Origin: Rhodobiaceae bacterium
GTDB taxonomy: Bacteria; Pseudomonadota; Alphaproteobacteria; Parvibaculales; Parvibaculaceae
NCBI GenBank assembly: GCA_003330885.1
Contig: CP030277.1
Location: 3,398,001 to 3,462,000 of the forward strand
Direction: 5' to 3'
Length of the DNA stretch: 64,000 nucleotides
Shown here: piece by piece, positions 1-64,000 of the stretch
Layout: the number at the start of each line of letters is the position of its first letter
How positions within the stretch are numbered: position 1 is the first letter of the stretch
Made by a program: the position numbers and the translations under genes
The notes under the pieces: model-generated
Told to the model about the DNA's origin: nothing
What the model saw: the letters and a program-made list of their open reading frames with translations, nothing else
Databases searched by the model: none

Positions 1-2
1 TT

Positions 3-3000
3 TCTCATGAACTCGACGAGACACTGGAGATGATGGTGGGAGATGCGTCTTCTGTTGACGAAAATGATCAGACTGTTTCTGAAGTTTCGTTCGGTCAGCT
101 TGCGCTGCTTGAAAGCGCTGAAAACCTGCTCTCGGCCTTCGACCGCTGTCGCAATTTATTGCTCATGAACAGGAGTAAAGTCGATGCCACCGGTGAGGGC
201 GACAGATGGGACTGGAGGTGCCAGTGGGCCGCAGAGTCGGCTGCTGCTGATGAGAGGCAGACCTTTGAACAGTTCACACGAGGGTACCAATCATTTGAGT
301 TTGCATGGATGATGGACGGAACGCCGGGGTCCCCTGCTGAGGGTAGGCATGTTGGCCCACACCTTTCCTTGAGGGAAACCGCGGTGAGGCGTGTTGCGCT
401 TGGAAACCGTGGGTATTTTCAGAGAGCCAGAAATCGCGAGGGGTGGCGCCGTGAGGCACTGTCTGCGGCACAAAACAGGGAAGCTGATGGATGCGAGATC
501 TCCAACGGCACATTTGCCCTTGAGCGTATTCGTACTCGGGATTTTGGTTGGACACTTTCCTCAATAGCTGTCCCGGTGTTTTCAGAGGCAACACAAGATC
601 AGAATGAGAATAAGGACTGCCCAAATAGTGCAGGGTCGCCGCGGGCATTCTGGGAGAAGTCCCGTTTTGCCGAGGAGGCGGTGCTCCGAACCCCCATGTC
701 GGCAGAGCGTGCCCCCTCGTCATTCGTATTGGCAATTGTAAAGCGCATACAAACATTTGCGAGTCCGGTTTTGCCTTATGGGTTTGGTTTCGCAGTTGTA
801 CGCGACCGCACGGGCGACCAGTTGTTGGACGGGCAGGCGTGGCGTAGGGGGGATGTTCTTTTTCATTCAGATGACAGCCGCTCCCTCATCGAGAATTTTT
901 TGGGCGAGACCGACAATGATATAAACCTTGAGGCAGCCCTTGAGAACCGGCGCTCTGATACCATTGAAGTGCCTTACCGGGGTCGCCCGCACCTGATCCA
1001 TGTCGACCCGCTAGCCGGTCTTCCTTGGAGCTTGATCGTCTTCTACGACAAGTCAATTCTACATCTGTCCCTGACAGAGCCAGCCATAGCCGCCACCATG
1101 AGCTTTATGGTGTTTGCCATTTTCTTGGCGTTGATCGCGGGTGCGGGGGTAAGTCTGGCGGCAGGGTACAAAGCGTGGGCATGGATCTGGCCGCGGCCGA
1201 GAAGCACGTCGACCTATTACACAGCAACCGGTGTATTGGTTCTTGTCGGCCTTTCTCTCGTCCTCATTGCTTGCGTGATGGAACAGCTGCCTTTCCCTTA
1301 TGCCTGGTTTTTACTCGGTGGTGTTCTGTTGGCTGTGCTCGGCGGTCTCATCATCTTCTTCTCACCGGAACAATATCATCTGAAGTCAGATCCAAAAAAA
1401 GCCGATGACATCGTGTATTGGAAAGTGATTATGGGGTCTCGCCTACTTCTGACGGGGTCTGTTGTGATGATCCTGGGAATGGCATTGTTTCCGCTCGCTG
1501 TCGGCGTCGGCGTGGCGTTTTTTGAGCTTACGCTGGCGAACGAGCCTCTCGCTAAAGTTGTGCTCGTCGTTCAGTTGGTGCTCTCTCTCGTAATGCCGAT
1601 GGTTCTACCCAAATGCGTGAGGTTGGCGCTTGGGGTATTTGATCATGGGGGCAAGGGTGCTGCCCTGGATGCCAGTACACAATTTTCCTTCGCCTTTTTT
1701 CTCATGGCGCTGATTTTCCTATTTGGTATTGCGCCAGCATCTGTGATTTGGATAGACGCAGAGCGCCTTGCATCTGATATCCGGCAAAAGCACGAACTGG
1801 TCCACGCGGGGGAGGCAACATACAGACGTGAATCAGAAATCCTGGCGGATCTCAAAAGGCTGCAACCAGAAGCGTTGAGCGGTGTGCGAATTGAAGATCT
1901 TGTCGCCGATGTTCGTTTATGGACACTGAGTTTCCACAATCGCAGGGTGTGCGTTACAGAAAATCTACCCGCCAAACAGGGGAGTGTACGTAGCCGGACT
2001 CTTTATTCAGTTGAACGCTCCGCTTCCGGCTTCTTCTCGATGACATCAGACGAGTATGGAAGCGCCGCCCCAAAAGAATGCCCTGACGTTGCCATTCGAT
2101 TTGATTCTAGCCATACGCCGTCGCGAGATCAGTCTAGTGGGCATTTTAATAGTACAAGCATGGTGGCCCCTCTTTATGACCTGGCACCGCCCTATACCGA
2201 TCAAGCTCGTGTGATGCGTGCGAGTCGTGGACAGGCGGCGGCGGATGGGTCTTGGTCGGCTATCGACGCTACGCTCAGCGAGGATGATGCTGAACCAAGA
2301 ACAGAAGGGCTCTATCACGTAGCCTATTTGCCCTCGTCAGACGATAGTGCACTGCGAACCCCAGCGCCGCTTGCGCTTCTGGTTTTGGTGTTTTTCTTGG
2401 GCATGTTCCTATGGAGCCTATTCAGACTATCAACGTCTTTTGCGAAGGTTTCTCTAGGGCTTAAGACAATGCCTGTCTGTCCTTATGAAACCGATGGCAC
2501 AGTCGTTGAGACAAAGCTGGGGGAGGGAAAGACCCGTATTTTGATCGCGGCGGCAAGTTCAAAAGATTTAGAAACGTGTTTGGACGAAAAGAAAGTCGCT
2601 CCAGGTGGGCGCGCACAGCAGATCGACTTGGCGGCTTATGTCTCTGAAAAAGGGACTGCGCAGCAACAAAAGCAACCGTCGAAACTCATGCTGCAAAATG
2701 CGACGGATGGGCGTCTCGTTGTCACGGGCCTGGAAGGTTGCTTTTGGGACAAAGAAACAAGCGAGAGGGCAGTCTCCTTCCTCGAAGAAATTGCATGTAA
2801 CGCGAAGCTCCAAATTGTTCTGTGTTGTGAGGTTGATCCTCGACCCTATCTAACTCTCATTTGGGTGGATGCAGATAAGGACGTAGAGGCAGCAGAGGCT
2901 GAGGGTAAAGGGACCAAAAAGAAAAGGAACATTGAAACGCTGCCCTATCGTTGGAACAATCTCCTGTCGACTTTTGACGTAGTTGGTGGCCATAGATTGA

Positions 3001-3608
3001 TGGTGGCGCCATCGCCGGGAGGTACAGAAACTTGTCAGCGGAAAGTCAAAGACCTCATTGAATGTGAATATAGAGGCCCCTGGCACGATGAACTGAAACA
3101 AGCAATAGACGAACTAATACCGCCATCTGGCACGCCGGTTGAGACGCCGACTGCCCATGAAATCAAAGAACAACTGGCGTCGAAAGCTTGGCCTGCCTAC
3201 CGGCGTGTCTGGTTAGCCCTCGCACGAGAAGAGAAGTTGTTGCTTGTCCATCTATCGCGTGGTCGGCTGGTAAACATGAGCAACGAGCGTGTTCTTTTGT
3301 CTCTCGCTAAGAGCCGTCTCGTCAAAATGGCGCCTTACCCTCAGATTGTAACTCCAAGTTTCGAACTATTCATAAGGCGCGCTGAAACGGATAAAACCAT
3401 CGCTGCTTGGGAAGAGAAGGCTGGCATGGGGCTTTGGTCGGTGATCCGTATCCCATTCTTTGCCGTCATTCTCTTGGGCGTAATGTTCCTCGCTGTTACC
3501 ACACCGGAGTCTTTTCAGGCCCTGCTCGCCATAGTTGCGACAGCAACAGCGGGTATTCCGCTGATTTTACGTGCTTTCTCCGGCGTCGGCGGTAGTCGTG
3601 CTGGGTAG
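3..3608 (+). CDS. Large multi-spanning membrane protein with Cache-like sensor region, function unknown (5' end probably outside window)
   Basis: The frame is open to the left edge. The first ATG (30) has no well-spaced ribosome-binding site, so the true start is probably upstream. The first ~330 residues look extracytoplasmic and Cache-like: an RGYFQRAR segment near 130 and GFAVVRDRTGD...VLFHSDDSRSLIENF near 255-290. About six membrane helices follow between residues ~345 and ~575. A second ~200-residue soluble loop comes next, then a helix near 785, a ~320-residue hydrophilic region, and two C-terminal helices near 1140-1180. The hydrophilic region has an LGEGKTRIL stretch that only resembles a P-loop, because the first Gly of GxxxxGKT is absent. 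A ligand-sensing membrane protein is an inference from architecture; no output domain was recognised. It ends 8 bases from the convergent autotransporter gene. Confidence 0.8.
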   Translation, partial: SHELDETLEMMVGDASSVDENDQTVSEVSFGQLALLESAENLLSAFDRCRNLLLMNRSKVDATGEGDRWDWRCQWAAESAAADERQTFEQFTRGYQSFEFAWMMDGTPGSPAEGRHVGPHLSLRETAVRRVALGNRGYFQRARNREGWRREALSAAQNREADGCEISNGTFALERIRTRDFGWTLSSIAVPVFSEATQDQNENKDCPNSAGSPRAFWEKSRFAEEAVLRTPMSAERAPSSFVLAIVKRIQTFASPVLPYGFGFAVVRDRTGDQLLDGQAWRRGDVLFHSDDSRSLIENFLGETDNDINLEAALENRRSDTIEVPYRGRPHLIHVDPLAGLPWSLIVFYDKSILHLSLTEPAIAATMSFMVFAIFLALIAGAGVSLAAGYKAWAWIWPRPRSTSTYYTATGVLVLVGLSLVLIACVMEQLPFPYAWFLLGGVLLAVLGGLIIFFSPEQYHLKSDPKKADDIVYWKVIMGSRLLLTGSVVMILGMALFPLAVGVGVAFFELTLANEPLAKVVLVVQLVLSLVMPMVLPKCVRLALGVFDHGGKGAALDASTQFSFAFFLMALIFLFGIAPASVIWIDAERLASDIRQKHELVHAGEATYRRESEILADLKRLQPEALSGVRIEDLVADVRLWTLSFHNRRVCVTENLPAKQGSVRSRTLYSVERSASGFFSMTSDEYGSAAPKECPDVAIRFDSSHTPSRDQSSGHFNSTSMVAPLYDLAPPYTDQARVMRASRGQAAADGSWSAIDATLSEDDAEPRTEGLYHVAYLPSSDDSALRTPAPLALLVLVFFLGMFLWSLFRLSTSFAKVSLGLKTMPVCPYETDGTVVETKLGEGKTRILIAAASSKDLETCLDEKKVAPGGRAQQIDLAAYVSEKGTAQQQKQPSKLMLQNATDGRLVVTGLEGCFWDKETSERAVSFLEEIACNAKLQIVLCCEVDPRPYLTLIWVDADKDVEAAEAEGKGTKKKRNIETLPYRWNNLLSTFDVVGGHRLMVAPSPGGTETCQRKVKDLIECEYRGPWHDELKQAIDELIPPSGTPVETPTAHEIKEQLASKAWPAYRRVWLALAREEKLLLVHLSRGRLVNMSNERVLLSLAKSRLVKMAPYPQIVTPSFELFIRRAETDKTIAAWEEKAGMGLWSVIRIPFFAVILLGVMFLAVTTPESFQALLAIVATATAGIPLILRAFSGVGGSRAG

Positions 3609-3616
3609 TGCGCGTT

Positions 3617-6600
3617 CTAGTTGAGCAGCATCGAAAATCTCAGTGTGGCACCAAAAAGATCGGCGCTGGTTCCAATGCCATCATAATGACTAGCAACCGA
3701 GACGGTAAGGTCGCTGGTTGTCGCGAGGTCCAGGCTGAACCCGGCACGTCCGCGCAGGCCCTGAACTTCGCGTGCGAGAGAGCCGCTTGAATAGAGGCCG
3801 TCATTGCCGAACGTGTAAGCGCCATCGAAGTTGAACGAGGGCGTCAACCGATTACCACTCTCAAACACAATGTCGTATGAGAGTTTTGGTCCGGCTCGGA
3901 ATTCACCCTGGGAAACAGATTGTTCCGGGATAACCACGTTGAGGCTATCTGTGTAGCTTTCCTGTGTTTCACGGATATAGCTCAGGGATGCTGCTGGTTG
4001 GATGGTCCATCTATCAACCTGATAGCTGCCAATGAGCGCGCCGCTCACAAGCCAACGGTTTGTATCGAACCTGTCTGTGTAGGTACCCGTGGGGTTTATG
4101 TCATTGCTTGATTGTCCCCATGCTGCGCGCAGGTCAGCGAAGAAGCCTTCGTCCAATTTGAAAGTTGCATAGGGACCGGCCATCCAGCCGGTGCCTGTTA
4201 CCTCAGATCCATCGGTGTCGCCATCCTGCGAGAACCAGTCATATTGAACCAGGGCGCCAAGCAGAATGTCCGGCGTGATGAGTTGGTCTGCGCCAGCATA
4301 GACCACGCCAAATGTACCGTTTGCATTGGCATCATTGAAACCGGCAATCTGGCCTTCTATCCAAACACCGCGTTCATGGGCTTTGCGATCTTCGTCGCTC
4401 GCCTCTCCCGCGTTCAGGCCGGACGGTCCTGACCAGGCATAGTGAGAAGCAAATGACAGCGTGGTTGCTGTAAGGGAGGCCTGAACAGGAACGGGGATCG
4501 CGCCTGAAAGGCCGAAGCCGGAGGCAGATCCGGTCGTGGTTTGGGAGGCAACTGAGGAGAAGCGTCCGATACGGCGGCCTGAGCCTGGCTGGTTTGCCAG
4601 CAGGAAAGTATTCCGGGCGCCGAGGAAATCCGCGATGAGAGTTGATGTTGCCTCTCGGCTCTCAATGGCTGTGAAGGTACAGGTGACATCTTCGCCTGCC
4701 GCAAGTGTGATGGTTGCCGTGGCGGTCGCTATGTCGCCTGTCGAGTCCGTGTCATTGCAACTGATGTCTGTGATGCCATAGCCGAGATTTGTAAGATTGG
4801 CCGCTGTCACCGTGTGCGTCCCTGGCAACACATTCGGAATGAGCAAAGACGCGGTGCCGTTGGCCGTTCTCAGAGAGGTCGTGAGGGACGCGGTGGGCGA
4901 TGAGAACTCTGTTGTCACATCGGGTCCAGTGATGTTTTGGACCAATGTGATGTTGCCTCCGTCTACGCCTGTCCCGGACACGGCAAAGGTATAGGGTGCT
5001 TCATCAGCATCATCATTGGCGATGGAGACGGTGGCCGTGCGCGCGCCCAGACTTGATGGGTCAAAGGTGAGAGCAAATGTGGTTGACCCACTAGCCGCGA
5101 TACTTGTGGGGGGTTGTGTGGAGATGGTGAAATCACCTGAGCCCGTGAGGGAAACAGCGTTCGCCCCCAGTGTAAGCACGCCATTGCCGGTGTTTTGGAT
5201 GGTAAAGGACCGGGTGAGGGCGCCAGCGGTTTGATCGACCTTGCCAAAGTCTGTGTCATCGATGGTACTCGGGTTAGTGTCGCCCGACGAGATTTCGATG
5301 CCGTTTCCCTCAACAGCGATCTCCGGTGCTACGACTTCCCCTGTGCCCTGGATCGCGAAGGTGTAAGGCGCCTCGTCGGCATCATCATTATTGATGGTGA
5401 TCGTTGCTGTGCGCGCACCCACAGCGGAAGGGTCAAACCGGATGGTGAAGCTGGTTGATGCGGCGGCCGCGACAGTCGTTGCTGGTTGAGCGGTGACAAT
5501 GAAATCAGCCGCATTCGCCCCTGCCAAGGATACTGCATTTGCGCCCAGAGTGAGTGTAGCCGATCCAGTGTTTGCGATAGTGAAGGTGCGGTCCTGTGTG
5601 GCGCCTGCAACGTCGATACTGTCAAAGTTGGTGTGATCTGTGAGGGCGGGGGTCGTATCGCCTGAGACGATGTCCACACTGTTTCCCCGCACCTCGATCT
5701 CCGGTGTTGGCGTTGTCCCACCGGTACCCGTGCCTTGCACCGCAAAGACCATGGGGTTCATGCCGGGAATATTGGAATTCATGGTGACGGTTGCCGTTTG
5801 AAGTCCATTCACACTTGGATCAAAGGCGATCTGGAAAGAGGTTTGGGCAAAAGCAAGCCCGCCTGGGTTTGGCCCCTGTAGCGGCAATTGTTGCGTTACT
5901 GAAAAGGCGCTGCTGCCGGTAAGGGTCACCGCATTGGCCCCGAAAATGCTCGCACCAAAGCCGTTGACACTAAGAATATAGGTGCGTGTCGCGGTACCTG
6001 CCGCAACATCTTGATTGCCAAAGTCCGTGGCGTCTGCCGCGTCAGGGGTGAGGTCATTGTTCGTGATGGAGTTAAATCCATTGGCCGCTAACGTGCCGCC
6101 GAGAGGTCCGCGAGGATCTCCAGCAATGTTGAACGTGAAGGGCGCTTCATCTGCGTCATTGTTGGCGATGGAGACCGTTGCTGTCTGAACACCCACCACA
6201 AGGGGAGTAAAGGTCACGTCGAAGGTGGTGGAGTTGCCTGACGTAACACTGGTTGCCGGTTGGGCGGAAATTGCAAAGGCGCTGGCTCCTGTGACCGAGA
6301 CAGCATTCGCGCCCAATGTCAGATCACCTGTGCCCGTATTATTGATCGTGAAAGTGCGGGTAAAAGGTCCGAGGCCCACATCGCCTGAGAACAGTGTGTG
6401 ATCGGATGAATCTGGCGTTACGTCGCCTGTCGTTATGTTGGTGCCGTTGCCGGTGACGTTGATCTCTGGTGTGGACGTGACACCGCTGCCGCTGATGGCA
6501 AAAGTATAAGGCGCTTCGTCGGCATCATTGTTGGCGATGCTGACAGTGGCTTCCCGGTTACCGACGGCGCTGGGGTCGAAGGTGATTGTGAATGTGCGGG

Positions 6601-7420
6601 TGTCTGCCGGGCCGACAACAATTGGGGGTTGCGCCGTGACGCTGAAATCGCCGGCATGGGCGCCGGCCAGGGAGACGGCGGTGCTGCCAAGTTCTAGGTC
6701 TCCATCACCAGAGTTCTCGATCGTGAATGTGCGCGCGACCGTTCCGCCGGTTACCGCTGCGGCACCGAATGATGTGTGATCTGCCGCATCTGGCGTTACA
6801 TCGCCGCTGGCGATGGACTGTCCATTGCCCGTCACGTTGATCTCGGGGGTTAGGATTGTGAGCTGGGCGGATGTAATGGTGCCACCATTTGCAGCGACGG
6901 AGTAGTTCATGGTTAGGCGTCGATCAGTGAAAAATGGGGCATTTGTGCTTGTTGAATCCCATTCGAATATCCCAGTCAGGTTTGTGTTGAGCGGTGGATT
7001 GGCTGAGTTGCACCCTCCTGTGCCCTTATCACCGGCGCCGTCACCGAAATCGCACATCTGAAAGCGGCTAAAAAGACTGCTGCCGCCGGCGAGATACCTG
7101 GCGCCAATAACTCGGCCAAGTCCGAGGTCCGGCTGAATTCTTACCTCCACATCGCCTAAGCCGGGTCCTGCTATGGGGCCGTTGATGGCACATGTACCCG
7201 CAGAAACATCCACGAACACCCTTGCTAGGGCCGGATGGGTAACCGTGGCCGGCGCTCCGGTGCAATTGATGGTCATGGCCAGCGCCGGTGTGCTGGGCAG
7301 GGCAACGCCGGCAATGCTGAGCATCAGCAGCGAAAACGCTGGAAACAGGACCGCTGCTCCCCGCGCGACCGTCCGAACGCTCTTTGTCCATAACTCACAT
7401 GAATGATATGCATTCACCAT
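3617..7420 (-). CDS. Autotransporter-type surface protein with choice-of-anchor D repeats
   Basis: The product is about 1267 residues. The start chosen is the ATG at 7420, preceded by AGGGG at good spacing and followed by a long signal peptide ending near PSTPALA; a longer in-frame start at 7540 is less likely. After an N-terminal ~200-residue domain come five tandem ~120-residue repeats. They begin with PEINVTGNG..I.SGD.TPD-type motifs and end in FDPSAVG...ATVSIANNDADEAPYTF, typical of choice-of-anchor D/ASPM-SPD2-Hydin-like Ig folds. A domain ending in DVTCTFTAIES follows, then IADFLGARNTFLLANQPG and a ~270-residue C-terminal beta-barrel ending FGATLRFSMLLN, as in type V autotransporters. 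The expected role is an outer-membrane-anchored surface stalk, perhaps adhesive; the ligand is unknown. It is divergent from a LysR gene. Confidence 0.85.
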   Translation of the reverse strand: MVNAYHSCELWTKSVRTVARGAAVLFPAFSLLMLSIAGVALPSTPALAMTINCTGAPATVTHPALARVFVDVSAGTCAINGPIAGPGLGDVEVRIQPDLGLGRVIGARYLAGGSSLFSRFQMCDFGDGAGDKGTGGCNSANPPLNTNLTGIFEWDSTSTNAPFFTDRRLTMNYSVAANGGTITSAQLTILTPEINVTGNGQSIASGDVTPDAADHTSFGAAAVTGGTVARTFTIENSGDGDLELGSTAVSLAGAHAGDFSVTAQPPIVVGPADTRTFTITFDPSAVGNREATVSIANNDADEAPYTFAISGSGVTSTPEINVTGNGTNITTGDVTPDSSDHTLFSGDVGLGPFTRTFTINNTGTGDLTLGANAVSVTGASAFAISAQPATSVTSGNSTTFDVTFTPLVVGVQTATVSIANNDADEAPFTFNIAGDPRGPLGGTLAANGFNSITNNDLTPDAADATDFGNQDVAAGTATRTYILSVNGFGASIFGANAVTLTGSSAFSVTQQLPLQGPNPGGLAFAQTSFQIAFDPSVNGLQTATVTMNSNIPGMNPMVFAVQGTGTGGTTPTPEIEVRGNSVDIVSGDTTPALTDHTNFDSIDVAGATQDRTFTIANTGSATLTLGANAVSLAGANAADFIVTAQPATTVAAAASTSFTIRFDPSAVGARTATITINNDDADEAPYTFAIQGTGEVVAPEIAVEGNGIEISSGDTNPSTIDDTDFGKVDQTAGALTRSFTIQNTGNGVLTLGANAVSLTGSGDFTISTQPPTSIAASGSTTFALTFDPSSLGARTATVSIANDDADEAPYTFAVSGTGVDGGNITLVQNITGPDVTTEFSSPTASLTTSLRTANGTASLLIPNVLPGTHTVTAANLTNLGYGITDISCNDTDSTGDIATATATITLAAGEDVTCTFTAIESREATSTLIADFLGARNTFLLANQPGSGRRIGRFSSVASQTTTGSASGFGLSGAIPVPVQASLTATTLSFASHYAWSGPSGLNAGEASDEDRKAHERGVWIEGQIAGFNDANANGTFGVVYAGADQLITPDILLGALVQYDWFSQDGDTDGSEVTGTGWMAGPYATFKLDEGFFADLRAAWGQSSNDINPTGTYTDRFDTNRWLVSGALIGSYQVDRWTIQPAASLSYIRETQESYTDSLNVVIPEQSVSQGEFRAGPKLSYDIVFESGNRLTPSFNFDGAYTFGNDGLYSSGSLAREVQGLRGRAGFSLDLATTSDLTVSVASHYDGIGTSADLFGATLRFSMLLN
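7401..7417. promoter_or_regulatory. Inverted repeat TGAATG-N5-CATTCA at start of autotransporter gene
   Basis: The arms TGAATG and CATTCA lie just inside the autotransporter coding start. The 14-base core ATGATATGCATTCA is repeated exactly at 7530-7543, 126 bp away, next to the divergent LysR start. LysR-family regulators bind paired dyads near their own promoters, so this is a candidate operator. The assignment is inference. Confidence 0.4.
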
Positions 7421-7529
7421 CGTGATATACCCCTGCTCCGACCCGCCAATATGGTTAAGAAAACCGTTACTTTTCTTGATGTTTTGGAGTAGAGCGCGGT
7501 AGTTTCTGGGATGGAAATTCAAACTCGCG

Positions 7530-7554
7530 ATGATATGCATTCAGGATGTGAATG
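7530..7554. promoter_or_regulatory. Second copy of the motif plus CATTCA-N5-TGAATG dyad overlapping LysR ribosome-binding region
   Basis: ATGATATGCATTCA (7530-7543) is an exact copy of the motif at 7404-7417. Its CATTCA also forms a dyad with TGAATG at 7549-7554, covering the LysR ribosome-binding site just before the ATG at 7556. This placement fits autorepression plus control of the divergent autotransporter gene. Confidence 0.4.
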
Positions 7555-7555
7555 A

Positions 7556-8482
7556 ATGAAGCTTGATCTCAATCTTCTGCAGGTGTTTGACGCGGTGTAT
7601 ACGGCTGGCGGTATCACCGCTGCGGCTGAGAAGCTGCGGCTCACTCAACCTGCCATTAGCAATGCGCTGAAACGGTTGCGGGAGCACCTGGATGACCCGC
7701 TTTTTGAGCGGGTGGGCAAGCAGTTCGTGCCGACGCCGGAGGCCGACCGTCTGGCGCCTATCATTCACGAGGCGCTGAGGTCCATTGAGCAGGGTCTCTC
7801 CTTAACGGACGGTTTTGACCCGGGACAGAGCGACCGCTGTTTTTCCATGATCGTGCCGGACGCGATTGAGCCGATTGTCCTTAATCCGTTACTTCAGACA
7901 ACGCTGACCCAAAGCCCCGGCATCCGCTTTGAGGTGCAGTCGTTTTATGGTGTGGATTTCAATCAGGCGCTCCTCTCCAAACAGGTCGATCTTGGATTTA
8001 TGGCTCTGCCGAGCCATGAGGAGCAGTTGAATTCGACCTATCTCATTGACGACGAAACGTGCATTGCTGTCCGGGCAGATCACCCGGTGTATGGTGAGCG
8101 TGACGTCTTTACCCAGGAGGATATGGGGAAGGTTGGGCTTGTCTCACTCATTGCAGAAATGCGTGGGTACACACATTTGGAATATGAAATGCGTACCAGT
8201 AATGTGCAGCGGCGCATTATCTCGACGGTGACCCGCATGTGGTCTATTCCCTTTATTGTTGCGCGGACAGACCTTGCGGGCGCGTTGGCCCGGCGAATGG
8301 CAGAGACCGTTGCCGATGACCTCAATCTTAAACTTTTTAAACCCCCGATCGTCCGCCCAGCGCATCAGTGGTACATGATCTGGCACAAAGACAATGATGA
8401 TGATCCGGCGCATTCTTGGCTCCGAAATGAAGTGCTTGGTATCTTCGCGAAGCTTAAGGCGGCTGACCAGAAGGCCGGCTGA
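7556..8482 (+). CDS. LysR-family transcriptional regulator
   Basis: This 308-residue protein begins MKLDLNLLQVFDAVY. Its N-terminal winged helix-turn-helix (residues ~1-60; AAEKLRLTQPAISNALKRLREHLDDPLF) is classic LysR. The rest is a type-2 periplasmic-binding-like effector domain closest in feel to the NodD/PcpR group (DxIEPIVL, VDLGFMALPS). AGGA sits 9 bases before the ATG. The 135-bp divergent spacer to the autotransporter gene holds a duplicated dyad, so it probably controls itself and that gene. The inducer cannot be told from sequence. The guanidine operon downstream has its own riboswitch and need not depend on this regulator. Confidence 0.93.
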   Translation: MKLDLNLLQVFDAVYTAGGITAAAEKLRLTQPAISNALKRLREHLDDPLFERVGKQFVPTPEADRLAPIIHEALRSIEQGLSLTDGFDPGQSDRCFSMIVPDAIEPIVLNPLLQTTLTQSPGIRFEVQSFYGVDFNQALLSKQVDLGFMALPSHEEQLNSTYLIDDETCIAVRADHPVYGERDVFTQEDMGKVGLVSLIAEMRGYTHLEYEMRTSNVQRRIISTVTRMWSIPFIVARTDLAGALARRMAETVADDLNLKLFKPPIVRPAHQWYMIWHKDNDDDPAHSWLRNEVLGIFAKLKAADQKAG

Positions 8483-8820
8483 CGCATTTATTGAAACGAG
8501 TGCGCGGTGCTCAGCGATCAGGGCACATAATTTACACACTTCGTTGCACCGTCACCTCTCCCATCCGAAGTGAGACAGCAAATCAACCAGATAACCGACA
8601 CACTTGTTCAAGTGTTGGTTTTGCGTTTCGTGACTTTTTACCACCACACCCCCAACTCATTTCGACAATGCCTACTGGTGAGTTGGATCGCTCATATCGA
8701 AGGCAGCTTTTTGGCATTGTGACTAATCAGCAGGCATCGATCGAAAGGTGCCTGAGATAACCAACCAAAAACAGTACATGTGAACTGGCACGCTTCTTGA
8801 TTTGTAAGGGAGCATTAGCA
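8483..8820. other. Gene-free spacer between LysR and the riboswitch
   Basis: No convincing coding frame was found. It contains the dyad at 8600-8615 and must hold the promoter of the guanidine operon. I could not pick a confident -35/-10 pair. Confidence 0.5.
8593..8622 (+). terminator. Probable terminator after the LysR gene
   Basis: ACACTTG-TT-CAAGTGT (8600-8615) is a perfect dyad. Outer AACC/GGTT pairing is possible, and TTTT follows. It lies ~110 bp after the LysR stop and before the riboswitch. It could instead be an operator. Confidence 0.4.
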
Positions 8821-8939
8821 GCTAGGGTTCCGGCTGGTGTCCGATTTATCGGATCATCTGGTGACTGGTCCGAGAGCTGCGGCTCTGTCGGTTTACAGCG
8901 GCAGAGTACACGGCGGGATAAAAGCCCGGGAGGTCTAGC
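8821..8939 (+). ncRNA. Guanidine-I (ykkC subtype 1) riboswitch aptamer
   Basis: The conserved blocks of the family are present in order: CUAGGGUUCCGG (8822-8833), ACUGGUCCGAGAGC (8864-8877), and ACACGGCGGGAUAAAAGC followed by CCGGGAGG (8908-8933). P1 closes as GCUAG (8821-8825) with CUAGC (8935-8939). A small variable stem CCGAU/AUCGG lies at 8841-8852 and a CUCUG/CAGAG stem near 8883-8906. The family binds guanidinium and switches on guanidine export or degradation genes. Here it sits in the leader of a transporter-carboxylase operon, which itself supports guanidine as the substrate. Confidence 0.93.
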
Positions 8940-8975
8940 GCGTTTGGTAAAAACAGCGTCCGTACCGCCGTGACC

Positions 8976-9008
8976 ACCAGACTCCAAGACCGACAATGGA
9001 GTACTGGT
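8976..9008 (+). promoter_or_regulatory. Hairpin sequestering the ribosome-binding site (likely riboswitch expression platform)
   Basis: ACCAGACTCCA (8976-8986) pairs with TGGAGT-A-CTGGT (8997-9008): eleven pairs with one bulged A around a 10-base loop. The stem contains the UGGAG ribosome-binding site, and the AUG follows at 9010. No U-tract is seen, so translational control fits better than termination. Confidence 0.6.
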
Positions 9009-9009
9009 T

Positions 9010-10083
9010 ATGAAGTTATTTTCCAAAACACTGGTCGCGCTAGCGACGTCAATGAGTCTAATGATTGCTGGCGCCTCTTCTGTGAATGCAGAAGAGAAGA
9101 CAGAGTTCAAACTTGCTTGGTCAATTTATGTTGGCTGGATGCCGTGGGGCTGGGCTGCGGATCAAGGGATTGTCGATAAGTGGGCGGACAAGTACGACAT
9201 CGAAATCGAAGTCGTACAATTCAACGATTACATAGAGTCGATCAATCAATACACAGCTGGTGCCTTTGATGGCGTGACAGCAACTAATATGGACACGCTT
9301 GCCATTCCCTCAGTTGGTGGCGTGGATACGACGGCTCTGATCGTCGGTGACTTTTCAAACGGCAATGATGCCCTGATCCTCAAGGGCGCTGACTCGCTTG
9401 ATGCGGTTCTTGGACAGAATGTCAATCTTGTCGAGCTTTCTGTATCGCATTACCTGTTGGCGCGGGCTCTTGAGACGCTTGGGAAAGCTGAAAAAGATGT
9501 CACCGTGGTCAATACATCTGACGCAGATATGATCGCTGCCTATCAGACCGACGATGTGACAGCGGTTGTCACCTGGAACCCTTTGGTCGCGGAAATTCTC
9601 GAGACACCTGGCTCAAACAAGGTTTTCGATTCCTCTGACATTCCGGGCGAAATCATGGACCTGACTGTGGTCAATACGGAGACGCTTGCCGATAATCCTG
9701 CTTTCGGGAAAGCGCTCGCTGGTGCCTGGTATGAGACCATGTCGATCATGCTCTCCGACACGCCTGAAGGAGCAGCGGCTCGCGCGGCCATGGGCGAAGC
9801 TTCCGGAACTGACCTTGCTGGCTACGATATGCAACTTGCCTCTACACAGATGTTTGCCACTGCCTCTGACGCAGTCACATTCACGACGTCTGAGAGTGTG
9901 ACGTCGACCATGGAATCCGTTCGGACGTTCCTATTTGAGAGAGGTTTGCTTGGTGAAGGGGCATCCAGCCCGGACATTGTGGGAATTGCATTTCCTGACG
10001 GATCTGTTTTGGGTGATGAAGGGAACGTGAAGTTTCGCTTCAACGCCGACTATATGAGCATGGCCGCAGACGGATCTCTGTAA
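9010..10083 (+). CDS. ABC transporter periplasmic substrate-binding protein (guanidine/urea-carboxylase-associated)
   Basis: The product is 357 residues. A signal peptide (MKLFSKTLVALATSMSLMIAG...VNA) has likely cleavage near residue 27. The mature protein is an NMT1/TauA-like binding protein (FKLAWSIYVGWMPWGWAADQGIVDKWADKY), of the type labelled 'urea carboxylase-associated' in many proteobacteria. It is the first gene of the operon and directly follows the guanidine-I riboswitch and the ribosome-binding-site hairpin. Permease and ATPase genes follow. The expected role is periplasmic capture of guanidine or a guanidine-yielding compound; the exact ligand is inferred from context, not from binding residues. 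Confidence 0.9.
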   Translation: MKLFSKTLVALATSMSLMIAGASSVNAEEKTEFKLAWSIYVGWMPWGWAADQGIVDKWADKYDIEIEVVQFNDYIESINQYTAGAFDGVTATNMDTLAIPSVGGVDTTALIVGDFSNGNDALILKGADSLDAVLGQNVNLVELSVSHYLLARALETLGKAEKDVTVVNTSDADMIAAYQTDDVTAVVTWNPLVAEILETPGSNKVFDSSDIPGEIMDLTVVNTETLADNPAFGKALAGAWYETMSIMLSDTPEGAAARAAMGEASGTDLAGYDMQLASTQMFATASDAVTFTTSESVTSTMESVRTFLFERGLLGEGASSPDIVGIAFPDGSVLGDEGNVKFRFNADYMSMAADGSL

Positions 10084-10144
10084 TCCGTGACCGCTGATCT
10101 TTCCGCAACAGACCCACACAAAACAAAAAAAGTCAGGCACACGT

Positions 10145-10984
10145 ATGGCTCTGTCTCGTAGCGGACGGCTCATCAACAAACACCCTGGACCGGCGGCTGG
10201 GCGGCTGCTTGCAATGCTTCCTTTTGCGCTGCTGCTGCTCGCTTATGCTGTCGGTTCAGACATCAGACTTTCTGAAAACCCCAACGATAAGCTGCTTCCC
10301 AGCTTCACGTCGTTAGGTGACGCCGTTGAGCGCATGGCGTTTGAACCTGACAAGCGCACTGGGGATTATCTTTTGTGGGTAGATACAATCGCCAGCCTGT
10401 CGCGTTTGGGCGGCGGCGTGTTGCTTGCGACCCTTCTTGGGGCAGGGATTGGCATCACAGTAGGTCTCATACCTTATGCCAGATGGACCATGTCGGCCTT
10501 CATTGCCGTCTTCGCGATGATCCCGCCATTGGCGGTTCTGCCGATCCTCTTCATTACCTTTGGACTTGGTGAGACTTCCAAAATTGCGCTCATTGTTTTC
10601 GGGATTGCGCCCTTCATGATGCGTGACCTGGCGTTGCGCGTTTCCGAACTGCCGTCTGAGCAGATTGTGAAGGCGCAGACGCTTGGGGCCTCTACCTGGC
10701 ATATCGCCTGGCGCATTGTGCTGCCGCAGATGATGCCGCGGATTATTGATGCACTACGACTCTCGCTCGGATCAGCTTGGTTGTTTTTGATCGCCGCAGA
10801 AGCGATTGCCGCTCAAAGCGGTCTCGGCTATCGGATCTTTCTACTTCGCCGTTACCTGGCGATGGATGTGATCCTGCCTTACGTGTTCTGGATAACGCTC
10901 TTAGCAGTCATCTTCGACTTCCTTCTGAGACGCTATCAGATCTGGGCCTACCCCTGGTTCGTTGCAGAGAGGGCGCAGTCATGA
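10145..10984 (+). CDS. ABC transporter permease of the guanidine operon
   Basis: This 279-residue inner-membrane protein has about six helices. It carries the ATPase-docking EAA-type loop near residues 175-200 (KAQTLGASTWHIAWRIVLPQ), as in SsuC/TauC-type BPD permeases. It partners the preceding binding protein and the following ATPase, whose start overlaps this stop in an ATGA arrangement. The ribosome-binding site before the ATG is weak, suggesting translation coupled to the upstream gene. Confidence 0.92.
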   Translation: MALSRSGRLINKHPGPAAGRLLAMLPFALLLLAYAVGSDIRLSENPNDKLLPSFTSLGDAVERMAFEPDKRTGDYLLWVDTIASLSRLGGGVLLATLLGAGIGITVGLIPYARWTMSAFIAVFAMIPPLAVLPILFITFGLGETSKIALIVFGIAPFMMRDLALRVSELPSEQIVKAQTLGASTWHIAWRIVLPQMMPRIIDALRLSLGSAWLFLIAAEAIAAQSGLGYRIFLLRRYLAMDVILPYVFWITLLAVIFDFLLRRYQIWAYPWFVAERAQS

Positions 10985-11742
10985 CCGAAGTCAGCGTGCG
11001 TAACATCTGGATGGAGTATGGGGACCAGATTGTCCTGGAGCGTATCAATTTTGATGTGGCATCTCACTCCTTCGTTTCGCTTGTTGGACCGTCGGGGTGC
11101 GGGAAGTCGACATTTCTGCGCCTGCTTCTGAGCCAAGAGCAGGCGACCCGCGGGAAAATTCTTATTGATGGTGAAGAGCTGCCACCCAACCCAGAGCCTG
11201 ATCGGGGTGTTGTCTTTCAGAAATATTCCGTCTTTCCACATCTGACGGCTTTGGAGAATGTCATGCTCGGCCTTGAGTTGGATCGCGGCGGTTTTTCGGG
11301 GCGCCTGTATGGACGAGCCAGGCGCCGTGCGCGTGAAGAGGCCATGGAGTATCTTGGCGGGGTTGGGTTAGCCGCTGCGGCGTCCAAATATCCTTCTGCG
11401 CTGTCTGGTGGCATGCAGCAGCGCCTTGCTATCGCGCAAGCCTTGATCAAGAAGCCACGTATTCTTTTGCTTGATGAGCCCTTCGGCGCCCTCGACCCTG
11501 GTATCCGGTCAGAGGTTCATGACCTGATGTTGCGCCTGTGGTGGGAAACCAAGATGACGATCTTCATGGTGACCCATGACCTGCGCGAGGCCTTTTATCT
11601 CGGCACCCGCGTCATCGCTTTTGATCGTGTGCGCAAGAGGGAAGAAGAATTGGAGCGCTATGGCGCAACCATTGCGTTTGATACGCCGTCAGATCCTGCG
11701 CCGTTCGTGAAAGAACTGGCTGCAAAGGGTGTTGCGGCATGA
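10981..11742 (+). CDS. ABC transporter ATP-binding protein of the guanidine operon
   Basis: This 253-residue nucleotide-binding subunit starts at the ATG overlapping the permease stop (MTEVSVRNIWMEYG). Walker A is GPSGCGKST near residue 40, the signature is LSGGMQQRL near 140, and Walker B is ILLLDEPFGALD near 160, with the switch His in MVTHDL near 200. It resembles SsuB/TauB ATPases and should energise guanidine import with the two upstream genes. A longer upstream frame exists but runs inside the permease gene and has no ATPase homology. Confidence 0.93.
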   Translation: MTEVSVRNIWMEYGDQIVLERINFDVASHSFVSLVGPSGCGKSTFLRLLLSQEQATRGKILIDGEELPPNPEPDRGVVFQKYSVFPHLTALENVMLGLELDRGGFSGRLYGRARRRAREEAMEYLGGVGLAAAASKYPSALSGGMQQRLAIAQALIKKPRILLLDEPFGALDPGIRSEVHDLMLRLWWETKMTIFMVTHDLREAFYLGTRVIAFDRVRKREEELERYGATIAFDTPSDPAPFVKELAAKGVAA

Positions 11743-11897
11743 TGTTCATTTCTCGCCGGGACGGCCCGGCAGCTGGCCTTGAGCCAGCTGATGAGACATG
11801 GCCCAGGACGACCTGGAGCGTAGGGAGGCGGCGAAAAGACCGGCCTCTGCCAGATGGAGATGTCCATGAGACCCGAACCAGAGATTTTGTCGAGTGA
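11739..11897 (+). CDS. Candidate small protein, 52 codons, translationally coupled (unverified)
   Basis: This frame starts at an ATG overlapping the ATPase stop (ATGATG) and runs to TGA at 11895-11897, overlapping the start of the next gene. The product begins MMFISRRDGPAAGLEPADETWP and is Arg/Asp-rich, with no membrane segment or known motif. It fills the only sizeable gap in an otherwise tight operon, and its ATGA-type overlap copies the permease-ATPase junction. It may still be chance; the same gap also carries a hairpin (11770-11790). Confidence 0.3.
   Translation: MMFISRRDGPAAGLEPADETWPRTTWSVGRRRKDRPLPDGDVHETRTRDFVE
11770..11790 (+). repeat. Intergenic hairpin within the guanidine operon
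   Basis: CAGCTGG (11770-11776) and CCAGCTG (11784-11790) form a perfect 7-bp stem with a 7-base loop between the ATPase gene and the first DUF1989 gene. No U-tract follows. It could stabilise or process the mRNA between transporter and enzyme genes. Confidence 0.45.
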
Positions 11898-12603
11898 GGT
11901 AATTCCCGGAGGGGCGCATTGGTCTTTGACCATGAAAGCAGGACTCACACTTCGGCTGACGGATGTGGAGGGCGGTGCCAATGTGGGCATGCTCTTCTAT
12001 AACCCACTCAGTCTTTTGGAGCGGTATAACGCGCCAGACAGTTTGAAATGCCAGCACACCTTCAAGCTGACTAAGGGGAACTGTCTCTATTCGGACATGG
12101 CGCGCATCTTCTGCTCGGTCGTGGAAGACACGTTTGGTTGGCATGACACGGTCTGCGGCAATAGCACGCGTGAGATCATTGAAGACCGGTGGGGAGTAAC
12201 CAGCTACCAGGCGGCGCGCAACGAGCGGACGCAAAATGGGTTGGATAGTTTTCTCGTCGAGGCTGCGAAATATGGGCTCGGGAAAAAGGACCTTGCTGCG
12301 AACGTAAATTGGTTCAGCAAGGTTGTGCCGAACGCTGATGGAGACCTCGCCTTTGTGCCCGCTGCGGCCAGTCCCGGCGCTCACGTCGACCTTCGTTTCG
12401 AGATGGACACGCTGATTCTTTTTCATACCTGCCCGCATCCACTGGATCCGTCGCCAACCTACGCGCCTAAGCCCGTAAAGTTCGATGTCTTCGCTGCCGA
12501 GCCGGTAGCGGACGATGACTATTGCCGCACCTTCCGACGGGAAAACGGTCGAGGCTTTGAAAATACAGTGCGTTACCGCCGCATGTCTTTGGCAAGTGCG
12601 TGA
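11866..12603 (+). CDS. DUF1989 protein, urea-carboxylase-associated; probable carboxyguanidine deiminase subunit
   Basis: The product is 245 residues from the ATG at 11866, which has GGAG 6 bases upstream; in-frame ATGs at 11854 and 11860 are alternatives. It belongs to the DUF1989 family found as two adjacent genes next to urea/guanidine carboxylases. Published work on guanidine degradation assigns such pairs to carboxyguanidine deiminase (CgdAB), which converts carboxyguanidine to allophanate and ammonia. Visible family motifs are EDTFGWHDTVCG near residue 90 and FHTCPHPLDPSPTY near 185. It has fewer Cys in the second motif than its neighbour, so it may be the non-catalytic or differently metallated partner. 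I cannot assign A versus B. Confidence 0.85.
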   Translation: MRPEPEILSSEVIPGGAHWSLTMKAGLTLRLTDVEGGANVGMLFYNPLSLLERYNAPDSLKCQHTFKLTKGNCLYSDMARIFCSVVEDTFGWHDTVCGNSTREIIEDRWGVTSYQAARNERTQNGLDSFLVEAAKYGLGKKDLAANVNWFSKVVPNADGDLAFVPAAASPGAHVDLRFEMDTLILFHTCPHPLDPSPTYAPKPVKFDVFAAEPVADDDYCRTFRRENGRGFENTVRYRRMSLASA

Positions 12604-12619
12604 TTGGTAGGAGGGAAAA

Positions 12620-13270
12620 ATGATCAGAGAAAGTGAATTTGACGCGGCAAACGCAAAACTTCGCGAGATTGTCGATGCTGGTGACTACTGGATGCATACG
12701 GTTAAGCGCGGCGAGGTCTTTCGCATTCTTGACCTTGAGGGAAACCAGGCTGCCGACACGCTTTTCTACAACGCCCAAGACCCTGCTGAGCGTTACAGCG
12801 CTGTTGATACGATCCGTGAGCAGGGAAATGTTTATCTAACCGCCGGGACGAAGCTTCGCTCGACGGAAGGCTCTGTTATGCTCGAGATTGTCGCCGATAC
12901 GTGTGGGCGCCATGACACGTTGGGCGGTGCCTGCGCAACCGAATCCAACACTGTCCGCTATGCCCACGACACGAAATGTATGCATGCCTGTCGGGATAGC
13001 TGGCTTCTTGCGGTGGCGGAAAACGATCAATATGGCATGTCGAAGCGCGACATCACGCATAATATCAACTTCTTCATGAATGTTCCCGTGACGCCAGACG
13101 GAGGATTGACCTTCGCGGATGGGATTAGTGCGCCGGGCAAATATGTCGAGATGCGCGCTGAAATGGATGTTCTTGTCCTGATTTCTAATTGCCCGCAGCT
13201 GAACAATCCCTGCAACGCCTACAACCCAACTCCGATCGAGGTCCTGATCTGGGATGGCGTATCTGATTGA
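12620..13270 (+). CDS. DUF1989 protein, urea-carboxylase-associated; probable carboxyguanidine deiminase subunit
   Basis: This 216-residue protein starts 16 bases after the previous gene behind a strong GGAGGG. It is the second DUF1989 member and has the fuller set of candidate metal ligands: [14 protein letters not shown] near residues 92-105, KCMHAC near 117 and NCPQLNNPC near 192. With the preceding gene it should form the heteromeric deiminase that removes ammonia from carboxyguanidine made by the downstream carboxylase. Older automatic labels such as 'aminomethyltransferase' for this family are not supported by the context. Confidence 0.87.
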
Positions 13271-13301
13271 CGGTCTTACGAAGTAAAGAAGTACCCTGCT
13301 C

Positions 13302-16300
13302 ATGTTCAAAACAGTTCTTGTCGCCAACAGAGGCGAAATAGCGTGTCGGATCATCAGAACGCTCAAAGATTTGGGATTGAAGTCCGTTGCGATCTACTCA
13401 GAAGCTGATCAGCACTCGCTGCATGTGCGTGGTGCAGACGAGGCCTATTGCGTGGGTCCTGCCGCTGTGTCTGATAGCTACCTCAATATCGAAAAAATTC
13501 TTGCCGCATGTGAGGAAAGTGGCGCCGACGCTGTTCATCCAGGCTACGGGTTTTTGAGTGAAAGTGCTGAATTCGCCGAACGTCTTGACGAAAAAGGCGT
13601 TGCCTTTATCGGACCGACACCTCAGCAGCTCAGCGAGTTTGGCACGAAACATACCGCCCGTGCTCTTGCGGAAAAAGCGGGCGTGCCGCTCCTGCCAGGG
13701 ACGGGCCTGCTGTCTGATCTGTCCGCGGCGCTCTCCGCTGCGGCAGAGATAGGCTATCCTGTCATGTTGAAGAGTACGGCAGGCGGTGGCGGCATTGGAC
13801 TGCAGCTTTGTGCGTCTGACGAGGAACTGGAAAAGGCCTTCGACACTGTTCGGCGAATGGGCGAGAACAATTTTGCCAATGCGGGCGTGTTCCTTGAGAA
13901 GTTTGTGTCCAATGCCCGCCATATTGAGGTGCAGATATTCGGTGATGGCGCGGGCAATGTACTCACCCTTGGAGAGCGCGATTGTTCTCTTCAGCGTCGC
14001 AACCAGAAAGTCGTCGAAGAAACGCCTGCGCCGGGCCTGTCAGATGAACAGCGGCGGGCGCTTGCTGATGCGGCTCGACGCCTCGGAGAAGTGGTGGCTT
14101 ACGCATCTGCAGGCACCGTCGAATTCATCTATGACATTCAGGAGGGAAAATTCTACTTCCTTGAAGTGAACACAAGGCTGCAGGTGGAGCATGGTGTCAC
14201 TGAGGAGGCGTTTGGCGTTGACCTGGTCGAATGGATGGTCAGGCAGGCCGGCGGTACGATGCCGCCCCTACAGGACATTGATCTCGTGTCGAGTGGCGCG
14301 GCCATTGAGGTGCGGATCAATGCGGAAGATCCCGCGCGCAACTTCCAACCAAGTGCCGGGCGCCTGACGGAGGTGTCTTTTGACGAGCGCGCGCGGGTGG
14401 ATGGATGGATCGAAACCGGAACGATTATCACCTCCCACTATGACTCGCTGATTGCCAAGCTCATCGTGAAAGGACGCGATAGAAACGAAGCTTTGGAGCG
14501 GCTTCGCGACGCCCTCGCTGACACCTCCCTCTATGGCATTGAGACCAATCTGGATTACTTGGCGGCTATTGCTGACACTGAGATGTTCGCCGAAGGGCGC
14601 GTGAGCACCCAGGTGTTGGCCGATTTTGATTATTGTCCACCCCGGATTGAGGTCTTGACGCCCGGTGCGCAATCGAGTGTTCAGGACTTTCCCGGGCGTG
14701 TTGGCTATTGGGCGGTCGGTGTGCCACCCAGCGGACCCATGGATGATTTTTCTTTCCAACTGGCCAATCGCTTGGTGGGGAACCCTGGCGATGCGGCGGG
14801 GCTCGAATGCGCTGTGGTTGGGCCAAGCCTGCGCTTCTATTCACCTGCGGTGATTGCGCTCACCGGAGCGGAGATGAAGGCGACACTTGAAGGTCGTCTG
14901 GTGCCTTACTGGGAACCCATCGAAGTCGCAGCAGGAGAGACGCTGCATTTGGGGTCTGTGGAAGGGGCTGGCAACCGTACTTATCTTGCTGTCCGGCATG
15001 GGATTGACGTGCCGCTGCATCTTGGCAGTCGTTCCACTTTCATCTTGGGTGGATTTGGTGGCCATGCGACGGGTCCACTGAAGACTGGTGATGTTTTGCG
15101 CGTCAATCGAGCGGGCGCTATTGATGTGCCGCTTTCAATGGTGGAATTTTCGAACCGTCCAGCTCTCTGCAAAGAATGGGAGATCGGCGTTCTCTATGGT
15201 CCTCATGGCGCGCCGGATTTTTTCACCGAAGGTGATATCGAGACTCTGTTTCGGTCTTCCTACGAAGTGCATTTCAATAGCGCGCGCACCGGGGTGCGGT
15301 TGATCGGCCCGAAGCCGGAATGGGCGCGGGAGGATGGCGGCGAGGCGGGTCTGCATCCGTCCAACATTCACGATAACGCTTATGCGATCGGCACGATCGA
15401 TTTTACTGGTGATATGCCCATCATTCTCGGGCCCGATGGCCCGAGCCTTGGTGGGTTTGTGTGCCCGGCGACCATCGCAGATGCGGAACGCTGGAAGATG
15501 GGGCAGCTTCGGCCGGGCGACACGGTGCGGTTCGTCGCCCTTTCGGCTGAGGAGGCTGCGTCGCTGCAAGAGGATCGGAAACGGGTGTTTGAGGCGCCGC
15601 AGGTGGATCATTCGATTGCGGGGATGACGCCAAAAAGGAAGCCGGATGTGATGGAGCGCCCATCGGCCATTCTTGCGCGGGGGCAGACTAATGGCATCGA
15701 GATTGTTTATCGGCGGGCTGGGGACTCCTACCTGCTGGTGGAAATGGGCGCGCTGGTTCTGGATCTCAAACTGCGTCTGCAGGTGACCGCCTTGATGTCT
15801 TGGCTGGAGCAGGAAGCACCCGAGGGAATCATTGATCTCACCCCGGGTATTCGATCTTTGCAGGTGCATTACGACCCCGCATCGCTATCGAATAAGCGGT
15901 TGCTCGACATGTTGCGTCGCGCCGAAGAAGAAATGCAGCGCGCGGAAGATCTCACTGTGCCGAGCCGCGTGGTTCACTTGCCGCTTAGCTGGAGAGATGA
16001 ACAAGCGGAACTCGCAATGCAAAAATATCAGGAGCTTGTCCGCGAGGATGCCCCGTGGTGTCCCTCAAATGTTGAGTTTATTCGCCGCATCAACGGGCTG
16101 CCCGATGAACAGGCGGTCAAGGACATCATCTTTGATGCGGATTACCTTGTTCTGGGATTGGGTGATGTCTATCTGGGCGCGCCCGTCGCCACGCCCATCG
16201 ATCCGCGCCACCGTCTCGTCACCACGAAATACAATCCGGCACGCACATGGACGCCAGAGAACGCGGTGGGCATTGGTGGCGCCTATATGTGTATCTATGG

Positions 16301-16925
16301 GATGGAGGGTCCCGGCGGCTACCAACTATTTGGTCGAACACTTCAGGTCTGGAGTACTTGGCAACAAAGAGGGAGCTTTACTGCAGGTAAGCCCTGGCTT
16401 CTCCGTTTCTTTGACCGGATCAAGTTTTTCTCTGTCTCACCTGAGGAGCTGGCTGAAGCGCGGGATGCCTTCCCTCATGGTGCGTATCAGATTGAAGTGG
16501 AAGAAAGCAGTTTCAATCTGGCTGAGCATGACGCCATGCTCGCAAAAGAAACGCAATCCATTCTTCAATTCAAAGAGATGCAGCAGGAAGCGTTCGAAGC
16601 TGAAAGGCTGCGATGGCGCGAACAAGGGATCAATGCTGAGGTGATCGAAGAAGCCTTTGCCCTTGATGAGCCCGACGTCGATGTTCCAGAGGGTGGGTCA
16701 ATCGTGGAAGCCACTCTTCCAGGCAGCGTATGGAAAGTGTTGGTAGAGCCCGGTCAGTCTATTGAGGAGGGTGATGCAGTCGTGATCCTGGAAAGTATGA
16801 AAATGGAGCTGGAAGTTGCAGCACCACGAGGTGGTGTCGTGCATGAGGTGCTTTGTAAACCTGGCCAGACTGTTGACCCGGGACAGGCAGTTTTGGTGAT
16901 GGCTGCCGCTACGGAGGCTAACTGA
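13302..16925 (+). CDS. Biotin-dependent urea/guanidine carboxylase
   Basis: The product is 1207 residues, full length for the family. The biotin carboxylase domain (~1-450) carries the ATP-grasp loop STAGGGGIG near 160, ERDCSLQRRNQKVVEE and EVNTRLQVEH. The carboxyltransferase part follows as KipA-like (from VLTPGAQSSVQDFPGRVGYW near 450) and KipI-like (~770-1000) halves. The C-terminal biotin carrier domain has ESMKM with biotinyl Lys1167. It carboxylates urea or guanidine with ATP and bicarbonate in the cytoplasm. The upstream guanidine-I riboswitch and paired DUF1989 genes favour guanidine as true substrate. A substrate-pocket Asn/Asp difference is reported to separate the two activities, but I could not place that residue without an alignment. 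Confidence 0.95.
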   Translation: MFKTVLVANRGEIACRIIRTLKDLGLKSVAIYSEADQHSLHVRGADEAYCVGPAAVSDSYLNIEKILAACEESGADAVHPGYGFLSESAEFAERLDEKGVAFIGPTPQQLSEFGTKHTARALAEKAGVPLLPGTGLLSDLSAALSAAAEIGYPVMLKSTAGGGGIGLQLCASDEELEKAFDTVRRMGENNFANAGVFLEKFVSNARHIEVQIFGDGAGNVLTLGERDCSLQRRNQKVVEETPAPGLSDEQRRALADAARRLGEVVAYASAGTVEFIYDIQEGKFYFLEVNTRLQVEHGVTEEAFGVDLVEWMVRQAGGTMPPLQDIDLVSSGAAIEVRINAEDPARNFQPSAGRLTEVSFDERARVDGWIETGTIITSHYDSLIAKLIVKGRDRNEALERLRDALADTSLYGIETNLDYLAAIADTEMFAEGRVSTQVLADFDYCPPRIEVLTPGAQSSVQDFPGRVGYWAVGVPPSGPMDDFSFQLANRLVGNPGDAAGLECAVVGPSLRFYSPAVIALTGAEMKATLEGRLVPYWEPIEVAAGETLHLGSVEGAGNRTYLAVRHGIDVPLHLGSRSTFILGGFGGHATGPLKTGDVLRVNRAGAIDVPLSMVEFSNRPALCKEWEIGVLYGPHGAPDFFTEGDIETLFRSSYEVHFNSARTGVRLIGPKPEWAREDGGEAGLHPSNIHDNAYAIGTIDFTGDMPIILGPDGPSLGGFVCPATIADAERWKMGQLRPGDTVRFVALSAEEAASLQEDRKRVFEAPQVDHSIAGMTPKRKPDVMERPSAILARGQTNGIEIVYRRAGDSYLLVEMGALVLDLKLRLQVTALMSWLEQEAPEGIIDLTPGIRSLQVHYDPASLSNKRLLDMLRRAEEEMQRAEDLTVPSRVVHLPLSWRDEQAELAMQKYQELVREDAPWCPSNVEFIRRINGLPDEQAVKDIIFDADYLVLGLGDVYLGAPVATPIDPRHRLVTTKYNPARTWTPENAVGIGGAYMCIYGMEGPGGYQLFGRTLQVWSTWQQRGSFTAGKPWLLRFFDRIKFFSVSPEELAEARDAFPHGAYQIEVEESSFNLAEHDAMLAKETQSILQFKEMQQEAFEAERLRWREQGINAEVIEEAFALDEPDVDVPEGGSIVEATLPGSVWKVLVEPGQSIEEGDAVVILESMKMELEVAAPRGGVVHEVLCKPGQTVDPGQAVLVMAAATEAN

Positions 16926-16926
16926 A

Positions 16927-18717
16927 ATGGTTGAGCTCGATCTGCAGATACACGCTCTGCTCGATGCCTATGCTCAAGCTTCGATTGACCCTGAGACCGT
17001 AATTGAAATGGTCTATGACCGGATAGAGGCCTGCTCAGACAAAGCAATCTGGATTTCGCTGCTACCGCGTGCGGATGCATTGGCTGCTGCGCGTGCTCTT
17101 GCGGAGAAGGATGTCACGAATAGCGATTTGCCGCTTTATGGTGTTCCTTTCGCGGTGAAAGACAACATTGATTGCCGGGAGCTACCGACGACGGCGGGGT
17201 GTCCATCTTTTGCATATTCCCCGCAGGAGGATGCGACGGTTGTGGCGCGTCTGCGTGCAGCGGGAGCGATCTTGATTGGTAAGACAAATCTGGATCAGTT
17301 TGCCACGGGGCTTGTAGGAACGCGTTCGCCCTACGGCGCGCCGCACTCTGCCTTTCATGAAAACTATATTTCCGGCGGATCCAGCAGCGGCTCTGCTGTA
17401 GCGGTGGCGCGGGGACTTGTCTCTTTTGCGCTCGGCACGGATACAGCCGGGTCTGGCCGCGTGCCAGCGGCCTTCAACAATCTTGTTGGATATAAGCCCA
17501 CCTGTGGTCTTGGAAGCACCAAAGGCGTGGTGCCTGCCTGTCGGACGTTGGATTGCGTGAGCGTGTTTACGGCGTCATGCGGCGATGCCTCTCTCGTCAA
17601 GCACGTTATTGAAGGGTTTGATGAGGATGACCCATTTTCGCGTCATCTCATTGACCGTCCCTTAGCGGGTGCAGTCTTTCATTTCGGTGTACTTGATGAG
17701 CAGAGCCGGGACTTCAAGGGAGATGCGGGCGTAGAAGCACTCTACGACGCGGCCATCGAACACCTGCGCGACCTTGGTGGTGCGCCGGTTCCGATTGATT
17801 ACACGCCGTTTCGAAAGGCTGCCGAACTTCTCTATGTGGGCCCCTGGGTTGCTGAACGATATGCGGCCGTTGGCGTGCATATTGAGCAGGGGCATGAAGA
17901 TGTAGACCCGACAGTTGCGAAGATTGTGCTCGGCGGTAAGGCGGCATCTGCCGTTGATGCTTTCTCCGGTCAATATAGGCTTGCGGACTATAGGCGCGTG
18001 ATCGATGAGGTTTGGAACCGCATTGATCTTCTGCTGTTGCCGACTACACCGACGACTTACCGAACTGATGAGATCGCGAATGATCCTGTCACGCTAAACG
18101 CCAGTCTTGGGCTCTATACAAATTTCGTGAATTTGACAGATTGTGCGGCCGTTGCTGTCCCCGCTGGATTTTGTGACGGGCTGCCAGCAGGGGTCACGTT
18201 GATTGGGCCGGCCTTCACAGATAATGGGCTGCTCGCGCTGGGCGATCGGTTGCATAGGATGCTTGGGGATGGATTGAAAGCGGGGGCAACGGGGTATCTC
18301 CTGTCTGCCGCTCTTGCTGATCGGACGCAAGGCATCGAGCTCGCCGTTGTTGGCGCTCATTTGTCTGGCCAACCACTCAATTGGCAATTGGCTGACCGCG
18401 GTGCCAAACTGGTGGCGTCCACTCAGACAGCTGCGAGTTATGGCCTCTACGCCCTGGCTGACACAGAGCCACCCAAGCCTGGCCTTGTCCGCCAGTCAGA
18501 AGGTGGCGCAATGATTGAGGTCGAAGTCTGGGCACTCTCGGGTGAGGCATTTGGTCAATTTACCGCTGATGTGCCCGCACCTCTCGCGATAGGTAATGTA
18601 GAACTCCGAGACGGTCGATGGGTCAAAGGTTTTGTCTGCGAGCCATGGGGCCTAAAAGACGCCAGCGACATCACGGAGTTTAGCGGTTGGCGCGCTTTTC
18701 AAAGAAGCCTCGCATAG
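16927..18717 (+). CDS. atzF: Allophanate hydrolase
   Basis: This 596-residue protein starts one base after the carboxylase stop. The N-terminal amidase-signature domain carries Lys78 (VPFAVKDN), Ser152 in GGSSSGS and the nucleophile Ser176 in DTAGSGR, the Ser-cisSer-Lys triad of the family. A ~120-residue C-terminal domain after ~465 matches AtzF/DUR1-type allophanate hydrolases. It hydrolyses allophanate to ammonia and CO2 (via an N-carboxy intermediate), the last step of the pathway begun by the carboxylase and deiminase. No clear plus-strand terminator follows beyond the bidirectional-looking hairpin near 19011. Confidence 0.95.
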   Translation: MVELDLQIHALLDAYAQASIDPETVIEMVYDRIEACSDKAIWISLLPRADALAAARALAEKDVTNSDLPLYGVPFAVKDNIDCRELPTTAGCPSFAYSPQEDATVVARLRAAGAILIGKTNLDQFATGLVGTRSPYGAPHSAFHENYISGGSSSGSAVAVARGLVSFALGTDTAGSGRVPAAFNNLVGYKPTCGLGSTKGVVPACRTLDCVSVFTASCGDASLVKHVIEGFDEDDPFSRHLIDRPLAGAVFHFGVLDEQSRDFKGDAGVEALYDAAIEHLRDLGGAPVPIDYTPFRKAAELLYVGPWVAERYAAVGVHIEQGHEDVDPTVAKIVLGGKAASAVDAFSGQYRLADYRRVIDEVWNRIDLLLLPTTPTTYRTDEIANDPVTLNASLGLYTNFVNLTDCAAVAVPAGFCDGLPAGVTLIGPAFTDNGLLALGDRLHRMLGDGLKAGATGYLLSAALADRTQGIELAVVGAHLSGQPLNWQLADRGAKLVASTQTAASYGLYALADTEPPKPGLVRQSEGGAMIEVEVWALSGEAFGQFTADVPAPLAIGNVELRDGRWVKGFVCEPWGLKDASDITEFSGWRAFQRSLA

Positions 18718-19004
18718 AAAGTGGTGGGTTTCTCGACTTCTTGTCATTTGATCAAAATAATGACTGCCGTGAAAGAGACATAAACCACACGTTTTCTACG
18801 CAGCTACATGTTTGGTTTCGAATAAATCATCTAAAGCAATGTGATAAGTGCGGCTCGTGTTGGCTCATAGCCTGAAGGTCATGGATTGGTTTCCACTCTC
18901 AGCACAAACAACCAGTCCCCGCCAAACTTAGATCCGACCGTATGGATGGGGCAAATCATCAAGGCGTAGAATGGAGGCATTTCTATGCGCCCGGAGCTTT
19001 TTGA
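18718..19004. other. Gene-free spacer after the guanidine operon
   Basis: I see no convincing gene or RNA in this stretch between the convergent atzF and SDR genes, apart from the terminator hairpin at its right end. Confidence 0.5.
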
Positions 19005-19041
19005 AAGAAAAAAGCCATCCCACAGGACGAGGGATGGCTTT
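19005..19041 (-). terminator. Intrinsic terminator for the exported SDR gene
   Basis: The minus strand reads AAAGCCATCCC, a 9-base loop, GGGATGGCTTT, then a T-rich tail (TTTCTTTC). The stem is 11 perfect pairs (19011-19021 with 19031-19041). It may also stop transcripts arriving from atzF. Confidence 0.8.
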
Positions 19042-19067
19042 AAGTGCCGTGTAGTTTAATCCAGAAG

Positions 19068-20060
19068 TCAGTCCAACACGGCCTTGATCAGTGGGCCATA
19101 GGGCGAGTTTCCGAGCATGGCGAGTTGCTGCTCGGCAGAGACGGCGTTAATTGCTTCTTGAGGGCGGGAAACAGGGTGGAGGGCACGTCTCAATGGTCTT
19201 GTACCTGCTGGCATGGCGATAATCTCGGCGATGGCATGGGGAATGTCCATTGGGTCCGTGTCGCTGGTGCCACCGCCAGGCGCACCCATGTTCGCCGTCA
19301 TTTGTGGGTAGGCGGCTAATAGCTCTTGCGAAGAACGCGCTTTTAGCGCCGCTGACAACAGACTCTGGTTCTCCCATATCTCTGTTGGATAACCTCCTGG
19401 TTGAATGGCGGTTACTTCAATGCCTTGTGAGGCTGTCTCATAGGCGAGTTGTTCGCTCAGTGCTTCTAGGGCGAATTTGGTTGGCGAATATTGCCCGATT
19501 CCAGGAATAATCACGCGGCCAAGCTGAGATGTAATGTTGATAATGTGGCCACTGCTCGCTTTCCGCATTGAAGGAAGAACAGCACGGATCATTCTCTGAG
19601 GACCAAAAACATTGGTGTCAAATATCAGCTGCGTAGCTTCTAGGTCCTGAACTTCAATAGGCCCGGAAAATGCTATGCCTGCGTTGTTGATAAGAATATC
19701 CAATTTTCCGTTTGTCGCTGAAAGCGCTTTTGCGACGCCTGCTTCAACCTGATCATCCTTGGTGACATCAATTTGGATCACGGTGATGTCCAGATTTTCC
19801 TGATCGGCGAGCGCAGTAAGTTCATCAGCTTCCGCACGCGGCAGGTTACGCATTGTCGCGACGACTTTTGCTCCCAACCGGGCATAGTATTCTGCGCCGA
19901 GGCGTCCAAAGCCTGATGATGTGCCCGTGATTAAAATCGATTTGCCGCTGAGATCAGGCTGGCTTGTCTCACTGTGAGCTTTTTGTGCAAGTGCTGCAGT
20001 CATGGCAATCCCTGCGCTTGCGATGAGGTGACGACGATTGATGTTCAGTTTGTCCGTCAT
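19068..20060 (-). CDS. Short-chain dehydrogenase with Tat-type signal peptide
   Basis: The ATG at 20060 has AAGGA 7 bases upstream; an ATG two codons earlier is possible. The ~330-residue protein starts with INRRHLIASAGIAMTAALAQKAHS, a twin-arginine-type signal. A classical SDR follows: GTSSGFG cofactor loop (ILITGTSSGFGRLGA), NNAG (INNAGIAFSG), Ser of ITSQLGR, and the catalytic pair in YSPTKFALE. It should reduce or oxidise a carbonyl/alcohol with NAD(P). Export of an NAD(P)-dependent enzyme is unusual, so either cofactor is loaded before Tat export or the signal serves as an anchor. It stands alone with its own terminator. Confidence 0.88.
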   Translation of the reverse strand: MTDKLNINRRHLIASAGIAMTAALAQKAHSETSQPDLSGKSILITGTSSGFGRLGAEYYARLGAKVVATMRNLPRAEADELTALADQENLDITVIQIDVTKDDQVEAGVAKALSATNGKLDILINNAGIAFSGPIEVQDLEATQLIFDTNVFGPQRMIRAVLPSMRKASSGHIINITSQLGRVIIPGIGQYSPTKFALEALSEQLAYETASQGIEVTAIQPGGYPTEIWENQSLLSAALKARSSQELLAAYPQMTANMGAPGGGTSDTDPMDIPHAIAEIIAMPAGTRPLRRALHPVSRPQEAINAVSAEQQLAMLGNSPYGPLIKAVLD

Positions 20061-20281
20061 GGCCATTTCCTTTGTTTGTTAGAAAGTAGGGATGGAGGTT
20101 TTGGAATCGTAGGCTTCAAAGTAGTTTATGGAATGAGCATTGCCGCTGACACCGGTCAAATGGCGGGCCATCGCACCGCTTGCGCTCGGAACGGGGCGCA
20201 ATGCGATAGGAGTCCGCCCAGCATGTGCTGCGGGAGTGTGAGATCTGCACCTGAAGAAGGTTTGTAATCTGACAGGCGCGC

Positions 20282-20812
20282 CTAAGCATTGTCCGACTTG
20301 ATCCCGATATCCTGCAGTATAAACTCAGCGATAGCCTCAACATCCTCTATGTTGAATTCCGGCTGCGTCCCGATGTTCCGTTCCCGCTCGGTCGCGATAG
20401 CTTTAACGCTGGTATCAGTCAAAGCAACAGGCTCGTCTGCCGGGGTTCCTCGAATGACTTCGATTTTGGGGTGTGGGTGGCGTTTGAAACCTTCGACCAG
20501 AACGAGATCGCAGGGATCAACCCACGAAAGTGTCTCCTCCAACGTTGGCGCTACTGGCTCCCTGTTTTCCTGCAGCATGGCAATGCGCTTGTCTGAGGCG
20601 ATGACAACCTGAGCAGCACCTGCCTGTCGATGCAGATAGCTGTCTTTGCCAGGGTGATCGATGTCGAAATCATGATGGGCATGTTTCACCGTCGATACGG
20701 TCAAGCCACGAGTACAGAAATACTCAACCAGCCTCACCACGAGTGTCGTCTTTCCGGCGTTTTTCCAGCCGATAATACCGAAAATTTTTTGCGGTGTTTC
20801 CTGATCTCTCAT
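20282..20812 (-). CDS. mobB: Molybdopterin-guanine dinucleotide biosynthesis protein B
   Basis: The product is ~176 residues. The ATG at 20812 follows AGG at good spacing; a TTG one codon earlier is less likely. Walker A is GWKNAGKTT at the N-terminus, followed by TVKHAHHDFDIDHPGKDSYLHRQAGA and VLVEGFKRHPHPKIEVIR, all diagnostic of MobB. The protein is a GTPase adaptor that assists MobA in MGD cofactor assembly. mobA and moeA are not adjacent here, so the gene is an isolated copy. Confidence 0.93.
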   Translation of the reverse strand: MRDQETPQKIFGIIGWKNAGKTTLVVRLVEYFCTRGLTVSTVKHAHHDFDIDHPGKDSYLHRQAGAAQVVIASDKRIAMLQENREPVAPTLEETLSWVDPCDLVLVEGFKRHPHPKIEVIRGTPADEPVALTDTSVKAIATERERNIGTQPEFNIEDVEAIAEFILQDIGIKSDNA

Positions 20813-20870
20813 CAATTTTTACCTCGACGCTTCGTAGTGCCAACGCGATAGCTAGGCTGAAGCGATGATG

Positions 20871-20897
20871 TGCCATGCTCGTCAGGTGACGATGGCA
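20871..20897. repeat. Inverted repeat upstream of mobB
   Basis: TGCCAT-GCT-CGTCA-GG-TGACG-ATGGCA forms an 11-pair stem with one 3-base bulge, ~60 bp upstream of mobB on its leader side. The rest of 20813-21180 shows no gene. Its role is unknown; it does not match the molybdenum-cofactor riboswitch pattern that I know. Confidence 0.35.
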
Positions 20898-21180
20898 TAA
20901 AAGTCTAGCGCCGACAGGCGTTTTATACATGCGATATCCGGGCAGGATGTGGTTTATCGCAGCTCCAATCAGCTTGACCACGACATTCGCGTAGCCCGTC
21001 AACCAAAGCAGGCTCAATGCGATAGGTAGTCATGAAGCCCGCCCAAATGAAACAGTTTGTGCCTTTCCACATAAGAAAGGAAAAGCCAAATATTCCAACT
21101 CCATCAATTCATTGGACGTATTGGTATCCGTATGCCGATCATGGACCACCGTCAGTTCACTGGATGGGTTGCAAAATCGA

Positions 21181-22704
21181 CTATTTGGGAACAAGTCGCC
21201 AGAGAGAACCGGCGTCATAATGCTCAAGGGCAATATAGACAAGTCCATCATCGCCCATTTCGACATCACGAATGCGCCCAAAATTGTCAATCAACGTCTC
21301 TTGCTCGAGCAGTGTGCCGGTTTCGATGCGCAGACGGTACAGCGAAACTGCTTTGAGGCTTCCGACGAGCAGGTCGTTTTTCCAGGCGGGGAATTGCGAT
21401 CCGTTATGGAAGGTGAAATTAGAAATCGCAGGTGCTGGCGTAAAGTCGACAATAGGCAAGACTGTGTCTTCAATCGGGAAGTCCAGCCCGAGATCCATTC
21501 CGATGGAAACTTCTTCACCATTATAGTCGAGACCATTGGTGTAGAGGGGCCATCCATAGTTCTGTCCGGACAGAATCTGGTTGATTTCGTCTCCGCCGCG
21601 CGGCCCCATCTCAGTGTTCCAGATCGCGCCGCTTTCTGGATGCGCATCCAATCCTTGGCCTGTCCGATGACCGTAACTCCAAACTGTGTGGATTGTAGAC
21701 GCTTCGGAGCGTTCATCTTCGGCAATCCAAAACGGGTTGTCTTTGGGAACGGTCCCATCGTCTCGGACCCGGTGGATTTTGCCGAACGGCGTGTCTAGCT
21801 GGTGGAGTTTGTCATATGTGTTTTTGCCACCGATCGAAATGTACAGATGCCCACGACCGTCAAAAGCCAACCGCCCGGCAGCGACACCGTCAGGCACGGG
21901 TGTGTAGTGATCCTTATGGACTGACCAGATGGTTTCCTGATCTACCCACCGTCCATCTCTGATCCGCCCACGGACAACGCGGACCATTGTAGCAGGCACC
22001 AACCATCCACAAGACCACTGGCACCGATCAGTATGGGAAAGATATATCCAGCCATTCTCTTCAAACTCAGGATGTAGCTCAACGTCCAGCACGATGCCAT
22101 AGTTGAGCCAGGCGCCCTCTACGCTAAGCAATGTCTCCCACACAGGGGGCGTGTCGATGATCAGCGGACTTTGCCTACCCTGAGGATCGACAAGCGAGAG
22201 GCCTCTAGTTTTTTCGGCAACCAGGATGTTGCCGTTTGGCATATATGCGAGGGAGTAGGGTCTGCTTTCCAAGGTGGCAAACTGCTCAAGTCGGAAGTCA
22301 TGATGGATCGATTGAACATCTCTGCTCTCCCTGGGTTCAGCCTCGTAGGAATCTGAGATGGCCGGATAGTTTTGACGGCGTTCGCTTATGTATAAAGCCA
22401 ATCCTTTGATGAGCTCTGGAGATAGCTCATTGTCCCACGCCATCATCGTCGTATTTGGAATGCCTTCGGCAATGACTTTGATGATTTCAGGGACTGTGTC
22501 GCCATGCTGGAGGTCTCCATCAACCAGGGGCGGTCCCAAGCTTGTTCCCGTGAGGGTCGGTCCATGGCAGCTGGCACAGTTTTGGTTCCAGCCGACAAAT
22601 GATGGTTCCCGGCTATCTCTGGTGACAAAGTACCAATAGCCGACGGCGGTAAGAAAAACCGCCACTGCGCCAACACCAATTAGGATTTTGAGCCAAAGTT
22701 TCAC
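21181..22704 (-). CDS. Membrane-anchored cytochrome c - PQQ-type aldose sugar dehydrogenase fusion
   Basis: A GTG start at 22704 with GGGAGG just upstream is preferred; an ATG six codons earlier is possible. The ~507-residue product has an N-terminal membrane anchor (LWLKILIGVGAVAVFLTAVGYWYF), a heme-binding CASCH with a ~90-residue class I cytochrome fold, and then a six-bladed beta-propeller. The propeller belongs to the soluble glucose/aldose sugar dehydrogenase family (GILDVELHPEF, GRLAFDGRGHLYISIGG, GPRGGDEINQI, NYGWP, GSLKAVSLYRL). The likely reaction is periplasmic oxidation of sugars with PQQ, passing electrons directly to the fused heme and on to the respiratory chain. PQQ synthesis genes are not in the window. 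Confidence 0.88.
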   Translation of the reverse strand: MKLWLKILIGVGAVAVFLTAVGYWYFVTRDSREPSFVGWNQNCASCHGPTLTGTSLGPPLVDGDLQHGDTVPEIIKVIAEGIPNTTMMAWDNELSPELIKGLALYISERRQNYPAISDSYEAEPRESRDVQSIHHDFRLEQFATLESRPYSLAYMPNGNILVAEKTRGLSLVDPQGRQSPLIIDTPPVWETLLSVEGAWLNYGIVLDVELHPEFEENGWIYLSHTDRCQWSCGWLVPATMVRVVRGRIRDGRWVDQETIWSVHKDHYTPVPDGVAAGRLAFDGRGHLYISIGGKNTYDKLHQLDTPFGKIHRVRDDGTVPKDNPFWIAEDERSEASTIHTVWSYGHRTGQGLDAHPESGAIWNTEMGPRGGDEINQILSGQNYGWPLYTNGLDYNGEEVSIGMDLGLDFPIEDTVLPIVDFTPAPAISNFTFHNGSQFPAWKNDLLVGSLKAVSLYRLRIETGTLLEQETLIDNFGRIRDVEMGDDGLVYIALEHYDAGSLWRLVPK

Positions 22705-22876
22705 GGTTCCTCCCGCCAGCATGTACCTTGCACTGCGTCTTCCCTGTAGGGTCCATCAAAGTCTGAATAGGCGCAAGTGCATTGGTTGTTGGGGAGAGGG
22801 TCGTTGGGTAAGCAGGCTTGTTCTTCCGCCCAATTGCCGATACTTCTTCGAGATAAAACAATCTTGAGGACCACCC

Positions 22877-23554
22877 ATGCTGTTTGATGACGTAATCCGT
22901 GGCCGCCGGAGCATCCGGGGCTATAAATCCGACCCTGTTCCGAAGGCTCTAATCGAAGAAATTCTTGCTCTGGCCATGCGCGCACCATCGTCGATGAACA
23001 CACAACCTTGGAGCTTCTACATCATTTCCGGCGAACCACTGGACCGGATTCGCGCAGGCAATACCGAACGGAACCTGGCCGGTGTTCCGCACTCCCGTGA
23101 ATTCCGCATCGGTCAGCCCTTCGACGGCAAGCACCGGGAAAGGCAGATTGGCGTTGCCAAGCAATTGTTTTCAGCTATGGGTATCGCCCGCGAAGACAAA
23201 GAAGCACGCCAGGATTGGGTGTTACGCGGTTTCCGCCAATTTGATGCTCCAGTGTGCGTGATAGTGACCTACGACCGCGCGTTGGCTGAAAGCGATGATA
23301 CGGCGTTTGACTGCGGCGCCGTGACAACTGCGTTGGTAAATGCGGCTTGGTCTCGTGGACTTGGGGCCGTTATCAATAGCCAGGGCATCATGCAGTCTCC
23401 CGTCGTGCGGGAGCATGCCGGAATTGCCGACGATCAAGTCATCATGAAGGCCGTTGCACTTGGCTGGCCTGATGAAGCCTTCCCGGCCAATGAAGTGGTG
23501 TCAGAACGCAAGAGCGTAGAGGAGGCCTCTATATTCGTCGGGTTCGACGACTAG
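22877..23554 (+). CDS. Nitroreductase family protein
   Basis: This 225-residue protein is an FMN-dependent nitroreductase fold: RRSIRGYKSDPVPKALIEEILALAMRAPSSMNTQPWSFYII at the N-terminus and an AVALGWP(D) motif near the C-terminus. GAGGA lies 7 bases before the ATG. It would reduce nitro groups, quinones or related acceptors with NAD(P)H in the cytoplasm. It is divergent from the aldose dehydrogenase gene and the physiological substrate is unknown. Confidence 0.9.
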   Translation: MLFDDVIRGRRSIRGYKSDPVPKALIEEILALAMRAPSSMNTQPWSFYIISGEPLDRIRAGNTERNLAGVPHSREFRIGQPFDGKHRERQIGVAKQLFSAMGIAREDKEARQDWVLRGFRQFDAPVCVIVTYDRALAESDDTAFDCGAVTTALVNAAWSRGLGAVINSQGIMQSPVVREHAGIADDQVIMKAVALGWPDEAFPANEVVSERKSVEEASIFVGFDD

Positions 23555-23761
23555 GCGGGCGCAAAAAGGTATTCGTCTGACGGCTAGTTTGAGTTCCGGG
23601 TCCGACAGGCGCGAGAAGTGTACTTGCTTTCTTGCTCCGTCAAACGACGAATGTAGAATAGGCCTCGATGGGGGCTAGAGCGTGGTGTTCAAAATCCCTG
23701 CTATTGGCGGCACCTTGTGACGTCCTCATGAATAGAGGTTTGTCCAATTCGGAACAAACGA

Positions 23762-25120
23762 ATGCCAAGATTCTTCCTTTGGTCTCTCATCGCCATCGTG
23801 GCGGTCGCACCGCTTCCCTTGGGCAGCAACAGACCACTCGGCTGGTCTCTGCTATCGCTTGAAGTTGGTGTCCTGCTGGTACTCTGGGCGATCCATCATC
23901 TCTGGGCTGGGCAGGCACTGCCGGTAAGCGTGAAACGCATCAGGGTTCCTCTGGTGTTGTTTGGGGTGACCTGCGCGTGGGTGTTGATCCAGCTCATCCC
24001 CAATATCCCGTTTGGTCTCGCACACCCTGCATGGCAGGAACTTAATGTCTTCTTTGGGTCTGATATGCCCGAGCGGATCACTATTGATCCGGACCAAACC
24101 ATGATGTTCCTGCTGCGATGGTTTGCCTATGCGGGAATTTTCTGGTTGGCTTTGCAACTGGGCAGAGATCGAGCCGCAGCAAAAATCGCGTTGAGCGCGT
24201 TTACAGCAGTTGCCGCTGCATATGCGCTATATGGACTGGTTGCTCTTTTTGCATTGGGTGACACTCTATTATTCTATGAAAAATGGGCGAGCAAAGGAGC
24301 AGCAACGAGTACCTTTGTGAATAGAAATTCATATGCAACCTTCGCGGGCCTTGGTGTTATCGCTGCTACAGCACTCATCATGAGCTCTCGTTCGCGCCAG
24401 GGTGTTCCAGCATTGTTTTCGAGGGAGCGTTTGTACGATCTACTGTCGCACGGTTTTACGTTGATTACATTTGGATATCTCTCGTTTTTCCTCGCTGCCA
24501 CCGCGTTGCTGTTGACGGGGTCGCGTGCTGGAGCTCTCAGCACGTTTGCAGCATTTCTTGTGCTTGTCTGGGGACTAACCCGCAGAGTGCGGGCGAAGGC
24601 AAAGCCAAACATTGTAGGCTTCACGATCTTCCTCGCTGTCGTAGTTGGCATTGTCAGCTTTAGTGGGGGCTTTCTGGGCGCCCGCCTCGCAAGCGGAGGC
24701 GACGTACTACGCGCAGAAAATTTCCCACGAGCCGTGGTTGCGATAGAGGATCATGCGTTCATCGGATCTGGACTTGGCAGTTTCCCCCAGATCTTTCCGT
24801 TGTACAGGGACTCAGAGGCTCTACGGGACCGGCACATTGCCAAGTTGCACAACACATATTTAGAAAGTGCGCTTGAGCTGGGGTTGCCCGCCGCTATTTG
24901 TCTTGCTTTGGCGATTGGATTGCTGTCTTGGCAATGCTGGCGGGGAATGTCCACGAGATCCCGCGACGGACACTTTCCTGCGATGGGATTTGCTGCGAGC
25001 ATCTTGGTGTCGCTACATGCGCTCGTTGATTTCAGTCTTCAGATACCAGCAATCGCTGTTGCCTACATGTTTCTCTTGGGGATCGCTGTTGCTCAGTCAT
25101 TCAGTTCAAAGCAGCGCTAG
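23762..25120 (+). CDS. O-antigen ligase / Wzy_C family membrane protein
   Basis: This 452-residue protein has about 11 membrane helices and the Wzy_C-type loop with GSRAGALS near residue 260 and FIGSGLGSFPQIFPLYR near 335. It begins the exopolysaccharide region and may polymerise, ligate or attach the polymer. A second polymerase candidate lies at 30530-31681. It is convergent with the small hypothetical gene that follows, with only 3 bases between stops. Confidence 0.85.
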   Translation: MPRFFLWSLIAIVAVAPLPLGSNRPLGWSLLSLEVGVLLVLWAIHHLWAGQALPVSVKRIRVPLVLFGVTCAWVLIQLIPNIPFGLAHPAWQELNVFFGSDMPERITIDPDQTMMFLLRWFAYAGIFWLALQLGRDRAAAKIALSAFTAVAAAYALYGLVALFALGDTLLFYEKWASKGAATSTFVNRNSYATFAGLGVIAATALIMSSRSRQGVPALFSRERLYDLLSHGFTLITFGYLSFFLAATALLLTGSRAGALSTFAAFLVLVWGLTRRVRAKAKPNIVGFTIFLAVVVGIVSFSGGFLGARLASGGDVLRAENFPRAVVAIEDHAFIGSGLGSFPQIFPLYRDSEALRDRHIAKLHNTYLESALELGLPAAICLALAIGLLSWQCWRGMSTRSRDGHFPAMGFAASILVSLHALVDFSLQIPAIAVAYMFLLGIAVAQSFSSKQR

Positions 25121-25123
25121 ACG

Positions 25124-25852
25124 CTAGTTCGTCTCTCGTCTGCGCCGCAGAGTGCCTTCAATATATAGAGCTGTTTTTGTATCTGCTGATACAGCTGTCA
25201 AGAATCCCAAGAGCCTTTCCCTAGCGCTTTGTGGCAGGTCAGCAAGGATATGTCCCCATATTGTAGGATTTGTTGCGCCAAATTCAATCTGCTCACGAGC
25301 CTTGTCTTTAAGGCTACTTGGAAGCCTGTCCCATTCTAACAGGCACAAGATCATTCGGAACTCAAAGAGTTCCCATTCTTGCGAACCATAGAGAAATGAT
25401 CTGTCGAGCGCGGTCACTGTGTATGGGGAGAGACCATCAAGTAGATAACTAAGATGGGTGTAACGAGTCCAAAGATGGGCGTCGAGGGGGCGGCTTTTGA
25501 GTGCTCTCTCCACGTCGGTGAGCACTTTTTGGAATTCTTCTCGTGCAGCTGTGGTTTGAGCACCGCGTAGCAGGCGTCGGAGGGAGATGTAGCTGAGTTG
25601 ACCACTCAATTCTGCTTCGTTCACGCCATAGGCAAGGGCAGCTCTAACATCCTTTTCAACCTTGGCAAGCTGTTGCGTCGTGACCTCTCTGCCTTGTTCA
25701 AGCTGGAAAATGCTGATTGGAGCAGAAAGGGACAAGAACGCAGCTGCGGATCTCTGTCCGGACGCGAGTGCCAGTAGCGCGCCGACCGCGAGAACGGCGA
25801 TGCCGACACCTTTGGTTCGCAAAAAGGACATAAGGGTTTTTAGAATGCCCAA
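25124..25852 (-). CDS. Exopolysaccharide-locus membrane-anchored protein of unknown function
   Basis: The product is 242 residues with one N-terminal membrane helix (GIAVLAVGALLALASG), then a mostly helical soluble part that looks TPR-like but matches no family I know. It lies 3 bases downstream of the tyrosine autokinase gene on the same strand, so the two are co-transcribed. An accessory role in chain-length control or assembly is inferred from position only. Confidence 0.75.
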   Translation of the reverse strand: MGILKTLMSFLRTKGVGIAVLAVGALLALASGQRSAAAFLSLSAPISIFQLEQGREVTTQQLAKVEKDVRAALAYGVNEAELSGQLSYISLRRLLRGAQTTAAREEFQKVLTDVERALKSRPLDAHLWTRYTHLSYLLDGLSPYTVTALDRSFLYGSQEWELFEFRMILCLLEWDRLPSSLKDKAREQIEFGATNPTIWGHILADLPQSARERLLGFLTAVSADTKTALYIEGTLRRRRETN

Positions 25853-25855
25853 TGA

Positions 25856-28051
25856 TCAGCTCAAATAATAGTCGCTATAGCGACCATAATAGTAGGTAGC
25901 ATCGCCATATCCGTATCGTGTCTGTTTCTCCATATCGACTTGTTCGAATATAACGCCTGCCAGGTCAGCTCCAAAGTCTCTCAACTTTGCAACCGACTGC
26001 TCCGCAGCGGTTTTAGGCGTATCCTGCCATTTAACAACAAAGATCACTTTATCCAATTGTGACGACAACGCCTTTGAGTCAGAGACGGGAAGGACCGGCG
26101 GCGAGTCAACAATCACCATGTCAAAGCGTTGACGAAGTTTCACAAGCAGGTCCTTCATCGCATCAGAGGCAAGCAAGTCAGCTGGATTGGCGGGCTGGCG
26201 AGTGGTCGCAAGATACTCAAACCCGCCATCTTCACTTGTTTGCAGCGCGTCATCGAGTGTGCATGAATGAGTCAGGAAATCGATCATGTCGAACTCGGCG
26301 CGTTCAGCGCCAATAATTTTCTGCACTGATGGACGTCGAAGGTCAGCATCCACCAAAACGACATTGAGGCCTGCTCGCACCAACGACGTGGCAAAGCTCA
26401 CCGCTGTCGTTGTTTTGCCTTCGTTGGGCAAAGCCGATGTAATCAGAATTGATTTGGGTGGGTTGTCAACGTCGGAGAGAGCAAGCGCAGCCTGCAACTC
26501 GCGAAAGCTCTCAGAATAGGCGGACAAAGGTTTCGCTTTGACAAAACGGTGTGGGCTTTTCCCCGCTTGGGCACCGCTCAAGTCTTTGTCTTTCAGCAAC
26601 GGAACAGTTGCTAGGACCGGAAGGTCCAAATGCTCTTCAAGTTCGCGGGGTGTCCGAAAACGGTCGTCCAAATACTCTCTAACAAATGCCGCACCGACAC
26701 CCAGCAGGGTCGAAGCAACGAGAGCAAGGGCGATGTTCAATGTGGTTCTTGGAGAGCTTTTGAAAACTGGAAGCGTAGCGCGAGAAATGATCCGCGCATC
26801 TGCTTCTTGCAGGTCCTCCTGTTGTCGTGTTTCCTTAAATCGCCCGAGGAAACTTTCATACAGCGTCCGGTTGGAATTTGCTTCACGCTGCAGTTCGCGA
26901 AGGCGAACGCGGTCATGTTCACGTTCACCAGCCGTCGCGGTTGTTGCGGCTAAGCTGCGTTCGAGAGACTTGACGCGCGTACTGGCAACAGCCACTTGGT
27001 TTTCCAGCCCGACAACTATTCGGCTCACTTCTGATTGGATTTGTCGGTCGAGGTCGCGCCGTTCATCCTTTATCTCAATAATACTTGGATGCCGCTCCCC
27101 ATATCGCGCGCGAAGCTGGGCTTCTTTACGTATCAATTCAGACTGTTCACGGCGTAGATCACGGATGACGTCTGACGAAAGAACCTCAGCAATCGAGTCA
27201 AAACCGGTTCCACGGCTGACAAGCTCGCGAACCCGAGAGAGCCGCGCGCGATTTCCATCCAGTTCTGCGCGGGCCAACAATAGCTGGCTGTTGATCTCCT
27301 TGAGTTGTTGTTCGGTCAGTGTTGAGCCATCTGCGTCGATCAGCCCGTGAGCTGCACGAAACAACTCGGCTGTCTCTTCAGTTGTCTTGACCTGCTCGCG
27401 AAGGTCTTGAAGGCGTCCGTCCAACCATTCTGTTGCACGTCGAGCGGCTTCGTACTTCGCTTCTAGTTGATCAACCAGATACGCATCTGCAACGGCATTG
27501 GCAATCCGCTCCGCTTTTCGGGGGACTTCAGAGGTGAAGTCGATGGAGATGACTTGTGTTCGTGCTGTGCGTCGGACAGAAAGACGGCTGGCGAAGCTTT
27601 TGACGGTCCCAATTCTCTCCGCTTGCGCTTGCTCCTCCTCATCTCGCTCTACCCCTGGAAACAGGCTACGTACGAAACTGAGCGGGTTGAGTGCTGAGAG
27701 CCAACTTTTTTCACGCAACGTGTCGTTGAACTCGGGATCGGACATCAGGTCGAGCGTGTCGATCACCCTGAATGCCAATGCTTGAGACCGGATAATTTCC
27801 ACCTGGCTGTCGACGGTAGAGCTGTCTGCTGACAACCCTGACAGTACGGCTTCCACGTCAACAACGTTTGACTGCCTGGAGTCGATCAGTACCTTGGCAG
27901 TCGCAGTGTAAAGGGGTGTGAGTTGAAGTGTGATAACCAGGGTGATGAGTGTAATCGACACCATAACCGCTGAGATCAGTCTCACATTCCGGCGCAGTGT
28001 AAGCATCACTTGCCGCAAGTCGATCAGGTCAACTTCGTGATCTTCGCTCAT
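25856..28051 (-). CDS. Polysaccharide co-polymerase / tyrosine autokinase (Wzc/ExoP type)
   Basis: The ATG at 28051 (MSEDHEVDLIDLRQV) is preferred over a GTG 11 codons earlier. The ~731-residue product has an N-terminal Wzz domain with a membrane helix near 30-50, a long coiled-coil periplasmic region (~180-420) and a second helix near 445. The BY-kinase domain follows: Walker A ALPNEGKTT near 540, A' VDADLRRP near 567 and B VIVDSPPVLPVSD near 650. The C-terminus is a tyrosine cluster (RYGYGDATYYYGRYSDYYLS). It controls chain length and export with Wza. No low-molecular-weight tyrosine phosphatase gene, its usual partner, is in the cluster. Confidence 0.95.
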   Translation of the reverse strand: MSEDHEVDLIDLRQVMLTLRRNVRLISAVMVSITLITLVITLQLTPLYTATAKVLIDSRQSNVVDVEAVLSGLSADSSTVDSQVEIIRSQALAFRVIDTLDLMSDPEFNDTLREKSWLSALNPLSFVRSLFPGVERDEEEQAQAERIGTVKSFASRLSVRRTARTQVISIDFTSEVPRKAERIANAVADAYLVDQLEAKYEAARRATEWLDGRLQDLREQVKTTEETAELFRAAHGLIDADGSTLTEQQLKEINSQLLLARAELDGNRARLSRVRELVSRGTGFDSIAEVLSSDVIRDLRREQSELIRKEAQLRARYGERHPSIIEIKDERRDLDRQIQSEVSRIVVGLENQVAVASTRVKSLERSLAATTATAGEREHDRVRLRELQREANSNRTLYESFLGRFKETRQQEDLQEADARIISRATLPVFKSSPRTTLNIALALVASTLLGVGAAFVREYLDDRFRTPRELEEHLDLPVLATVPLLKDKDLSGAQAGKSPHRFVKAKPLSAYSESFRELQAALALSDVDNPPKSILITSALPNEGKTTTAVSFATSLVRAGLNVVLVDADLRRPSVQKIIGAERAEFDMIDFLTHSCTLDDALQTSEDGGFEYLATTRQPANPADLLASDAMKDLLVKLRQRFDMVIVDSPPVLPVSDSKALSSQLDKVIFVVKWQDTPKTAAEQSVAKLRDFGADLAGVIFEQVDMEKQTRYGYGDATYYYGRYSDYYLS

Positions 28052-28084
28052 AAATTCTGTCGTCTTTCTAGGGGGGAAGAGCAC

Positions 28085-28545
28085 AGGGAGCCGTGCTGTT
28101 TCAATATTTCAAAAACTGGTGAAAATAGTATCCTTGGCCATGCTCTATGACAATAAGTCGGATCAGTGATAGAAGCCTATTCGGAGATTTAGGTAAACAG
28201 GCCAGTTGACGTGAATATTTACCGGTCTTGTCACAAGTATGAAGCAGGGTTGATGTTGGTTTGAAGTCCGGATCGCCTCTCAGGCGTCGATGTTCACAAA
28301 TACTGGTGTGGATAGGATGATTTATAAAGCGGCGCGTCCGTGTGAGCTATTGTTTTAGCGCACCCAAGCATCGGGTTTGTCCCGAAGGGTAGTTAACACT
28401 GTTTAGCACAAGCATAGCTCCACCGAGGATAAAGCGGGACCAGGTACTTTGCATATAGTAGGTTTGATGCTACCGAGTTTCTGTATTGCTGTTTTTTTTC
28501 GATAAGACGTTCAAGATTATAAATGGTTGGGGTCAAAGCTAAGTC
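28085..28545. other. Divergent promoter region of the exopolysaccharide cluster
   Basis: About 460-490 bp separate the autokinase gene (minus) from the initiating transferase gene (plus), with no convincing gene. It is AT-rich near 28490-28520 and must carry promoters in both directions. No operator motif stands out. Confidence 0.5.
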
Positions 28546-29652
28546 ATGACAATTGGACATGAAGGGGTGATTGTCTTCCTGTGCTCTCTAGCAGGATGTT
28601 TGCTCCTCTATTGGACCAAGAGTTTTCATCTTGGGCGGTCCGCGCGCGGGCATTCGGGCGCGGCGGTACAAAGCGCACATAGAAACCCGACTCCCCGCAT
28701 CGGAGGGGTAGCGATTGGCGGTGCACTTTTGGTGTCGCTGTTTTTCGCTCCTGCATCCATGCTGGACAATTATGGTCCCTTTGTCATCTCCCTAACGCCG
28801 GTTTTCCTTGCTGGACTTGCCGATGATTTGGGATATGACGTTCCGCCTTGGTCCCGGCTTTTGGCTGCGGCCCTTTCGAGCATCATGGCGATCACATTGT
28901 TGCAGATGTGGATCCCGCGTGTTGATATTCCCTATGTTGATGCGGTCGTTGCCTATGCGCCAGTTGGTATTCTGTTGACTGTTTTTGCGACGTCTGGTGT
29001 GTGCAATGCATTTAACCTTATTGATGGGCTAAACGGGCTCTCCGCTGGAACCGGTGTGATGGTTGCGGTTGGAATAGCAGCTATTGGCTTCAATGCAGGA
29101 AATTCGGATTTCCTAATGTTGAGTATGCTTTTAGTCGCAGCTCTTGCCGGGTTTTTGGTTTTTAATTTTCCGTTTGGAAAGCTTTTCCTGGGTGATGCGG
29201 GAGCTTATTCCTTAGGTCACATTCTCGCATGGTTTGCAATTTTGTTGGTTACTCGGAAACCAGAGGTCGCGACGTGGGCTGTTCTTCTCGTTTTCTTTTG
29301 GCCAGTTGCGGACACGTTGTTTGCGATTTATCGTCGGACCAGGGCGGGCCGTAAACTTGGACAGCCAGATCGGTTGCATTTTCATCAGCTCATCATGCGA
29401 TCAATTGAGATTCTTTGGCTTGGAAGAAAGCGGCGGCATATTGCCAATCCATTGGCCACACTTGTGATGATGCCTTTCATTGCTATCCCTATCGTTACTG
29501 GTGTCGTCTTCTGGAATAATCCTTTGATGTGTGCGGTACTCTTGGTCATCTATGTATTTCTGTTCGTTGGGACTTATGTCGGAGGGAAAGAATTCGTAAA
29601 ATGGCGCTTCAACAAGGTTCGTGCCGCTAGAATGATGTCGACGACTGCGTAA
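28546..29652 (+). CDS. Undecaprenyl-phosphate GlcNAc-1-phosphate transferase-like (WecA/MraY family)
   Basis: This 368-residue protein has about ten membrane helices. Family motifs are LADDLGYD near 90, NAFNLIDGLNGLSAG near 155-168, GDAGAYSLG near 217 and HFHQLI near 278. It transfers a HexNAc-1-phosphate to undecaprenyl phosphate to start the repeat unit. It is closer to WecA than MraY in that it sits in a polysaccharide cluster away from cell-wall genes. The adjacent WecG-type gene supports GlcNAc as first sugar; this is inference. Confidence 0.92.
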   Translation: MTIGHEGVIVFLCSLAGCLLLYWTKSFHLGRSARGHSGAAVQSAHRNPTPRIGGVAIGGALLVSLFFAPASMLDNYGPFVISLTPVFLAGLADDLGYDVPPWSRLLAAALSSIMAITLLQMWIPRVDIPYVDAVVAYAPVGILLTVFATSGVCNAFNLIDGLNGLSAGTGVMVAVGIAAIGFNAGNSDFLMLSMLLVAALAGFLVFNFPFGKLFLGDAGAYSLGHILAWFAILLVTRKPEVATWAVLLVFFWPVADTLFAIYRRTRAGRKLGQPDRLHFHQLIMRSIEILWLGRKRRHIANPLATLVMMPFIAIPIVTGVVFWNNPLMCAVLLVIYVFLFVGTYVGGKEFVKWRFNKVRAARMMSTTA

Positions 29653-29795
29653 CTCATTGATATTGGCCTAGAGTTGAAGTGTGGCGCATTTTCCAATCCA
29701 CCTCCATCTAGCAATATGAGCAATTGCACACGTCTTTATTGCGTGGTTGTGGCCGATGCCTCTGAGGTATCAGAAACCTACTGACTAGACTGAGT

Positions 29796-30521
29796 TCAGA
29801 TTTTCCGAAGGGCCCAGAGAAAAAGAAACTTGAGCAAGATTGTGTACCGCCCCAGGCGAGAGGGCGCGCGCGCCAATCTGTAAAGCCACTCGAGCGAAAG
29901 TTGTTGCATCCAGGCAGGTGCTCTCGCGACTTTGCCAGTAAAGACATCGTAGGTTCCACCAACCCCCATATAGAAAGTGTGTGGGTGTGCAGCAAAGGCT
30001 TCTTCGATGAATCTTTCTTGGCGCGGGGAGCCCATGGCGACGGTAACAACGTCCGGCCTAAATGCCTTTAACTCCTCAAGGATGGTCGTTTGGTCGTCAA
30101 AGAAACCGTTTCTTCGCAGCAACTTCTTTAGCCCAAACCTACTTTCCAGAAGCTCAGCTGTTTGTCGATTGGTGTCCTCATCCGCGCCCAACAGATAGAC
30201 GCGCAAATCGCGCTGCGCAGAAATCTTCATAACCTCTTCCCACAACTCAACGCCTGGGACACGGTTGCTCTCAGGGTTCTCACGGCGTGTGATCCACGCG
30301 ACAGGCGCACCATCTGCATAGAAGAAGCAGAACTTCTGCAATTCTCCAAAATAGTTCTTCTTCTTGTAACTTCGCGCAATTTTCTCGGCATTAAGGGCGA
30401 CTGCCGCACCCTGAAACACCCCACCTTGTTCATTGAGGGCCCAATTCGCGGCGTCGGCCACAGAGCGGAAGGTCTGTATAGGGAGGCCACTAACTTCTAC
30501 TTTTCTGCGTTCGATAGACAT
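29796..30521 (-). CDS. WecG/TagA/CpsF family glycosyltransferase (GT26)
   Basis: The product is 241 residues. Motifs typical of GT26 are present: ALNAEKIARSYK, YADGAPVAW near residue 72, VYLLGADEDTNR and VAMGSPRQERFIEE near 160. Members add ManNAc or ManNAcA to GlcNAc-PP-undecaprenol. UDP-ManNAcA synthesis genes (wecB, wecC) lie upstream in the same strand run, so ManNAcA is the likely donor sugar. It is the only non-initiating glycosyltransferase in the cluster. Confidence 0.9.
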   Translation of the reverse strand: MSIERRKVEVSGLPIQTFRSVADAANWALNEQGGVFQGAAVALNAEKIARSYKKKNYFGELQKFCFFYADGAPVAWITRRENPESNRVPGVELWEEVMKISAQRDLRVYLLGADEDTNRQTAELLESRFGLKKLLRRNGFFDDQTTILEELKAFRPDVVTVAMGSPRQERFIEEAFAAHPHTFYMGVGGTYDVFTGKVARAPAWMQQLSLEWLYRLARAPSRLGRYTILLKFLFLWALRKI

Positions 30522-30529
30522 TGGAGACT

Positions 30530-31681
30530 TTATCGCTCCTCTCTTGATCGCGCTCTACGAATTCGAGGGAGCAGTAGTTGAATGTAAGACTTTTTCGCAT
30601 ATTGAATGATCACGCTCATGGTGGTCAGCTTTAGAATCGCGACTGCCGTGTAGGGAATTTCCATCTGATATCCATGTAGAAAGAGCATGAGTATCAGAAC
30701 ATGAAAATTCATAGGTGCGCGTTTGGCTACTCTGAAGCAGATGATGACCAAGCCATTGAGGAAAATCAGCATGAGTAGAAAGTAAGGAAACCCAGAAAAC
30801 AAAAGAGCTTCCAGGATGATGCCGAAGTTTATCTTCGCCTGCCCGATGCGCGACGTATATCCAGCTTCTACCCCGAAAAACTCTGTAGCTGTTTGATATG
30901 CACCAACTCCGAAATTTGCCTGGATCAAGCTCCAGGTTTGCGCAAGCGTTTCGGGATTGAATGCGTATGTGGAGTTGAGATAGTGCGACAGTGCTAAGCA
31001 GGGCCAAAAAATCCTTGATGCTAAAACTTGAATGTCCATGCCGGATGAGCCGCCGTCCAGTCGACTCTGTGTTACCAAAAAAAATGCAAAACCCAGAAAA
31101 ACAAGCGCTACGGAGCCCCAAATTCCCCCACGTATTCCTAATGTAGGTTGAGAAATAACAAAGTTTATAAACAAGAACGCTATTGGAAGAACGACGACAG
31201 TGCGCCTGCCTTCCAGCACACCGATTGTAACTGCAAGCCCGACTGAAAAAATGCAAAGAACAATATGCAGGCGGCCCATCCCCTTTCTTGTGGAATTAAA
31301 CGCGAGGTATGATGCAATCCACGCGGCAACAACATTCATGTTTATAATGTCATACAAAATGCTGTGTTCGCGGATCAGCCCCGCCCGCAATTTGAATTGA
31401 TCAAAGTCCACGAGTGCTAGTGCTGCCAAAACGGCCAGAAGAATGAGTGATAGGACAAACAAGTCGAATGACTGGTATTGGTTGATGAGCTTTTTTTCTG
31501 TGCTCTTGCTAGAAACGTCGAAGCTATACCAGCTGACGATGACGGCGATGCCTATCGTCAAGAGATACGTTGGAGCTGCTTCATGATTGATAAGGCCGAG
31601 GAGTGAGAGGACCAGATATCCGAACAAGTAGTATACGAGAATTGGCCACACAAGCGGTCTATGTAGAAGGGCGCTTAACAC
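30530..31681 (-). CDS. Polysaccharide repeat-unit polymerase (Wzy-like)
   Basis: This 383-residue protein has ten or more helices. A GTG start overlaps the upstream flippase gene by 23 bases. It has the general shape of Wzy polymerases, with large periplasmic loops and little sequence identity to any family. Local base composition is more AT-rich than the flanking wec genes, as usual for serotype-variable genes. A role in polymerising undecaprenol-linked repeats is inferred from topology and place between Wzx and WecG. Confidence 0.75.
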   Translation of the reverse strand: MLSALLHRPLVWPILVYYLFGYLVLSLLGLINHEAAPTYLLTIGIAVIVSWYSFDVSSKSTEKKLINQYQSFDLFVLSLILLAVLAALALVDFDQFKLRAGLIREHSILYDIINMNVVAAWIASYLAFNSTRKGMGRLHIVLCIFSVGLAVTIGVLEGRRTVVVLPIAFLFINFVISQPTLGIRGGIWGSVALVFLGFAFFLVTQSRLDGGSSGMDIQVLASRIFWPCLALSHYLNSTYAFNPETLAQTWSLIQANFGVGAYQTATEFFGVEAGYTSRIGQAKINFGIILEALLFSGFPYFLLMLIFLNGLVIICFRVAKRAPMNFHVLILMLFLHGYQMEIPYTAVAILKLTTMSVIIQYAKKSYIQLLLPRIRRARSREER

Positions 31682-32858
31682 GGGGACTTTCCTGACCTGA
31701 TTTTCTTAGTAAAAGATAAATGCTAACTAAGTAGAAAAATTCTATAAGCGCGATAGACGTCATGAGACCTAATAGACTTTGATCAGAAAGAAAAGGAAAC
31801 ACCAAGACCCAAGCTGATATTCTCAAAACTAGAAAAATGAACAACAATCGGGATTTTCTGGGGTCCAAAAACAAATTCGGTATTGCCACTCCAATTGTCG
31901 CCCGCGGGATTGTCAACATCGCGACAACTGCAAACATAAGCAAATCAAATGTCTCAACTAATGGCGCGGAAACCTGATCGCCCAGTTTGGCAAGTACGAA
32001 AAAACCCAATAAAGCAAGTGTCGTGTACATCAATGCAAATGGTGCCAGCTTTTTGATAACAACATGACTATTGTTGCTCAATGCATGTTTTGGTGTGCTT
32101 GTGATGTTTTGAAAAATCACTCGCTGTGCGATGGGAAACAGAAGTAGGTTCCACGGAGCTCCGACAAGGCGGCTATATTCAAAAACGTTTTGTGCCATTT
32201 CTGCTGTGAGGAAAAATTGGAAGAAGTAGAACAGCGAGTTAGCGGAAAAAAAGTTAAGAGCATCGGAAACTGAAGCAGCCCATTTTCTGCGAATTGCATG
32301 GCTGAGGTTCTTTATAGTCTTCCAGCCAATTTGAGTTGTTCTGGGGAGAACCACTACCAGTGCTGCAATCGCAATAGTGCCCTCGACCAAGATCAAAGAT
32401 TCTGAGATCGTCAGCGATGTAGCTAGGGTTGTGCAGGTAACAATGACAAATGGGGCAGTGCGAAATGTTGACGCGAGTACCATGCGTTTTGAGATTAGGA
32501 AGAATGCGTACAGAGAAGCGTTGGCGACTACTAGGGAAATCGCCAGCATGGTCTCCCAGGTGAATTGTGTTGGGCTCGTGAATTTATAGAGGGTTGCTGA
32601 AAGGCCTACAGCAACTGCGATGCAAAATGATAGTAGGTACAGAATTGGCAAGAACTCCAGTGGAGCGAACGTTTTTGCCCAATCGGAGTACTCGATTTTA
32701 AGTGTTGCTAGTATCGTACACACGATACCAAAAAGATAGAAATTCGAAATATAGAGTGCATCAGCAACACCGTTGAGTTCGCGTGTTGCGCGCAGAGCGA
32801 CAAAGAGAATGACAATTAGTCCCGCATTCACACCTCCACTTAAGATGGATGGTTTCAT
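31659..32858 (-). CDS. Polysaccharide flippase (Wzx-like)
   Basis: The start at 32858 (MKPSILSGGVNAGLIVILF) is chosen because longer frames run back into the upstream dehydrogenase gene. The ~399-residue product has about 12 helices, in the pattern of MOP-type Wzx translocases. It should flip the lipid-linked repeat unit to the periplasm. It is AT-rich relative to the neighbourhood, like the overlapping Wzy gene. Confidence 0.78.
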   Translation of the reverse strand: MKPSILSGGVNAGLIVILFVALRATRELNGVADALYISNFYLFGIVCTILATLKIEYSDWAKTFAPLEFLPILYLLSFCIAVAVGLSATLYKFTSPTQFTWETMLAISLVVANASLYAFFLISKRMVLASTFRTAPFVIVTCTTLATSLTISESLILVEGTIAIAALVVVLPRTTQIGWKTIKNLSHAIRRKWAASVSDALNFFSANSLFYFFQFFLTAEMAQNVFEYSRLVGAPWNLLLFPIAQRVIFQNITSTPKHALSNNSHVVIKKLAPFALMYTTLALLGFFVLAKLGDQVSAPLVETFDLLMFAVVAMLTIPRATIGVAIPNLFLDPRKSRLLFIFLVLRISAWVLVFPFLSDQSLLGLMTSIALIEFFYLVSIYLLLRKSGQESPRVKRPST

Positions 32859-32901
32859 AACGGGGCACTTGGCTTGATAAATGTAGCTGACATGGCGTCC
32901 G

Positions 32902-34167
32902 TCACGCCCAAACCCCGCGAGTATCGACGATATGTCCCTCAGGTGCAGGTACCGCCTTGAACTCGCGATGATCGACCAGCATAACATGCACATCTGCGTC
33001 TAATAACGCATCATCAAGTGTAGCAAGTGTTGCTGTGCCCAGGTCCTTGGGGAGCATGCTAATGTTGGGCTCTACCACAAGTAGTTTTCCTCCATAGGTG
33101 CTCGAAAGGTTGCGGACGATATCGAGTGCAGGACTCTCACGGAGATCATCAATATCGGGTTTGAAAGCCAGCCCATAGCACGCGAGGGTTACGTCTGCTG
33201 CCGTCTGATCCGGATGGTTCATGAGGTGGCGGCCAACGGCGGTATGCACTTTCTCAATCACCCAATGGGGTTTCGCATCATTCACTTTGCGTGCAGCACG
33301 AATGAGTTTTGCATCGTCTGGCGCGCTGGAGACAATAAACCAGGGGTCAACTGCAATACAGTGCCCGCCTACGCCTGGGCCCGGCTGAAGAATGTTCACC
33401 CGCGGGTGCCGGTTAGCGAGCGTGATTAACTCCCAAACATTGATCTTGAGCCGATCGCAGATCACTGAGAGTTCGTTTGCGAAAGCGATATTTACATCCC
33501 GAAAACTGTTCTCCGTTAGCTTGGCCATCTCTGCTGTGCGCGCATTGGTAACAATGCAGTCGCCTTGAACAAAGAGTTTGTAGAGAGAGCTTGCAGCCTC
33601 AGAGCAGCGTTGTGTCATGCCACCGATTACGCGATCGTTAGAAACAAGCTCCTGCATAACTTTTCCGGGCAGAACGCGTTCGGGGCAGTGAGCAACACGA
33701 ATGTCAGATTGTTCACCATGGGTTTGGGGGAAACTCAGGTCAGGCCGTTCAACAGCAAACCAGTCGGCCATTTGTTCAGTGGCCCCGACAGGGGATGTGG
33801 ATTCCAGTACGATCAAGTCACCAGGCTTAAGCACAGGCGCGATGCTTTTACACGCTGCTTCGATGTAGGTGAGATCGGGCTCGTGATTGTCGCCCTTAAA
33901 CGGTGTTGGCACAGCCATCAAGAAAGCATCTGCGGGTTCGGGTTGTGTTGTGGCTCTAAGATATCCGCCTGCCACGACTGACTGGACGACAATATCCAGA
34001 TCTGGCTCGACGATATGAATCTCGCCGCGATTGATCTTGTCAACTGCGGCTTGATTGACATCGACGCCGACAACTTGAACCTTTCGAGAGGCAAACATGG
34101 CTGCTGTCGGTAGTCCGATGTAGCCCAGGCCAACAACGGATATGGTTCTTTTAGGGGCACGATTCAT
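32902..34167 (-). CDS. wecC: UDP-N-acetyl-D-mannosamine dehydrogenase
   Basis: The ATG at 34167 overlaps the wecB stop as ATGA; a GTG 16 codons earlier is less likely. The ~421-residue enzyme has the Rossmann start [18 protein letters not shown], the [13 protein letters not shown] substrate loop and catalytic Cys in [14 protein letters not shown] near 270. It oxidises UDP-ManNAc twice with NAD+ to UDP-ManNAcA. The adjacent wecB supplies the substrate, which argues against a UDP-glucose dehydrogenase. Confidence 0.93.
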
Positions 34168-35336
34168 TGCGCTTTGTTCAACTCTCTTTCCAGGTCGGGT
34201 GAGGTGCGTGACCACTCCCCAATGGCCTCGATGATCCGAGAAGCAGCCCTGCCGTCGCCATATGGATTGTGCGCAATGCTCATCGCGTCATATGCATGTT
34301 TATTATCCAGCAATGTGATGACATTCCCGACAATTGCGTTCCTATCTGTCCCGACAATCTTGACAGTGCCAGCGTCAACAGCCTCTGGGCGCTCGGTTGT
34401 ATCGCGCATCACTAGGACCGGCTTGCCGAGCGAGGGAGCTTCCTCCTGAACTCCCCCAGAGTCGGTCAAGATGATGTCGGCTTGGTTCATCAGGTGGACA
34501 AATGGAAGGTAGTCTTGCGGTGGTACAAGATGTACACGAGGCAAGTTGCCAAGTTGTGCTTCTACAGGCCCCCTTACATTTGGGTTGAGATGAACTGGGT
34601 AGACAATCTGGATGTCATCGCGTTTGGCGAGGGATGCAAGCGCAGCACATATCTGATCGAACCCGTCCCCAAAGCTTTCCCTCCGGTGCCCGGTCACGAG
34701 GACGGTTCGCAATGCAGTATCAAGGCGAAAGGAGCTTTGAATCTGCTCTTGGATCGCATTGTCTTGAGCGAGAACTTCAACGGCTTCTTGGAGTGCGTCA
34801 ATAACTGTATTGCCGGTCACGAAGATTTGGGTGTTGGCAACACCTTCCGCCAGTAGGTTTGCTTGCGAACGTTCTGTCGGCGTAAAATGCAGGCTGGCAA
34901 TTGCTCCTGTCACCTTGCGGTTTATCTCTTCTGGCCATGGCGAATAGATATTTCCAGTACGCAGGCCTGCTTCCACATGTCCAACAGGAATTTGCTGATA
35001 GTAAGCAGCTAGAGATGAGGCAAGTGTCGTCGTGGTATCGCCATGGACAAGGACAAGGTGAGGTTTGAAAGACATAAGAACAGGCGTAAGTCCGGAGAGG
35101 ACGGCTGCTGTGATGTCGGTCAATCCTTGGCCGGGCTTCATGACATCAAGGTCGAAGTCCGGCTCGATCTGAAAGAGGTGCAGAACCTGATCAAGCATCT
35201 GTCGGTGCTGCGCCGTTACACAGACGCGGGCGTCGATTTTATCGTCCTTGGCGAGCAGGTTCACGACCGGCGCCATTTTTATTGCCTCAGGGCGTGTGCC
35301 GAATATGGACAATACCCTCAGTTTGTTAGAAGCCAT
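34164..35336 (-). CDS. wecB: UDP-N-acetylglucosamine 2-epimerase (non-hydrolysing)
   Basis: The product is 390 residues. Motifs are [14 protein letters not shown] at the N-terminus, [32 protein letters not shown] and [28 protein letters not shown]. It interconverts UDP-GlcNAc and UDP-ManNAc, feeding the dehydrogenase encoded by the overlapping next gene. It heads the minus-strand run wecB-wecC-wzx-wzy-wecG. Confidence 0.96.
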
Positions 35337-35547
35337 AAGCGTATATCTTCCCCAGTTACGCAGGCAGTAATACTCGAAAAAGATGATTCCTATCGAGCCT
35401 ATACCTCAGATCAACAGTGCGCCTATCGAAGGGGCATGTTTGTCTACCAAACTTGACGCTATTTCGAAACTCGTGTCACTCAGAAGGCAGCACTAGAATA
35501 ATAACTTCATTAACACCGACGATCGAGGCTTCTATCAAGAGGCGTTA

Positions 35548-35572
35548 ACAAGGTTGGGGGAGCCAACCTTGT
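35548..35572 (-). terminator. Strong hairpin after the transglutaminase-like gene
   Basis: ACAAGGTTGG (35548-35557) and CCAACCTTGT (35563-35572) are perfect 10-bp arms with a 5-base loop, 56 bp past the stop of the minus-strand gene. The tail has almost no U-run, so it may be an mRNA-stabilising hairpin rather than an efficient terminator. Confidence 0.5.
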
Positions 35573-35627
35573 CTCAAAACCGGCCCGTCCTGGAATGTCC
35601 GTTCAGTGTGGGGCGGGGCATCGTCGT

Positions 35628-36527
35628 TTAGGTTGCGGTGCCGTCACCCACGTCAACTCCCAAAGGCTCAGCGCTGAGGGCATCTGTGAGGGTGTTGTTG
35701 CTGCCAGCCGCTATGTCTTGGTCCAGGCTTGGGCGGAAGCGGGGGGTAGGAATGGTGTTTGAAAGAGCCGTTGGAGTCGGGTTGTCTGCCCCAACTGTGA
35801 GTGAGCCAGCGGTTGCCAAAACATTCAGGTCCGGTTGAGTGTCCGCGGTCGTTTGGAGCGACGGAGCTGCCGTTGCGAGGTTCACAACAGGTGCCTCAAA
35901 TGGTTCGGGGACAGCGGCTCCACCAGTCAATGCAACCCAGATATTGGGGTTGGATGCTGTCTGGCGTTTCTCCCATGTATATCCAGTCTCATGCCACGCG
36001 ACGACCCGCTCAAGCTGATTGTCGAGCACAAAGTCGCCCCTGTTCGTCGAGGCAATGAGAACCGCATGCCTTAGTCCCTCAAGGTCGAGAGCGACGCCGA
36101 TGAGGAGGGTTTCGGCGCGCCAGCCCCTGTCGAGGAGCATTTTGCGTTTTGCTAGGACATAGTCTTCGCAATCACCCTGGCCATTTGGGTACGTCCAGTA
36201 TTCATTGCGGTTATAGAGCGTCGCGTCGGTCACGTAGCGTACCGAAGCGTTGACCATCGTGTTTACCTGGTCGAGCTCGGCCCAGCGTAGTGGGGTCAGC
36301 GGTTCAGGCTGCGTTGAATCGCGGCCGATTGATGGACATTCAGCTGGATTGCGCAAGCAATAATCAAGATATCCTGAGGGGGGCATTGTGACGCTTGCCT
36401 CCGCCATTCTTGTGCTTTCGGGGGCAATCGCGGGGCTGACCCCCACCGTTGGCCTGATGTCGTTTTGTGCGCAGGCCCCCAAGGCGGTGATCGCCACGCA
36501 AACAGCTATCCAAGTATTCTTTCCCAT
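35628..36527 (-). CDS. Transglutaminase-like cysteine peptidase (BTLCP) lipoprotein
   Basis: The ATG at 36527 gives a short signal peptide with lipobox LGAC. The ~299-residue protein has the bacterial transglutaminase-like Cys-protease core: Cys in NGQGDCEDYVLAKRKML, His in GLRHAVLIA and Asp in FVLDNQLERV, the expected triad. The family includes LapG, a periplasmic protease that releases surface adhesins. The C-terminal ~90 residues are low-complexity. Its place between sugar genes and wza suggests a role at the envelope during exopolysaccharide or biofilm formation; the substrate is unknown. Confidence 0.88.
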   Translation of the reverse strand: MGKNTWIAVCVAITALGACAQNDIRPTVGVSPAIAPESTRMAEASVTMPPSGYLDYCLRNPAECPSIGRDSTQPEPLTPLRWAELDQVNTMVNASVRYVTDATLYNRNEYWTYPNGQGDCEDYVLAKRKMLLDRGWRAETLLIGVALDLEGLRHAVLIASTNRGDFVLDNQLERVVAWHETGYTWEKRQTASNPNIWVALTGGAAVPEPFEAPVVNLATAAPSLQTTADTQPDLNVLATAGSLTVGADNPTPTALSNTIPTPRFRPSLDQDIAAGSNNTLTDALSAEPLGVDVGDGTAT

Positions 36528-36539
36528 GTCTTCCACCAA

Positions 36540-36845
36540 TGTCGAGTTGATCGAATGGTGGTCATTAGGACAGATGGGAATTTATATTTAATAAGACTTG
36601 AGTAGTGTGTTTTAATACAATAAGAAGAAATAACTATACTTATTTTCCTCAAATTTGTGTCGTATTTTAATGATCGACAACAGTCATCGGCGTTGGACAA
36701 ACTCAGGGATGCAGGTGTGGGGGATGTTAGGGATAAGTTTGGAAAAGTGTGGCGCAAACAGGCTCATGACTTGCCGCTGCCAAGCGTGTAAGGGATAGTC
36801 TGCTGCTTTGTAATTCACGAGTTCAGTATCGACGAGGGTTGCCCA
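36540..36845. other. AT-rich divergent spacer upstream of wza
   Basis: Roughly 36585-36675 is strikingly AT-rich (runs such as AATAAGAAGAAATAAC) against a GC-rich background. No gene is evident. It must contain promoters for the transglutaminase-like gene and for the wza operon. Confidence 0.5.
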
Positions 36846-37469
36846 ATGTTGGACGAAAACAGAGGCTTTCAGGGACTTTATGCGCGGCTGACGCGATGTG
36901 GGGTGGTCCTGGCCACCAGCGTGGTGATGATGGCCCTTGCCGCATGTGCTGGACAGGGACCGGTCCCTATGGCGCAAGCTGATGTTCAGCCGGTGGGCCA
37001 GAATTTTGCCGAAGCCTACCGTCTCGGGGCTGGCGATGAGCTCCGGGTCATCGTTTTTGGCGAGCCGGACCTCTCTGGTGAGTTCGAGATTGACGGATCG
37101 GGCGCCTTTTCTATGCCTCTGATCGGCCAGTTGGATGCGTTCCAGTTGACCGTGGTTGAGCTTGAAAAGGCAATCGCTGCAAGGTTGACAGAAGGGTATC
37201 TGATTGACCCGCGGGTAAACGTCGAGGTTTTAAACTATCGCCCCTTTTATATTGTCGGTGAGGTCAAAGATGGCGGCGAATTCCCCTACGTAAGCGGCAT
37301 GCATGCTGTAAAGGCGGTGGCCATTGCTGGGGGATACACCTATCGGGCTAATACTCAAAAGGTGATGATTACCCGCAAAGGGACCGCAGAGGAGATTGAA
37401 ATGCCCGCTTCGCAAGGGACGGCGATTTTTCCTGGCGACGTAATTCGCATCCCTGAGCGCTTTTTCTAA
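36846..37469 (+). CDS. wza: Polysaccharide export outer-membrane lipoprotein (Wza family)
   Basis: This 207-residue lipoprotein has lipobox LAAC near residue 36. It has one Poly_export domain (YRLGAGDELRVIVFGEPDLSGEFEIDGSGAFSMPLIG) and a SLBB-like segment (YIVGEVKDGGEFPYVSGM). It is shorter than E. coli Wza, as usual in alphaproteobacterial holdfast/EPS systems. GAGGG precedes the ATG at good spacing. It should form the outer-membrane part of the channel with the Wzc-type protein. Confidence 0.92.
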   Translation: MLDENRGFQGLYARLTRCGVVLATSVVMMALAACAGQGPVPMAQADVQPVGQNFAEAYRLGAGDELRVIVFGEPDLSGEFEIDGSGAFSMPLIGQLDAFQLTVVELEKAIAARLTEGYLIDPRVNVEVLNYRPFYIVGEVKDGGEFPYVSGMHAVKAVAIAGGYTYRANTQKVMITRKGTAEEIEMPASQGTAIFPGDVIRIPERFF

Positions 37470-37546
37470 TCAAGGGCATGGTTAACGCAAATGTAACCGA
37501 TCTGTCTGTGTGGCGGTTGGGTATCAGAATGAAGAATTTATTGTGA

Positions 37547-37640
37547 CTGGGAAGTTCCGGATTCCCAGCTAAGTGATTCAAAGATAAGGTGTTTTCCAAA
37601 GCCAGACTTTCTGGCAATGGGTTGGGTATGAAAACCCATT
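37547..37640 (+). promoter_or_regulatory. Structured leader: three consecutive stem-loops upstream of the Ala/Gly-rich gene
   Basis: The three stems are CTGGGAA/TTCCCAG (37547-37568), GCCAGA-CTT-TCTGGC (37601-37615) and AATGGGTT/AACCCATT (37616-37640). All are perfect and the last two are contiguous. They lie in the 219-bp gap between wza and the next gene. No known riboswitch pattern is recognised. Confidence 0.5.
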
Positions 37641-37688
37641 TCGTGACCATGACGTAGGTTGTAGGGCACGCGCAAAACTGGGGATTGT

Positions 37689-38249
37689 ATGATGTTCAGA
37701 CGTACGTTTATTGCTGCATTGACAGCACTAACTTTTGTTTCTTTTGCAGTTGTGCCGGCGAAAGCTGATGTGGCAGGCGATATTGCAGCAGCGATCGCCG
37801 CAAACTCGAGCGGAGGCCCGGCGCTTGAAGCGGCATTGGCGGCAATTTTGACCGGGGCTGCCGCAGGGCAGGAGCTCGCAGCTGCTCAGGCAGCCATTGC
37901 TGCTGCCGCATCTGCCAGTCCCGCTGTTCAGGCTGCGATCGGGTCTGCTCTGGCGGCGCAAACTACTGCGCTTCAATCTACGAACCCGACTGCCGCTACC
38001 GCTGTGACAAATGCGGCAAATAGTTCAGCACTGCCAGCCCTGCAGACTAGCTTCACGACAGGAACAACCGGTGGAGATAATACTGGTTCTGGCGGCGGAA
38101 CAGGTGGTGATGGCGGCGACGGTCTTGGTGGCGACGGTCTTGGTGGCGACGGTCTTGGTCTTGGTCTTGGTGGCGGCGTTGGTCTTGGTCTTGGTGTCGG
38201 CCTGGGTGCCGGGAATACAGGCAGCACAAACGATGCGTCCAGCCCGTGA
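37689..38249 (+). CDS. Secreted Ala/Gly-rich low-complexity protein of the EPS locus
   Basis: The product is 186 residues. The signal peptide (FRRTFIAALTALTFVSFAVVPAKA) is followed by ~100 Ala-rich residues predicted helical (IAAAIAANSS..., AAAQAAIAAAA) and a ~60-residue Gly/Asp/Leu tail built of GGDGL and GLGLG units. The tail is encoded by three exact 15-bp repeats (38115-38159) and shorter GGTCTT repeats. No Cys, no enzyme motif. It could be a matrix or anchor protein co-secreted with the polysaccharide; this is inferred from position only. Confidence 0.75.
   Translation: MMFRRTFIAALTALTFVSFAVVPAKADVAGDIAAAIAANSSGGPALEAALAAILTGAAAGQELAAAQAAIAAAASASPAVQAAIGSALAAQTTALQSTNPTAATAVTNAANSSALPALQTSFTTGTTGGDNTGSGGGTGGDGGDGLGGDGLGGDGLGLGLGGGVGLGLGVGLGAGNTGSTNDASSP
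38115..38210 (+). repeat. In-frame tandem repeats (15-bp unit x3, then GGTCTT-type units)
   Basis: The unit GGCGACGGTCTTGGT occurs exactly at 38115, 38130 and 38145, followed by degenerate GGTCTTGGT repeats. The unit is a multiple of three, so slippage would change tail length without breaking the frame. Confidence 0.85.
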
Positions 38250-38275
38250 CACCAGCAGAGCTATTCTGCGGGTGT
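38249..38275 (+). terminator. Hairpin directly at the stop codon of the Ala/Gly-rich gene
   Basis: ACACC-A-GCAGA, a 5-base loop, TCTGC-G-GGTGT form ten pairs around an A/G mismatch, starting on the last base of the stop codon. No U-run follows, so partial termination or protection of the upstream mRNA from 3' decay is more likely than full termination. Confidence 0.45.
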
Positions 38276-38357
38276 AGGAATGGATTGATAGTCCTAGAGA
38301 AATAAGACAGGGGATCCCTGTGGGCGTTGCATAGCTCAGGGGACGATAGAGGGCGTA

Positions 38358-39641
38358 ATGAATATTTCTAATCGGGTTTCAACACTAACCTTAATCGCTG
38401 GTTTTTTTGCGACGACCGTCGTGATCTCTTCTTCCGCTCTGGCAGATGATGGGTTCCCGGAGATTGCTGATCAGCGGGGCACACACGTGTTGGATCGTGA
38501 GCGTCCAGAGTTTGATGCGGTGGGTGTTCGCGCCGGATCATTCATGTTCTACCCAGAGGTGGAACTCGGTGTCACTTTTGATGACAATGTTTTTGGCACG
38601 CAGAACAATACCGAAGGCGACATCTACTATGGCGTGAGGCCAAGTGTTTCGATTGAAAGTGATTTCGGTCGTCATGCCTTGAACTTCAATGGGTACACTG
38701 ACTCGCGCTTTTATTCGTCGGACACTTCTGAAGACAGGTTTGATTGGGGTGTCGCCGCCGACGGTGTGCTGGACATCAGCCAGTTCACGCAGGTCGTTGC
38801 GAATATTGGTTATGATGAGCTGACCGAAGACCGAACCTCGACGAACCGTGTTGCTGGCGGTGTCGAGCCAACCGAGTATGACGTCTTCAATGCCGGTGTT
38901 ACCTTCTATCAACGCTTCAATCGTCTGACGGCATCTGTTGGCGCACGCTACACGGAAAACGATTATGACGATGACGCGGCGATCGGCGGCGGAGTTATTG
39001 ATCAGGATTTTCGTGATTACGACAAGCTAGAGATCCCGGTTCGGTTGAGCTACGACGTGTCTGCAGACACAAGCATTTTTGTTGCTGGTAGCTATAACAC
39101 CCGCGAGTATGATCAGCAGCCTCCAACCGTCGCGGTAACGCGGGACTCCGACGGTTATGATATCGGCGTTGGTGCATCTTTTGACTTCACCAATCTCGTT
39201 CGCGGCGAGGCGTTTGTCGGCTACCTCGAGCAGGAATATGACCAGGTCGGGTTCCAGAAAGTAGATGGCATCGACTTTGGATTGAGTGGTGAATGGTACG
39301 CAAGTGAGCTCACGACTGTAACCGCAGGCGTCAACCGAACAGTGGAAGAATCGTCTTCTGCAGGATCATCTGGTCACTTGGATACCAACTACCAAATTGG
39401 CATCGCGCACGAGCTTCAACGCAACATTATCCTGACAGCTGATGCATCTTATCTTGATGTGGAGTTTGAAGGCATTACACGTGACGATGAGACCATCTCT
39501 GCCGGCGTCGGCGTACAATATCTTGTGAACCGAAATGCTGAGCTGGCGCTTGGTTATGACTACACAAGCCGTGATTCCAGTGCTGCTGGTCAGGACTATG
39601 ACAAGAGTGTTGTTGGACTCTCGCTGATTCTGAAAATGTAA
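38358..39641 (+). CDS. Outer-membrane beta-barrel protein of the EPS locus
   Basis: This 427-residue protein has a signal peptide ending near SSALA and a series of alternating amphipathic strands rich in Tyr, Asp and Gly, ending in SVVGLSLILKM. It belongs to the outer-membrane beta-barrel type often found next to wza/wzc in EPS and holdfast loci. It may help the polymer cross or stay at the outer membrane. A strong terminator follows directly. Confidence 0.82.
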   Translation: MNISNRVSTLTLIAGFFATTVVISSSALADDGFPEIADQRGTHVLDRERPEFDAVGVRAGSFMFYPEVELGVTFDDNVFGTQNNTEGDIYYGVRPSVSIESDFGRHALNFNGYTDSRFYSSDTSEDRFDWGVAADGVLDISQFTQVVANIGYDELTEDRTSTNRVAGGVEPTEYDVFNAGVTFYQRFNRLTASVGARYTENDYDDDAAIGGGVIDQDFRDYDKLEIPVRLSYDVSADTSIFVAGSYNTREYDQQPPTVAVTRDSDGYDIGVGASFDFTNLVRGEAFVGYLEQEYDQVGFQKVDGIDFGLSGEWYASELTTVTAGVNRTVEESSSAGSSGHLDTNYQIGIAHELQRNIILTADASYLDVEFEGITRDDETISAGVGVQYLVNRNAELALGYDYTSRDSSAAGQDYDKSVVGLSLILKM

Positions 39642-39672
39642 GAAGCAGAGATATTTCTTTTGGAACTTTGAT

Positions 39673-39701
39673 AAGGCTCACCAAAATGGTGAGCCTTTTT
39701 C
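39673..39701 (+). terminator. Intrinsic terminator after the EPS outer-membrane protein gene
   Basis: AAGGCTCACCA, a 3-base loop, TGGTGAGCCTT and a TTTTTCTT tail (39673-39701). It is a textbook terminator ending the EPS cluster; the mirrored A-run lets it also serve the convergent phosphoesterase gene. Confidence 0.9.
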
Positions 39702-40466
39702 TTAGGTATGAAGGAAAGACACACTCGTACTGTGTAAGACAACTGCAGTTAGTACACCTGTGATGTAGGCGCCCGTATCCACGCCAATTCTGTTGGGCCG
39801 AACTTGTGGTTCTTCCTCAGGGCAATGGCCATGCACCACGCGCTTTCCAAAATCCACCCGTGACTCCAGAAACTCATCGCGGATCCATCGGAGATCGCGT
39901 TCATTCTGTTGGTCAAGGGGGACGCCTGGGCGAACGCCAGCGTGAACGAATAAGTAGTCACCCAACTCATAGCTGCTAGGGAGTCCCTCAAGAAAGGTCA
40001 TCTGATTTCTTGGAAAGGTCTTAACGAAGGAGGTATGAACTTCTTTGAGGTAGTCGTCGTCGGCGCGAAAATTCAGATCTTTTAGTCCATAGGCGTGAAG
40101 CGTCTCTAGCCCGCCATATTGGCGCCAGCTATCCAGAAAATGGGGGTCGTCCAGGAAGGAGAGGAGTGCTTCTTCATGATTTCCCTTCAGGAAAACCGTC
40201 TCAAAGCCATCAAGACGGAGGTTCGAAAGTCGCTCTAGGACCGCGTTAGACTGCCACCCACGATCCACATAATCTCCCAAAAACACGATCACTCGTCGCG
40301 TAGCTGGAGCGCCTTGAGAATGAGATACGATCTGAGACAGAAGGTCTTCGAGCAAATCGGCGCGACCGTGAATGTCGCCAATAGCGTAAGCAATCGTTCC
40401 ATCCGGGATTTCTGGCTGTCCCGAAGAGCGTCCAAAACGAGCTCTCAATTTTGAAACTAGCTTCAT
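39702..40466 (-). CDS. Metallophosphoesterase, serine/threonine protein phosphatase-like
   Basis: The product is 254 residues. The calcineurin-like metal motifs GDIHGRADLL near 33, GDYVDRG near 66, GNHE near 98 and HAGVRPGVP near 178 are complete, so it should be active on phosphoproteins or a dinucleotide such as Ap4A. It converges on the EPS cluster. As that cluster lacks the usual tyrosine phosphatase, a link to the autokinase is possible but unproven. Confidence 0.9.
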   Translation of the reverse strand: MKLVSKLRARFGRSSGQPEIPDGTIAYAIGDIHGRADLLEDLLSQIVSHSQGAPATRRVIVFLGDYVDRGWQSNAVLERLSNLRLDGFETVFLKGNHEEALLSFLDDPHFLDSWRQYGGLETLHAYGLKDLNFRADDDYLKEVHTSFVKTFPRNQMTFLEGLPSSYELGDYLFVHAGVRPGVPLDQQNERDLRWIRDEFLESRVDFGKRVVHGHCPEEEPQVRPNRIGVDTGAYITGVLTAVVLHSTSVSFLHT

Positions 40467-40737
40467 GGGTGCAGGTTTTTCTCGGGCAGGCGGAGGGTGG
40501 TCACGGCGTGCAGATTTACCGAAGCATTGCGGGCCTGTTTGCGAGCAGAATAGTCAGCTCCGGTCCATCTGTCGAATTCCCCGTTCCGGGTCGCCCCGAC
40601 GGGTATTTTCAAGCTCTTCTGCAACACGCTGACGATCCGTCCAAAATCGTCTGACAGTCTAGAATGAGCTTGAGAGTTTGGGCCGGTCTTTCCACCTGTT
40701 TGGTCGCTTCTGTTGTGCTGCAACAGCTGTAGAGGCT

Positions 40738-41811
40738 CTAACCGGTTTCCAGGACATTGATGCCTTTGTTGAAGGGTGCTGCTCGCTCTGTGTCATATCC
40801 CGAGTTGGCTTCAACAGAATGATCCCAAATCAATGTGTACTCTTGCTGTGGGAGCAAGGACTTCACTTTCTGCTGGTTACCATCGCTGAGATTTGCGAAT
40901 TCTTCGCGTAACCGCTCAAGGCAATAGACTCGGTATCGCGACACAGGCATCTCGTTGTAGGCACAGCCTTGTACAGTCATCTCAAACTGTTCTCGACCCG
41001 CGCCATAGGCAAGCGCATTTTCTTTCAACTGAACCAGGTGGGTCTCGGCAATCTCTTTAAGCAGAGGGCCGGCATCGTCGGGGACCACGTCGAGGAGTGA
41101 TGTCTCGCCGGTGGTTGTATGCGCATTCCAAACCCGCGCAACCCACTCCGCCATGGCTGGCCAATCGTTCCGCATGATCGCGGCAGGTGTCGGATCCTGT
41201 CCGAAATGACGCAGCATAGGGCCCATCATACCGATGTCAGCAATCGATGGGGTGTCTCCAAGCAAGTAGGGCCTGTTTTCGAGCATGGAAAGCATACCGC
41301 GCATGGCATTGAAGAAGCCCGCTTCTACATGATCCCAGGTGTCTCTGGTGACCCCGTCGCGTGCGACAAATCGCGTATGCTGTCTATGCTTCACCATATG
41401 CCTGCGAATGAAGCGCGGGAGCGGCAAGTGGTTGGTGAGTTCATCCGCCAGGACGCGGGAAAGCAATTCACGGTCATGCTCATAGCTCCACCGATAGTGC
41501 ATCGCGGATCGCCACAACCACTCGTCCCCATAATCTTCGATAAGAAGGGCAATAAATCGAACCACTGGATCGCTGGGCATCACAGGGCGGTCGGGATACT
41601 CGGATTCCAGCTGTTGAATGATAGGCGTGCTGTCAGACATCCATCGTCCATCCGGTCGCTCCACGATAGGCACCTGGATCGCACCAGCACGTTCACGGAT
41701 ATATTTCTGCTTCGCGAAAGGGTGCTCCATGTCATAAGCGATGCCCTTATATCGCAGATAAGCCTCGAGCTTGCCGGTATAGTAGGAAACTGAAACACCC
41801 CAGATTTTCAT
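40738..41811 (-). CDS. Glutathione S-transferase family protein with C-terminal extension
   Basis: The product is 357 residues, against ~200-230 usual. Residues 1-80 are a GST N-terminal thioredoxin fold (MKIWGVSVSYYTGKLEAYLRYKGI...VPIVERPDG), and ~95-235 the helical C-domain with LLGDTPSIADIGMMGPMLRHF. The last ~110 residues form a further helical domain of unknown role (QLKENALAYGAGREQFEMTVQG...). A start and divergent spacer are shared with a Crp-type regulator. The electrophile substrate is unknown. Confidence 0.87.
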   Translation of the reverse strand: MKIWGVSVSYYTGKLEAYLRYKGIAYDMEHPFAKQKYIRERAGAIQVPIVERPDGRWMSDSTPIIQQLESEYPDRPVMPSDPVVRFIALLIEDYGDEWLWRSAMHYRWSYEHDRELLSRVLADELTNHLPLPRFIRRHMVKHRQHTRFVARDGVTRDTWDHVEAGFFNAMRGMLSMLENRPYLLGDTPSIADIGMMGPMLRHFGQDPTPAAIMRNDWPAMAEWVARVWNAHTTTGETSLLDVVPDDAGPLLKEIAETHLVQLKENALAYGAGREQFEMTVQGCAYNEMPVSRYRVYCLERLREEFANLSDGNQQKVKSLLPQQEYTLIWDHSVEANSGYDTERAAPFNKGINVLETG

Positions 41812-41911
41812 TGTCTTTTCTCCTTGAAGTCATTCCCGCCAGGCGAGACAGATTGACACTAGCCAGCGGTATCGGCGTAGAATGCTAAAAAGTTACATTT
41901 GAGGACAATTT

Positions 41912-42604
41912 GTGAAAGTCCTGCGTCCGAGGACCAAAACACTTAGAGATCTGCTGCCAGCGGAGACGATGGGCCGCCTGCTCTCAATGGGGTCAACGAA
42001 ACGGTATGTCGATGGCCAGGTCATCCAGGACCGCGGCGACAGGCGTGTGGGGCTGACAATCGTCAAAGCCGGCGAAGTGGTCGCGGGCAATGTAGGACAC
42101 GACGGATCGTTTCTTACGTCAGCGGTGCTGCGTCCGGGCGAAACCTTTGGTGAACAAACGCTCTTCTCAGACCTGCGGCGTACCCACACTTTGTGGGCAC
42201 TTGGACCCGCAGAAATCACATTCGTGCGTGGAAAAGCATTTTTCCAGCTGTTCGAAGAAGAACCGTCTCTTGCTCAGGCACTGCTCACACTAATGGTTCA
42301 ACGCAATTATGAGATGATGGACTTCATCGATTCACAACGCCGATTCTCCTTGAAAGCACGTGTCGCGCGCTTGCTGCTGGCGGCTTTGGACACTGATGAA
42401 CACCAATCCACCATCGAATGTCGCCAGGAAGATCTGGCCTTCATGTTGGGGGTCTCAAGGGTTGCCACTGGCAAGGCACTTAAAGTGTTGGAGGGGAACC
42501 ACTTGATAAAGCTGCGCTACGGACGCGTTGATATCAATGACATTGAGGGTTTACGGTTGCTAATCTCTGATGAAGATCAGTTCTTTTCAGTCGAAAATGA
42601 TTGA
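41912..42604 (+). CDS. Crp/Fnr-family transcriptional regulator
   Basis: This 230-residue protein has a GTG start with GAGGA upstream. The N-terminal cyclic-nucleotide-like beta-roll (LRPGETFGEQTLFSDLRRTHTLWALGPAEITFV) joins a C-terminal winged helix (ARLLLAAL...CRQEDLAFMLGVSRVATGKALKVLE). There are no clustered Cys of an Fnr-type Fe-S centre. It is divergent from the GST gene, which is a plausible target; the effector is unknown. Confidence 0.9.
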   Translation: MKVLRPRTKTLRDLLPAETMGRLLSMGSTKRYVDGQVIQDRGDRRVGLTIVKAGEVVAGNVGHDGSFLTSAVLRPGETFGEQTLFSDLRRTHTLWALGPAEITFVRGKAFFQLFEEEPSLAQALLTLMVQRNYEMMDFIDSQRRFSLKARVARLLLAALDTDEHQSTIECRQEDLAFMLGVSRVATGKALKVLEGNHLIKLRYGRVDINDIEGLRLLISDEDQFFSVEND

Positions 42605-42705
42605 TGTTCGGTGTCTTCTTTTCGCGTTTCTCCAATCTTATATCGGTATACGGTGCGAGATAATTCCTACCGCTTTAATGAATCACATAAAGAATTGGAT
42701 AAATC

Positions 42706-43533
42706 GTGACGACATATTCTGACAAAATCGTTTGGATCACCGGGGCATCATCAGGAATTGGTGAGGCGCTGGCGAAAACTTTTGCTGCCAACGGTGCAGA
42801 CATAATTTTGTCAGGCCGCCGCGTAGACGCGTTGCAGGCAGTGGCTGATCAGCTGCCAACAGAAACGCTCGTGCTTCCCTTTGAGGTAACAGACTATAGC
42901 GAGCTTGAGGCTATTGTTGCGAAAGCATGGGACTGGAAAGGCCGGGTGGATGTGCTCGTCAACAATGCGGGGGTGAGCCAACGGAGCTTGGCAATTCACA
43001 CAACGCCGCAAGTCTATACGGACCTCATCAATATTGACTTGATCGCGCCGATATGGCTGACCCAGTTGCAATTGCCGCGGATGGTTGAGGCAGGCGGTGC
43101 CCATATCATCGCCATCAGTTCAGTAGCGGGGCGCTTCGGTCCGCCACTTCGAACCGCTTACGCTGCAGCGAAGCATGGACTGATCGGGTACATGGATGCG
43201 CTGCGCACTGAAGTGTCAGCGCGCCACAATATCAATGTTACGAATGTCCTACCTGGATCCGTTGCAACCAATGTGTCCCGTAACGCCTTCACCGCCAGCG
43301 GCTCAATTCGTGGAAAATCGGATTCTGCGATTGAGGGCGGGGATGACCCGATGGATTGCGCAAAAGCGATCCTTGAAGCCGTGGATAGCAACGTTCCAGA
43401 ACTGATCTTTGCCAGCGGCATGGAACTGGACCTGGCAAAACTGCGCCATTCCGACCCGGAGAAGCTCTTCGAATTGGGTTCTCAGTTTGGCGCGCAAATC
43501 GCGGAGCAATACGAGTCCGGTGACGATTCATGA
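42706..43533 (+). CDS. Short-chain dehydrogenase/reductase
   Basis: This 275-residue protein (GTG start) is a classical SDR: VWITGASSGIGEALA cofactor loop, NNAGVSQRS, AISSVAGRFG with catalytic Ser and YAAAKHG with catalytic Tyr/Lys. It resembles the DHRS7-like group. It is cytoplasmic; the substrate is unknown. It lies 100 bp after the Crp-type regulator on the same strand. Confidence 0.92.
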   Translation: MTTYSDKIVWITGASSGIGEALAKTFAANGADIILSGRRVDALQAVADQLPTETLVLPFEVTDYSELEAIVAKAWDWKGRVDVLVNNAGVSQRSLAIHTTPQVYTDLINIDLIAPIWLTQLQLPRMVEAGGAHIIAISSVAGRFGPPLRTAYAAAKHGLIGYMDALRTEVSARHNINVTNVLPGSVATNVSRNAFTASGSIRGKSDSAIEGGDDPMDCAKAILEAVDSNVPELIFASGMELDLAKLRHSDPEKLFELGSQFGAQIAEQYESGDDS

Positions 43534-43560
43534 TCCGCGCGAGGCACGGCATCTGACACT

Positions 43561-44481
43561 CTAGATTTTCGTGGATGTGTCCAGGTTCAGGCCATCAACA
43601 ATGTCCTCGAACACCTGGAGTTCCTTTTCAAAGAGCTGGATAGCGCCCTGCTGCGAGATTGGTTTGCTCATGTCCTTTACGTCAAAAAAGCCCAACTCAT
43701 CGCGACTTGAGGACTTCGTGTCTATCGCGAGATAGAGATGGCTTCGTTCGAAGGCCGCTTGTATCTGCGCATCAGGAAATACATTGCGAATATCAAGCAA
43801 ACGCTGCATGAAGCTCGGTGTTAGCAGATAGCGAGCCTCTACCTGGTCGCTGCTATAGACTTGAAACTGCTTTTCAAACACAGGATCCTCGAGCGTCACC
43901 CGTTCGCCCTTTTGGGAGAAACCTGCTGCCCAGTTGAAAAAGCCGGAATCGGTGAGAACGACAGTTGATCCTTGAAAATCTTTTGGGAAACTGAAACGGG
44001 CGAGGAGACCAGAAAAGACGGTCCTGACGCTTTCGGACTTCTGGTTCTTGGTCCGCATCTTGGCGAGCGCTTCGAAAAGCTCAAATTGAACGCCATTGAG
44101 CTCCCCTTCAAACAGGTCTTCAACGTCTAGCTCATTGTGCGACTTGAGGAGGCCGAGATTGCTAAAGACATCTACGGCGCTTTCAGATGGTCCGTCTGCA
44201 TTGAATCTCCAGCCACGGGCCTCTGCCATGTGCGACAGGATATCGGTCTTCATCCGCTCTTTGAGTTCGTGCAGTTTGAACTCAGCAATCATGTAGGTGA
44301 GGCCCGCCCCTATCACGGCAACGATTAGGCCTTCAGGGCCAAAAAGCATCGCAGAAATGATGGATACCACCGCGACAATCGGCACGCCAAACAGCCAGAC
44401 CTTCTTGCGCCAGCTCAAGGCTTCCAGTCGCTCTCGTTCCAGCTCGTCGAACAGGTGCGGTTCGAAACTATAGGGGCTCAT
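43561..44481 (-). CDS. DUF3137 membrane protein
   Basis: The product is 306 residues with two N-terminal membrane helices (residues ~28-75: VWLFGVPIVAVVSIISAMLFGPEGLIVAVIGAGLTYMIAE), then a soluble DUF3137 domain with FEGELNGVQFELFEALAKMRTK near 130. The family has no known activity but often pairs with LemA genes, as here, with a 42-bp gap and the same strand. Confidence 0.87.
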   Translation of the reverse strand: MSPYSFEPHLFDELERERLEALSWRKKVWLFGVPIVAVVSIISAMLFGPEGLIVAVIGAGLTYMIAEFKLHELKERMKTDILSHMAEARGWRFNADGPSESAVDVFSNLGLLKSHNELDVEDLFEGELNGVQFELFEALAKMRTKNQKSESVRTVFSGLLARFSFPKDFQGSTVVLTDSGFFNWAAGFSQKGERVTLEDPVFEKQFQVYSSDQVEARYLLTPSFMQRLLDIRNVFPDAQIQAAFERSHLYLAIDTKSSSRDELGFFDVKDMSKPISQQGAIQLFEKELQVFEDIVDGLNLDTSTKI

Positions 44482-44523
44482 GGCTTCGGCCTGGAAGTTT
44501 ACAGGAGGGGTGTTGGTCCAGAT

Positions 44524-45105
44524 TTAACCTGACAGGATGTCGTCTGCGTCAATAGGTTTCCGCTCCACTTCATCTATCTCAAAGAACGGCATTGCTTTGA
44601 CGCCAGCAAAGGCAGCAATTGTCGACGATGGCCAGATTTCCACAGCATTCTGAAGATCTTCAACTGCTGAATTGTAGAAGCGGCGGGCAGCAGAGATATG
44701 CCCCTCTACTTCCTGATAAGTTTCCTGCGCGTTTTTCATCGCCTCAACGAAGCGAGGTTCCGGATAATTTTCTGCGACGGCGAACAATTGGCGCATGCTT
44801 TGCGCAAGACCGGATTCAGCTTCTAGACGGCCTTTTATGGCGTCGGGATCGTCAGTGTCGGTGGGGGCCTCAGTAGCAGTCCGCAGACGGGTCACCTCTT
44901 CGATAAGGGCCATCTCCTGCTTCATCGTCTCTTTTGCGATCTTGAGGACATTGGGGATCAGGTCATGCCGCTTCTTCAGCTGAACATCAATTGTAGAAAA
45001 CGCGTTGCGCGCGCGGTTCCGCTTTTGAATAACCGATACGTACAGGGAGTAGCCGATTGCCGCGACCACACCGATAATGATGAGAAAAATCCAAGAGCTA
45101 TCCAT
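44524..45105 (-). CDS. lemA: LemA family protein
   Basis: The product is 193 residues. An N-terminal helix (WIFLIIIGVVAAIGYSLYV) is followed by the LemA helical domain (RNRARNAFSTIDVQLKKRHDLIPNVLKIAK, YPEPRFVEAMKNAQETYQEVEGHISAARRFYNSAVEDLQNAVEIWPSS). The final FFEID motif is also conserved. LemA proteins are membrane-anchored with an external N-terminus and unclear function. It is upstream of and likely co-transcribed with the DUF3137 gene. Confidence 0.93.
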   Translation of the reverse strand: MDSSWIFLIIIGVVAAIGYSLYVSVIQKRNRARNAFSTIDVQLKKRHDLIPNVLKIAKETMKQEMALIEEVTRLRTATEAPTDTDDPDAIKGRLEAESGLAQSMRQLFAVAENYPEPRFVEAMKNAQETYQEVEGHISAARRFYNSAVEDLQNAVEIWPSSTIAAFAGVKAMPFFEIDEVERKPIDADDILSG

Positions 45106-45245
45106 GTAACGCCTCCAGCCTGCACCGCCTCTGCGGCACTCAAATATCGATGGCCCAGTCTACAGTCTGGGCGCGCAACAGAACAGGCGCAAGCTGAACA
45201 CCAGATTAATGCGCGACCTGCTCTCTCACCCAGACGGATGCGGGG

Positions 45246-46535
45246 TCAGTCGATAGTCGCCCCACGCTCTGCTTCCTCAAGAACCCGAAGAAAATTGCCA
45301 CCCCAGATTTTCTGAATATCCTCAGCTGAGTAGCCAGCCCGCACCAACGCAATGGTGACATTCAGCGCCTCGCTGGCGTCTGCATAGCCCTCAATGCTGC
45401 TGCCATGGTTAAAGTCGTTCCCAATGCCGACATGGTCGGTGCCAATGCGGTCGACGATATAGTCAATGTGAGCAATCATATCCGAAACACTCCCGCGCCC
45501 GATGGTTGAGCGCATTTCAACCAGAAAGGCACGTTGAGCCGTTGGGTCTTCCAACTCCCAATAAAGTTCATAGGGGTAGGAATACTCTTCTGGAAGGCCA
45601 GCTTTCACGCGGACGGCTTTGACTGCTTCAAGGGTGTCGGGATCTGAGAGCGCGACCAGGTAGGCTCCGAAGGCAGCGACGTGAATGACGCCGCCCTTCT
45701 CGCCGACAAGATCTATTTCTTCGTCTGATAGATTGCGGGTCACGTTGGAGATAGCCTGCACATTGGAATGACTGGCGATCACCGGCGACCGGGACAAAGA
45801 GATCGCCTGCAATGCAGCGGTCTTCGACATTTGCGAGATATCGACCACCGCGCCAAGCGCATTGATCCGCTCAATGGCAGCAATGCCGAGAGGCGAAAGA
45901 CCGCCATGTTCTTCAGTGGGTTCGTATGACTTAGAGGATCCGTCATAGATGGGGCGTGAGGAGTCTGAGAAATCATTGTGGCCCAGATGATTGAGCCCAA
46001 ACACGCGAACACCGGCATCATGGAAGTAGTCGAGTGCGCCGACATTGCCTTCAAGGGATCGGGCATTCTGGAATCCTAAGATGATCGCGGCGCTCCCAGC
46101 AGCTTTGGCAGCTTCAATTTCCGCGGCCGACGTAGCAAGTACGAGGCCGCCATTGGAATCTTCAACGAGCTGCTGCGCAGCGGTGAGCTTCTCATCTGCA
46201 ACCGTGCGGGCGTCGGCGTCGCCTTCAGGTGTGCGGGGACCCGGTCCGACGGCAACCGACATGACCACAGCATTGACGCCGCCGATGGTCAGTTTCTCAG
46301 GGCTGACTTTTGAAACACCGCCCTCCCCAAGATAGCTGAGCGAAGTCGACGGGATGACGATATCTGCATGAGCGTCAAGCACCAGCGCGCCCGCGTGGAT
46401 TGCCTCCGCTTTCGCAATGATCTCAGTGTCTGAAAGGGTGGTCTCTGCTTGGAGCGGCAGCGAAAGGGTGGTGAGAAACAAAAGGCCACCAAACACTCTT
46501 TGTAAGGCGGTGAGACAGTTCGCGAAGCTTTTCAT
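45246..46535 (-). CDS. Membrane dipeptidase-type (M19) peptidase, exported
   Basis: The ATG at 46535 has GGAGG upstream. The ~429-residue protein has a signal peptide ending near LPLQAE. The M19 zinc site includes LDAHADIVIP (HxD), the bridging region and later His in IASHSNVQAISN, plus HVGIGNDFNHG. It should cleave dipeptides (including D-residue C-termini) or related amides in the periplasm. No clear partner genes. Confidence 0.93.
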   Translation of the reverse strand: MKSFANCLTALQRVFGGLLFLTTLSLPLQAETTLSDTEIIAKAEAIHAGALVLDAHADIVIPSTSLSYLGEGGVSKVSPEKLTIGGVNAVVMSVAVGPGPRTPEGDADARTVADEKLTAAQQLVEDSNGGLVLATSAAEIEAAKAAGSAAIILGFQNARSLEGNVGALDYFHDAGVRVFGLNHLGHNDFSDSSRPIYDGSSKSYEPTEEHGGLSPLGIAAIERINALGAVVDISQMSKTAALQAISLSRSPVIASHSNVQAISNVTRNLSDEEIDLVGEKGGVIHVAAFGAYLVALSDPDTLEAVKAVRVKAGLPEEYSYPYELYWELEDPTAQRAFLVEMRSTIGRGSVSDMIAHIDYIVDRIGTDHVGIGNDFNHGSSIEGYADASEALNVTIALVRAGYSAEDIQKIWGGNFLRVLEEAERGATID

Positions 46536-46657
46536 GCAGTCCTCCAAGCATTGGCAGGGTGGGTATTCCGCCTGCCAGACAGGTAGTGTACAGATTATGG
46601 AAGGCGGTCCAAACGCTAACTACTGATGGTCTGGTTGGATATGTTTTTGGGGTGAGC

Positions 46658-47113
46658 ATGAATTGGCTAAAAGAAAACACAGATGCACTACAAGCCCTTG
46701 GCGCAATTCTGACGGTAGTCTTCGCTATCGTCGCACTAGCGGCAATCAAGCTACAAATAGATGCTTCCGACAAATTGCAGCGCGAGCAATCAGCCCGTGA
46801 CATGTACCGTGAGCACCTCTCACTTGCCATTCAAAACCCGACACTAGCCTATGCAGACTATTGTGACTTGGACACTGAAAAAGAACGTCTGACCTATGAA
46901 GCCTATCTGGAGCATTTTCTCTACACAGCCGAACAACTCGCGGCGCTTGGCACCCATTGGCAGCACACCATCAAGAGCTATTTGGAATCACACGGCTCCT
47001 ATGTCTGTTCGAGAACGGCATGGGAAGATTACCCGGCTGACCTCACGTCCATTATTACACAGGTCCGCTCCACACAGTGTCGCGCTGTCAGGGTCTGCGC
47101 GGTCGACGATTGA
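46658..47113 (+). CDS. Small membrane-anchored protein of unknown function
   Basis: The start chosen is the ATG at 46658, behind GGGG; an ATG at 46559 gives an unlikely leader overlapping the upstream promoter. The ~151-residue product has an N-terminal helix (ALGAILTVVFAIVALAAIKL), then a soluble region with several Tyr, Trp and Cys and no recognised family. It is divergent from the dipeptidase gene. Confidence 0.65.
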   Translation: MNWLKENTDALQALGAILTVVFAIVALAAIKLQIDASDKLQREQSARDMYREHLSLAIQNPTLAYADYCDLDTEKERLTYEAYLEHFLYTAEQLAALGTHWQHTIKSYLESHGSYVCSRTAWEDYPADLTSIITQVRSTQCRAVRVCAVDD

Positions 47114-47277
47114 TCGTCGCGAGAACGTGTAAATCGACAATCCGTAAGAGTGCCGCAACTGGCCTCTGATTTGACGCAGCGGCATCGGTCATTTGCACGA
47201 GACGCTAAACTATTGGCCAGACTTTGATATGGTGGCGCAAACCAAATGCTCGCCACAGACATATCAAGGGGCAAATA

Positions 47278-48489
47278 ATGACCAAATCGGCTGACCTGGA
47301 TGGCTTCCGCGCAGAAGTTTCAGATTGGGTGCAGAGCAATTTTCCATCCGCACTTAAGGGCTTTGACCTTGGGGCAGACAGCCCCAGCGAAAAAGGAGTG
47401 AGCGGTGAGTTCCGAGCGTGGCGCCAGGCGCTTGCTGACAAAGGATGGGGCACGCCCACCTGGCCCAAAGAATATGGTGGCGCAGGACGAAGCGACCCTG
47501 AAGCGAAAGTCATTCGTCAGGAGATCGCCAAAGCCGGTGCCTTCAATCCAATTCCGCCGATGACAGGCATGGGTGTAACCATGGTTGGCCCAACCATCCT
47601 TGAATATGGAACCGATGAGCAGAAAGCAAAGCACCTTCCAGGCATTGCAAGTGGCGAAGTGCGCTGGTGTCTGGGACTGTCGGAACCCAATGCGGGGTCT
47701 GACCTGGCATCGCTGAGCACGAAGGCTGTGGATGAAGGCGATGCCTTCATTCTCAACGGCCAGAAAATCTGGACCTCGGGCGCACACATTTCGCAATGGT
47801 GCGGTGCTGTCGTGCGAACTGACCCAAAGGCGAAGAAGCGAGACGGCATCAGTTTTGTCATGTTGCCGATGGATCAAAAGGGTGTTGAAACACGCCTCAT
47901 TAAACTGATTTCCGGTGCCTCTCCGTTCTGTGAGACCTTCTTCAATGACGCACGCGCAGACAAGAGCGATCTGCTGGGCGATCTCAATGACGGGTGGAGT
48001 GTTGTGAAGCGCCTGCTGCAACACGAGCGTCAAAGCCAGACGTCGGCGCCTGCTGCAGTAAAAATTGACCAGGAGCCTTTGCAGGAACAAGCGAAGCGCT
48101 ATGTGGGAACGCTGGAAGACGGAACGCTGGCCGATCCGGACCTGCGCCTGCGCGTGGTGGAAAACCTCATGGATGCGGAAGCCCACAAGCTGACGGTCTC
48201 CCGCATCACCGCAGAGGCAAAGGGTCAGGTGAAGGTAAGCGCAGCGGCATCGATCCTCAAAAACTCAATGACCAGGGTCGCACAGACCAAAGCAGAACTG
48301 ACATTGGAGATGATGGGCAATCAGGGCATCGGTTGGGAAGGCGAGCAATTCTCGGAAGAAGAGTTGCGGAGCGTCCGCGATTGGCTCATGGGCAAAGCCA
48401 TGTCGATCTATGGTGGATCCGCTGAGATTCAAAACAACATCATCTCCAAAAACATTCTGGGCCTCCCAGAAACGACACAGCAAGGCTAA
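47278..48489 (+). CDS. Acyl-CoA dehydrogenase, subunit of a probable two-gene enzyme
   Basis: The product is 403 residues from the ATG at 47278 (MTKSADLDGF), preceded by AGGGG; a longer frame is less likely. It carries acyl-CoA dehydrogenase signatures: EYGGAGRS, RWCLGLSEPNAGSDLASL, INGQKIWTSGAHIS and a C-terminal YGGSAEIQNNIISKNILGLP. It is followed 19 bp later by a second, divergent member. This 400 + 380 residue pairing matches heterotetrameric alpha2beta2 FadE-type enzymes for bulky (steroid-like) acyl-CoAs; the substrate is inferred. Confidence 0.93.
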   Translation: MTKSADLDGFRAEVSDWVQSNFPSALKGFDLGADSPSEKGVSGEFRAWRQALADKGWGTPTWPKEYGGAGRSDPEAKVIRQEIAKAGAFNPIPPMTGMGVTMVGPTILEYGTDEQKAKHLPGIASGEVRWCLGLSEPNAGSDLASLSTKAVDEGDAFILNGQKIWTSGAHISQWCGAVVRTDPKAKKRDGISFVMLPMDQKGVETRLIKLISGASPFCETFFNDARADKSDLLGDLNDGWSVVKRLLQHERQSQTSAPAAVKIDQEPLQEQAKRYVGTLEDGTLADPDLRLRVVENLMDAEAHKLTVSRITAEAKGQVKVSAAASILKNSMTRVAQTKAELTLEMMGNQGIGWEGEQFSEEELRSVRDWLMGKAMSIYGGSAEIQNNIISKNILGLPETTQQG

Positions 48490-48508
48490 CGGGGCTTAAG
48501 AAAAGATC

Positions 48509-49645
48509 ATGGCTGCACTTACAGAAGAACAAACGCTCATCAAAGATCAGGCAACCTCTTGGGCAAGCGCCGAAGCGCCGGTCTCAAAGTTCCGCGCGAT
48601 GCGGAACGAAGGAACCGAAGTCGGATTCGCAAAGCCCACTTGGGATTCCATGGTGGAGATGGGCTGGACCGGCATTCTGGTGCCGGAAGAATATGGCGGA
48701 TCAGATCTTGGCTATCTGACCTTCGGGCTGGTTCTGGAAGAACTGGGTAAGCAGTTGGCGGCGTCTCCACTTTTCGCTTCGGCCTATGTCGGCGCGACAG
48801 CGCTTCTTCTTGCAGGTACAGACGAACAAAAGTCGAGCCATCTGCCGCGTATCGTGGATGGCACAGAAATAGTGACGCTCGCCGTCGACGAGGGGCCGCG
48901 CCATGCCCCCGCGCGTACAGCGATGGAAGCGAAGTCCGAAGGAGGCAAACATGTTCTCACCGGATCAAAGACGCTGGTATTAGAAGGCATGTCGGCGACG
49001 CATTTCATAGTCGTTGCGCGCTCCACCGGAAAGGTGGGAGAGGCACAAGGCCTCTCTCTCTTCATTGTTTCAGCGGACGCGGCGGGACTATCTCGGCGTC
49101 CAATGAAAACCATGGACAGCCGCGGTTACGCAGAATTGAGTTTTGACGGTGTCGAGGTTTCAGATGCCGACCTCATGGGACCGGCTGGCCAGGCTGGGGA
49201 AGTGTTGGACGAGATCCTGGATCGCGCGCGTGCAGGCGTTGGGGCAGAGATGCAGGGTGTGGGGTCGCAGGCATTCGCCATGACCCTCGACTATCTGAAG
49301 ACGCGCAAACAGTTTGGCGCAGTCATCGGATCTTTTCAGGCGTTGGGCCATCGGGCAGCGGAACTGTTTGCGGCGATGGAACTGGCGCGCTCTTGTGGAG
49401 AGGCGGCGCTTCAGGAGATCGACGCTCAGAGCAACTCTGTTGCGAAAGCCTGTTCTCTTTCAAAGGCAAAGGTTGGAGACTTTCTCCACACCATGTCCAA
49501 TCAGCTGATCCAGATTCATGGTGGCATTGGCATGACCGACGAGTTTGATGCAGGTCTATACCTCAAGCGGGCGCGTGTTCTCGAGACTCTTTACGGCAAT
49601 CAGTCCTATCACCGGGACCGCTACGCACGTCTGCTGGGTTTCTAG
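48509..49645 (+). CDS. Acyl-CoA dehydrogenase, second subunit of the pair
   Basis: The product is 378 residues, with EEYGGSDLGYLTFGLVLEELG, a KQFGAVIGSFQALGHRAAELFAAMEL helix and a C-terminal IHGGIGMTDEFDAGLYLKRARV...YHRDRYARLLGF. The shape is typical of the beta-type subunits that may lack the catalytic Glu. It is co-directional with the preceding gene at 19 bp and ends 4 bp from a convergent TetR gene. Confidence 0.93.
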   Translation: MAALTEEQTLIKDQATSWASAEAPVSKFRAMRNEGTEVGFAKPTWDSMVEMGWTGILVPEEYGGSDLGYLTFGLVLEELGKQLAASPLFASAYVGATALLLAGTDEQKSSHLPRIVDGTEIVTLAVDEGPRHAPARTAMEAKSEGGKHVLTGSKTLVLEGMSATHFIVVARSTGKVGEAQGLSLFIVSADAAGLSRRPMKTMDSRGYAELSFDGVEVSDADLMGPAGQAGEVLDEILDRARAGVGAEMQGVGSQAFAMTLDYLKTRKQFGAVIGSFQALGHRAAELFAAMELARSCGEAALQEIDAQSNSVAKACSLSKAKVGDFLHTMSNQLIQIHGGIGMTDEFDAGLYLKRARVLETLYGNQSYHRDRYARLLGF

Positions 49646-49649
49646 CTGG

Positions 49650-50243
49650 TCAGCGTGTCTCGGCAACGAATAGGCGGCGCGCCATAGACTGCATGCGCTC
49701 GGCATAGTCAGACCGCGACCAGTCACACTCGACGGTGAGCTGCTCCCAGTTTCTGAGAGACAGCAGTGTCCATAAAACGTCCGTGGCCTGTTCTGGGGAA
49801 TAGTCAGTTGTGAGTGTCTTGTCGCGCGCCAACGCAAGGATGGCAGCCTCGCAGCCTTCGCGCATATCCTGCATCCGTTTGTCCCAGGCGGCGGCGGCCT
49901 CCGGGTCCGTGTCGCGCATGGCAAGCAGTGCTTTTCCGATCCCATAGATCTCTGGCAGGAAACCTGCCCAGGCGCTGATAAAAGCGTCCAGCCGCTCTAT
50001 TCCGGTTTTGGCCGTTCGGCTCGGGATGAGCCGTTCATCGCCCCCGTGAAGCTCATCCACATAATGCGTCGTCGCGATGAGCAGGTCCCCACGTGTCCGA
50101 AAATGAAGGTAGAGCGCTTGCCGGGTAATGCCGACCTTGGCCGCAATATCCGACATTCGGACGCTGTTTCCTTGGCCGGTTTCCAGCAATTCCAGGCTGG
50201 CAGACAGGATTTTTTCCCGAGTCGATTTTGCACCTCTTGACAT
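49650..50243 (-). CDS. TetR/AcrR-family repressor
   Basis: This 197-residue protein has an N-terminal helix-turn-helix (REKILSASLELLETGQGNSVRMSDIAAKVGITRQALYLHFRTRGDLL). The ligand domain is poorly conserved as usual. It is divergent from the NAD(P)-binding protein gene, with a dense set of GTGTCA-type palindromes in the 63-bp spacer, so it probably represses itself and that operon. Confidence 0.92.
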   Translation of the reverse strand: MSRGAKSTREKILSASLELLETGQGNSVRMSDIAAKVGITRQALYLHFRTRGDLLIATTHYVDELHGGDERLIPSRTAKTGIERLDAFISAWAGFLPEIYGIGKALLAMRDTDPEAAAAWDKRMQDMREGCEAAILALARDKTLTTDYSPEQATDVLWTLLSLRNWEQLTVECDWSRSDYAERMQSMARRLFVAETR

Positions 50244-50292
50244 GGTGTCTAGTACCGCCTACTTGTCATTGTGTCAATTGACACGGTGTCAA
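50237..50292. promoter_or_regulatory. Palindromic TetR operators
   Basis: TTGACAC-G-GTGTCAA (50278-50292) is a perfect 7+1+7 dyad. GTGTCAATTGACAC (50271-50284) is another perfect dyad overlapping it. TTGACATGGTGTCTA (50237-50251), a degenerate copy, covers the TetR start codon. They sit between divergent TetR and 50307 genes. Confidence 0.75.
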
Positions 50293-50306
50293 GTTAGGAG
50301 CTGACG

Positions 50307-50930
50307 ATGAAACTCATTATTTTTGGCGCGACAGGCTCGGTCGGCCGTCATCTGGTCGAGCAGGCGCTTGCTCAGGGCGAGGACGTGACCGCGTTTCTAC
50401 GCGATGCCTCCAAGTTGGACCGAGATCATCAAAACTTGCGTTTGATAGAGGGCGACGTTCTTAATCCCGCGGCGGTCGATGCAGCGGTCAAAGGGCACGA
50501 CGCAGTACTGATCGCCCTCGGCGCGGGCCGGAAGGGCGGCGTCCGTGCTCAGGGCACGAAGCACATTATTGAGGCGATGGAACGTCACAATGTGCGCCGC
50601 CTTGTCTGCCAAACCACACTGGGAGCTGGCGACAGCCATAAACATCTCAACTTCTTCTGGAAGCACATCATGTTTGGCTGGTTGCTGAAACAGGCCATGG
50701 CCGATCACGAAGAGCAGGAAGTCTTCATCAGGCAAAGCAAGCTTGATTGGATCACTGTTCGTCCCGCCGCTTTTACGGACGGTCCTGTGACCGGCGACTA
50801 CAAGCTTGGCTTTCCGCCGTCTGAAAGCAGCTTGGCGCTCAAGATATCTCGGGCAGATGTTGCCAGCGTCATGCTGCAGCAACTGGCCACAGACACCTAT
50901 CTGCATAAATCGCCCGGGCTTTCCTACTAA
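50307..50930 (+). CDS. NAD(P)-binding atypical SDR (NmrA-like)
   Basis: The product is 207 residues. The N-terminal LIIFGATGSVGRHLVEQALAQG is the NAD(P)-binding GxxGxxG of atypical SDRs. There is no classical YxxxK. Such proteins are reductases or redox sensors (flavin-reductase/BLVRB-like group). It is the first gene of a probable three-gene operon under the divergent TetR. Confidence 0.9.
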   Translation: MKLIIFGATGSVGRHLVEQALAQGEDVTAFLRDASKLDRDHQNLRLIEGDVLNPAAVDAAVKGHDAVLIALGAGRKGGVRAQGTKHIIEAMERHNVRRLVCQTTLGAGDSHKHLNFFWKHIMFGWLLKQAMADHEEQEVFIRQSKLDWITVRPAAFTDGPVTGDYKLGFPPSESSLALKISRADVASVMLQQLATDTYLHKSPGLSY

Positions 50931-50954
50931 CTCAGCCGGTGAAGGGAGCGTGTT

Positions 50955-51452
50955 ATGACGCAGACTTGGCTTCTTCTTACATACGAAATTTCTCTGATTT
51001 CCTGCGCTCTGGTTGCAGGCGTTTTTCTGACATTCTCCGACTTTGTCATGAGATCTTTGAATGGTGCCAGAACAAGTGCAAGCGTAGAAGTGATGCAGGG
51101 GATCAACCGCGAGGTTTTCAAAACAGTCTTCATGGTTTTGTTGGTTGGCATGTGGGCGGTCTCAGCTGCCCTGGGCGCCGCCGCTTACCTTGGTGTGTTG
51201 GAAACCGGTGGCACCTCAATTCTCTCGGCGGCGATTATCTATTCGGTGGGCGTTGCTGGAGTCACACTTGTCTTCAATGTGCCCATGAACACCAAGCTGG
51301 CGACGAAGGCCTATGAAAGTCCTGAAGGGGCTGCCTATTGGACAGACGTCTATTACCCCCGTTGGACATTCTGGAACTGGGTGCGCGGTATCGCCGCGGC
51401 TGTCGCCGCTGTCCTTTACCTCAACGCCTGCCTGCAACTTGCGCAGGCCTAA
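50955..51452 (+). CDS. DUF1772 (anthrone oxygenase-like) membrane protein
   Basis: The product is 165 residues with four helices. The GVFLTFSDFVMRSLNG motif and the VPMNTKLA...YWTDVYYPRWTFWNWVR region are typical of DUF1772, distantly related to anthrone oxygenases. It lies 24 bp after the NAD(P)-binding gene. Confidence 0.87.
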   Translation: MTQTWLLLTYEISLISCALVAGVFLTFSDFVMRSLNGARTSASVEVMQGINREVFKTVFMVLLVGMWAVSAALGAAAYLGVLETGGTSILSAAIIYSVGVAGVTLVFNVPMNTKLATKAYESPEGAAYWTDVYYPRWTFWNWVRGIAAAVAAVLYLNACLQLAQA

Positions 51453-51475
51453 CGGAAGTAACTCTCGAAAGGATT

Positions 51476-51901
51476 ATGATGATGGAAAGCACTTTGCGAC
51501 TGAAAGCACTTCTCTTTGTAACGGGCCTTATCGGTATCGGCATTGGGGGCGCCATCCTGTTTATACCCGCCGAATTTCATGCAACCAGCGGGATAGTTGT
51601 AGGCAGCAATGAAAACCTGTTGAGCGAAATGCGGGCTGCAGGCGGCGCTCTCCTCGCGTGTGCTCTTATTGTCTTGGCTGGCGCATTCTTCTCGCGGCTT
51701 ACCTTCACTGCGCTTTTGCTGTCGACAGTTCTTTTTCTCTCCTACGGTGCTTCCCGTTTGGTGAGCATGGTGATCGACGGGCTGCCGTCGTCAAACCTTA
51801 TGGCGGTAACGGTATTTGAGCTAGGTGTCGGGTTGGTTTGTGCTTTGGCACTAGCAACGAGAAAATCATCAGCGAACCCCGACGGTAAAGCGACCGCCTA
51901 G
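51476..51901 (+). CDS. DUF4345-like four-helix membrane protein
   Basis: Of the three consecutive ATGs (51476-51484), the second or third has the better spacing to AAAGG. The ~141-residue product has four membrane helices (LFVTGLIGIGIGGAILFIP, GALLACALIVLAGAFF, TALLLSTVLFLSYGASRLVSMVIDG, ELGVGLVCALALA). It is the last gene of the TetR-controlled operon. The DUF4345 label is by general pattern and its function is unknown. Confidence 0.75.
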   Translation: MMMESTLRLKALLFVTGLIGIGIGGAILFIPAEFHATSGIVVGSNENLLSEMRAAGGALLACALIVLAGAFFSRLTFTALLLSTVLFLSYGASRLVSMVIDGLPSSNLMAVTVFELGVGLVCALALATRKSSANPDGKATA

Positions 51902-52013
51902 TCAGATCTCAACGCATCTTCTTCTGATGTGATGTCATCATATCGGTGGTGGCGCGGCTTTATGGTATGTATCACCCATATCGCGCGACGGTGGCGCACA
52001 TTGGGAGTGGTGC

Positions 52014-53297
52014 ATGCAAAAAGATCAATATGGAAATCCGCTGACGACCAGTTCAGTAAAGGCGCGGGACGCCTATGTCCGCGGACTTGAGTGCAATCTT
52101 GCCGCCGCTCCCGGAGCTGAAGAGGCGTTTCAGGAAGCTGTTGCCGAAGACGAAAACTTTGCTCTGGCGCATCTGGCCATTGCCCGCAACCGGCAGGTTG
52201 AAGGGCGCGGCGTCAGCGGGCGGGAGCCCTATGCTGCCGCGAAGGCGTGTGCGGAGGGATTGAGTCCCCGAGAGCAGGGGCATTTGGCGATCATTGGATC
52301 GCTTCTGGAGGGAAAGAGCGAAGGCGTCTATGAGAAAGCCCGTGCCCATCTTCAGGAGTTCCCCCGCGATGTCATGATTGCCCAGGCCTGCCTCGGTGTG
52401 TTCAGCCTGATTGGGTTTGGAGGGCAGCCGGGACGGGAAGCGGAGAACCTTGCTCTGTCGTCAATGCTGGCGCCTCACTATGGCGATGATTGGTGGTTTC
52501 TGTCCACCCACGCGTTCTCTCAGATGGAAGCCGGGCAGCTGGAGCCGGCGGCGCGGTCCATTGAGCGCTCTCTCGCGATCAACCCACGAAATGCAAATGG
52601 CTCTCACCATAGGGCACACCTCTACTATGAAGTAGGAGAGACCGCTGCTGGTCTTGCTTATCTGAAAGACTGGATAGAGGACTATGACACCCAAGGCGTC
52701 ATGCACTGCCATCTGTCCTGGCACATCGCACTCTGGGCATTGGCCGAGGGTGACGTGAAGACCATGTGGGAGGTAGCGGACACTGCCATTGATCCGAAAA
52801 CGAGCTCAGGGCCTGCCCTCAATATCGTAACCGACATGCCAGCGCTTCTCTATCGCGCGGAGCTTGCGGGCGTGGAAGTGGCGCCGGAACGGTGGCAGGC
52901 CATCAGCGACTATGCGACAGCCCGGTTTGCAAAACCGCGGCTCGGCTTCGCAGATGTTCATGCCGCACTGGCGCACGCGATGGCAGGCAACGCAGAAGGT
53001 GTTGCAATAATTGTCGAAAATGCAAATGGCCCCGCTGAAGATCTTGTGCGGGGCTTGGCGCAAGCCTTTCAGGCATTTGCAAAGCAGAATTGGCAGCTCA
53101 CAACCGAGCATCTAACAAAAGCCATGTCGGACCATGCGCGGATCGGCGGTAGCCGTGCCCAACGCGACCTGATTGAGCTCGCCATGGCAGGTGCCCTTGC
53201 CCGGCAGGGAAAAAGCGATGAGGCAGCGATGCTATTGAATTGCCGGAGACCTTTAGCCTTGGGTGCCGCTGTACAAACCATTTCAAACGAACACTAA
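52014..53297 (+). CDS. TPR protein, TTC38-like
   Basis: The product is 427 residues. Repeated helical pairs (DAYVRGLECNLAAAPGAEEAFQEAVAEDENFALAHLAIARNR; EAGQLEPAARSIERSLAINPRNANGSHHRAHLYYEVGE) match the TTC38 family, which has no assigned function. Its start is 112 bp after the DUF4345 gene. It is followed by an acyl-CoA dehydrogenase gene 19 bp later, probably in the same transcript. Confidence 0.87.
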   Translation: MQKDQYGNPLTTSSVKARDAYVRGLECNLAAAPGAEEAFQEAVAEDENFALAHLAIARNRQVEGRGVSGREPYAAAKACAEGLSPREQGHLAIIGSLLEGKSEGVYEKARAHLQEFPRDVMIAQACLGVFSLIGFGGQPGREAENLALSSMLAPHYGDDWWFLSTHAFSQMEAGQLEPAARSIERSLAINPRNANGSHHRAHLYYEVGETAAGLAYLKDWIEDYDTQGVMHCHLSWHIALWALAEGDVKTMWEVADTAIDPKTSSGPALNIVTDMPALLYRAELAGVEVAPERWQAISDYATARFAKPRLGFADVHAALAHAMAGNAEGVAIIVENANGPAEDLVRGLAQAFQAFAKQNWQLTTEHLTKAMSDHARIGGSRAQRDLIELAMAGALARQGKSDEAAMLLNCRRPLALGAAVQTISNEH

Positions 53298-53316
53298 AAA
53301 ACAGGTATCGATCAGA

Positions 53317-54486
53317 ATGACTGACCCTATCTCAGACGCCGCGCGCGAAATTGGTGACCGCGTGGAGACCTTCGTACGGCAAGAAATTGCACCCTACGAA
53401 CACGATCCCCGCGCCGGCTCCCATGGACCTACAGAAGAGCTCGTTCGAGAGATGCGGGACAAAGCAATCAAAGCGGGTGTTATGACCCCACACATCAGGA
53501 AAGACGGTGGGCACTACAGCCAGCTTGAGACCGCTTACATTCTCAAGAAATCTGGTTTGTCTCCGCTGGGGCCCGTTGCGTGCAACACCATGGCGCCGGA
53601 TGAGGGAAACATGTTCTTGCTCGGAAAAGCCGGAAGCGAAGAACAGAAAGCACGTTTCCTGGCGCCGTTGGTGAGCGGCGAAGCAAGGTCGGCCTTCTTC
53701 ATGACAGAGCCGTCGGCTGATGGCGGTGCCGGGTCCGATCCGTCCATGATGCAAACAGAAGCCAAGCTCGATGGCAATCATTGGGTGGTCAACGGCAAGA
53801 AAACCTACATTACGGGCGCAGAAGGCGCCAAGGTCGGCATCGTCATGGCAAACTCCGCTGAGGGCGCTTGTATGTTCCTGGTGGATTTGCCGGACCCGGC
53901 GATCAAAATAACCCGCGTGCTGGAGACGATTGATAGCTCCATGCCGGGCGGACATGCAGAAATCACCATCGACAATCTACGGGTGCCATCTGATCAGATG
54001 CTAGGGCAGCCGGGGCAAGGATTCCGCTTTGCACAGGTCCGGTTGGCGCCAGCGAGGCTCTCCCATTGCATGCGCTGGTATGGCGTCGCTGTTAGGGCAC
54101 AGGAAATTGCAACGGAATATGCCTGCCGCCGCGAAGCGTTTGGCAAGCTTCTGATCGATCATGAAGGTGTGGGATTTATGCTTGCGGAAAATCAGATCGA
54201 TTTGAAACAGTCAGAGCTAATGATTGATTGGTGTGCCGCGACGCTCGACAGGGGTGAAGACGGGAATGTCGAAAGTTCGATGACCAAAGTGTCCGTCTCA
54301 GAAGCACTCTTCCGCGTCGCGGACCGATGCGTTCAGGTGATGGGTGGTATGGGCGTGACCGGTGACACCATCGTTGAACAACTCTTCCGGGAGGTACGGG
54401 CTTTCCGCATCTATGACGGGCCGACTGAAGTCCACAAATGGTCGCTCGCCAAAAAGATCAAGAAGAAGACGCTGGCAGCAATGTAA
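53317..54486 (+). CDS. Acyl-CoA dehydrogenase (ACAD10/11-like)
   Basis: The product is 389 residues from the ATG at 53317; a longer frame overlaps the TPR gene. Signatures are FFMTEPSADGGAGSD, VNGKKTYITGAEG, RLAPARLSHCMRWYG, a CRREAFGKLLIDHEGVGFMLAENQID helix and a C-terminal FREVRAFRIYDGPTEVHKWSLAKKI, typical of the ACAD10/11 branch. It is a single-subunit-type enzyme; the substrate is unknown. Confidence 0.93.
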   Translation: MTDPISDAAREIGDRVETFVRQEIAPYEHDPRAGSHGPTEELVREMRDKAIKAGVMTPHIRKDGGHYSQLETAYILKKSGLSPLGPVACNTMAPDEGNMFLLGKAGSEEQKARFLAPLVSGEARSAFFMTEPSADGGAGSDPSMMQTEAKLDGNHWVVNGKKTYITGAEGAKVGIVMANSAEGACMFLVDLPDPAIKITRVLETIDSSMPGGHAEITIDNLRVPSDQMLGQPGQGFRFAQVRLAPARLSHCMRWYGVAVRAQEIATEYACRREAFGKLLIDHEGVGFMLAENQIDLKQSELMIDWCAATLDRGEDGNVESSMTKVSVSEALFRVADRCVQVMGGMGVTGDTIVEQLFREVRAFRIYDGPTEVHKWSLAKKIKKKTLAAM

Positions 54487-54501
54487 GGCGCCAGCAATCT
54501 T

Positions 54502-54526
54502 CAGGGGCGCCCAAAAGGTGCCCCTG
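54502..54526. terminator. Hairpin between convergent acyl-CoA dehydrogenase and TRAP genes
   Basis: CAGGGGCGCC and GGTGCCCCTG pair fully (one G-U) around a 5-base loop. It lies between two convergent stops, so it probably ends both transcripts, although neither side has a long U-tract. Confidence 0.6.
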
Positions 54527-54534
54527 AGATAGGT

Positions 54535-55569
54535 TTAGCTGTAGCGGTAAGGGCGTCCGGCCTTTTGCATATCCGCATTATATTTCTTGAAGATCTCAAC
54601 AACCTTCGCCTTGGTGGGCGACTCTGCCGCGATCTCATCCCAGAAGACGAGAGCTGCCGCTTCCACCGTTGCCCATTCTTCATCCGGAATAGATGTGAGC
54701 TGCATCTTTGTGCCGTCGACACGCAGCGATGCTTCGCCGCCCCAGTACCACCACTGACGGTAATAGTGGGAGCTATCCATCGTAATCTTTAAGAGCTCTT
54801 TCAGATGATCGGGCAGCTCGTTGTAGCGATCCATATTGGCAAAGAAGGAACCCGCCCAGGCGCCCGAAATATTGTTGGTGAGGAAATAGTCGGTGACATC
54901 TGCCCAGCCGACTGTGTAGTCCTCGGTGATGCCAGACCAGGCGACACCATCCAGTTCACCGGTCTGCACCGCAACCTCAATATCCTCCCAGGGAAGCGTC
55001 ACCGGCACGACACCAAACTGACTGAGGAAACGTCCAGCCGTCGGGAAGGTAAAGACGCGCTTGCCCTTCAAATCATCCAGGCTTCGGATCGGGTCTTTGG
55101 TCGCAAAGTGGCACGGGTCCCATGCCCCAGCGGAGAGATGTTTCACACCGACTTTTGAATATTCTTCATCCCAGATTTCGTTGAGGCCGTACTGATTGAA
55201 TAAGACAGGCACGTCGAGCGAATAGCGAGAGGCAAAGGGGAAGTAGCCGCCAAACACGGTCACTTCGGTAGGTGACGCCATCGAGTCGTCGTCAGATTGT
55301 ACGGCATCGATGGTGCCACTCTGCATGGCCCGGAATAGTTCGCCGGTAGGGACAAGCTGGTCAGCAAAGAAAAGTTCGATCTGCATCTCATCGCCAGCAA
55401 TTTTGTTGAAACTGTCGATGGCAGGCTTGATCACATGTTCTGCAAGGGCAGGTCCCGCATAAGTCTGCATGCGCCAACGGATGGTTGTGTCCGCGTGAAC
55501 AGCAGGAGCAGCCAGTGTGGCGGCACCGGCAACACCGGCGGTGGTGAGAAATTTACGTCTGGTCGTCAT
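54535..55569 (-). CDS. dctP: TRAP transporter solute-binding protein (DctP family)
   Basis: The product is 344 residues. The signal MTTRRKFLTTAGVAGAATLAAPAVHA has a twin-arginine core, as in many TRAP binding proteins. The mature fold follows (TIRWRMQTYAGPALAEHVIKPAIDSFNKIAGDEMQIELFFADQLVPTGELFRAMQSGTID). It resembles the group binding 2-oxo or carboxylic acids. Large and small permease genes lie upstream on the same strand. Confidence 0.94.
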   Translation of the reverse strand: MTTRRKFLTTAGVAGAATLAAPAVHADTTIRWRMQTYAGPALAEHVIKPAIDSFNKIAGDEMQIELFFADQLVPTGELFRAMQSGTIDAVQSDDDSMASPTEVTVFGGYFPFASRYSLDVPVLFNQYGLNEIWDEEYSKVGVKHLSAGAWDPCHFATKDPIRSLDDLKGKRVFTFPTAGRFLSQFGVVPVTLPWEDIEVAVQTGELDGVAWSGITEDYTVGWADVTDYFLTNNISGAWAGSFFANMDRYNELPDHLKELLKITMDSSHYYRQWWYWGGEASLRVDGTKMQLTSIPDEEWATVEAAALVFWDEIAAESPTKAKVVEIFKKYNADMQKAGRPYRYS

Positions 55570-55651
55570 ATCTCGTCTCCTTGTTAGTCGATTGGATACT
55601 CGCTCAGGGTATTGGGCAGTGATACGCAGGCCGCTCCTTTAGAAACTCTCC

Positions 55652-56974
55652 CTATTTTCCGTAAACAGCCTCCGGTAGCCAGAGGGCGATCTGCGGAAAG
55701 GCCATGATCAATGTCAGGGCCAATAACATCACCATAACGAAAGGAAAGATGGAACCATAAATGTCGCGGAGACTGATTTCTGGCGGTGCCATGGCGCGCA
55801 TAAGGAACAAATTGTATCCAAAGGGCGGCGTCATATAGGCAATCTGTGTGGTGATCGTGTAGAGAATTCCGTACCAAACCAGATCAAAGCCAAGTGCGCC
55901 GACAAGCGGAACATAGAGAGGTGCAACAATAACGAGCATCGCTGTGTCGTCCAGGAATGTTCCCATCAGCAAAAAACTGAGTTGCATCAGAATGAGGATC
56001 ATCCACGGATTGAGGCCCAGCTGATCTGTGAACAGATTGTCGATTGCGCGAACGGCACCAAGACCATCAAACACCGCGCCAAACCCCATGGCGGCCAAGA
56101 TGATCCACATGAACATGCAGGAGATCGCGAGTGTCTGGCGCACAGAGGTCTCAAAGACGTCCCGTGTCATGCGTCTTTTGATGATGGCTGCAAAGAAAGC
56201 GGCAAGTGCCCCGATTGCGGAACTTTCCACGAGTGACGTCCAGCCGTTCACAAAGGGAACCATCATCGCGGCGAAAATGCCAACTGGGAGCAGACCAGCA
56301 CGCAAGAGCCGGATTTTTTCGGCTATTGGCACGTCACGCTCGTCTTCCGGCAGGGCAGGGCCCAGGGCCGGATTGATGCGGCAGCGAATGTAGATATAGG
56401 CAATGAACATTGCTGCCATCATGAGCCCGGGAAGAACGCCTGCGAGCCAGAGTTGTCCGACCGGCTGCCGTGCAATCATCGCATAAAGGACAAGAACAAC
56501 AGAGGGAGGGACGAGAATGCCGAGCGAAGAGCCCGCTTGCACAACCCCTGTCACCATTCGTTTGTCATACCCTCGCCGCAATAGCTCGGGCAGGGCAATG
56601 GTTGCGCCAATCGCCATGCCGGCAACAGAAAGCCCATTCATTGCAGAGATGAGCACCATGAGGCTGATGGTGCCAATGGCAAGCCCGCCATTCACCGGTC
56701 CCATCCAGACGTGGAACATCTTGTACAAGTCATCGGCGATTTTGGATTCAGACAGCACATAGCCCATGAAAATAAACATGGGCAGGGTGAGGAGCGGGTA
56801 CCACTTCATCAGTTTCATGGCGGAGGAAAAGGGAATGAGTGAGCCGCCTGTTCCCCAAAGTGTCAGCGCTGCGATGGCAGCGACGGCACCGATAGCGCCA
56901 AAGACGCGTTGCCCGGTCATGAGCATCAGCATCATGGAGGAAAACATTAAGATGGCGATCAGCTCATAGGACAT
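55652..56974 (-). CDS. dctM: TRAP transporter large permease (DctM family)
   Basis: This 440-residue protein has about 12 helices and DctM features (PMFIFMGYVLSES, GATIALPELLRRGYDKRMVTGVVQAGSSLGILVPPSV, LMGTFLDDTAMLVI). It overlaps the small-permease gene at one base, so the two are translated together. It drives sodium- or proton-coupled uptake of the solute bound by DctP. Confidence 0.95.
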   Translation of the reverse strand: MSYELIAILMFSSMMLMLMTGQRVFGAIGAVAAIAALTLWGTGGSLIPFSSAMKLMKWYPLLTLPMFIFMGYVLSESKIADDLYKMFHVWMGPVNGGLAIGTISLMVLISAMNGLSVAGMAIGATIALPELLRRGYDKRMVTGVVQAGSSLGILVPPSVVLVLYAMIARQPVGQLWLAGVLPGLMMAAMFIAYIYIRCRINPALGPALPEDERDVPIAEKIRLLRAGLLPVGIFAAMMVPFVNGWTSLVESSAIGALAAFFAAIIKRRMTRDVFETSVRQTLAISCMFMWIILAAMGFGAVFDGLGAVRAIDNLFTDQLGLNPWMILILMQLSFLLMGTFLDDTAMLVIVAPLYVPLVGALGFDLVWYGILYTITTQIAYMTPPFGYNLFLMRAMAPPEISLRDIYGSIFPFVMVMLLALTLIMAFPQIALWLPEAVYGK

Positions 56975-57480
56975 CAGAGCTCAACCTCGCGGATTTTCGC
57001 AATGTCCTTAAAAAGCTCGGAGATCGCTTGTAACAGCATGAGGAAGAAGCCAACCGTCATAATGCTCTTGATCGGCCAAAGATATGGCCGCCATGCGGTG
57101 GGATTACGTTCACCATATTGCAGTGAATAGCTGGTGCTATCGATCGCGCCATAGAGCAGGACGCCCAGATAGAAAATGAGCAGCAGTACGGTGAAGCTGT
57201 CGAACCAGGCTTTCTTGCGAACTGACCAATTGCCATAGAAAAGATCCATGCGCACATTCGAGCCAAGTTGGATCGAGTATGGACCACCCAGAATGTAATA
57301 GGTGACCATGGCGAACTGGGCGACTTCGAGAGTCCATAGCGATGGCAGGAAGAAGGTCTTGGAAATGGATGACCAGAGCAGAATGCCCATCATGACAAAA
57401 ATGCCATACATCATCACGCGCCCGATGCGATAGTTGATGGCGTCGACCGTGCGCACATAAACGCTCACAAATCGGGGCAT
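56974..57480 (-). CDS. dctQ: TRAP transporter small permease (DctQ family)
   Basis: The product is 168 residues with four helices (MYGIFVMMGILLWSSI, FAMVTYYILGGPYSIQLGSNVRMDLFYG, FTVLLLIFYLGVLLYGAI, IMTVGFFLMLLQAISE) and the DctQ motif around RMDLFY. It is the first gene of the dctQ-dctM-dctP order and lies 83 bp downstream of the TetR gene on the same strand. Confidence 0.93.
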   Translation of the reverse strand: MPRFVSVYVRTVDAINYRIGRVMMYGIFVMMGILLWSSISKTFFLPSLWTLEVAQFAMVTYYILGGPYSIQLGSNVRMDLFYGNWSVRKKAWFDSFTVLLLIFYLGVLLYGAIDSTSYSLQYGERNPTAWRPYLWPIKSIMTVGFFLMLLQAISELFKDIAKIREVEL

Positions 57481-57563
57481 TGGGTATCCTTCAATGTCGC
57501 TACACTGACATCGTGATACGTCTTTGGAAGATGTACAAGGGCTTCGCCCTCGCAGGCGCGAAA

Positions 57564-58175
57564 CTATCGGCCGTAAATTGTTGCGTTCCAGATATCGGCG
57601 GACGTTTTGCCTATCGCGCTGGCATCATCTGGTTCCGTGCGAAGCATATTGTCATTCGCGAGTGCATTGTTCATGAGAATGAGGGCACGGGCTGTGCGGT
57701 CGGGATCAGTTACTTTCGACCGTCCGAGCATAATCTGCTGACGAATGAAGCGGGCTGTCTTCTCGATGAAATAGTCGATGATGCGCTCTCGCCACTCGCT
57801 ATAGACCTGTGCGCTGTTATTGGATGCCTGTTCCAAAGCGCGCATAGCAGTATGGTGCACCTCCATCGCGACAAACATGTCGGTCAAGTGAGTTTGCGTA
57901 TCGGCCATGTAGTTGTCGCTGCCATTGCCGTCGAGCCAGCCATCGACCGGGACTCGAATGGCGTCCTCAAACCGATCCATAAAGCCCAAAGCCAGCTCAT
58001 CTACACTTTTAAAGTAGTGATAAAAGGATGAGCGGGTCATCTCAGTGTGCCGCATAATGACGTCCACTGTCAGGGATCCGAAGTCGGCGTCTGCTAATGC
58101 CGCGACGGTCGCATCGATAATCTCCTCACGGGCCATTTCCGGTGTGCGGCGGCGTCTCTGGGGTTTGCCTGACAT
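57564..58175 (-). CDS. TetR-family regulator of the TRAP/monooxygenase region
   Basis: The product is 203 residues. The helix-turn-helix is REEIIDATVAALADADFGSLTVDVIMRHTEMTRSSFYHYFKSVDEL near residues 12-60. It lies between the TRAP genes and the divergent flavin monooxygenase gene, with a palindromic site in the spacer, so both are candidate targets. Confidence 0.92.
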   Translation of the reverse strand: MSGKPQRRRRTPEMAREEIIDATVAALADADFGSLTVDVIMRHTEMTRSSFYHYFKSVDELALGFMDRFEDAIRVPVDGWLDGNGSDNYMADTQTHLTDMFVAMEVHHTAMRALEQASNNSAQVYSEWRERIIDYFIEKTARFIRQQIMLGRSKVTDPDRTARALILMNNALANDNMLRTEPDDASAIGKTSADIWNATIYGR

Positions 58176-58247
58176 TTTTGGCTCATTTCTGCGGTCTTTG
58201 TATCAGGGAAGGGTATGCCTTTTCCTGGTGGGGCAGTCTATGAGGCT

Positions 58248-58266
58248 TATTGACAGGCCGTCAATA
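58248..58266. promoter_or_regulatory. TetR operator, TATTGAC-N5-GTCAATA
   Basis: A perfect 7-bp-arm dyad with a 5-bp centre, 57 bp upstream of the monooxygenase start at 58323 and 72 bp from the divergent TetR start. Size and place fit a TetR operator. Confidence 0.7.
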
Positions 58267-58322
58267 GTGGATCATTCTTAATGTACTATCGAGGTGACAG
58301 AAGCGACGAAGAGGACGCCTGT

Positions 58323-59867
58323 ATGAACATGCATGTGAATGAAATGTCTGGTGAGCAGGGCGCAAGCTGGGCGAAGGCAGGGACACAACCTCGGGTCGCG
58401 ATCATCGGCGCGGGCATGTCGGGCATTGCCGCAGTGGTGAAGCTGCGCCAAGCGGGCTACACGGATCTCACCGTTTATGAAAAGACAGACAAAGTTGGCG
58501 GTACGTGGCGTGAAAACCAGTATCCCGGCCTTTCCTGTGATGTGCCCTCACGCTGGTATTCATTTTCCTTCGCGCTCAATCCGGATTGGACGCACCGCTT
58601 TTCCTATGGCCCTGAAATTCAGGCCTATATGGAAAAGACGGCAAAAGATTTCGGCGTCACTGATATTGTGAAATTCAATACCCCTGTCACAGACCTGACT
58701 TATGAGGCCCCGCACTGGCGGCTAACCACTGGTGAAGGCCAAGTCGAACAATTTGACATCGTCATTTCGGCAACCGGTGTTTTGCACAATCCGGTTCTGC
58801 CAAATATTGAAGGGCTGGACAGTTTCGAAGGCGACATGTTCCACACAGCCAGGTGGAATCACTCGGTCCCCCTTGAGGGCCGTAAAGTCGGCATTATCGG
58901 AACTGGCTCGACCGCTGCGCAGATCATCGGCGCAATCACGAGCAAAGTTGGCACGATGAATGTGTTCCAGCGGACGCCTCAATGGATGATCCCTCTGCCA
59001 CAGGTAGAATATACGGGAGTCACCAAGTGGTTGATGCGCACCTTTCCGGCGCTGCAGAAGCTCACCTACAATTTCTACTTTAAATCGATGGTGAAGCATT
59101 TTGGTCAGGCCACTGTTGGCGATCAAAAGGAATTGGCGAAGATACAAGAGGCTTGCACAAAGCACTTGGAAGATGAGGTGGCGGACCCCGAACTCCGAGC
59201 CAAGCTGACGCCTGACTATCAGGCTGCATGTAAGCGCCTTATTTTCTGTTCTGAGTTCTATCCCGCAATCACGAGCGACAATGCCAATCTCATCACAGAA
59301 GGCATTGAGTGCATCGTCCCCGAAGGTATTAAGACAGTAGACGGCAAGACCCATGAACTAGATGTTCTTGTTCTGGCGACAGGTTTCGATGCGACGTCAT
59401 TTATTCTGCCAACCAAAGTTACTGGAGAGAACGGTCGCGATCTTGGCGAAGCTTGGGATGGTTCTCCGCGCGCACACCGTGCAGTTGGGATGCCGGGTTT
59501 TCCAAATTTTTGGATGCTGGAAGGCCCGACCGGCCCTGTCGGCAACCTGTCCCTCATTACCATTACAGAACACCAGGTCGACTACGTGATTTCCATGCTC
59601 GACAAAATGCGGGATGAAGGCCTGGAGGGAATTGCACCAAAACAATCATCCTTTGATGCTTATAATGCAGAGATGCAGGCCCGTGTGCCAACAACGGTTT
59701 GGGCAAGTGGCGGTTGTGACAGCTGGTATTTCGACAAGTCAGGTGTGCCCAATCTCTATCCCTTTTCGCCAGACCGCTATCTGAACGATATGCATGACCC
59801 TGATTTTTCGGAATATCGATTGATAGCAGACAGTAAAGAGTCGGATGCAGTTCAGGCTGCCGAATAG
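58323..59867 (+). CDS. Flavin-containing monooxygenase, Baeyer-Villiger type
   Basis: The start at 58323 has GAGGA upstream; an ATG at 58281 is possible. The ~514-residue protein has an FAD-binding GAGMSGIAA near 34, KVGGTWRENQYPGLSCDVPS, an NADPH-binding GTGSTAAQI near 190 and FEGDMFHTARWNHS, which matches the FxGxxxHxxxW fingerprint of Baeyer-Villiger monooxygenases. It inserts oxygen next to ketones using NADPH and O2. Likely induced by relief of the divergent TetR. The substrate is unknown. Confidence 0.93.
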   Translation: MNMHVNEMSGEQGASWAKAGTQPRVAIIGAGMSGIAAVVKLRQAGYTDLTVYEKTDKVGGTWRENQYPGLSCDVPSRWYSFSFALNPDWTHRFSYGPEIQAYMEKTAKDFGVTDIVKFNTPVTDLTYEAPHWRLTTGEGQVEQFDIVISATGVLHNPVLPNIEGLDSFEGDMFHTARWNHSVPLEGRKVGIIGTGSTAAQIIGAITSKVGTMNVFQRTPQWMIPLPQVEYTGVTKWLMRTFPALQKLTYNFYFKSMVKHFGQATVGDQKELAKIQEACTKHLEDEVADPELRAKLTPDYQAACKRLIFCSEFYPAITSDNANLITEGIECIVPEGIKTVDGKTHELDVLVLATGFDATSFILPTKVTGENGRDLGEAWDGSPRAHRAVGMPGFPNFWMLEGPTGPVGNLSLITITEHQVDYVISMLDKMRDEGLEGIAPKQSSFDAYNAEMQARVPTTVWASGGCDSWYFDKSGVPNLYPFSPDRYLNDMHDPDFSEYRLIADSKESDAVQAAE

Positions 59868-59882
59868 AAGGTGGCGGGCTGA

Positions 59883-60749
59883 GTGACGCATCTGCGCCTT
59901 CACAATACTGTTTTGGATTTGATGATCTCGCCTTTGCATGGAGGCGGGATCATTTCATTTGAGGCCTTTGGTGAACCTGTTCTGAAACCGGCGCCCGATC
60001 CAATTTCTAGACCGACCGATCCTGCTGCATTTGTTCTCCTGCCCTATTGCAACCGCATCGCTCATGGGCGCGTGAGCTTTGGCAATCAGTCCCTCCAGCT
60101 CACGCCGCCGCTTGCCGGAGAACCCCACGCGCTGCATGGCGAAGGGTGGCTATCAGAATGGGAGGTCAAAGCTCATGACGAGCAAACAGTAGAACTCTCT
60201 TTTGGCCACAGACCGACCGACGGCACATGGCCGTGGGCCTTTGAAGCCACGCAACACTATGGTCTATCGGCCAATCGCTTTGTCCATCGTTTGGAGATCC
60301 AAAATACCTCGGATCAGCCGATGCCGGCAGGACTGGGCTTTCATCCCTATTTCCCGCGGCAACCAGGAGATGGGTTCAGAGCCCAGGTTGGCGGTAAGTG
60401 GAACGTGTCGACTGACCTGCTGCCCACGGATCACGAAAGGGGCGGTTCTGAGATCTACTGGCCAGGGCAACAGCTCCCGGCCGATGTCTCACTCGATCAT
60501 TGTTTTACCCATTGGGGTGGCAAGTTAGTAATAGAACGCGAAAATTTGCGTGTCAGCCTGACCGCATCTGACGAGCTGGGTCTGCTCCATGTCTATGCGC
60601 CGAGTGGCACAGACTTTTTCTGTGCAGAACCCGTGTCCCATATGCCCGATGCGCTCAACCGCCCCGGTGAACCCAACCAAATGCATGTGCTACTGCCGGG
60701 TGAAGCATTCAAGGCATCTGTCGCCTATCTCATTGAAAAACCGGCTTGA
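59883..60749 (+). CDS. Aldose 1-epimerase family protein
   Basis: The product is 288 residues with a GTG start 15 bases after the monooxygenase stop. Family motifs are LLPYCNRIAHGRVSF, GEPHALHGEGWLS with catalytic His, GLGFHPYFPR and a C-terminal FFCAEPVSHMPDALNRPGE with the acidic catalytic residue. It interconverts sugar anomers or acts on sugar-phosphates. Its link with the monooxygenase is only positional. Confidence 0.93.
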   Translation: MTHLRLHNTVLDLMISPLHGGGIISFEAFGEPVLKPAPDPISRPTDPAAFVLLPYCNRIAHGRVSFGNQSLQLTPPLAGEPHALHGEGWLSEWEVKAHDEQTVELSFGHRPTDGTWPWAFEATQHYGLSANRFVHRLEIQNTSDQPMPAGLGFHPYFPRQPGDGFRAQVGGKWNVSTDLLPTDHERGGSEIYWPGQQLPADVSLDHCFTHWGGKLVIERENLRVSLTASDELGLLHVYAPSGTDFFCAEPVSHMPDALNRPGEPNQMHVLLPGEAFKASVAYLIEKPA

Positions 60750-60874
60750 TGAGCTTCAGTGATTGCCTGTCTCTAACTGTGCTGAGATTCCTGGTTCGTT
60801 TCTGGCCCCAAACGTGTAACTTGTTGGCATAAACCAACTCAAAAAAAGAAAATCTTCTGAACAGGAGGAAATAC

Positions 60875-62122
60875 ATGTCAGACGTCGATGCAGACCTATT
60901 TCAGCTCGCAATGTCCGAAGAGGCTCGGCCTCTCATGGATGCAGTGCAAAAGCACATTGTTGAAAATGTTGACCCGATCACCGAAGAGTTTATCAAACTC
61001 AACGATGAGAAAGAGGACCGCTGGAGCTGGCACCCGCGCCAGCTGGAGCTTTTGGAAGGCGCCAAAGACAAAGCGAAGGAAGCTGGCCTTTGGAACTTCT
61101 TTTTGCCTGATGATGAATCAGGGGCGGGCCTCAGCAACCTGGACTACGCTTACATTGCCGCAGAGCTCGGCAAATCGCCGCTCGCGTCCGAGTCGCTGAA
61201 CTGCAGCGCGCCAGACACCGGCAACATGGAAGTGTTGGAACGCGTAGGCACCGAAGCACAGAAAGAACAGTGGCTGAAACCACTCTTAGACGGTGAAATC
61301 CGTTCAGCTTATGCCATGACGGAACCAAATCTCCCTTCTTCGGACGCAAAGAATATCAGCACAAGTGCAGTGCTGGAGGGTGACGAATGGGTCATCAATG
61401 GGGAGAAGTTCTACATCTCAGGTGCAGGCGACCCTCGTTGCAAGATCATGATCACCATGGTGAAAACAAGCCCTAATGCGGCACCGAGCAAGCAGCAGTC
61501 TCAGATTCTCGTGCCGATGGATACACCAGGTGTTGAGGTTCTCGAAGGCATGCAGGTGTTTGGTGAAGACCATGCACCGCGCGGGCATATGCACATCAGA
61601 TTTACAAATGTGCGCGTGCCAAAAGAAAACATGCTCCTAGGCGAAGGACGTGGTTTTGAAATCTCTCAGGTGCGTCTGGGCCCCGGTCGCATCCATCACT
61701 GTATGCGGTCCATCGGGAAAGCAGAAAAGGCGCTGGAATTGATGGTCAAGCGGGCAGGCTCTCGCGAAGCATTCGGCAAGCCGATTGCGAAGCTGGGCAA
61801 AAACGTTGAAGTCATTTCGCGCGCGCGTATCGAGATCAACGCCATGCGCTTGGCGGTATTGCAGGCTGCCAAGGCCATGGACGTGCTCGGCAATAAGGAA
61901 GCCCGCGTCTACGTGAGCGCAGTGAAGGCGATGGTGCCGGAGAAAGTCTGTTTGATCATCGACCAGGCCATTCAGATGCATGGCGCCGCGGGCATATCTC
62001 AATGGACACCGCTGGCAGGTCTTTACACCGACATGCGCCATCTGCGCTTCGCTGACGGTCCGGATGAAGTGCATCACATGGTTGTAGGGCGTGCGGAACT
62101 GCAGAAATACGACTTGTGGTGA
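60875..62122 (+). CDS. Acyl-CoA dehydrogenase (ACAD10/11-like)
   Basis: The product is 415 residues and has a strong AGGAGG before the ATG. Signatures are AYAMTEPNLPSSDAKN, INGEKFYISGAGD, RLGPGRIHHCMRSIGKAE, GSREAFGKPIAKLGKN and the C-terminal ADGPDEVHHMVVGRAE. It is close in type to the enzyme at 53317 and has a clear terminator behind it. Confidence 0.94.
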   Translation: MSDVDADLFQLAMSEEARPLMDAVQKHIVENVDPITEEFIKLNDEKEDRWSWHPRQLELLEGAKDKAKEAGLWNFFLPDDESGAGLSNLDYAYIAAELGKSPLASESLNCSAPDTGNMEVLERVGTEAQKEQWLKPLLDGEIRSAYAMTEPNLPSSDAKNISTSAVLEGDEWVINGEKFYISGAGDPRCKIMITMVKTSPNAAPSKQQSQILVPMDTPGVEVLEGMQVFGEDHAPRGHMHIRFTNVRVPKENMLLGEGRGFEISQVRLGPGRIHHCMRSIGKAEKALELMVKRAGSREAFGKPIAKLGKNVEVISRARIEINAMRLAVLQAAKAMDVLGNKEARVYVSAVKAMVPEKVCLIIDQAIQMHGAAGISQWTPLAGLYTDMRHLRFADGPDEVHHMVVGRAELQKYDLW

Positions 62123-62170
62123 GATAGATCGGAGCCCGGCTCAAAGCCGATTTTCGACAGGAAATGTAGG

Positions 62171-62208
62171 AAACCCCTTGCGAGCCCCAGGCTGGTGAGG
62201 GGTTTTTT
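62171..62208 (+). terminator. Intrinsic terminator after acyl-CoA dehydrogenase
   Basis: AAACCCCT (62171-62178) pairs with AGGGGTTT (62198-62205), with an inner AGCC/GGCT stem, followed by TTT. About 50 bp past the stop codon. Confidence 0.88.
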
Positions 62209-62353
62209 AACGTGAAAAGCCTAATTTCTGGGCAGATCGCTAATTGTATCAGTACTGATACAATTTCGCAGAAGAAGGGGTGCCTTCGGGACACGTTGGC
62301 CCGCGTTGGCACCTAGTCTTCTGTTGCTTGCGTCGAACTGGGAGAATATCGAT

Positions 62354-63730
62354 ATGCATGCATCAAGGCGCCAAGTATTGATGGGCGCGGCTGCAACTTC
62401 TGTGCTGGCCACGGCTGGCTGTGTGGGGTCCTTTGGGTCCTCATCTTCATACCTGACACAGATCCTCGAACCTGCAAATCAGAACACGGTTTTCCATTGG
62501 ACCGATATCGTGATGCAGCAGGTGCGAGATCAACGTGTGCCGCCACCGCGCGCGGCATACAATTTTTCTCTTCCCCTGGCTGCAGGGTTCCTCGCAGCCA
62601 ATGGGATAGAGCAAGCATATGACGAACCCTTTGGAGTAGGTGCAGGACCGGCTGGTGCTGATCCTGAAGTTGCTTATGGCGTCGCCTTTGCAATTGCTGC
62701 GGCCGAAGCTTTTCAACAGCCATTCATATTCGAACGACGAGCCTTTCTGGACAGGTTCCCGGATGGTGATGCGAAACAGCGGGGCATCGAATGGGGGGAG
62801 CGCGTCGGTAGTTTCGTTGTGGACATGCGAACCGATGATGGCTCAGAGCCAAGCGAAGCCAACTTCTATTTGGACCGCTATCAGAGGCGTCCAGATGAGC
62901 TACGCTGGAGCCCCACCGGTCCATTCTACTCGGCGTCGCCTGGGCCTGCATTCGGTTCCTTCGCCCGTGGTCTTTTTCCCGGACAAGGGAAAATCAAACC
63001 TTGGACCATGACGTCTGGATCTCAGTTTCGCGCGGTTGATTTTTACGACCCCAAAAGTCCGGAATTCGCGAATGAGTTTGCGACCATTAAAGCTCTTGGC
63101 GGAGGCGACAGCACGATACGGACGGCAGATCAGTCTCAGATTGCCCTCTTCTGGGAAGATGGCCCTTGGGGCATCACGCCACCAGGCCACTTCATCTATA
63201 TCGGCATTCAGCTCCTGCAAGACAAAGGCATGAGTTTCATAGAGCTGGCCAGGGCCTTCGCTTTGATGGGTATGACCCAGGCCGATGCTTCAATCAGTGC
63301 GTGGGATAGCAAATATCACCACGACATTGTGCGACCTGAAAGCGCCATTCGGGTCAGAGCGCCCAAGTTCCACAACCCGGATCCGCGTGTGACCGCACAA
63401 TCTGATTGGCAGAGCTACATTCCCACACCAGAATTTCCAGCTTACACATCGGGTCATTCGACCTTCGGTGCTGCGGGTGCTGAGATGATCGCTCACTTTC
63501 TAGGGCGCGATGACGTGACCTTCTCAGGAAGGTCGCCGGACCAGGTGCTTTGGCCGGAATTGACCGGCGTAACGAGACGCTGGACGAGTTTGAGCCAGGC
63601 CGCTGAGGAAAATGGTCTATCCCGCCTTTATGGCGGCGTTCACTGGGAGCTTGATCATGTTCAGGCCATGAAAGCCGGCCGCGCTATTGCGCGACAAGCC
63701 TATCAAACACTTTTTGTGAAGAGGGCTTGA
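62354..63730 (+). CDS. Vanadium-dependent haloperoxidase-like lipoprotein (PAP2 superfamily)
   Basis: The ATG at 62354 has GGGAGA upstream. The ~458-residue protein starts HASRRQVLMGAAATSVLATAGC, a Tat-like signal with a lipobox-type Cys. All vanadate ligands of the family are in place with correct spacing: Lys320-x6-Arg327 (KYHHDIVR), Ser366-Gly-His368 (TSGHS), Arg424 and the vanadate-binding His430 (RLYGGVH). It should oxidise halides with H2O2 outside the cytoplasm or act as a related acid phosphatase. Halide choice cannot be predicted here. Confidence 0.9.
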   Translation: MHASRRQVLMGAAATSVLATAGCVGSFGSSSSYLTQILEPANQNTVFHWTDIVMQQVRDQRVPPPRAAYNFSLPLAAGFLAANGIEQAYDEPFGVGAGPAGADPEVAYGVAFAIAAAEAFQQPFIFERRAFLDRFPDGDAKQRGIEWGERVGSFVVDMRTDDGSEPSEANFYLDRYQRRPDELRWSPTGPFYSASPGPAFGSFARGLFPGQGKIKPWTMTSGSQFRAVDFYDPKSPEFANEFATIKALGGGDSTIRTADQSQIALFWEDGPWGITPPGHFIYIGIQLLQDKGMSFIELARAFALMGMTQADASISAWDSKYHHDIVRPESAIRVRAPKFHNPDPRVTAQSDWQSYIPTPEFPAYTSGHSTFGAAGAEMIAHFLGRDDVTFSGRSPDQVLWPELTGVTRRWTSLSQAAEENGLSRLYGGVHWELDHVQAMKAGRAIARQAYQTLFVKRA

Positions 63731-63733
63731 GGC

Positions 63734-64000
63734 ATGACTAAGAACAATCAGAAACTCTTGCTCTCCACCGCCTCGATAACTGCCTTGCTGGGCGTTGCGA
63801 CGGCTGCATATGCAGATGGCGTGTCTCTCAATTATGAAAGGCTCTCCTTCTTTGAGGAGCCTCTCGCGACAGAAGTTGGTGATGTAACGCTGGAACTCAG
63901 AGGAACAGTAGATCTGCCTGTATCAGTCGAACTAGAGAGTGATGACAGGGAAGATTACAACTTCACAGGCAACTTTCAGGTCAGCGCAGAAACACAGACA
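63734..64000 (+). CDS. Secreted protein, 3' end cut by window edge
   Basis: The frame opens at ATG 63734, 4 bases after the haloperoxidase stop, and stays open for 89 codons to the edge. The product begins with a signal peptide (MTKNNQKLLLSTASITALLG...AAYA) then DGVSLNYERLSFFEEPLATEV. No family was recognised in the visible part. Tight spacing suggests co-transcription with the haloperoxidase gene. Confidence 0.7.
   Translation, partial: MTKNNQKLLLSTASITALLGVATAAYADGVSLNYERLSFFEEPLATEVGDVTLELRGTVDLPVSVELESDDREDYNFTGNFQVSAETQT

Follow-up and report, generated by a model that had tools for sequence, protein, structure and literature searches.

A riboswitch-headed operon predicted to assimilate guanidine in a Rhodobiaceae genome, and a NikR-like protein that may replace the riboswitch in relatives

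The degradation of guanidine through a guanidine carboxylase has already been published (PMC12186494, PMC11410670, PMC12508155). In the parts of those papers cited here, the operons of Pseudomonas syringae, Raoultella terrigena, Klebsiella michiganensis, and Vreelandella boliviensis encode an ABC importer, carboxyguanidine deiminase subunits, guanidine carboxylase, and allophanate hydrolase, with a guanidine riboswitch in front. The operon described here, found in a 64-kb stretch (hereafter designated the window) of a Rhodobiaceae genome, is built alike, and our reading of it repeats the published pathway, which is not new. Its differences from the known guanidine carboxylase operons are small. 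Raoultella, Klebsiella, and Vreelandella possess an internal Guanidine-II element (PMC12186494, PMC12508155, as far as the cited parts go), whereas the window operon carries Guanidine-I at its head only, with no Rfam match to an internal Guanidine-II in the 64 kb. Moreover, it lacks mgdH/mgdL between the carboxylase and the hydrolase, and its genome contains no urease alpha subunit over the cut-off, both unlike the known operons.

Within the window, Rfam yields a single match over threshold, the Guanidine-I aptamer (RF00442), which exceeds the gathering score, spans the full model (positions 1–107), and retains intact conserved cores (Table 1). Directly downstream on the same strand lie seven genes encoding a three-component ABC importer, a pair of DUF1989 proteins, a carboxylase, and an allophanate hydrolase, with intergenic distances from a 4-base overlap up to 111 bases. 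A first-pass annotation, made from the letters alone, had proposed a guanidine riboswitch heading the operon and seven genes on one strand behind a ykkC leader; the covariance-model search bears out the former, and the seven products match the expected protein families. The start that it gave, 8821, falls 10 bases inside the aptamer. The two DUF1989 subunits lie beside an Asp-type carboxylase, the arrangement expected of carboxyguanidine deiminase (CgdA/CgdB), the upstream one probably being subunit A and the downstream one subunit B. The 3.86-Mb genome contains one TIGR02712-type carboxylase, one Guanidine-I, and no match to the SMR family (PF00893). Of 61 genomes (this one and relatives), 24 have Guanidine-I above the cut-off, as do 25 of the 40 genomes searched in the order, again including this one. 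Chance is excluded for the aptamer and the operon by the family scores and this recurrence across genomes.

Table 1 Features of the operon and its leader, in positions of the window.
Feature	Position	Strand	Basis
Guanidine-I (ykkC subtype 1) riboswitch aptamer	8811..8934	+	Rfam RF00442, E 7.8e-13, 80.9 bits against a gathering score of 63
Proposed helix A (anti-aptamer, OFF state), 5' strand: CACGGCGG, in the aptamer	8909..8916	+	Perfectly complementary to 8965-8972 over 8 bp
Proposed helix C (anti-anti-SD, ON state), 5' strand: GTTTGGT	8942..8948	+	Pairing recurs in relatives
Proposed helix A, 3' strand: CCGCCGTG	8965..8972	+	Complement of 8909-8916
Proposed helix C, 3' strand: ACCAGAC	8976..8982	+	Two-base overlap with anti-SD
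Proposed helix D (OFF state), 5' strand: ACTCCA, anti-Shine-Dalgarno (SD)	8981..8986	+	Covaries with SD in relatives
Proposed helix D, 3' strand: TGGAGT, SD region of first gene	8997..9002	+	Pairs with ACTCCA
ABC importer substrate-binding protein	9010..10083	+	TIGR03427, 535.2 bits, cut-off 333.9
ABC importer permease	10145..10984	+	PF00528
ABC importer ATPase	10981..11742	+	PF00005; likely start ATG at 10981 (ORF list, 10777)
DUF1989 protein, likely carboxyguanidine deiminase subunit	11854..12603	+	TIGR03425, 321.5 bits, cut-off 206; PF09347
DUF1989 protein, likely carboxyguanidine deiminase subunit	12620..13270	+	TIGR03424, 350.3 bits, cut-off 285; PF09347
Guanidine carboxylase; biotin carboxylase, CT, and BCCP domains; D700, D955	13302..16925	+	TIGR02712, 1846.7 bits, cut-off 1303.85; Pfam domains
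Allophanate hydrolase; amidase and C-terminal domain	16927..18717	+	TIGR02713, 787.4 bits, cut-off 511; PF01425, PF21986

Guanidine carboxylases are distinguished from urea carboxylases by two pocket positions, 1330 and 1584 in the K. lactis numbering (PMC11410670, in the part cited). In our alignment, D700 and D955 of the window carboxylase occupy positions 1330 and 1584, respectively; both are the Asp residues of a guanidine carboxylase, and position 1330 does not hold the Asn of urea amidolyase or urea carboxylase. Among 53 carboxylases collected from 46 genomes (398 genomes searched), 42 have Asp and 11 have Asn at position 1330. Every one of the 42 Asp-type enzymes has a DUF1989 pair within 8 kb and none of the 11 Asn-type ones does, in agreement with the association between the two assumed in the first-pass annotation. 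Guanidine-I was counted within 15 kb of 35 of the 42 Asp-type and 0 of the 11 Asn-type carboxylases, both counts being lower bounds under the stricter filters applied.

The names of the matching NCBIfam families ('urea carboxylase', 'urea amidolyase associated protein', and 'putative urea ABC transporter') would suggest instead that the operon degrades urea by urea carboxylase and allophanate hydrolase, and the lack of a urease alpha subunit could leave the carboxylase as the sole urea route. This reading is scarcely tenable, however, and was rejected on the pocket residues and on the co-occurrence of the DUF1989 pair and the riboswitch: the discriminating residue is Asp, neither partner was found near any Asn-type enzyme in the sample, and the leader of the operon is a Guanidine-I aptamer. 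Thus, the earlier assignment to guanidine and not urea is well supported by the aptamer match, the pocket, the DUF1989 co-occurrence, and the absence of a urease alpha subunit over the cut-off; as judged from sequence, the carboxylase is expected to act on guanidine more than on urea, and the other enzymes to have the activities of their families. Of the outcomes that the first-pass annotation had named as contradicting it, the two that can be checked by computation, a failed covariance match and a urea-type Asn in the pocket, did not occur. It also seems improbable that the operon mainly detoxifies guanidine made inside the cell, nitrogen supply not being its main role. The family without a match in this genome, PF00893, holds the SMR-type guanidine exporters, so that degradation could lower guanidine in their place; against this, the first three genes encode an ABC transporter that includes a binding protein, an importer arrangement needless for detoxification alone.

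The best explanation is, with high confidence, a guanidine-inducible operon for guanidine assimilation, its leader switch acting most likely at translation start. Guanidinium would enter through the ABC importer, whose specificity we assign by gene position alone, and the carboxylase would convert guanidine, with ATP and biotin, into carboxyguanidine. The DUF1989 pair would deiminate this to allophanate, and allophanate hydrolase would release ammonia and CO2 from it, yielding three ammonia per guanidine in total. Guanidinium, the presumed ligand of the leader aptamer, would turn the operon on, and the bacterium would be expected to grow on guanidine.

For the leader, we propose a switch of the first gene built on three helices. 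As long as no ligand is bound, CACGGCGG of the aptamer would pair with CCGCCGTG as helix A; helix C could then not form, and the anti-SD would cover the SD in helix D. With ligand bound, the aptamer would retain CACGGCGG, and helix C would form around the freed CCGCCGTG, pulling in the anti-SD and thereby opening the SD; this direction and timing are our proposal. Helix C and helix D are both present in every one of the 22 leaders whose SD is readable, among them that of the window; three further leaders (L011, L012, and L027) have no readable SD. For the window, both scores were reached by 2 of 300 shuffled sequences; the number was 10 of 300 for L010 and 0 or 1 of 300 for each of the other 20 leaders. 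Base pairs are exchanged between the genera (g1, g2, g4, and g5). The helix D pair following CTCC is A-T in g1 and g2, T-A in g4, and G-C or G-U in g5, and the end pair of helix C is T-A in g1 and C-G in g2, g4, and g5; because most of the leaders come from one genus, these exchanges represent few independent events.

Forcing helix C, which costs 2.3 kcal/mol above the free fold, raised the chance of an unpaired SD from about 0 to 0.86–0.90 for three of the four SD bases. When aptamer P3 and helix C were both forced, the SD opened to only about 0.2, and the energy model thus falls short of the full ON state. The score of helix A in the window was reached by 4 of 300 shuffles; this helix is absent from the free minimum-energy fold (1.7 kcal/mol higher when forced), and its score does not stand out from shuffled sequences in 7 of the 25 leaders (L010, L017, L020, L024, L027, L028, and L032). 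While the aptamer is a complete Guanidine-I, we know of no description of this exact three-helix SD switch as its expression platform. Action of the leader on transcription, by a terminator or Rho, is rather unlikely here, even though a Gd-I switch elsewhere is presumed to act on transcription (PMC12508155) and the class is described as permitting transcription only with guanidine (PMC11410670), in the parts of both papers cited. A scan detected no terminator-like site between the aptamer and the first gene, and a terminator-type platform was rejected on this ground; the region as a whole contains 13 such sites against a shuffle mean of 10.6 (sd 3.5), and the SD-covering helix D recurs in every readable leader. 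Translation start of the first gene is the most likely output predicted for this lineage.

Outside the window, 7 of the 42 Asp-type operons lack Guanidine-I; one of these carries Guanidine-II, and five have a NikR-family gene. The six operons lacking both riboswitches were searched for an unidentified RNA, with no Rfam match at the gathering score and a single chance-level hit at E up to 1; inspection of their genes revealed the NikR gene. In one genome (G169), neither a guanidine riboswitch nor a NikR_C protein was found; no binding-protein gene was seen among the upstream ORFs of its operon (L088), in a stretch that is partly N. A wider search retrieved 203 NikR-like relatives. Among the best 80 of the 203, 79 adjoin guanidine genes, 79 have the exact dyad TATTAC-N14-GTAATA, all 80 have lost three of the four nickel ligands (the first His, the third His, and the Cys), 70 keep the second His, and none shows the riboswitch in the DNA searched.

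The NikR operator of E. coli is GTATGA-N16-TCATAC, and the relatives share its half-site spacing as GTATTA-N16-TAATAC. The two NikR-like proteins scanned contain RHH (PF01402) and NikR_C (PF08753) domains over the cut-offs, and NikR chains rank first against a predicted structure of modest quality (mean pLDDT, 71.1; pTM, 0.52), which supports a NikR fold though not any inference about a guanidinium pocket. These proteins differ from NikR in the missing nickel ligands, in their guanidine neighbors, and, for the one protein scanned, in falling below the NCBIfam NikR cut-offs. Loss of nickel ligands alone is not specific to the guanidine-linked proteins: of eight other NikR_C proteins in the sample genomes, five keep the whole His, His, His, Cys site and three have lost some or all of it. 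Nor is the dyad alone specific to genomes with the NikR-like gene, as the other 41 genomes contain 10 exact sites in 8 genomes (reversed control pattern, 21 sites in 13 genomes). One of these 10 sites (G319) lies about 5 kb before the riboswitch of that genome. A similarity search in plasmids contributed no further evidence.

On the best reading of these sequences, a nickel-blind NikR took over the guanidine operon in the riboswitch-less relatives. We consider it moderately probable that, in Caulobacterales and Sphingomonadales, a NikR paralogue without the nickel site replaced the riboswitch, binds the dyads heading the importer and enzyme operons, and controls both, sensing guanidinium (or an intermediate of the pathway) at the remade site QHVFLEDDQSLEVLLVQG.

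For the Rhodobiaceae lineage, the analysis provides a testable switch, and adds one more genome in which the 'urea' annotation ought to be guanidine and neither urease nor SMR has a match over the cut-offs. The guanidine sensors named in the cited parts of the literature (PMC12186494, PMC11410670, PMC12508155) are RNAs; the NikR-like protein, if the above is true, would be a protein guanidine sensor substituting for a riboswitch. Urea or nickel control has been suggested for CCNA_01902-06 (PMC8552747, in the part cited), which is presumably the same type of locus as the NikR-linked guanidine operons, and such operons should not be taken as urea- or nickel-controlled. Since the operator, the regulon, and the lost metal site are all readable from sequence, whether a protein can replace a riboswitch, and how it would recognize guanidinium, are questions directly testable in Caulobacter.

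The first-pass annotation had proposed a riboswitch-headed operon for guanidine import and breakdown, a description borne out by the Rfam match and by the family assignments of the seven genes; the riboswitch element is present, but its aptamer begins 10 bases earlier than annotated. Five of the seven proteins passed curated NCBIfam cut-offs (TIGR03427, TIGR03425, TIGR03424, TIGR02712, and TIGR02713), and the remaining two are the ABC permease and ATPase, assigned by Pfam. A LysR-family regulator gene stands next to the operon, and the protein encoded divergently from it contains repeat units of the 'EINVTGNG' kind, with a C-terminus that looks autotransporter-like by eye.

Features in the window and in loci cut from other genomes, with coordinates
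Feature	Location	Strand	Remark
Guanidine-I aptamer	window 8811-8934	+	sole Rfam match over threshold in the window; 80.9 bits against a cut-off of 63
Seven genes	3' of the aptamer, up to 18717	+	binding protein, permease, ATPase, two DUF1989 proteins, carboxylase, allophanate hydrolase
Helix A, aptamer strand	window 8909-8916		CACGGCGG
Helix A, partner strand	window 8965-8972		CCGCCGTG; perfect complement of the aptamer strand
LysR-family regulator gene	window 7556-8482	+	immediately 5' of the operon
1307-aa protein	window 3617-7540	-	divergent from the LysR gene
Guanidine-II	L091:9030-9079		genome G090
TonB-receptor-like match	L132:4010-6448	-	example from a NikR-like locus
Metallo-beta-lactamase-fold protein	L155:5975-7063	-	362 aa; one scanned

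In PMC11410670, guanidine carboxylase is marked by Asp at Kluyveromyces (K.) lactis position 1584 and, as against urea carboxylase, by Asp at 1330. Alignment to the K. lactis chain, which itself has Asn at 1330, placed D955 and D700 of the window's carboxylase at these positions, so that the pocket carries Asp at 955 and, in place of the urea-type Asn, at 700, in agreement with the earlier reading of guanidine rather than urea as the substrate. Among 398 Pseudomonadota genomes, TIGR02712 carboxylases over cut-off numbered 53 copies in 46 genomes, with Asp at position 700 in 42 (Asp-type) and Asn in 11 (Asn-type), copy L087 having been re-read. A DUF1989 pair was located within 8 kb of the carboxylase for 42/42 Asp-type and 0/11 Asn-type copies, and Guanidine-I within 15 kb for 35/42 and 0/11, respectively. 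Moreover, 18 further positions separate the two types (at least 40 of 41 Asp-type copies, L087 being left out, and at least 10 of 11 Asn-type copies). The window's genome has one TIGR02712 carboxylase and one Guanidine-I; neither a urease alpha match over cut-off (best, 23.7 bits against 680) nor an SMR match was found in it. The guanidine carboxylase pathway is already published (PMC12186494, PMC11410670, and PMC12508155); the window's operon is well supported and already known.

The leader was compared among 25 leaders of the window's order, the window's own included. Eighteen have a long helix A, of a length that at most 15/300 shuffles attain there; in the remaining seven it is no better than shuffles. 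Helix D, an upstream strand over the Shine-Dalgarno (SD) sequence, and helix C, in which a strand further 5' pairs with or into the anti-SD strand, were found in all 22 leaders with a readable SD, the three others being outside this count; the window's helix A strand sits in the helix C loop. Both the helix C and D scores were reached by 2/300 shuffles for the window, 10/300 for one other leader (L010), and 0 or 1/300 for the other 20. The partners co-vary between genera (helix D pairs ACTCCA with TGGAGT in the window's genus, CTCCT with AGGAG in g4, and TCCTCCG with CGGAGGA in g5; the end of helix C is GGT:ACC in g1 and GGC:GCC in g2, g4, and g5), amounting to few events because most leaders come from one genus. 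On folding of the window's leader, the free fold covers the SD and lacks helix A, which when forced lies 1.7 kcal/mol higher. Forcing helix C left three of the four SD bases unpaired at 0.86–0.90, at 2.3 kcal/mol over the free fold; when the aptamer helix P3 was forced as well, SD opening reached only about 0.2. The window's leader is likely a translational ON switch.

Seven Asp-type operons lack Guanidine-I. One, in G090, has Guanidine-II instead, and in five genomes (G188, G216, G372, G410, and G414) a NikR_C-domain gene precedes the first DUF1989 gene by a few hundred bases. For the seventh (G169, locus L088), neither a guanidine riboswitch nor NikR_C was found, and no binding-protein gene was seen upstream. 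Eight other genomes have their NikR_C matches at different places; the one closest to a guanidine operon is in G090, about 8 kb before the carboxylase and about 7 kb from Guanidine-II, on the other strand, with R, H, H, and T at the ligand positions; the window's genome gave no NikR_C match.

A scan of genome contigs with five of the NikR-like proteins gave 203 relatives, the best 80 of which belong, by titles, to Caulobacterales (with the families Caulobacteraceae and Hyphomonadaceae named) and Sphingomonadales. In these best 80 of 203, a DUF1989 gene lies within 4.3 kb in 79 loci, the contig of the 80th ending after 549 bases, and the carboxylase residue is Asp in 74/74 readable copies (of the other six, five lie on contigs that end too soon, and the sixth is L106). 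A Guanidine-I covariance model built from 23 leaders, which recovered 16/16 controls from other families (51.8–82.3 bits), detected no Guanidine-I in the 80 loci, some of them short; its single hit there, at 13.9 bits and E 0.99, is at chance level.

Upstream of these operons, the exact dyad TATTAC-N14-GTAATA occurs repeatedly. The 80 loci (1.48 Mb; best 80 of 203) hold 144 exact dyads at spacing 14, which come from related loci and are not 144 independent events, and none at the twelve other spacings tested (8–13 and 15–20). At least one is present in 79 loci, and the 80th has one with a single mismatch. The dyad stands at the binding-protein or NikR-like gene in 77/80 loci (within a span reaching from 420 bases ahead of the estimated gene start to 40 bases past it) and tracks the operon head across three different gene orders; 16 of the 144 fell to no tested gene. 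The five whole genomes with NikR-like genes contain seven dyads, all at the guanidine cluster by coordinates. The other 41 genomes contain 10, spread over 8 of them, a lower count than the 21 occurrences in 13 genomes of the reversed control pattern. Written as GTATTA-N16-TAATAC, the dyad has the half-site spacing of the Escherichia coli NikR operator. From place, operator, and regulon, the NikR-like protein almost certainly controls the guanidine operon. Fourteen of the dyads, in 14 loci, precede a gene for a TonB-dependent receptor, which may be the regulon's outer-membrane component.

TonB-receptor-like matches were seen in 43 of the 80 loci. Separately, the metallo-beta-lactamase-fold gene of L155, which has resembling genes in several Sphingomonadales loci, reads in the direction leading away from the binding-protein gene's dyad.

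The predicted NikR-like fold, a modest model, ranked NikR chains at the top. The four nickel ligands were located via Pyrococcus NikR. In all of the best 80 of 203 proteins, the first His is lost, the third His is replaced by Phe, and the Cys by Ser or Ala; the second His is retained in 70. The replaced stretch, QHVFLEDDQSLEVLLVQG, is itself strongly conserved. The sample genomes encode eight NikR_C proteins at other places; all four ligands are present in five of these and not in the other three. The NikR-like protein is likely not nickel-responsive.

No statement of NikR-type control of guanidine operons was found in the accessible parts of the open-access literature on NikR, guanidine regulators, Caulobacter, and Novosphingobium, including PMC2667541 and PMC8552747; by titles and abstract openings, the papers found on guanidine response concern riboswitches, enzymes, transporters, or unrelated matters. 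Collectively, we lean toward a nickel-blind NikR-like control of the guanidine operon that would respond to guanidinium or a pathway intermediate, a regulator swap that came to light through checking the window's guanidine operon.
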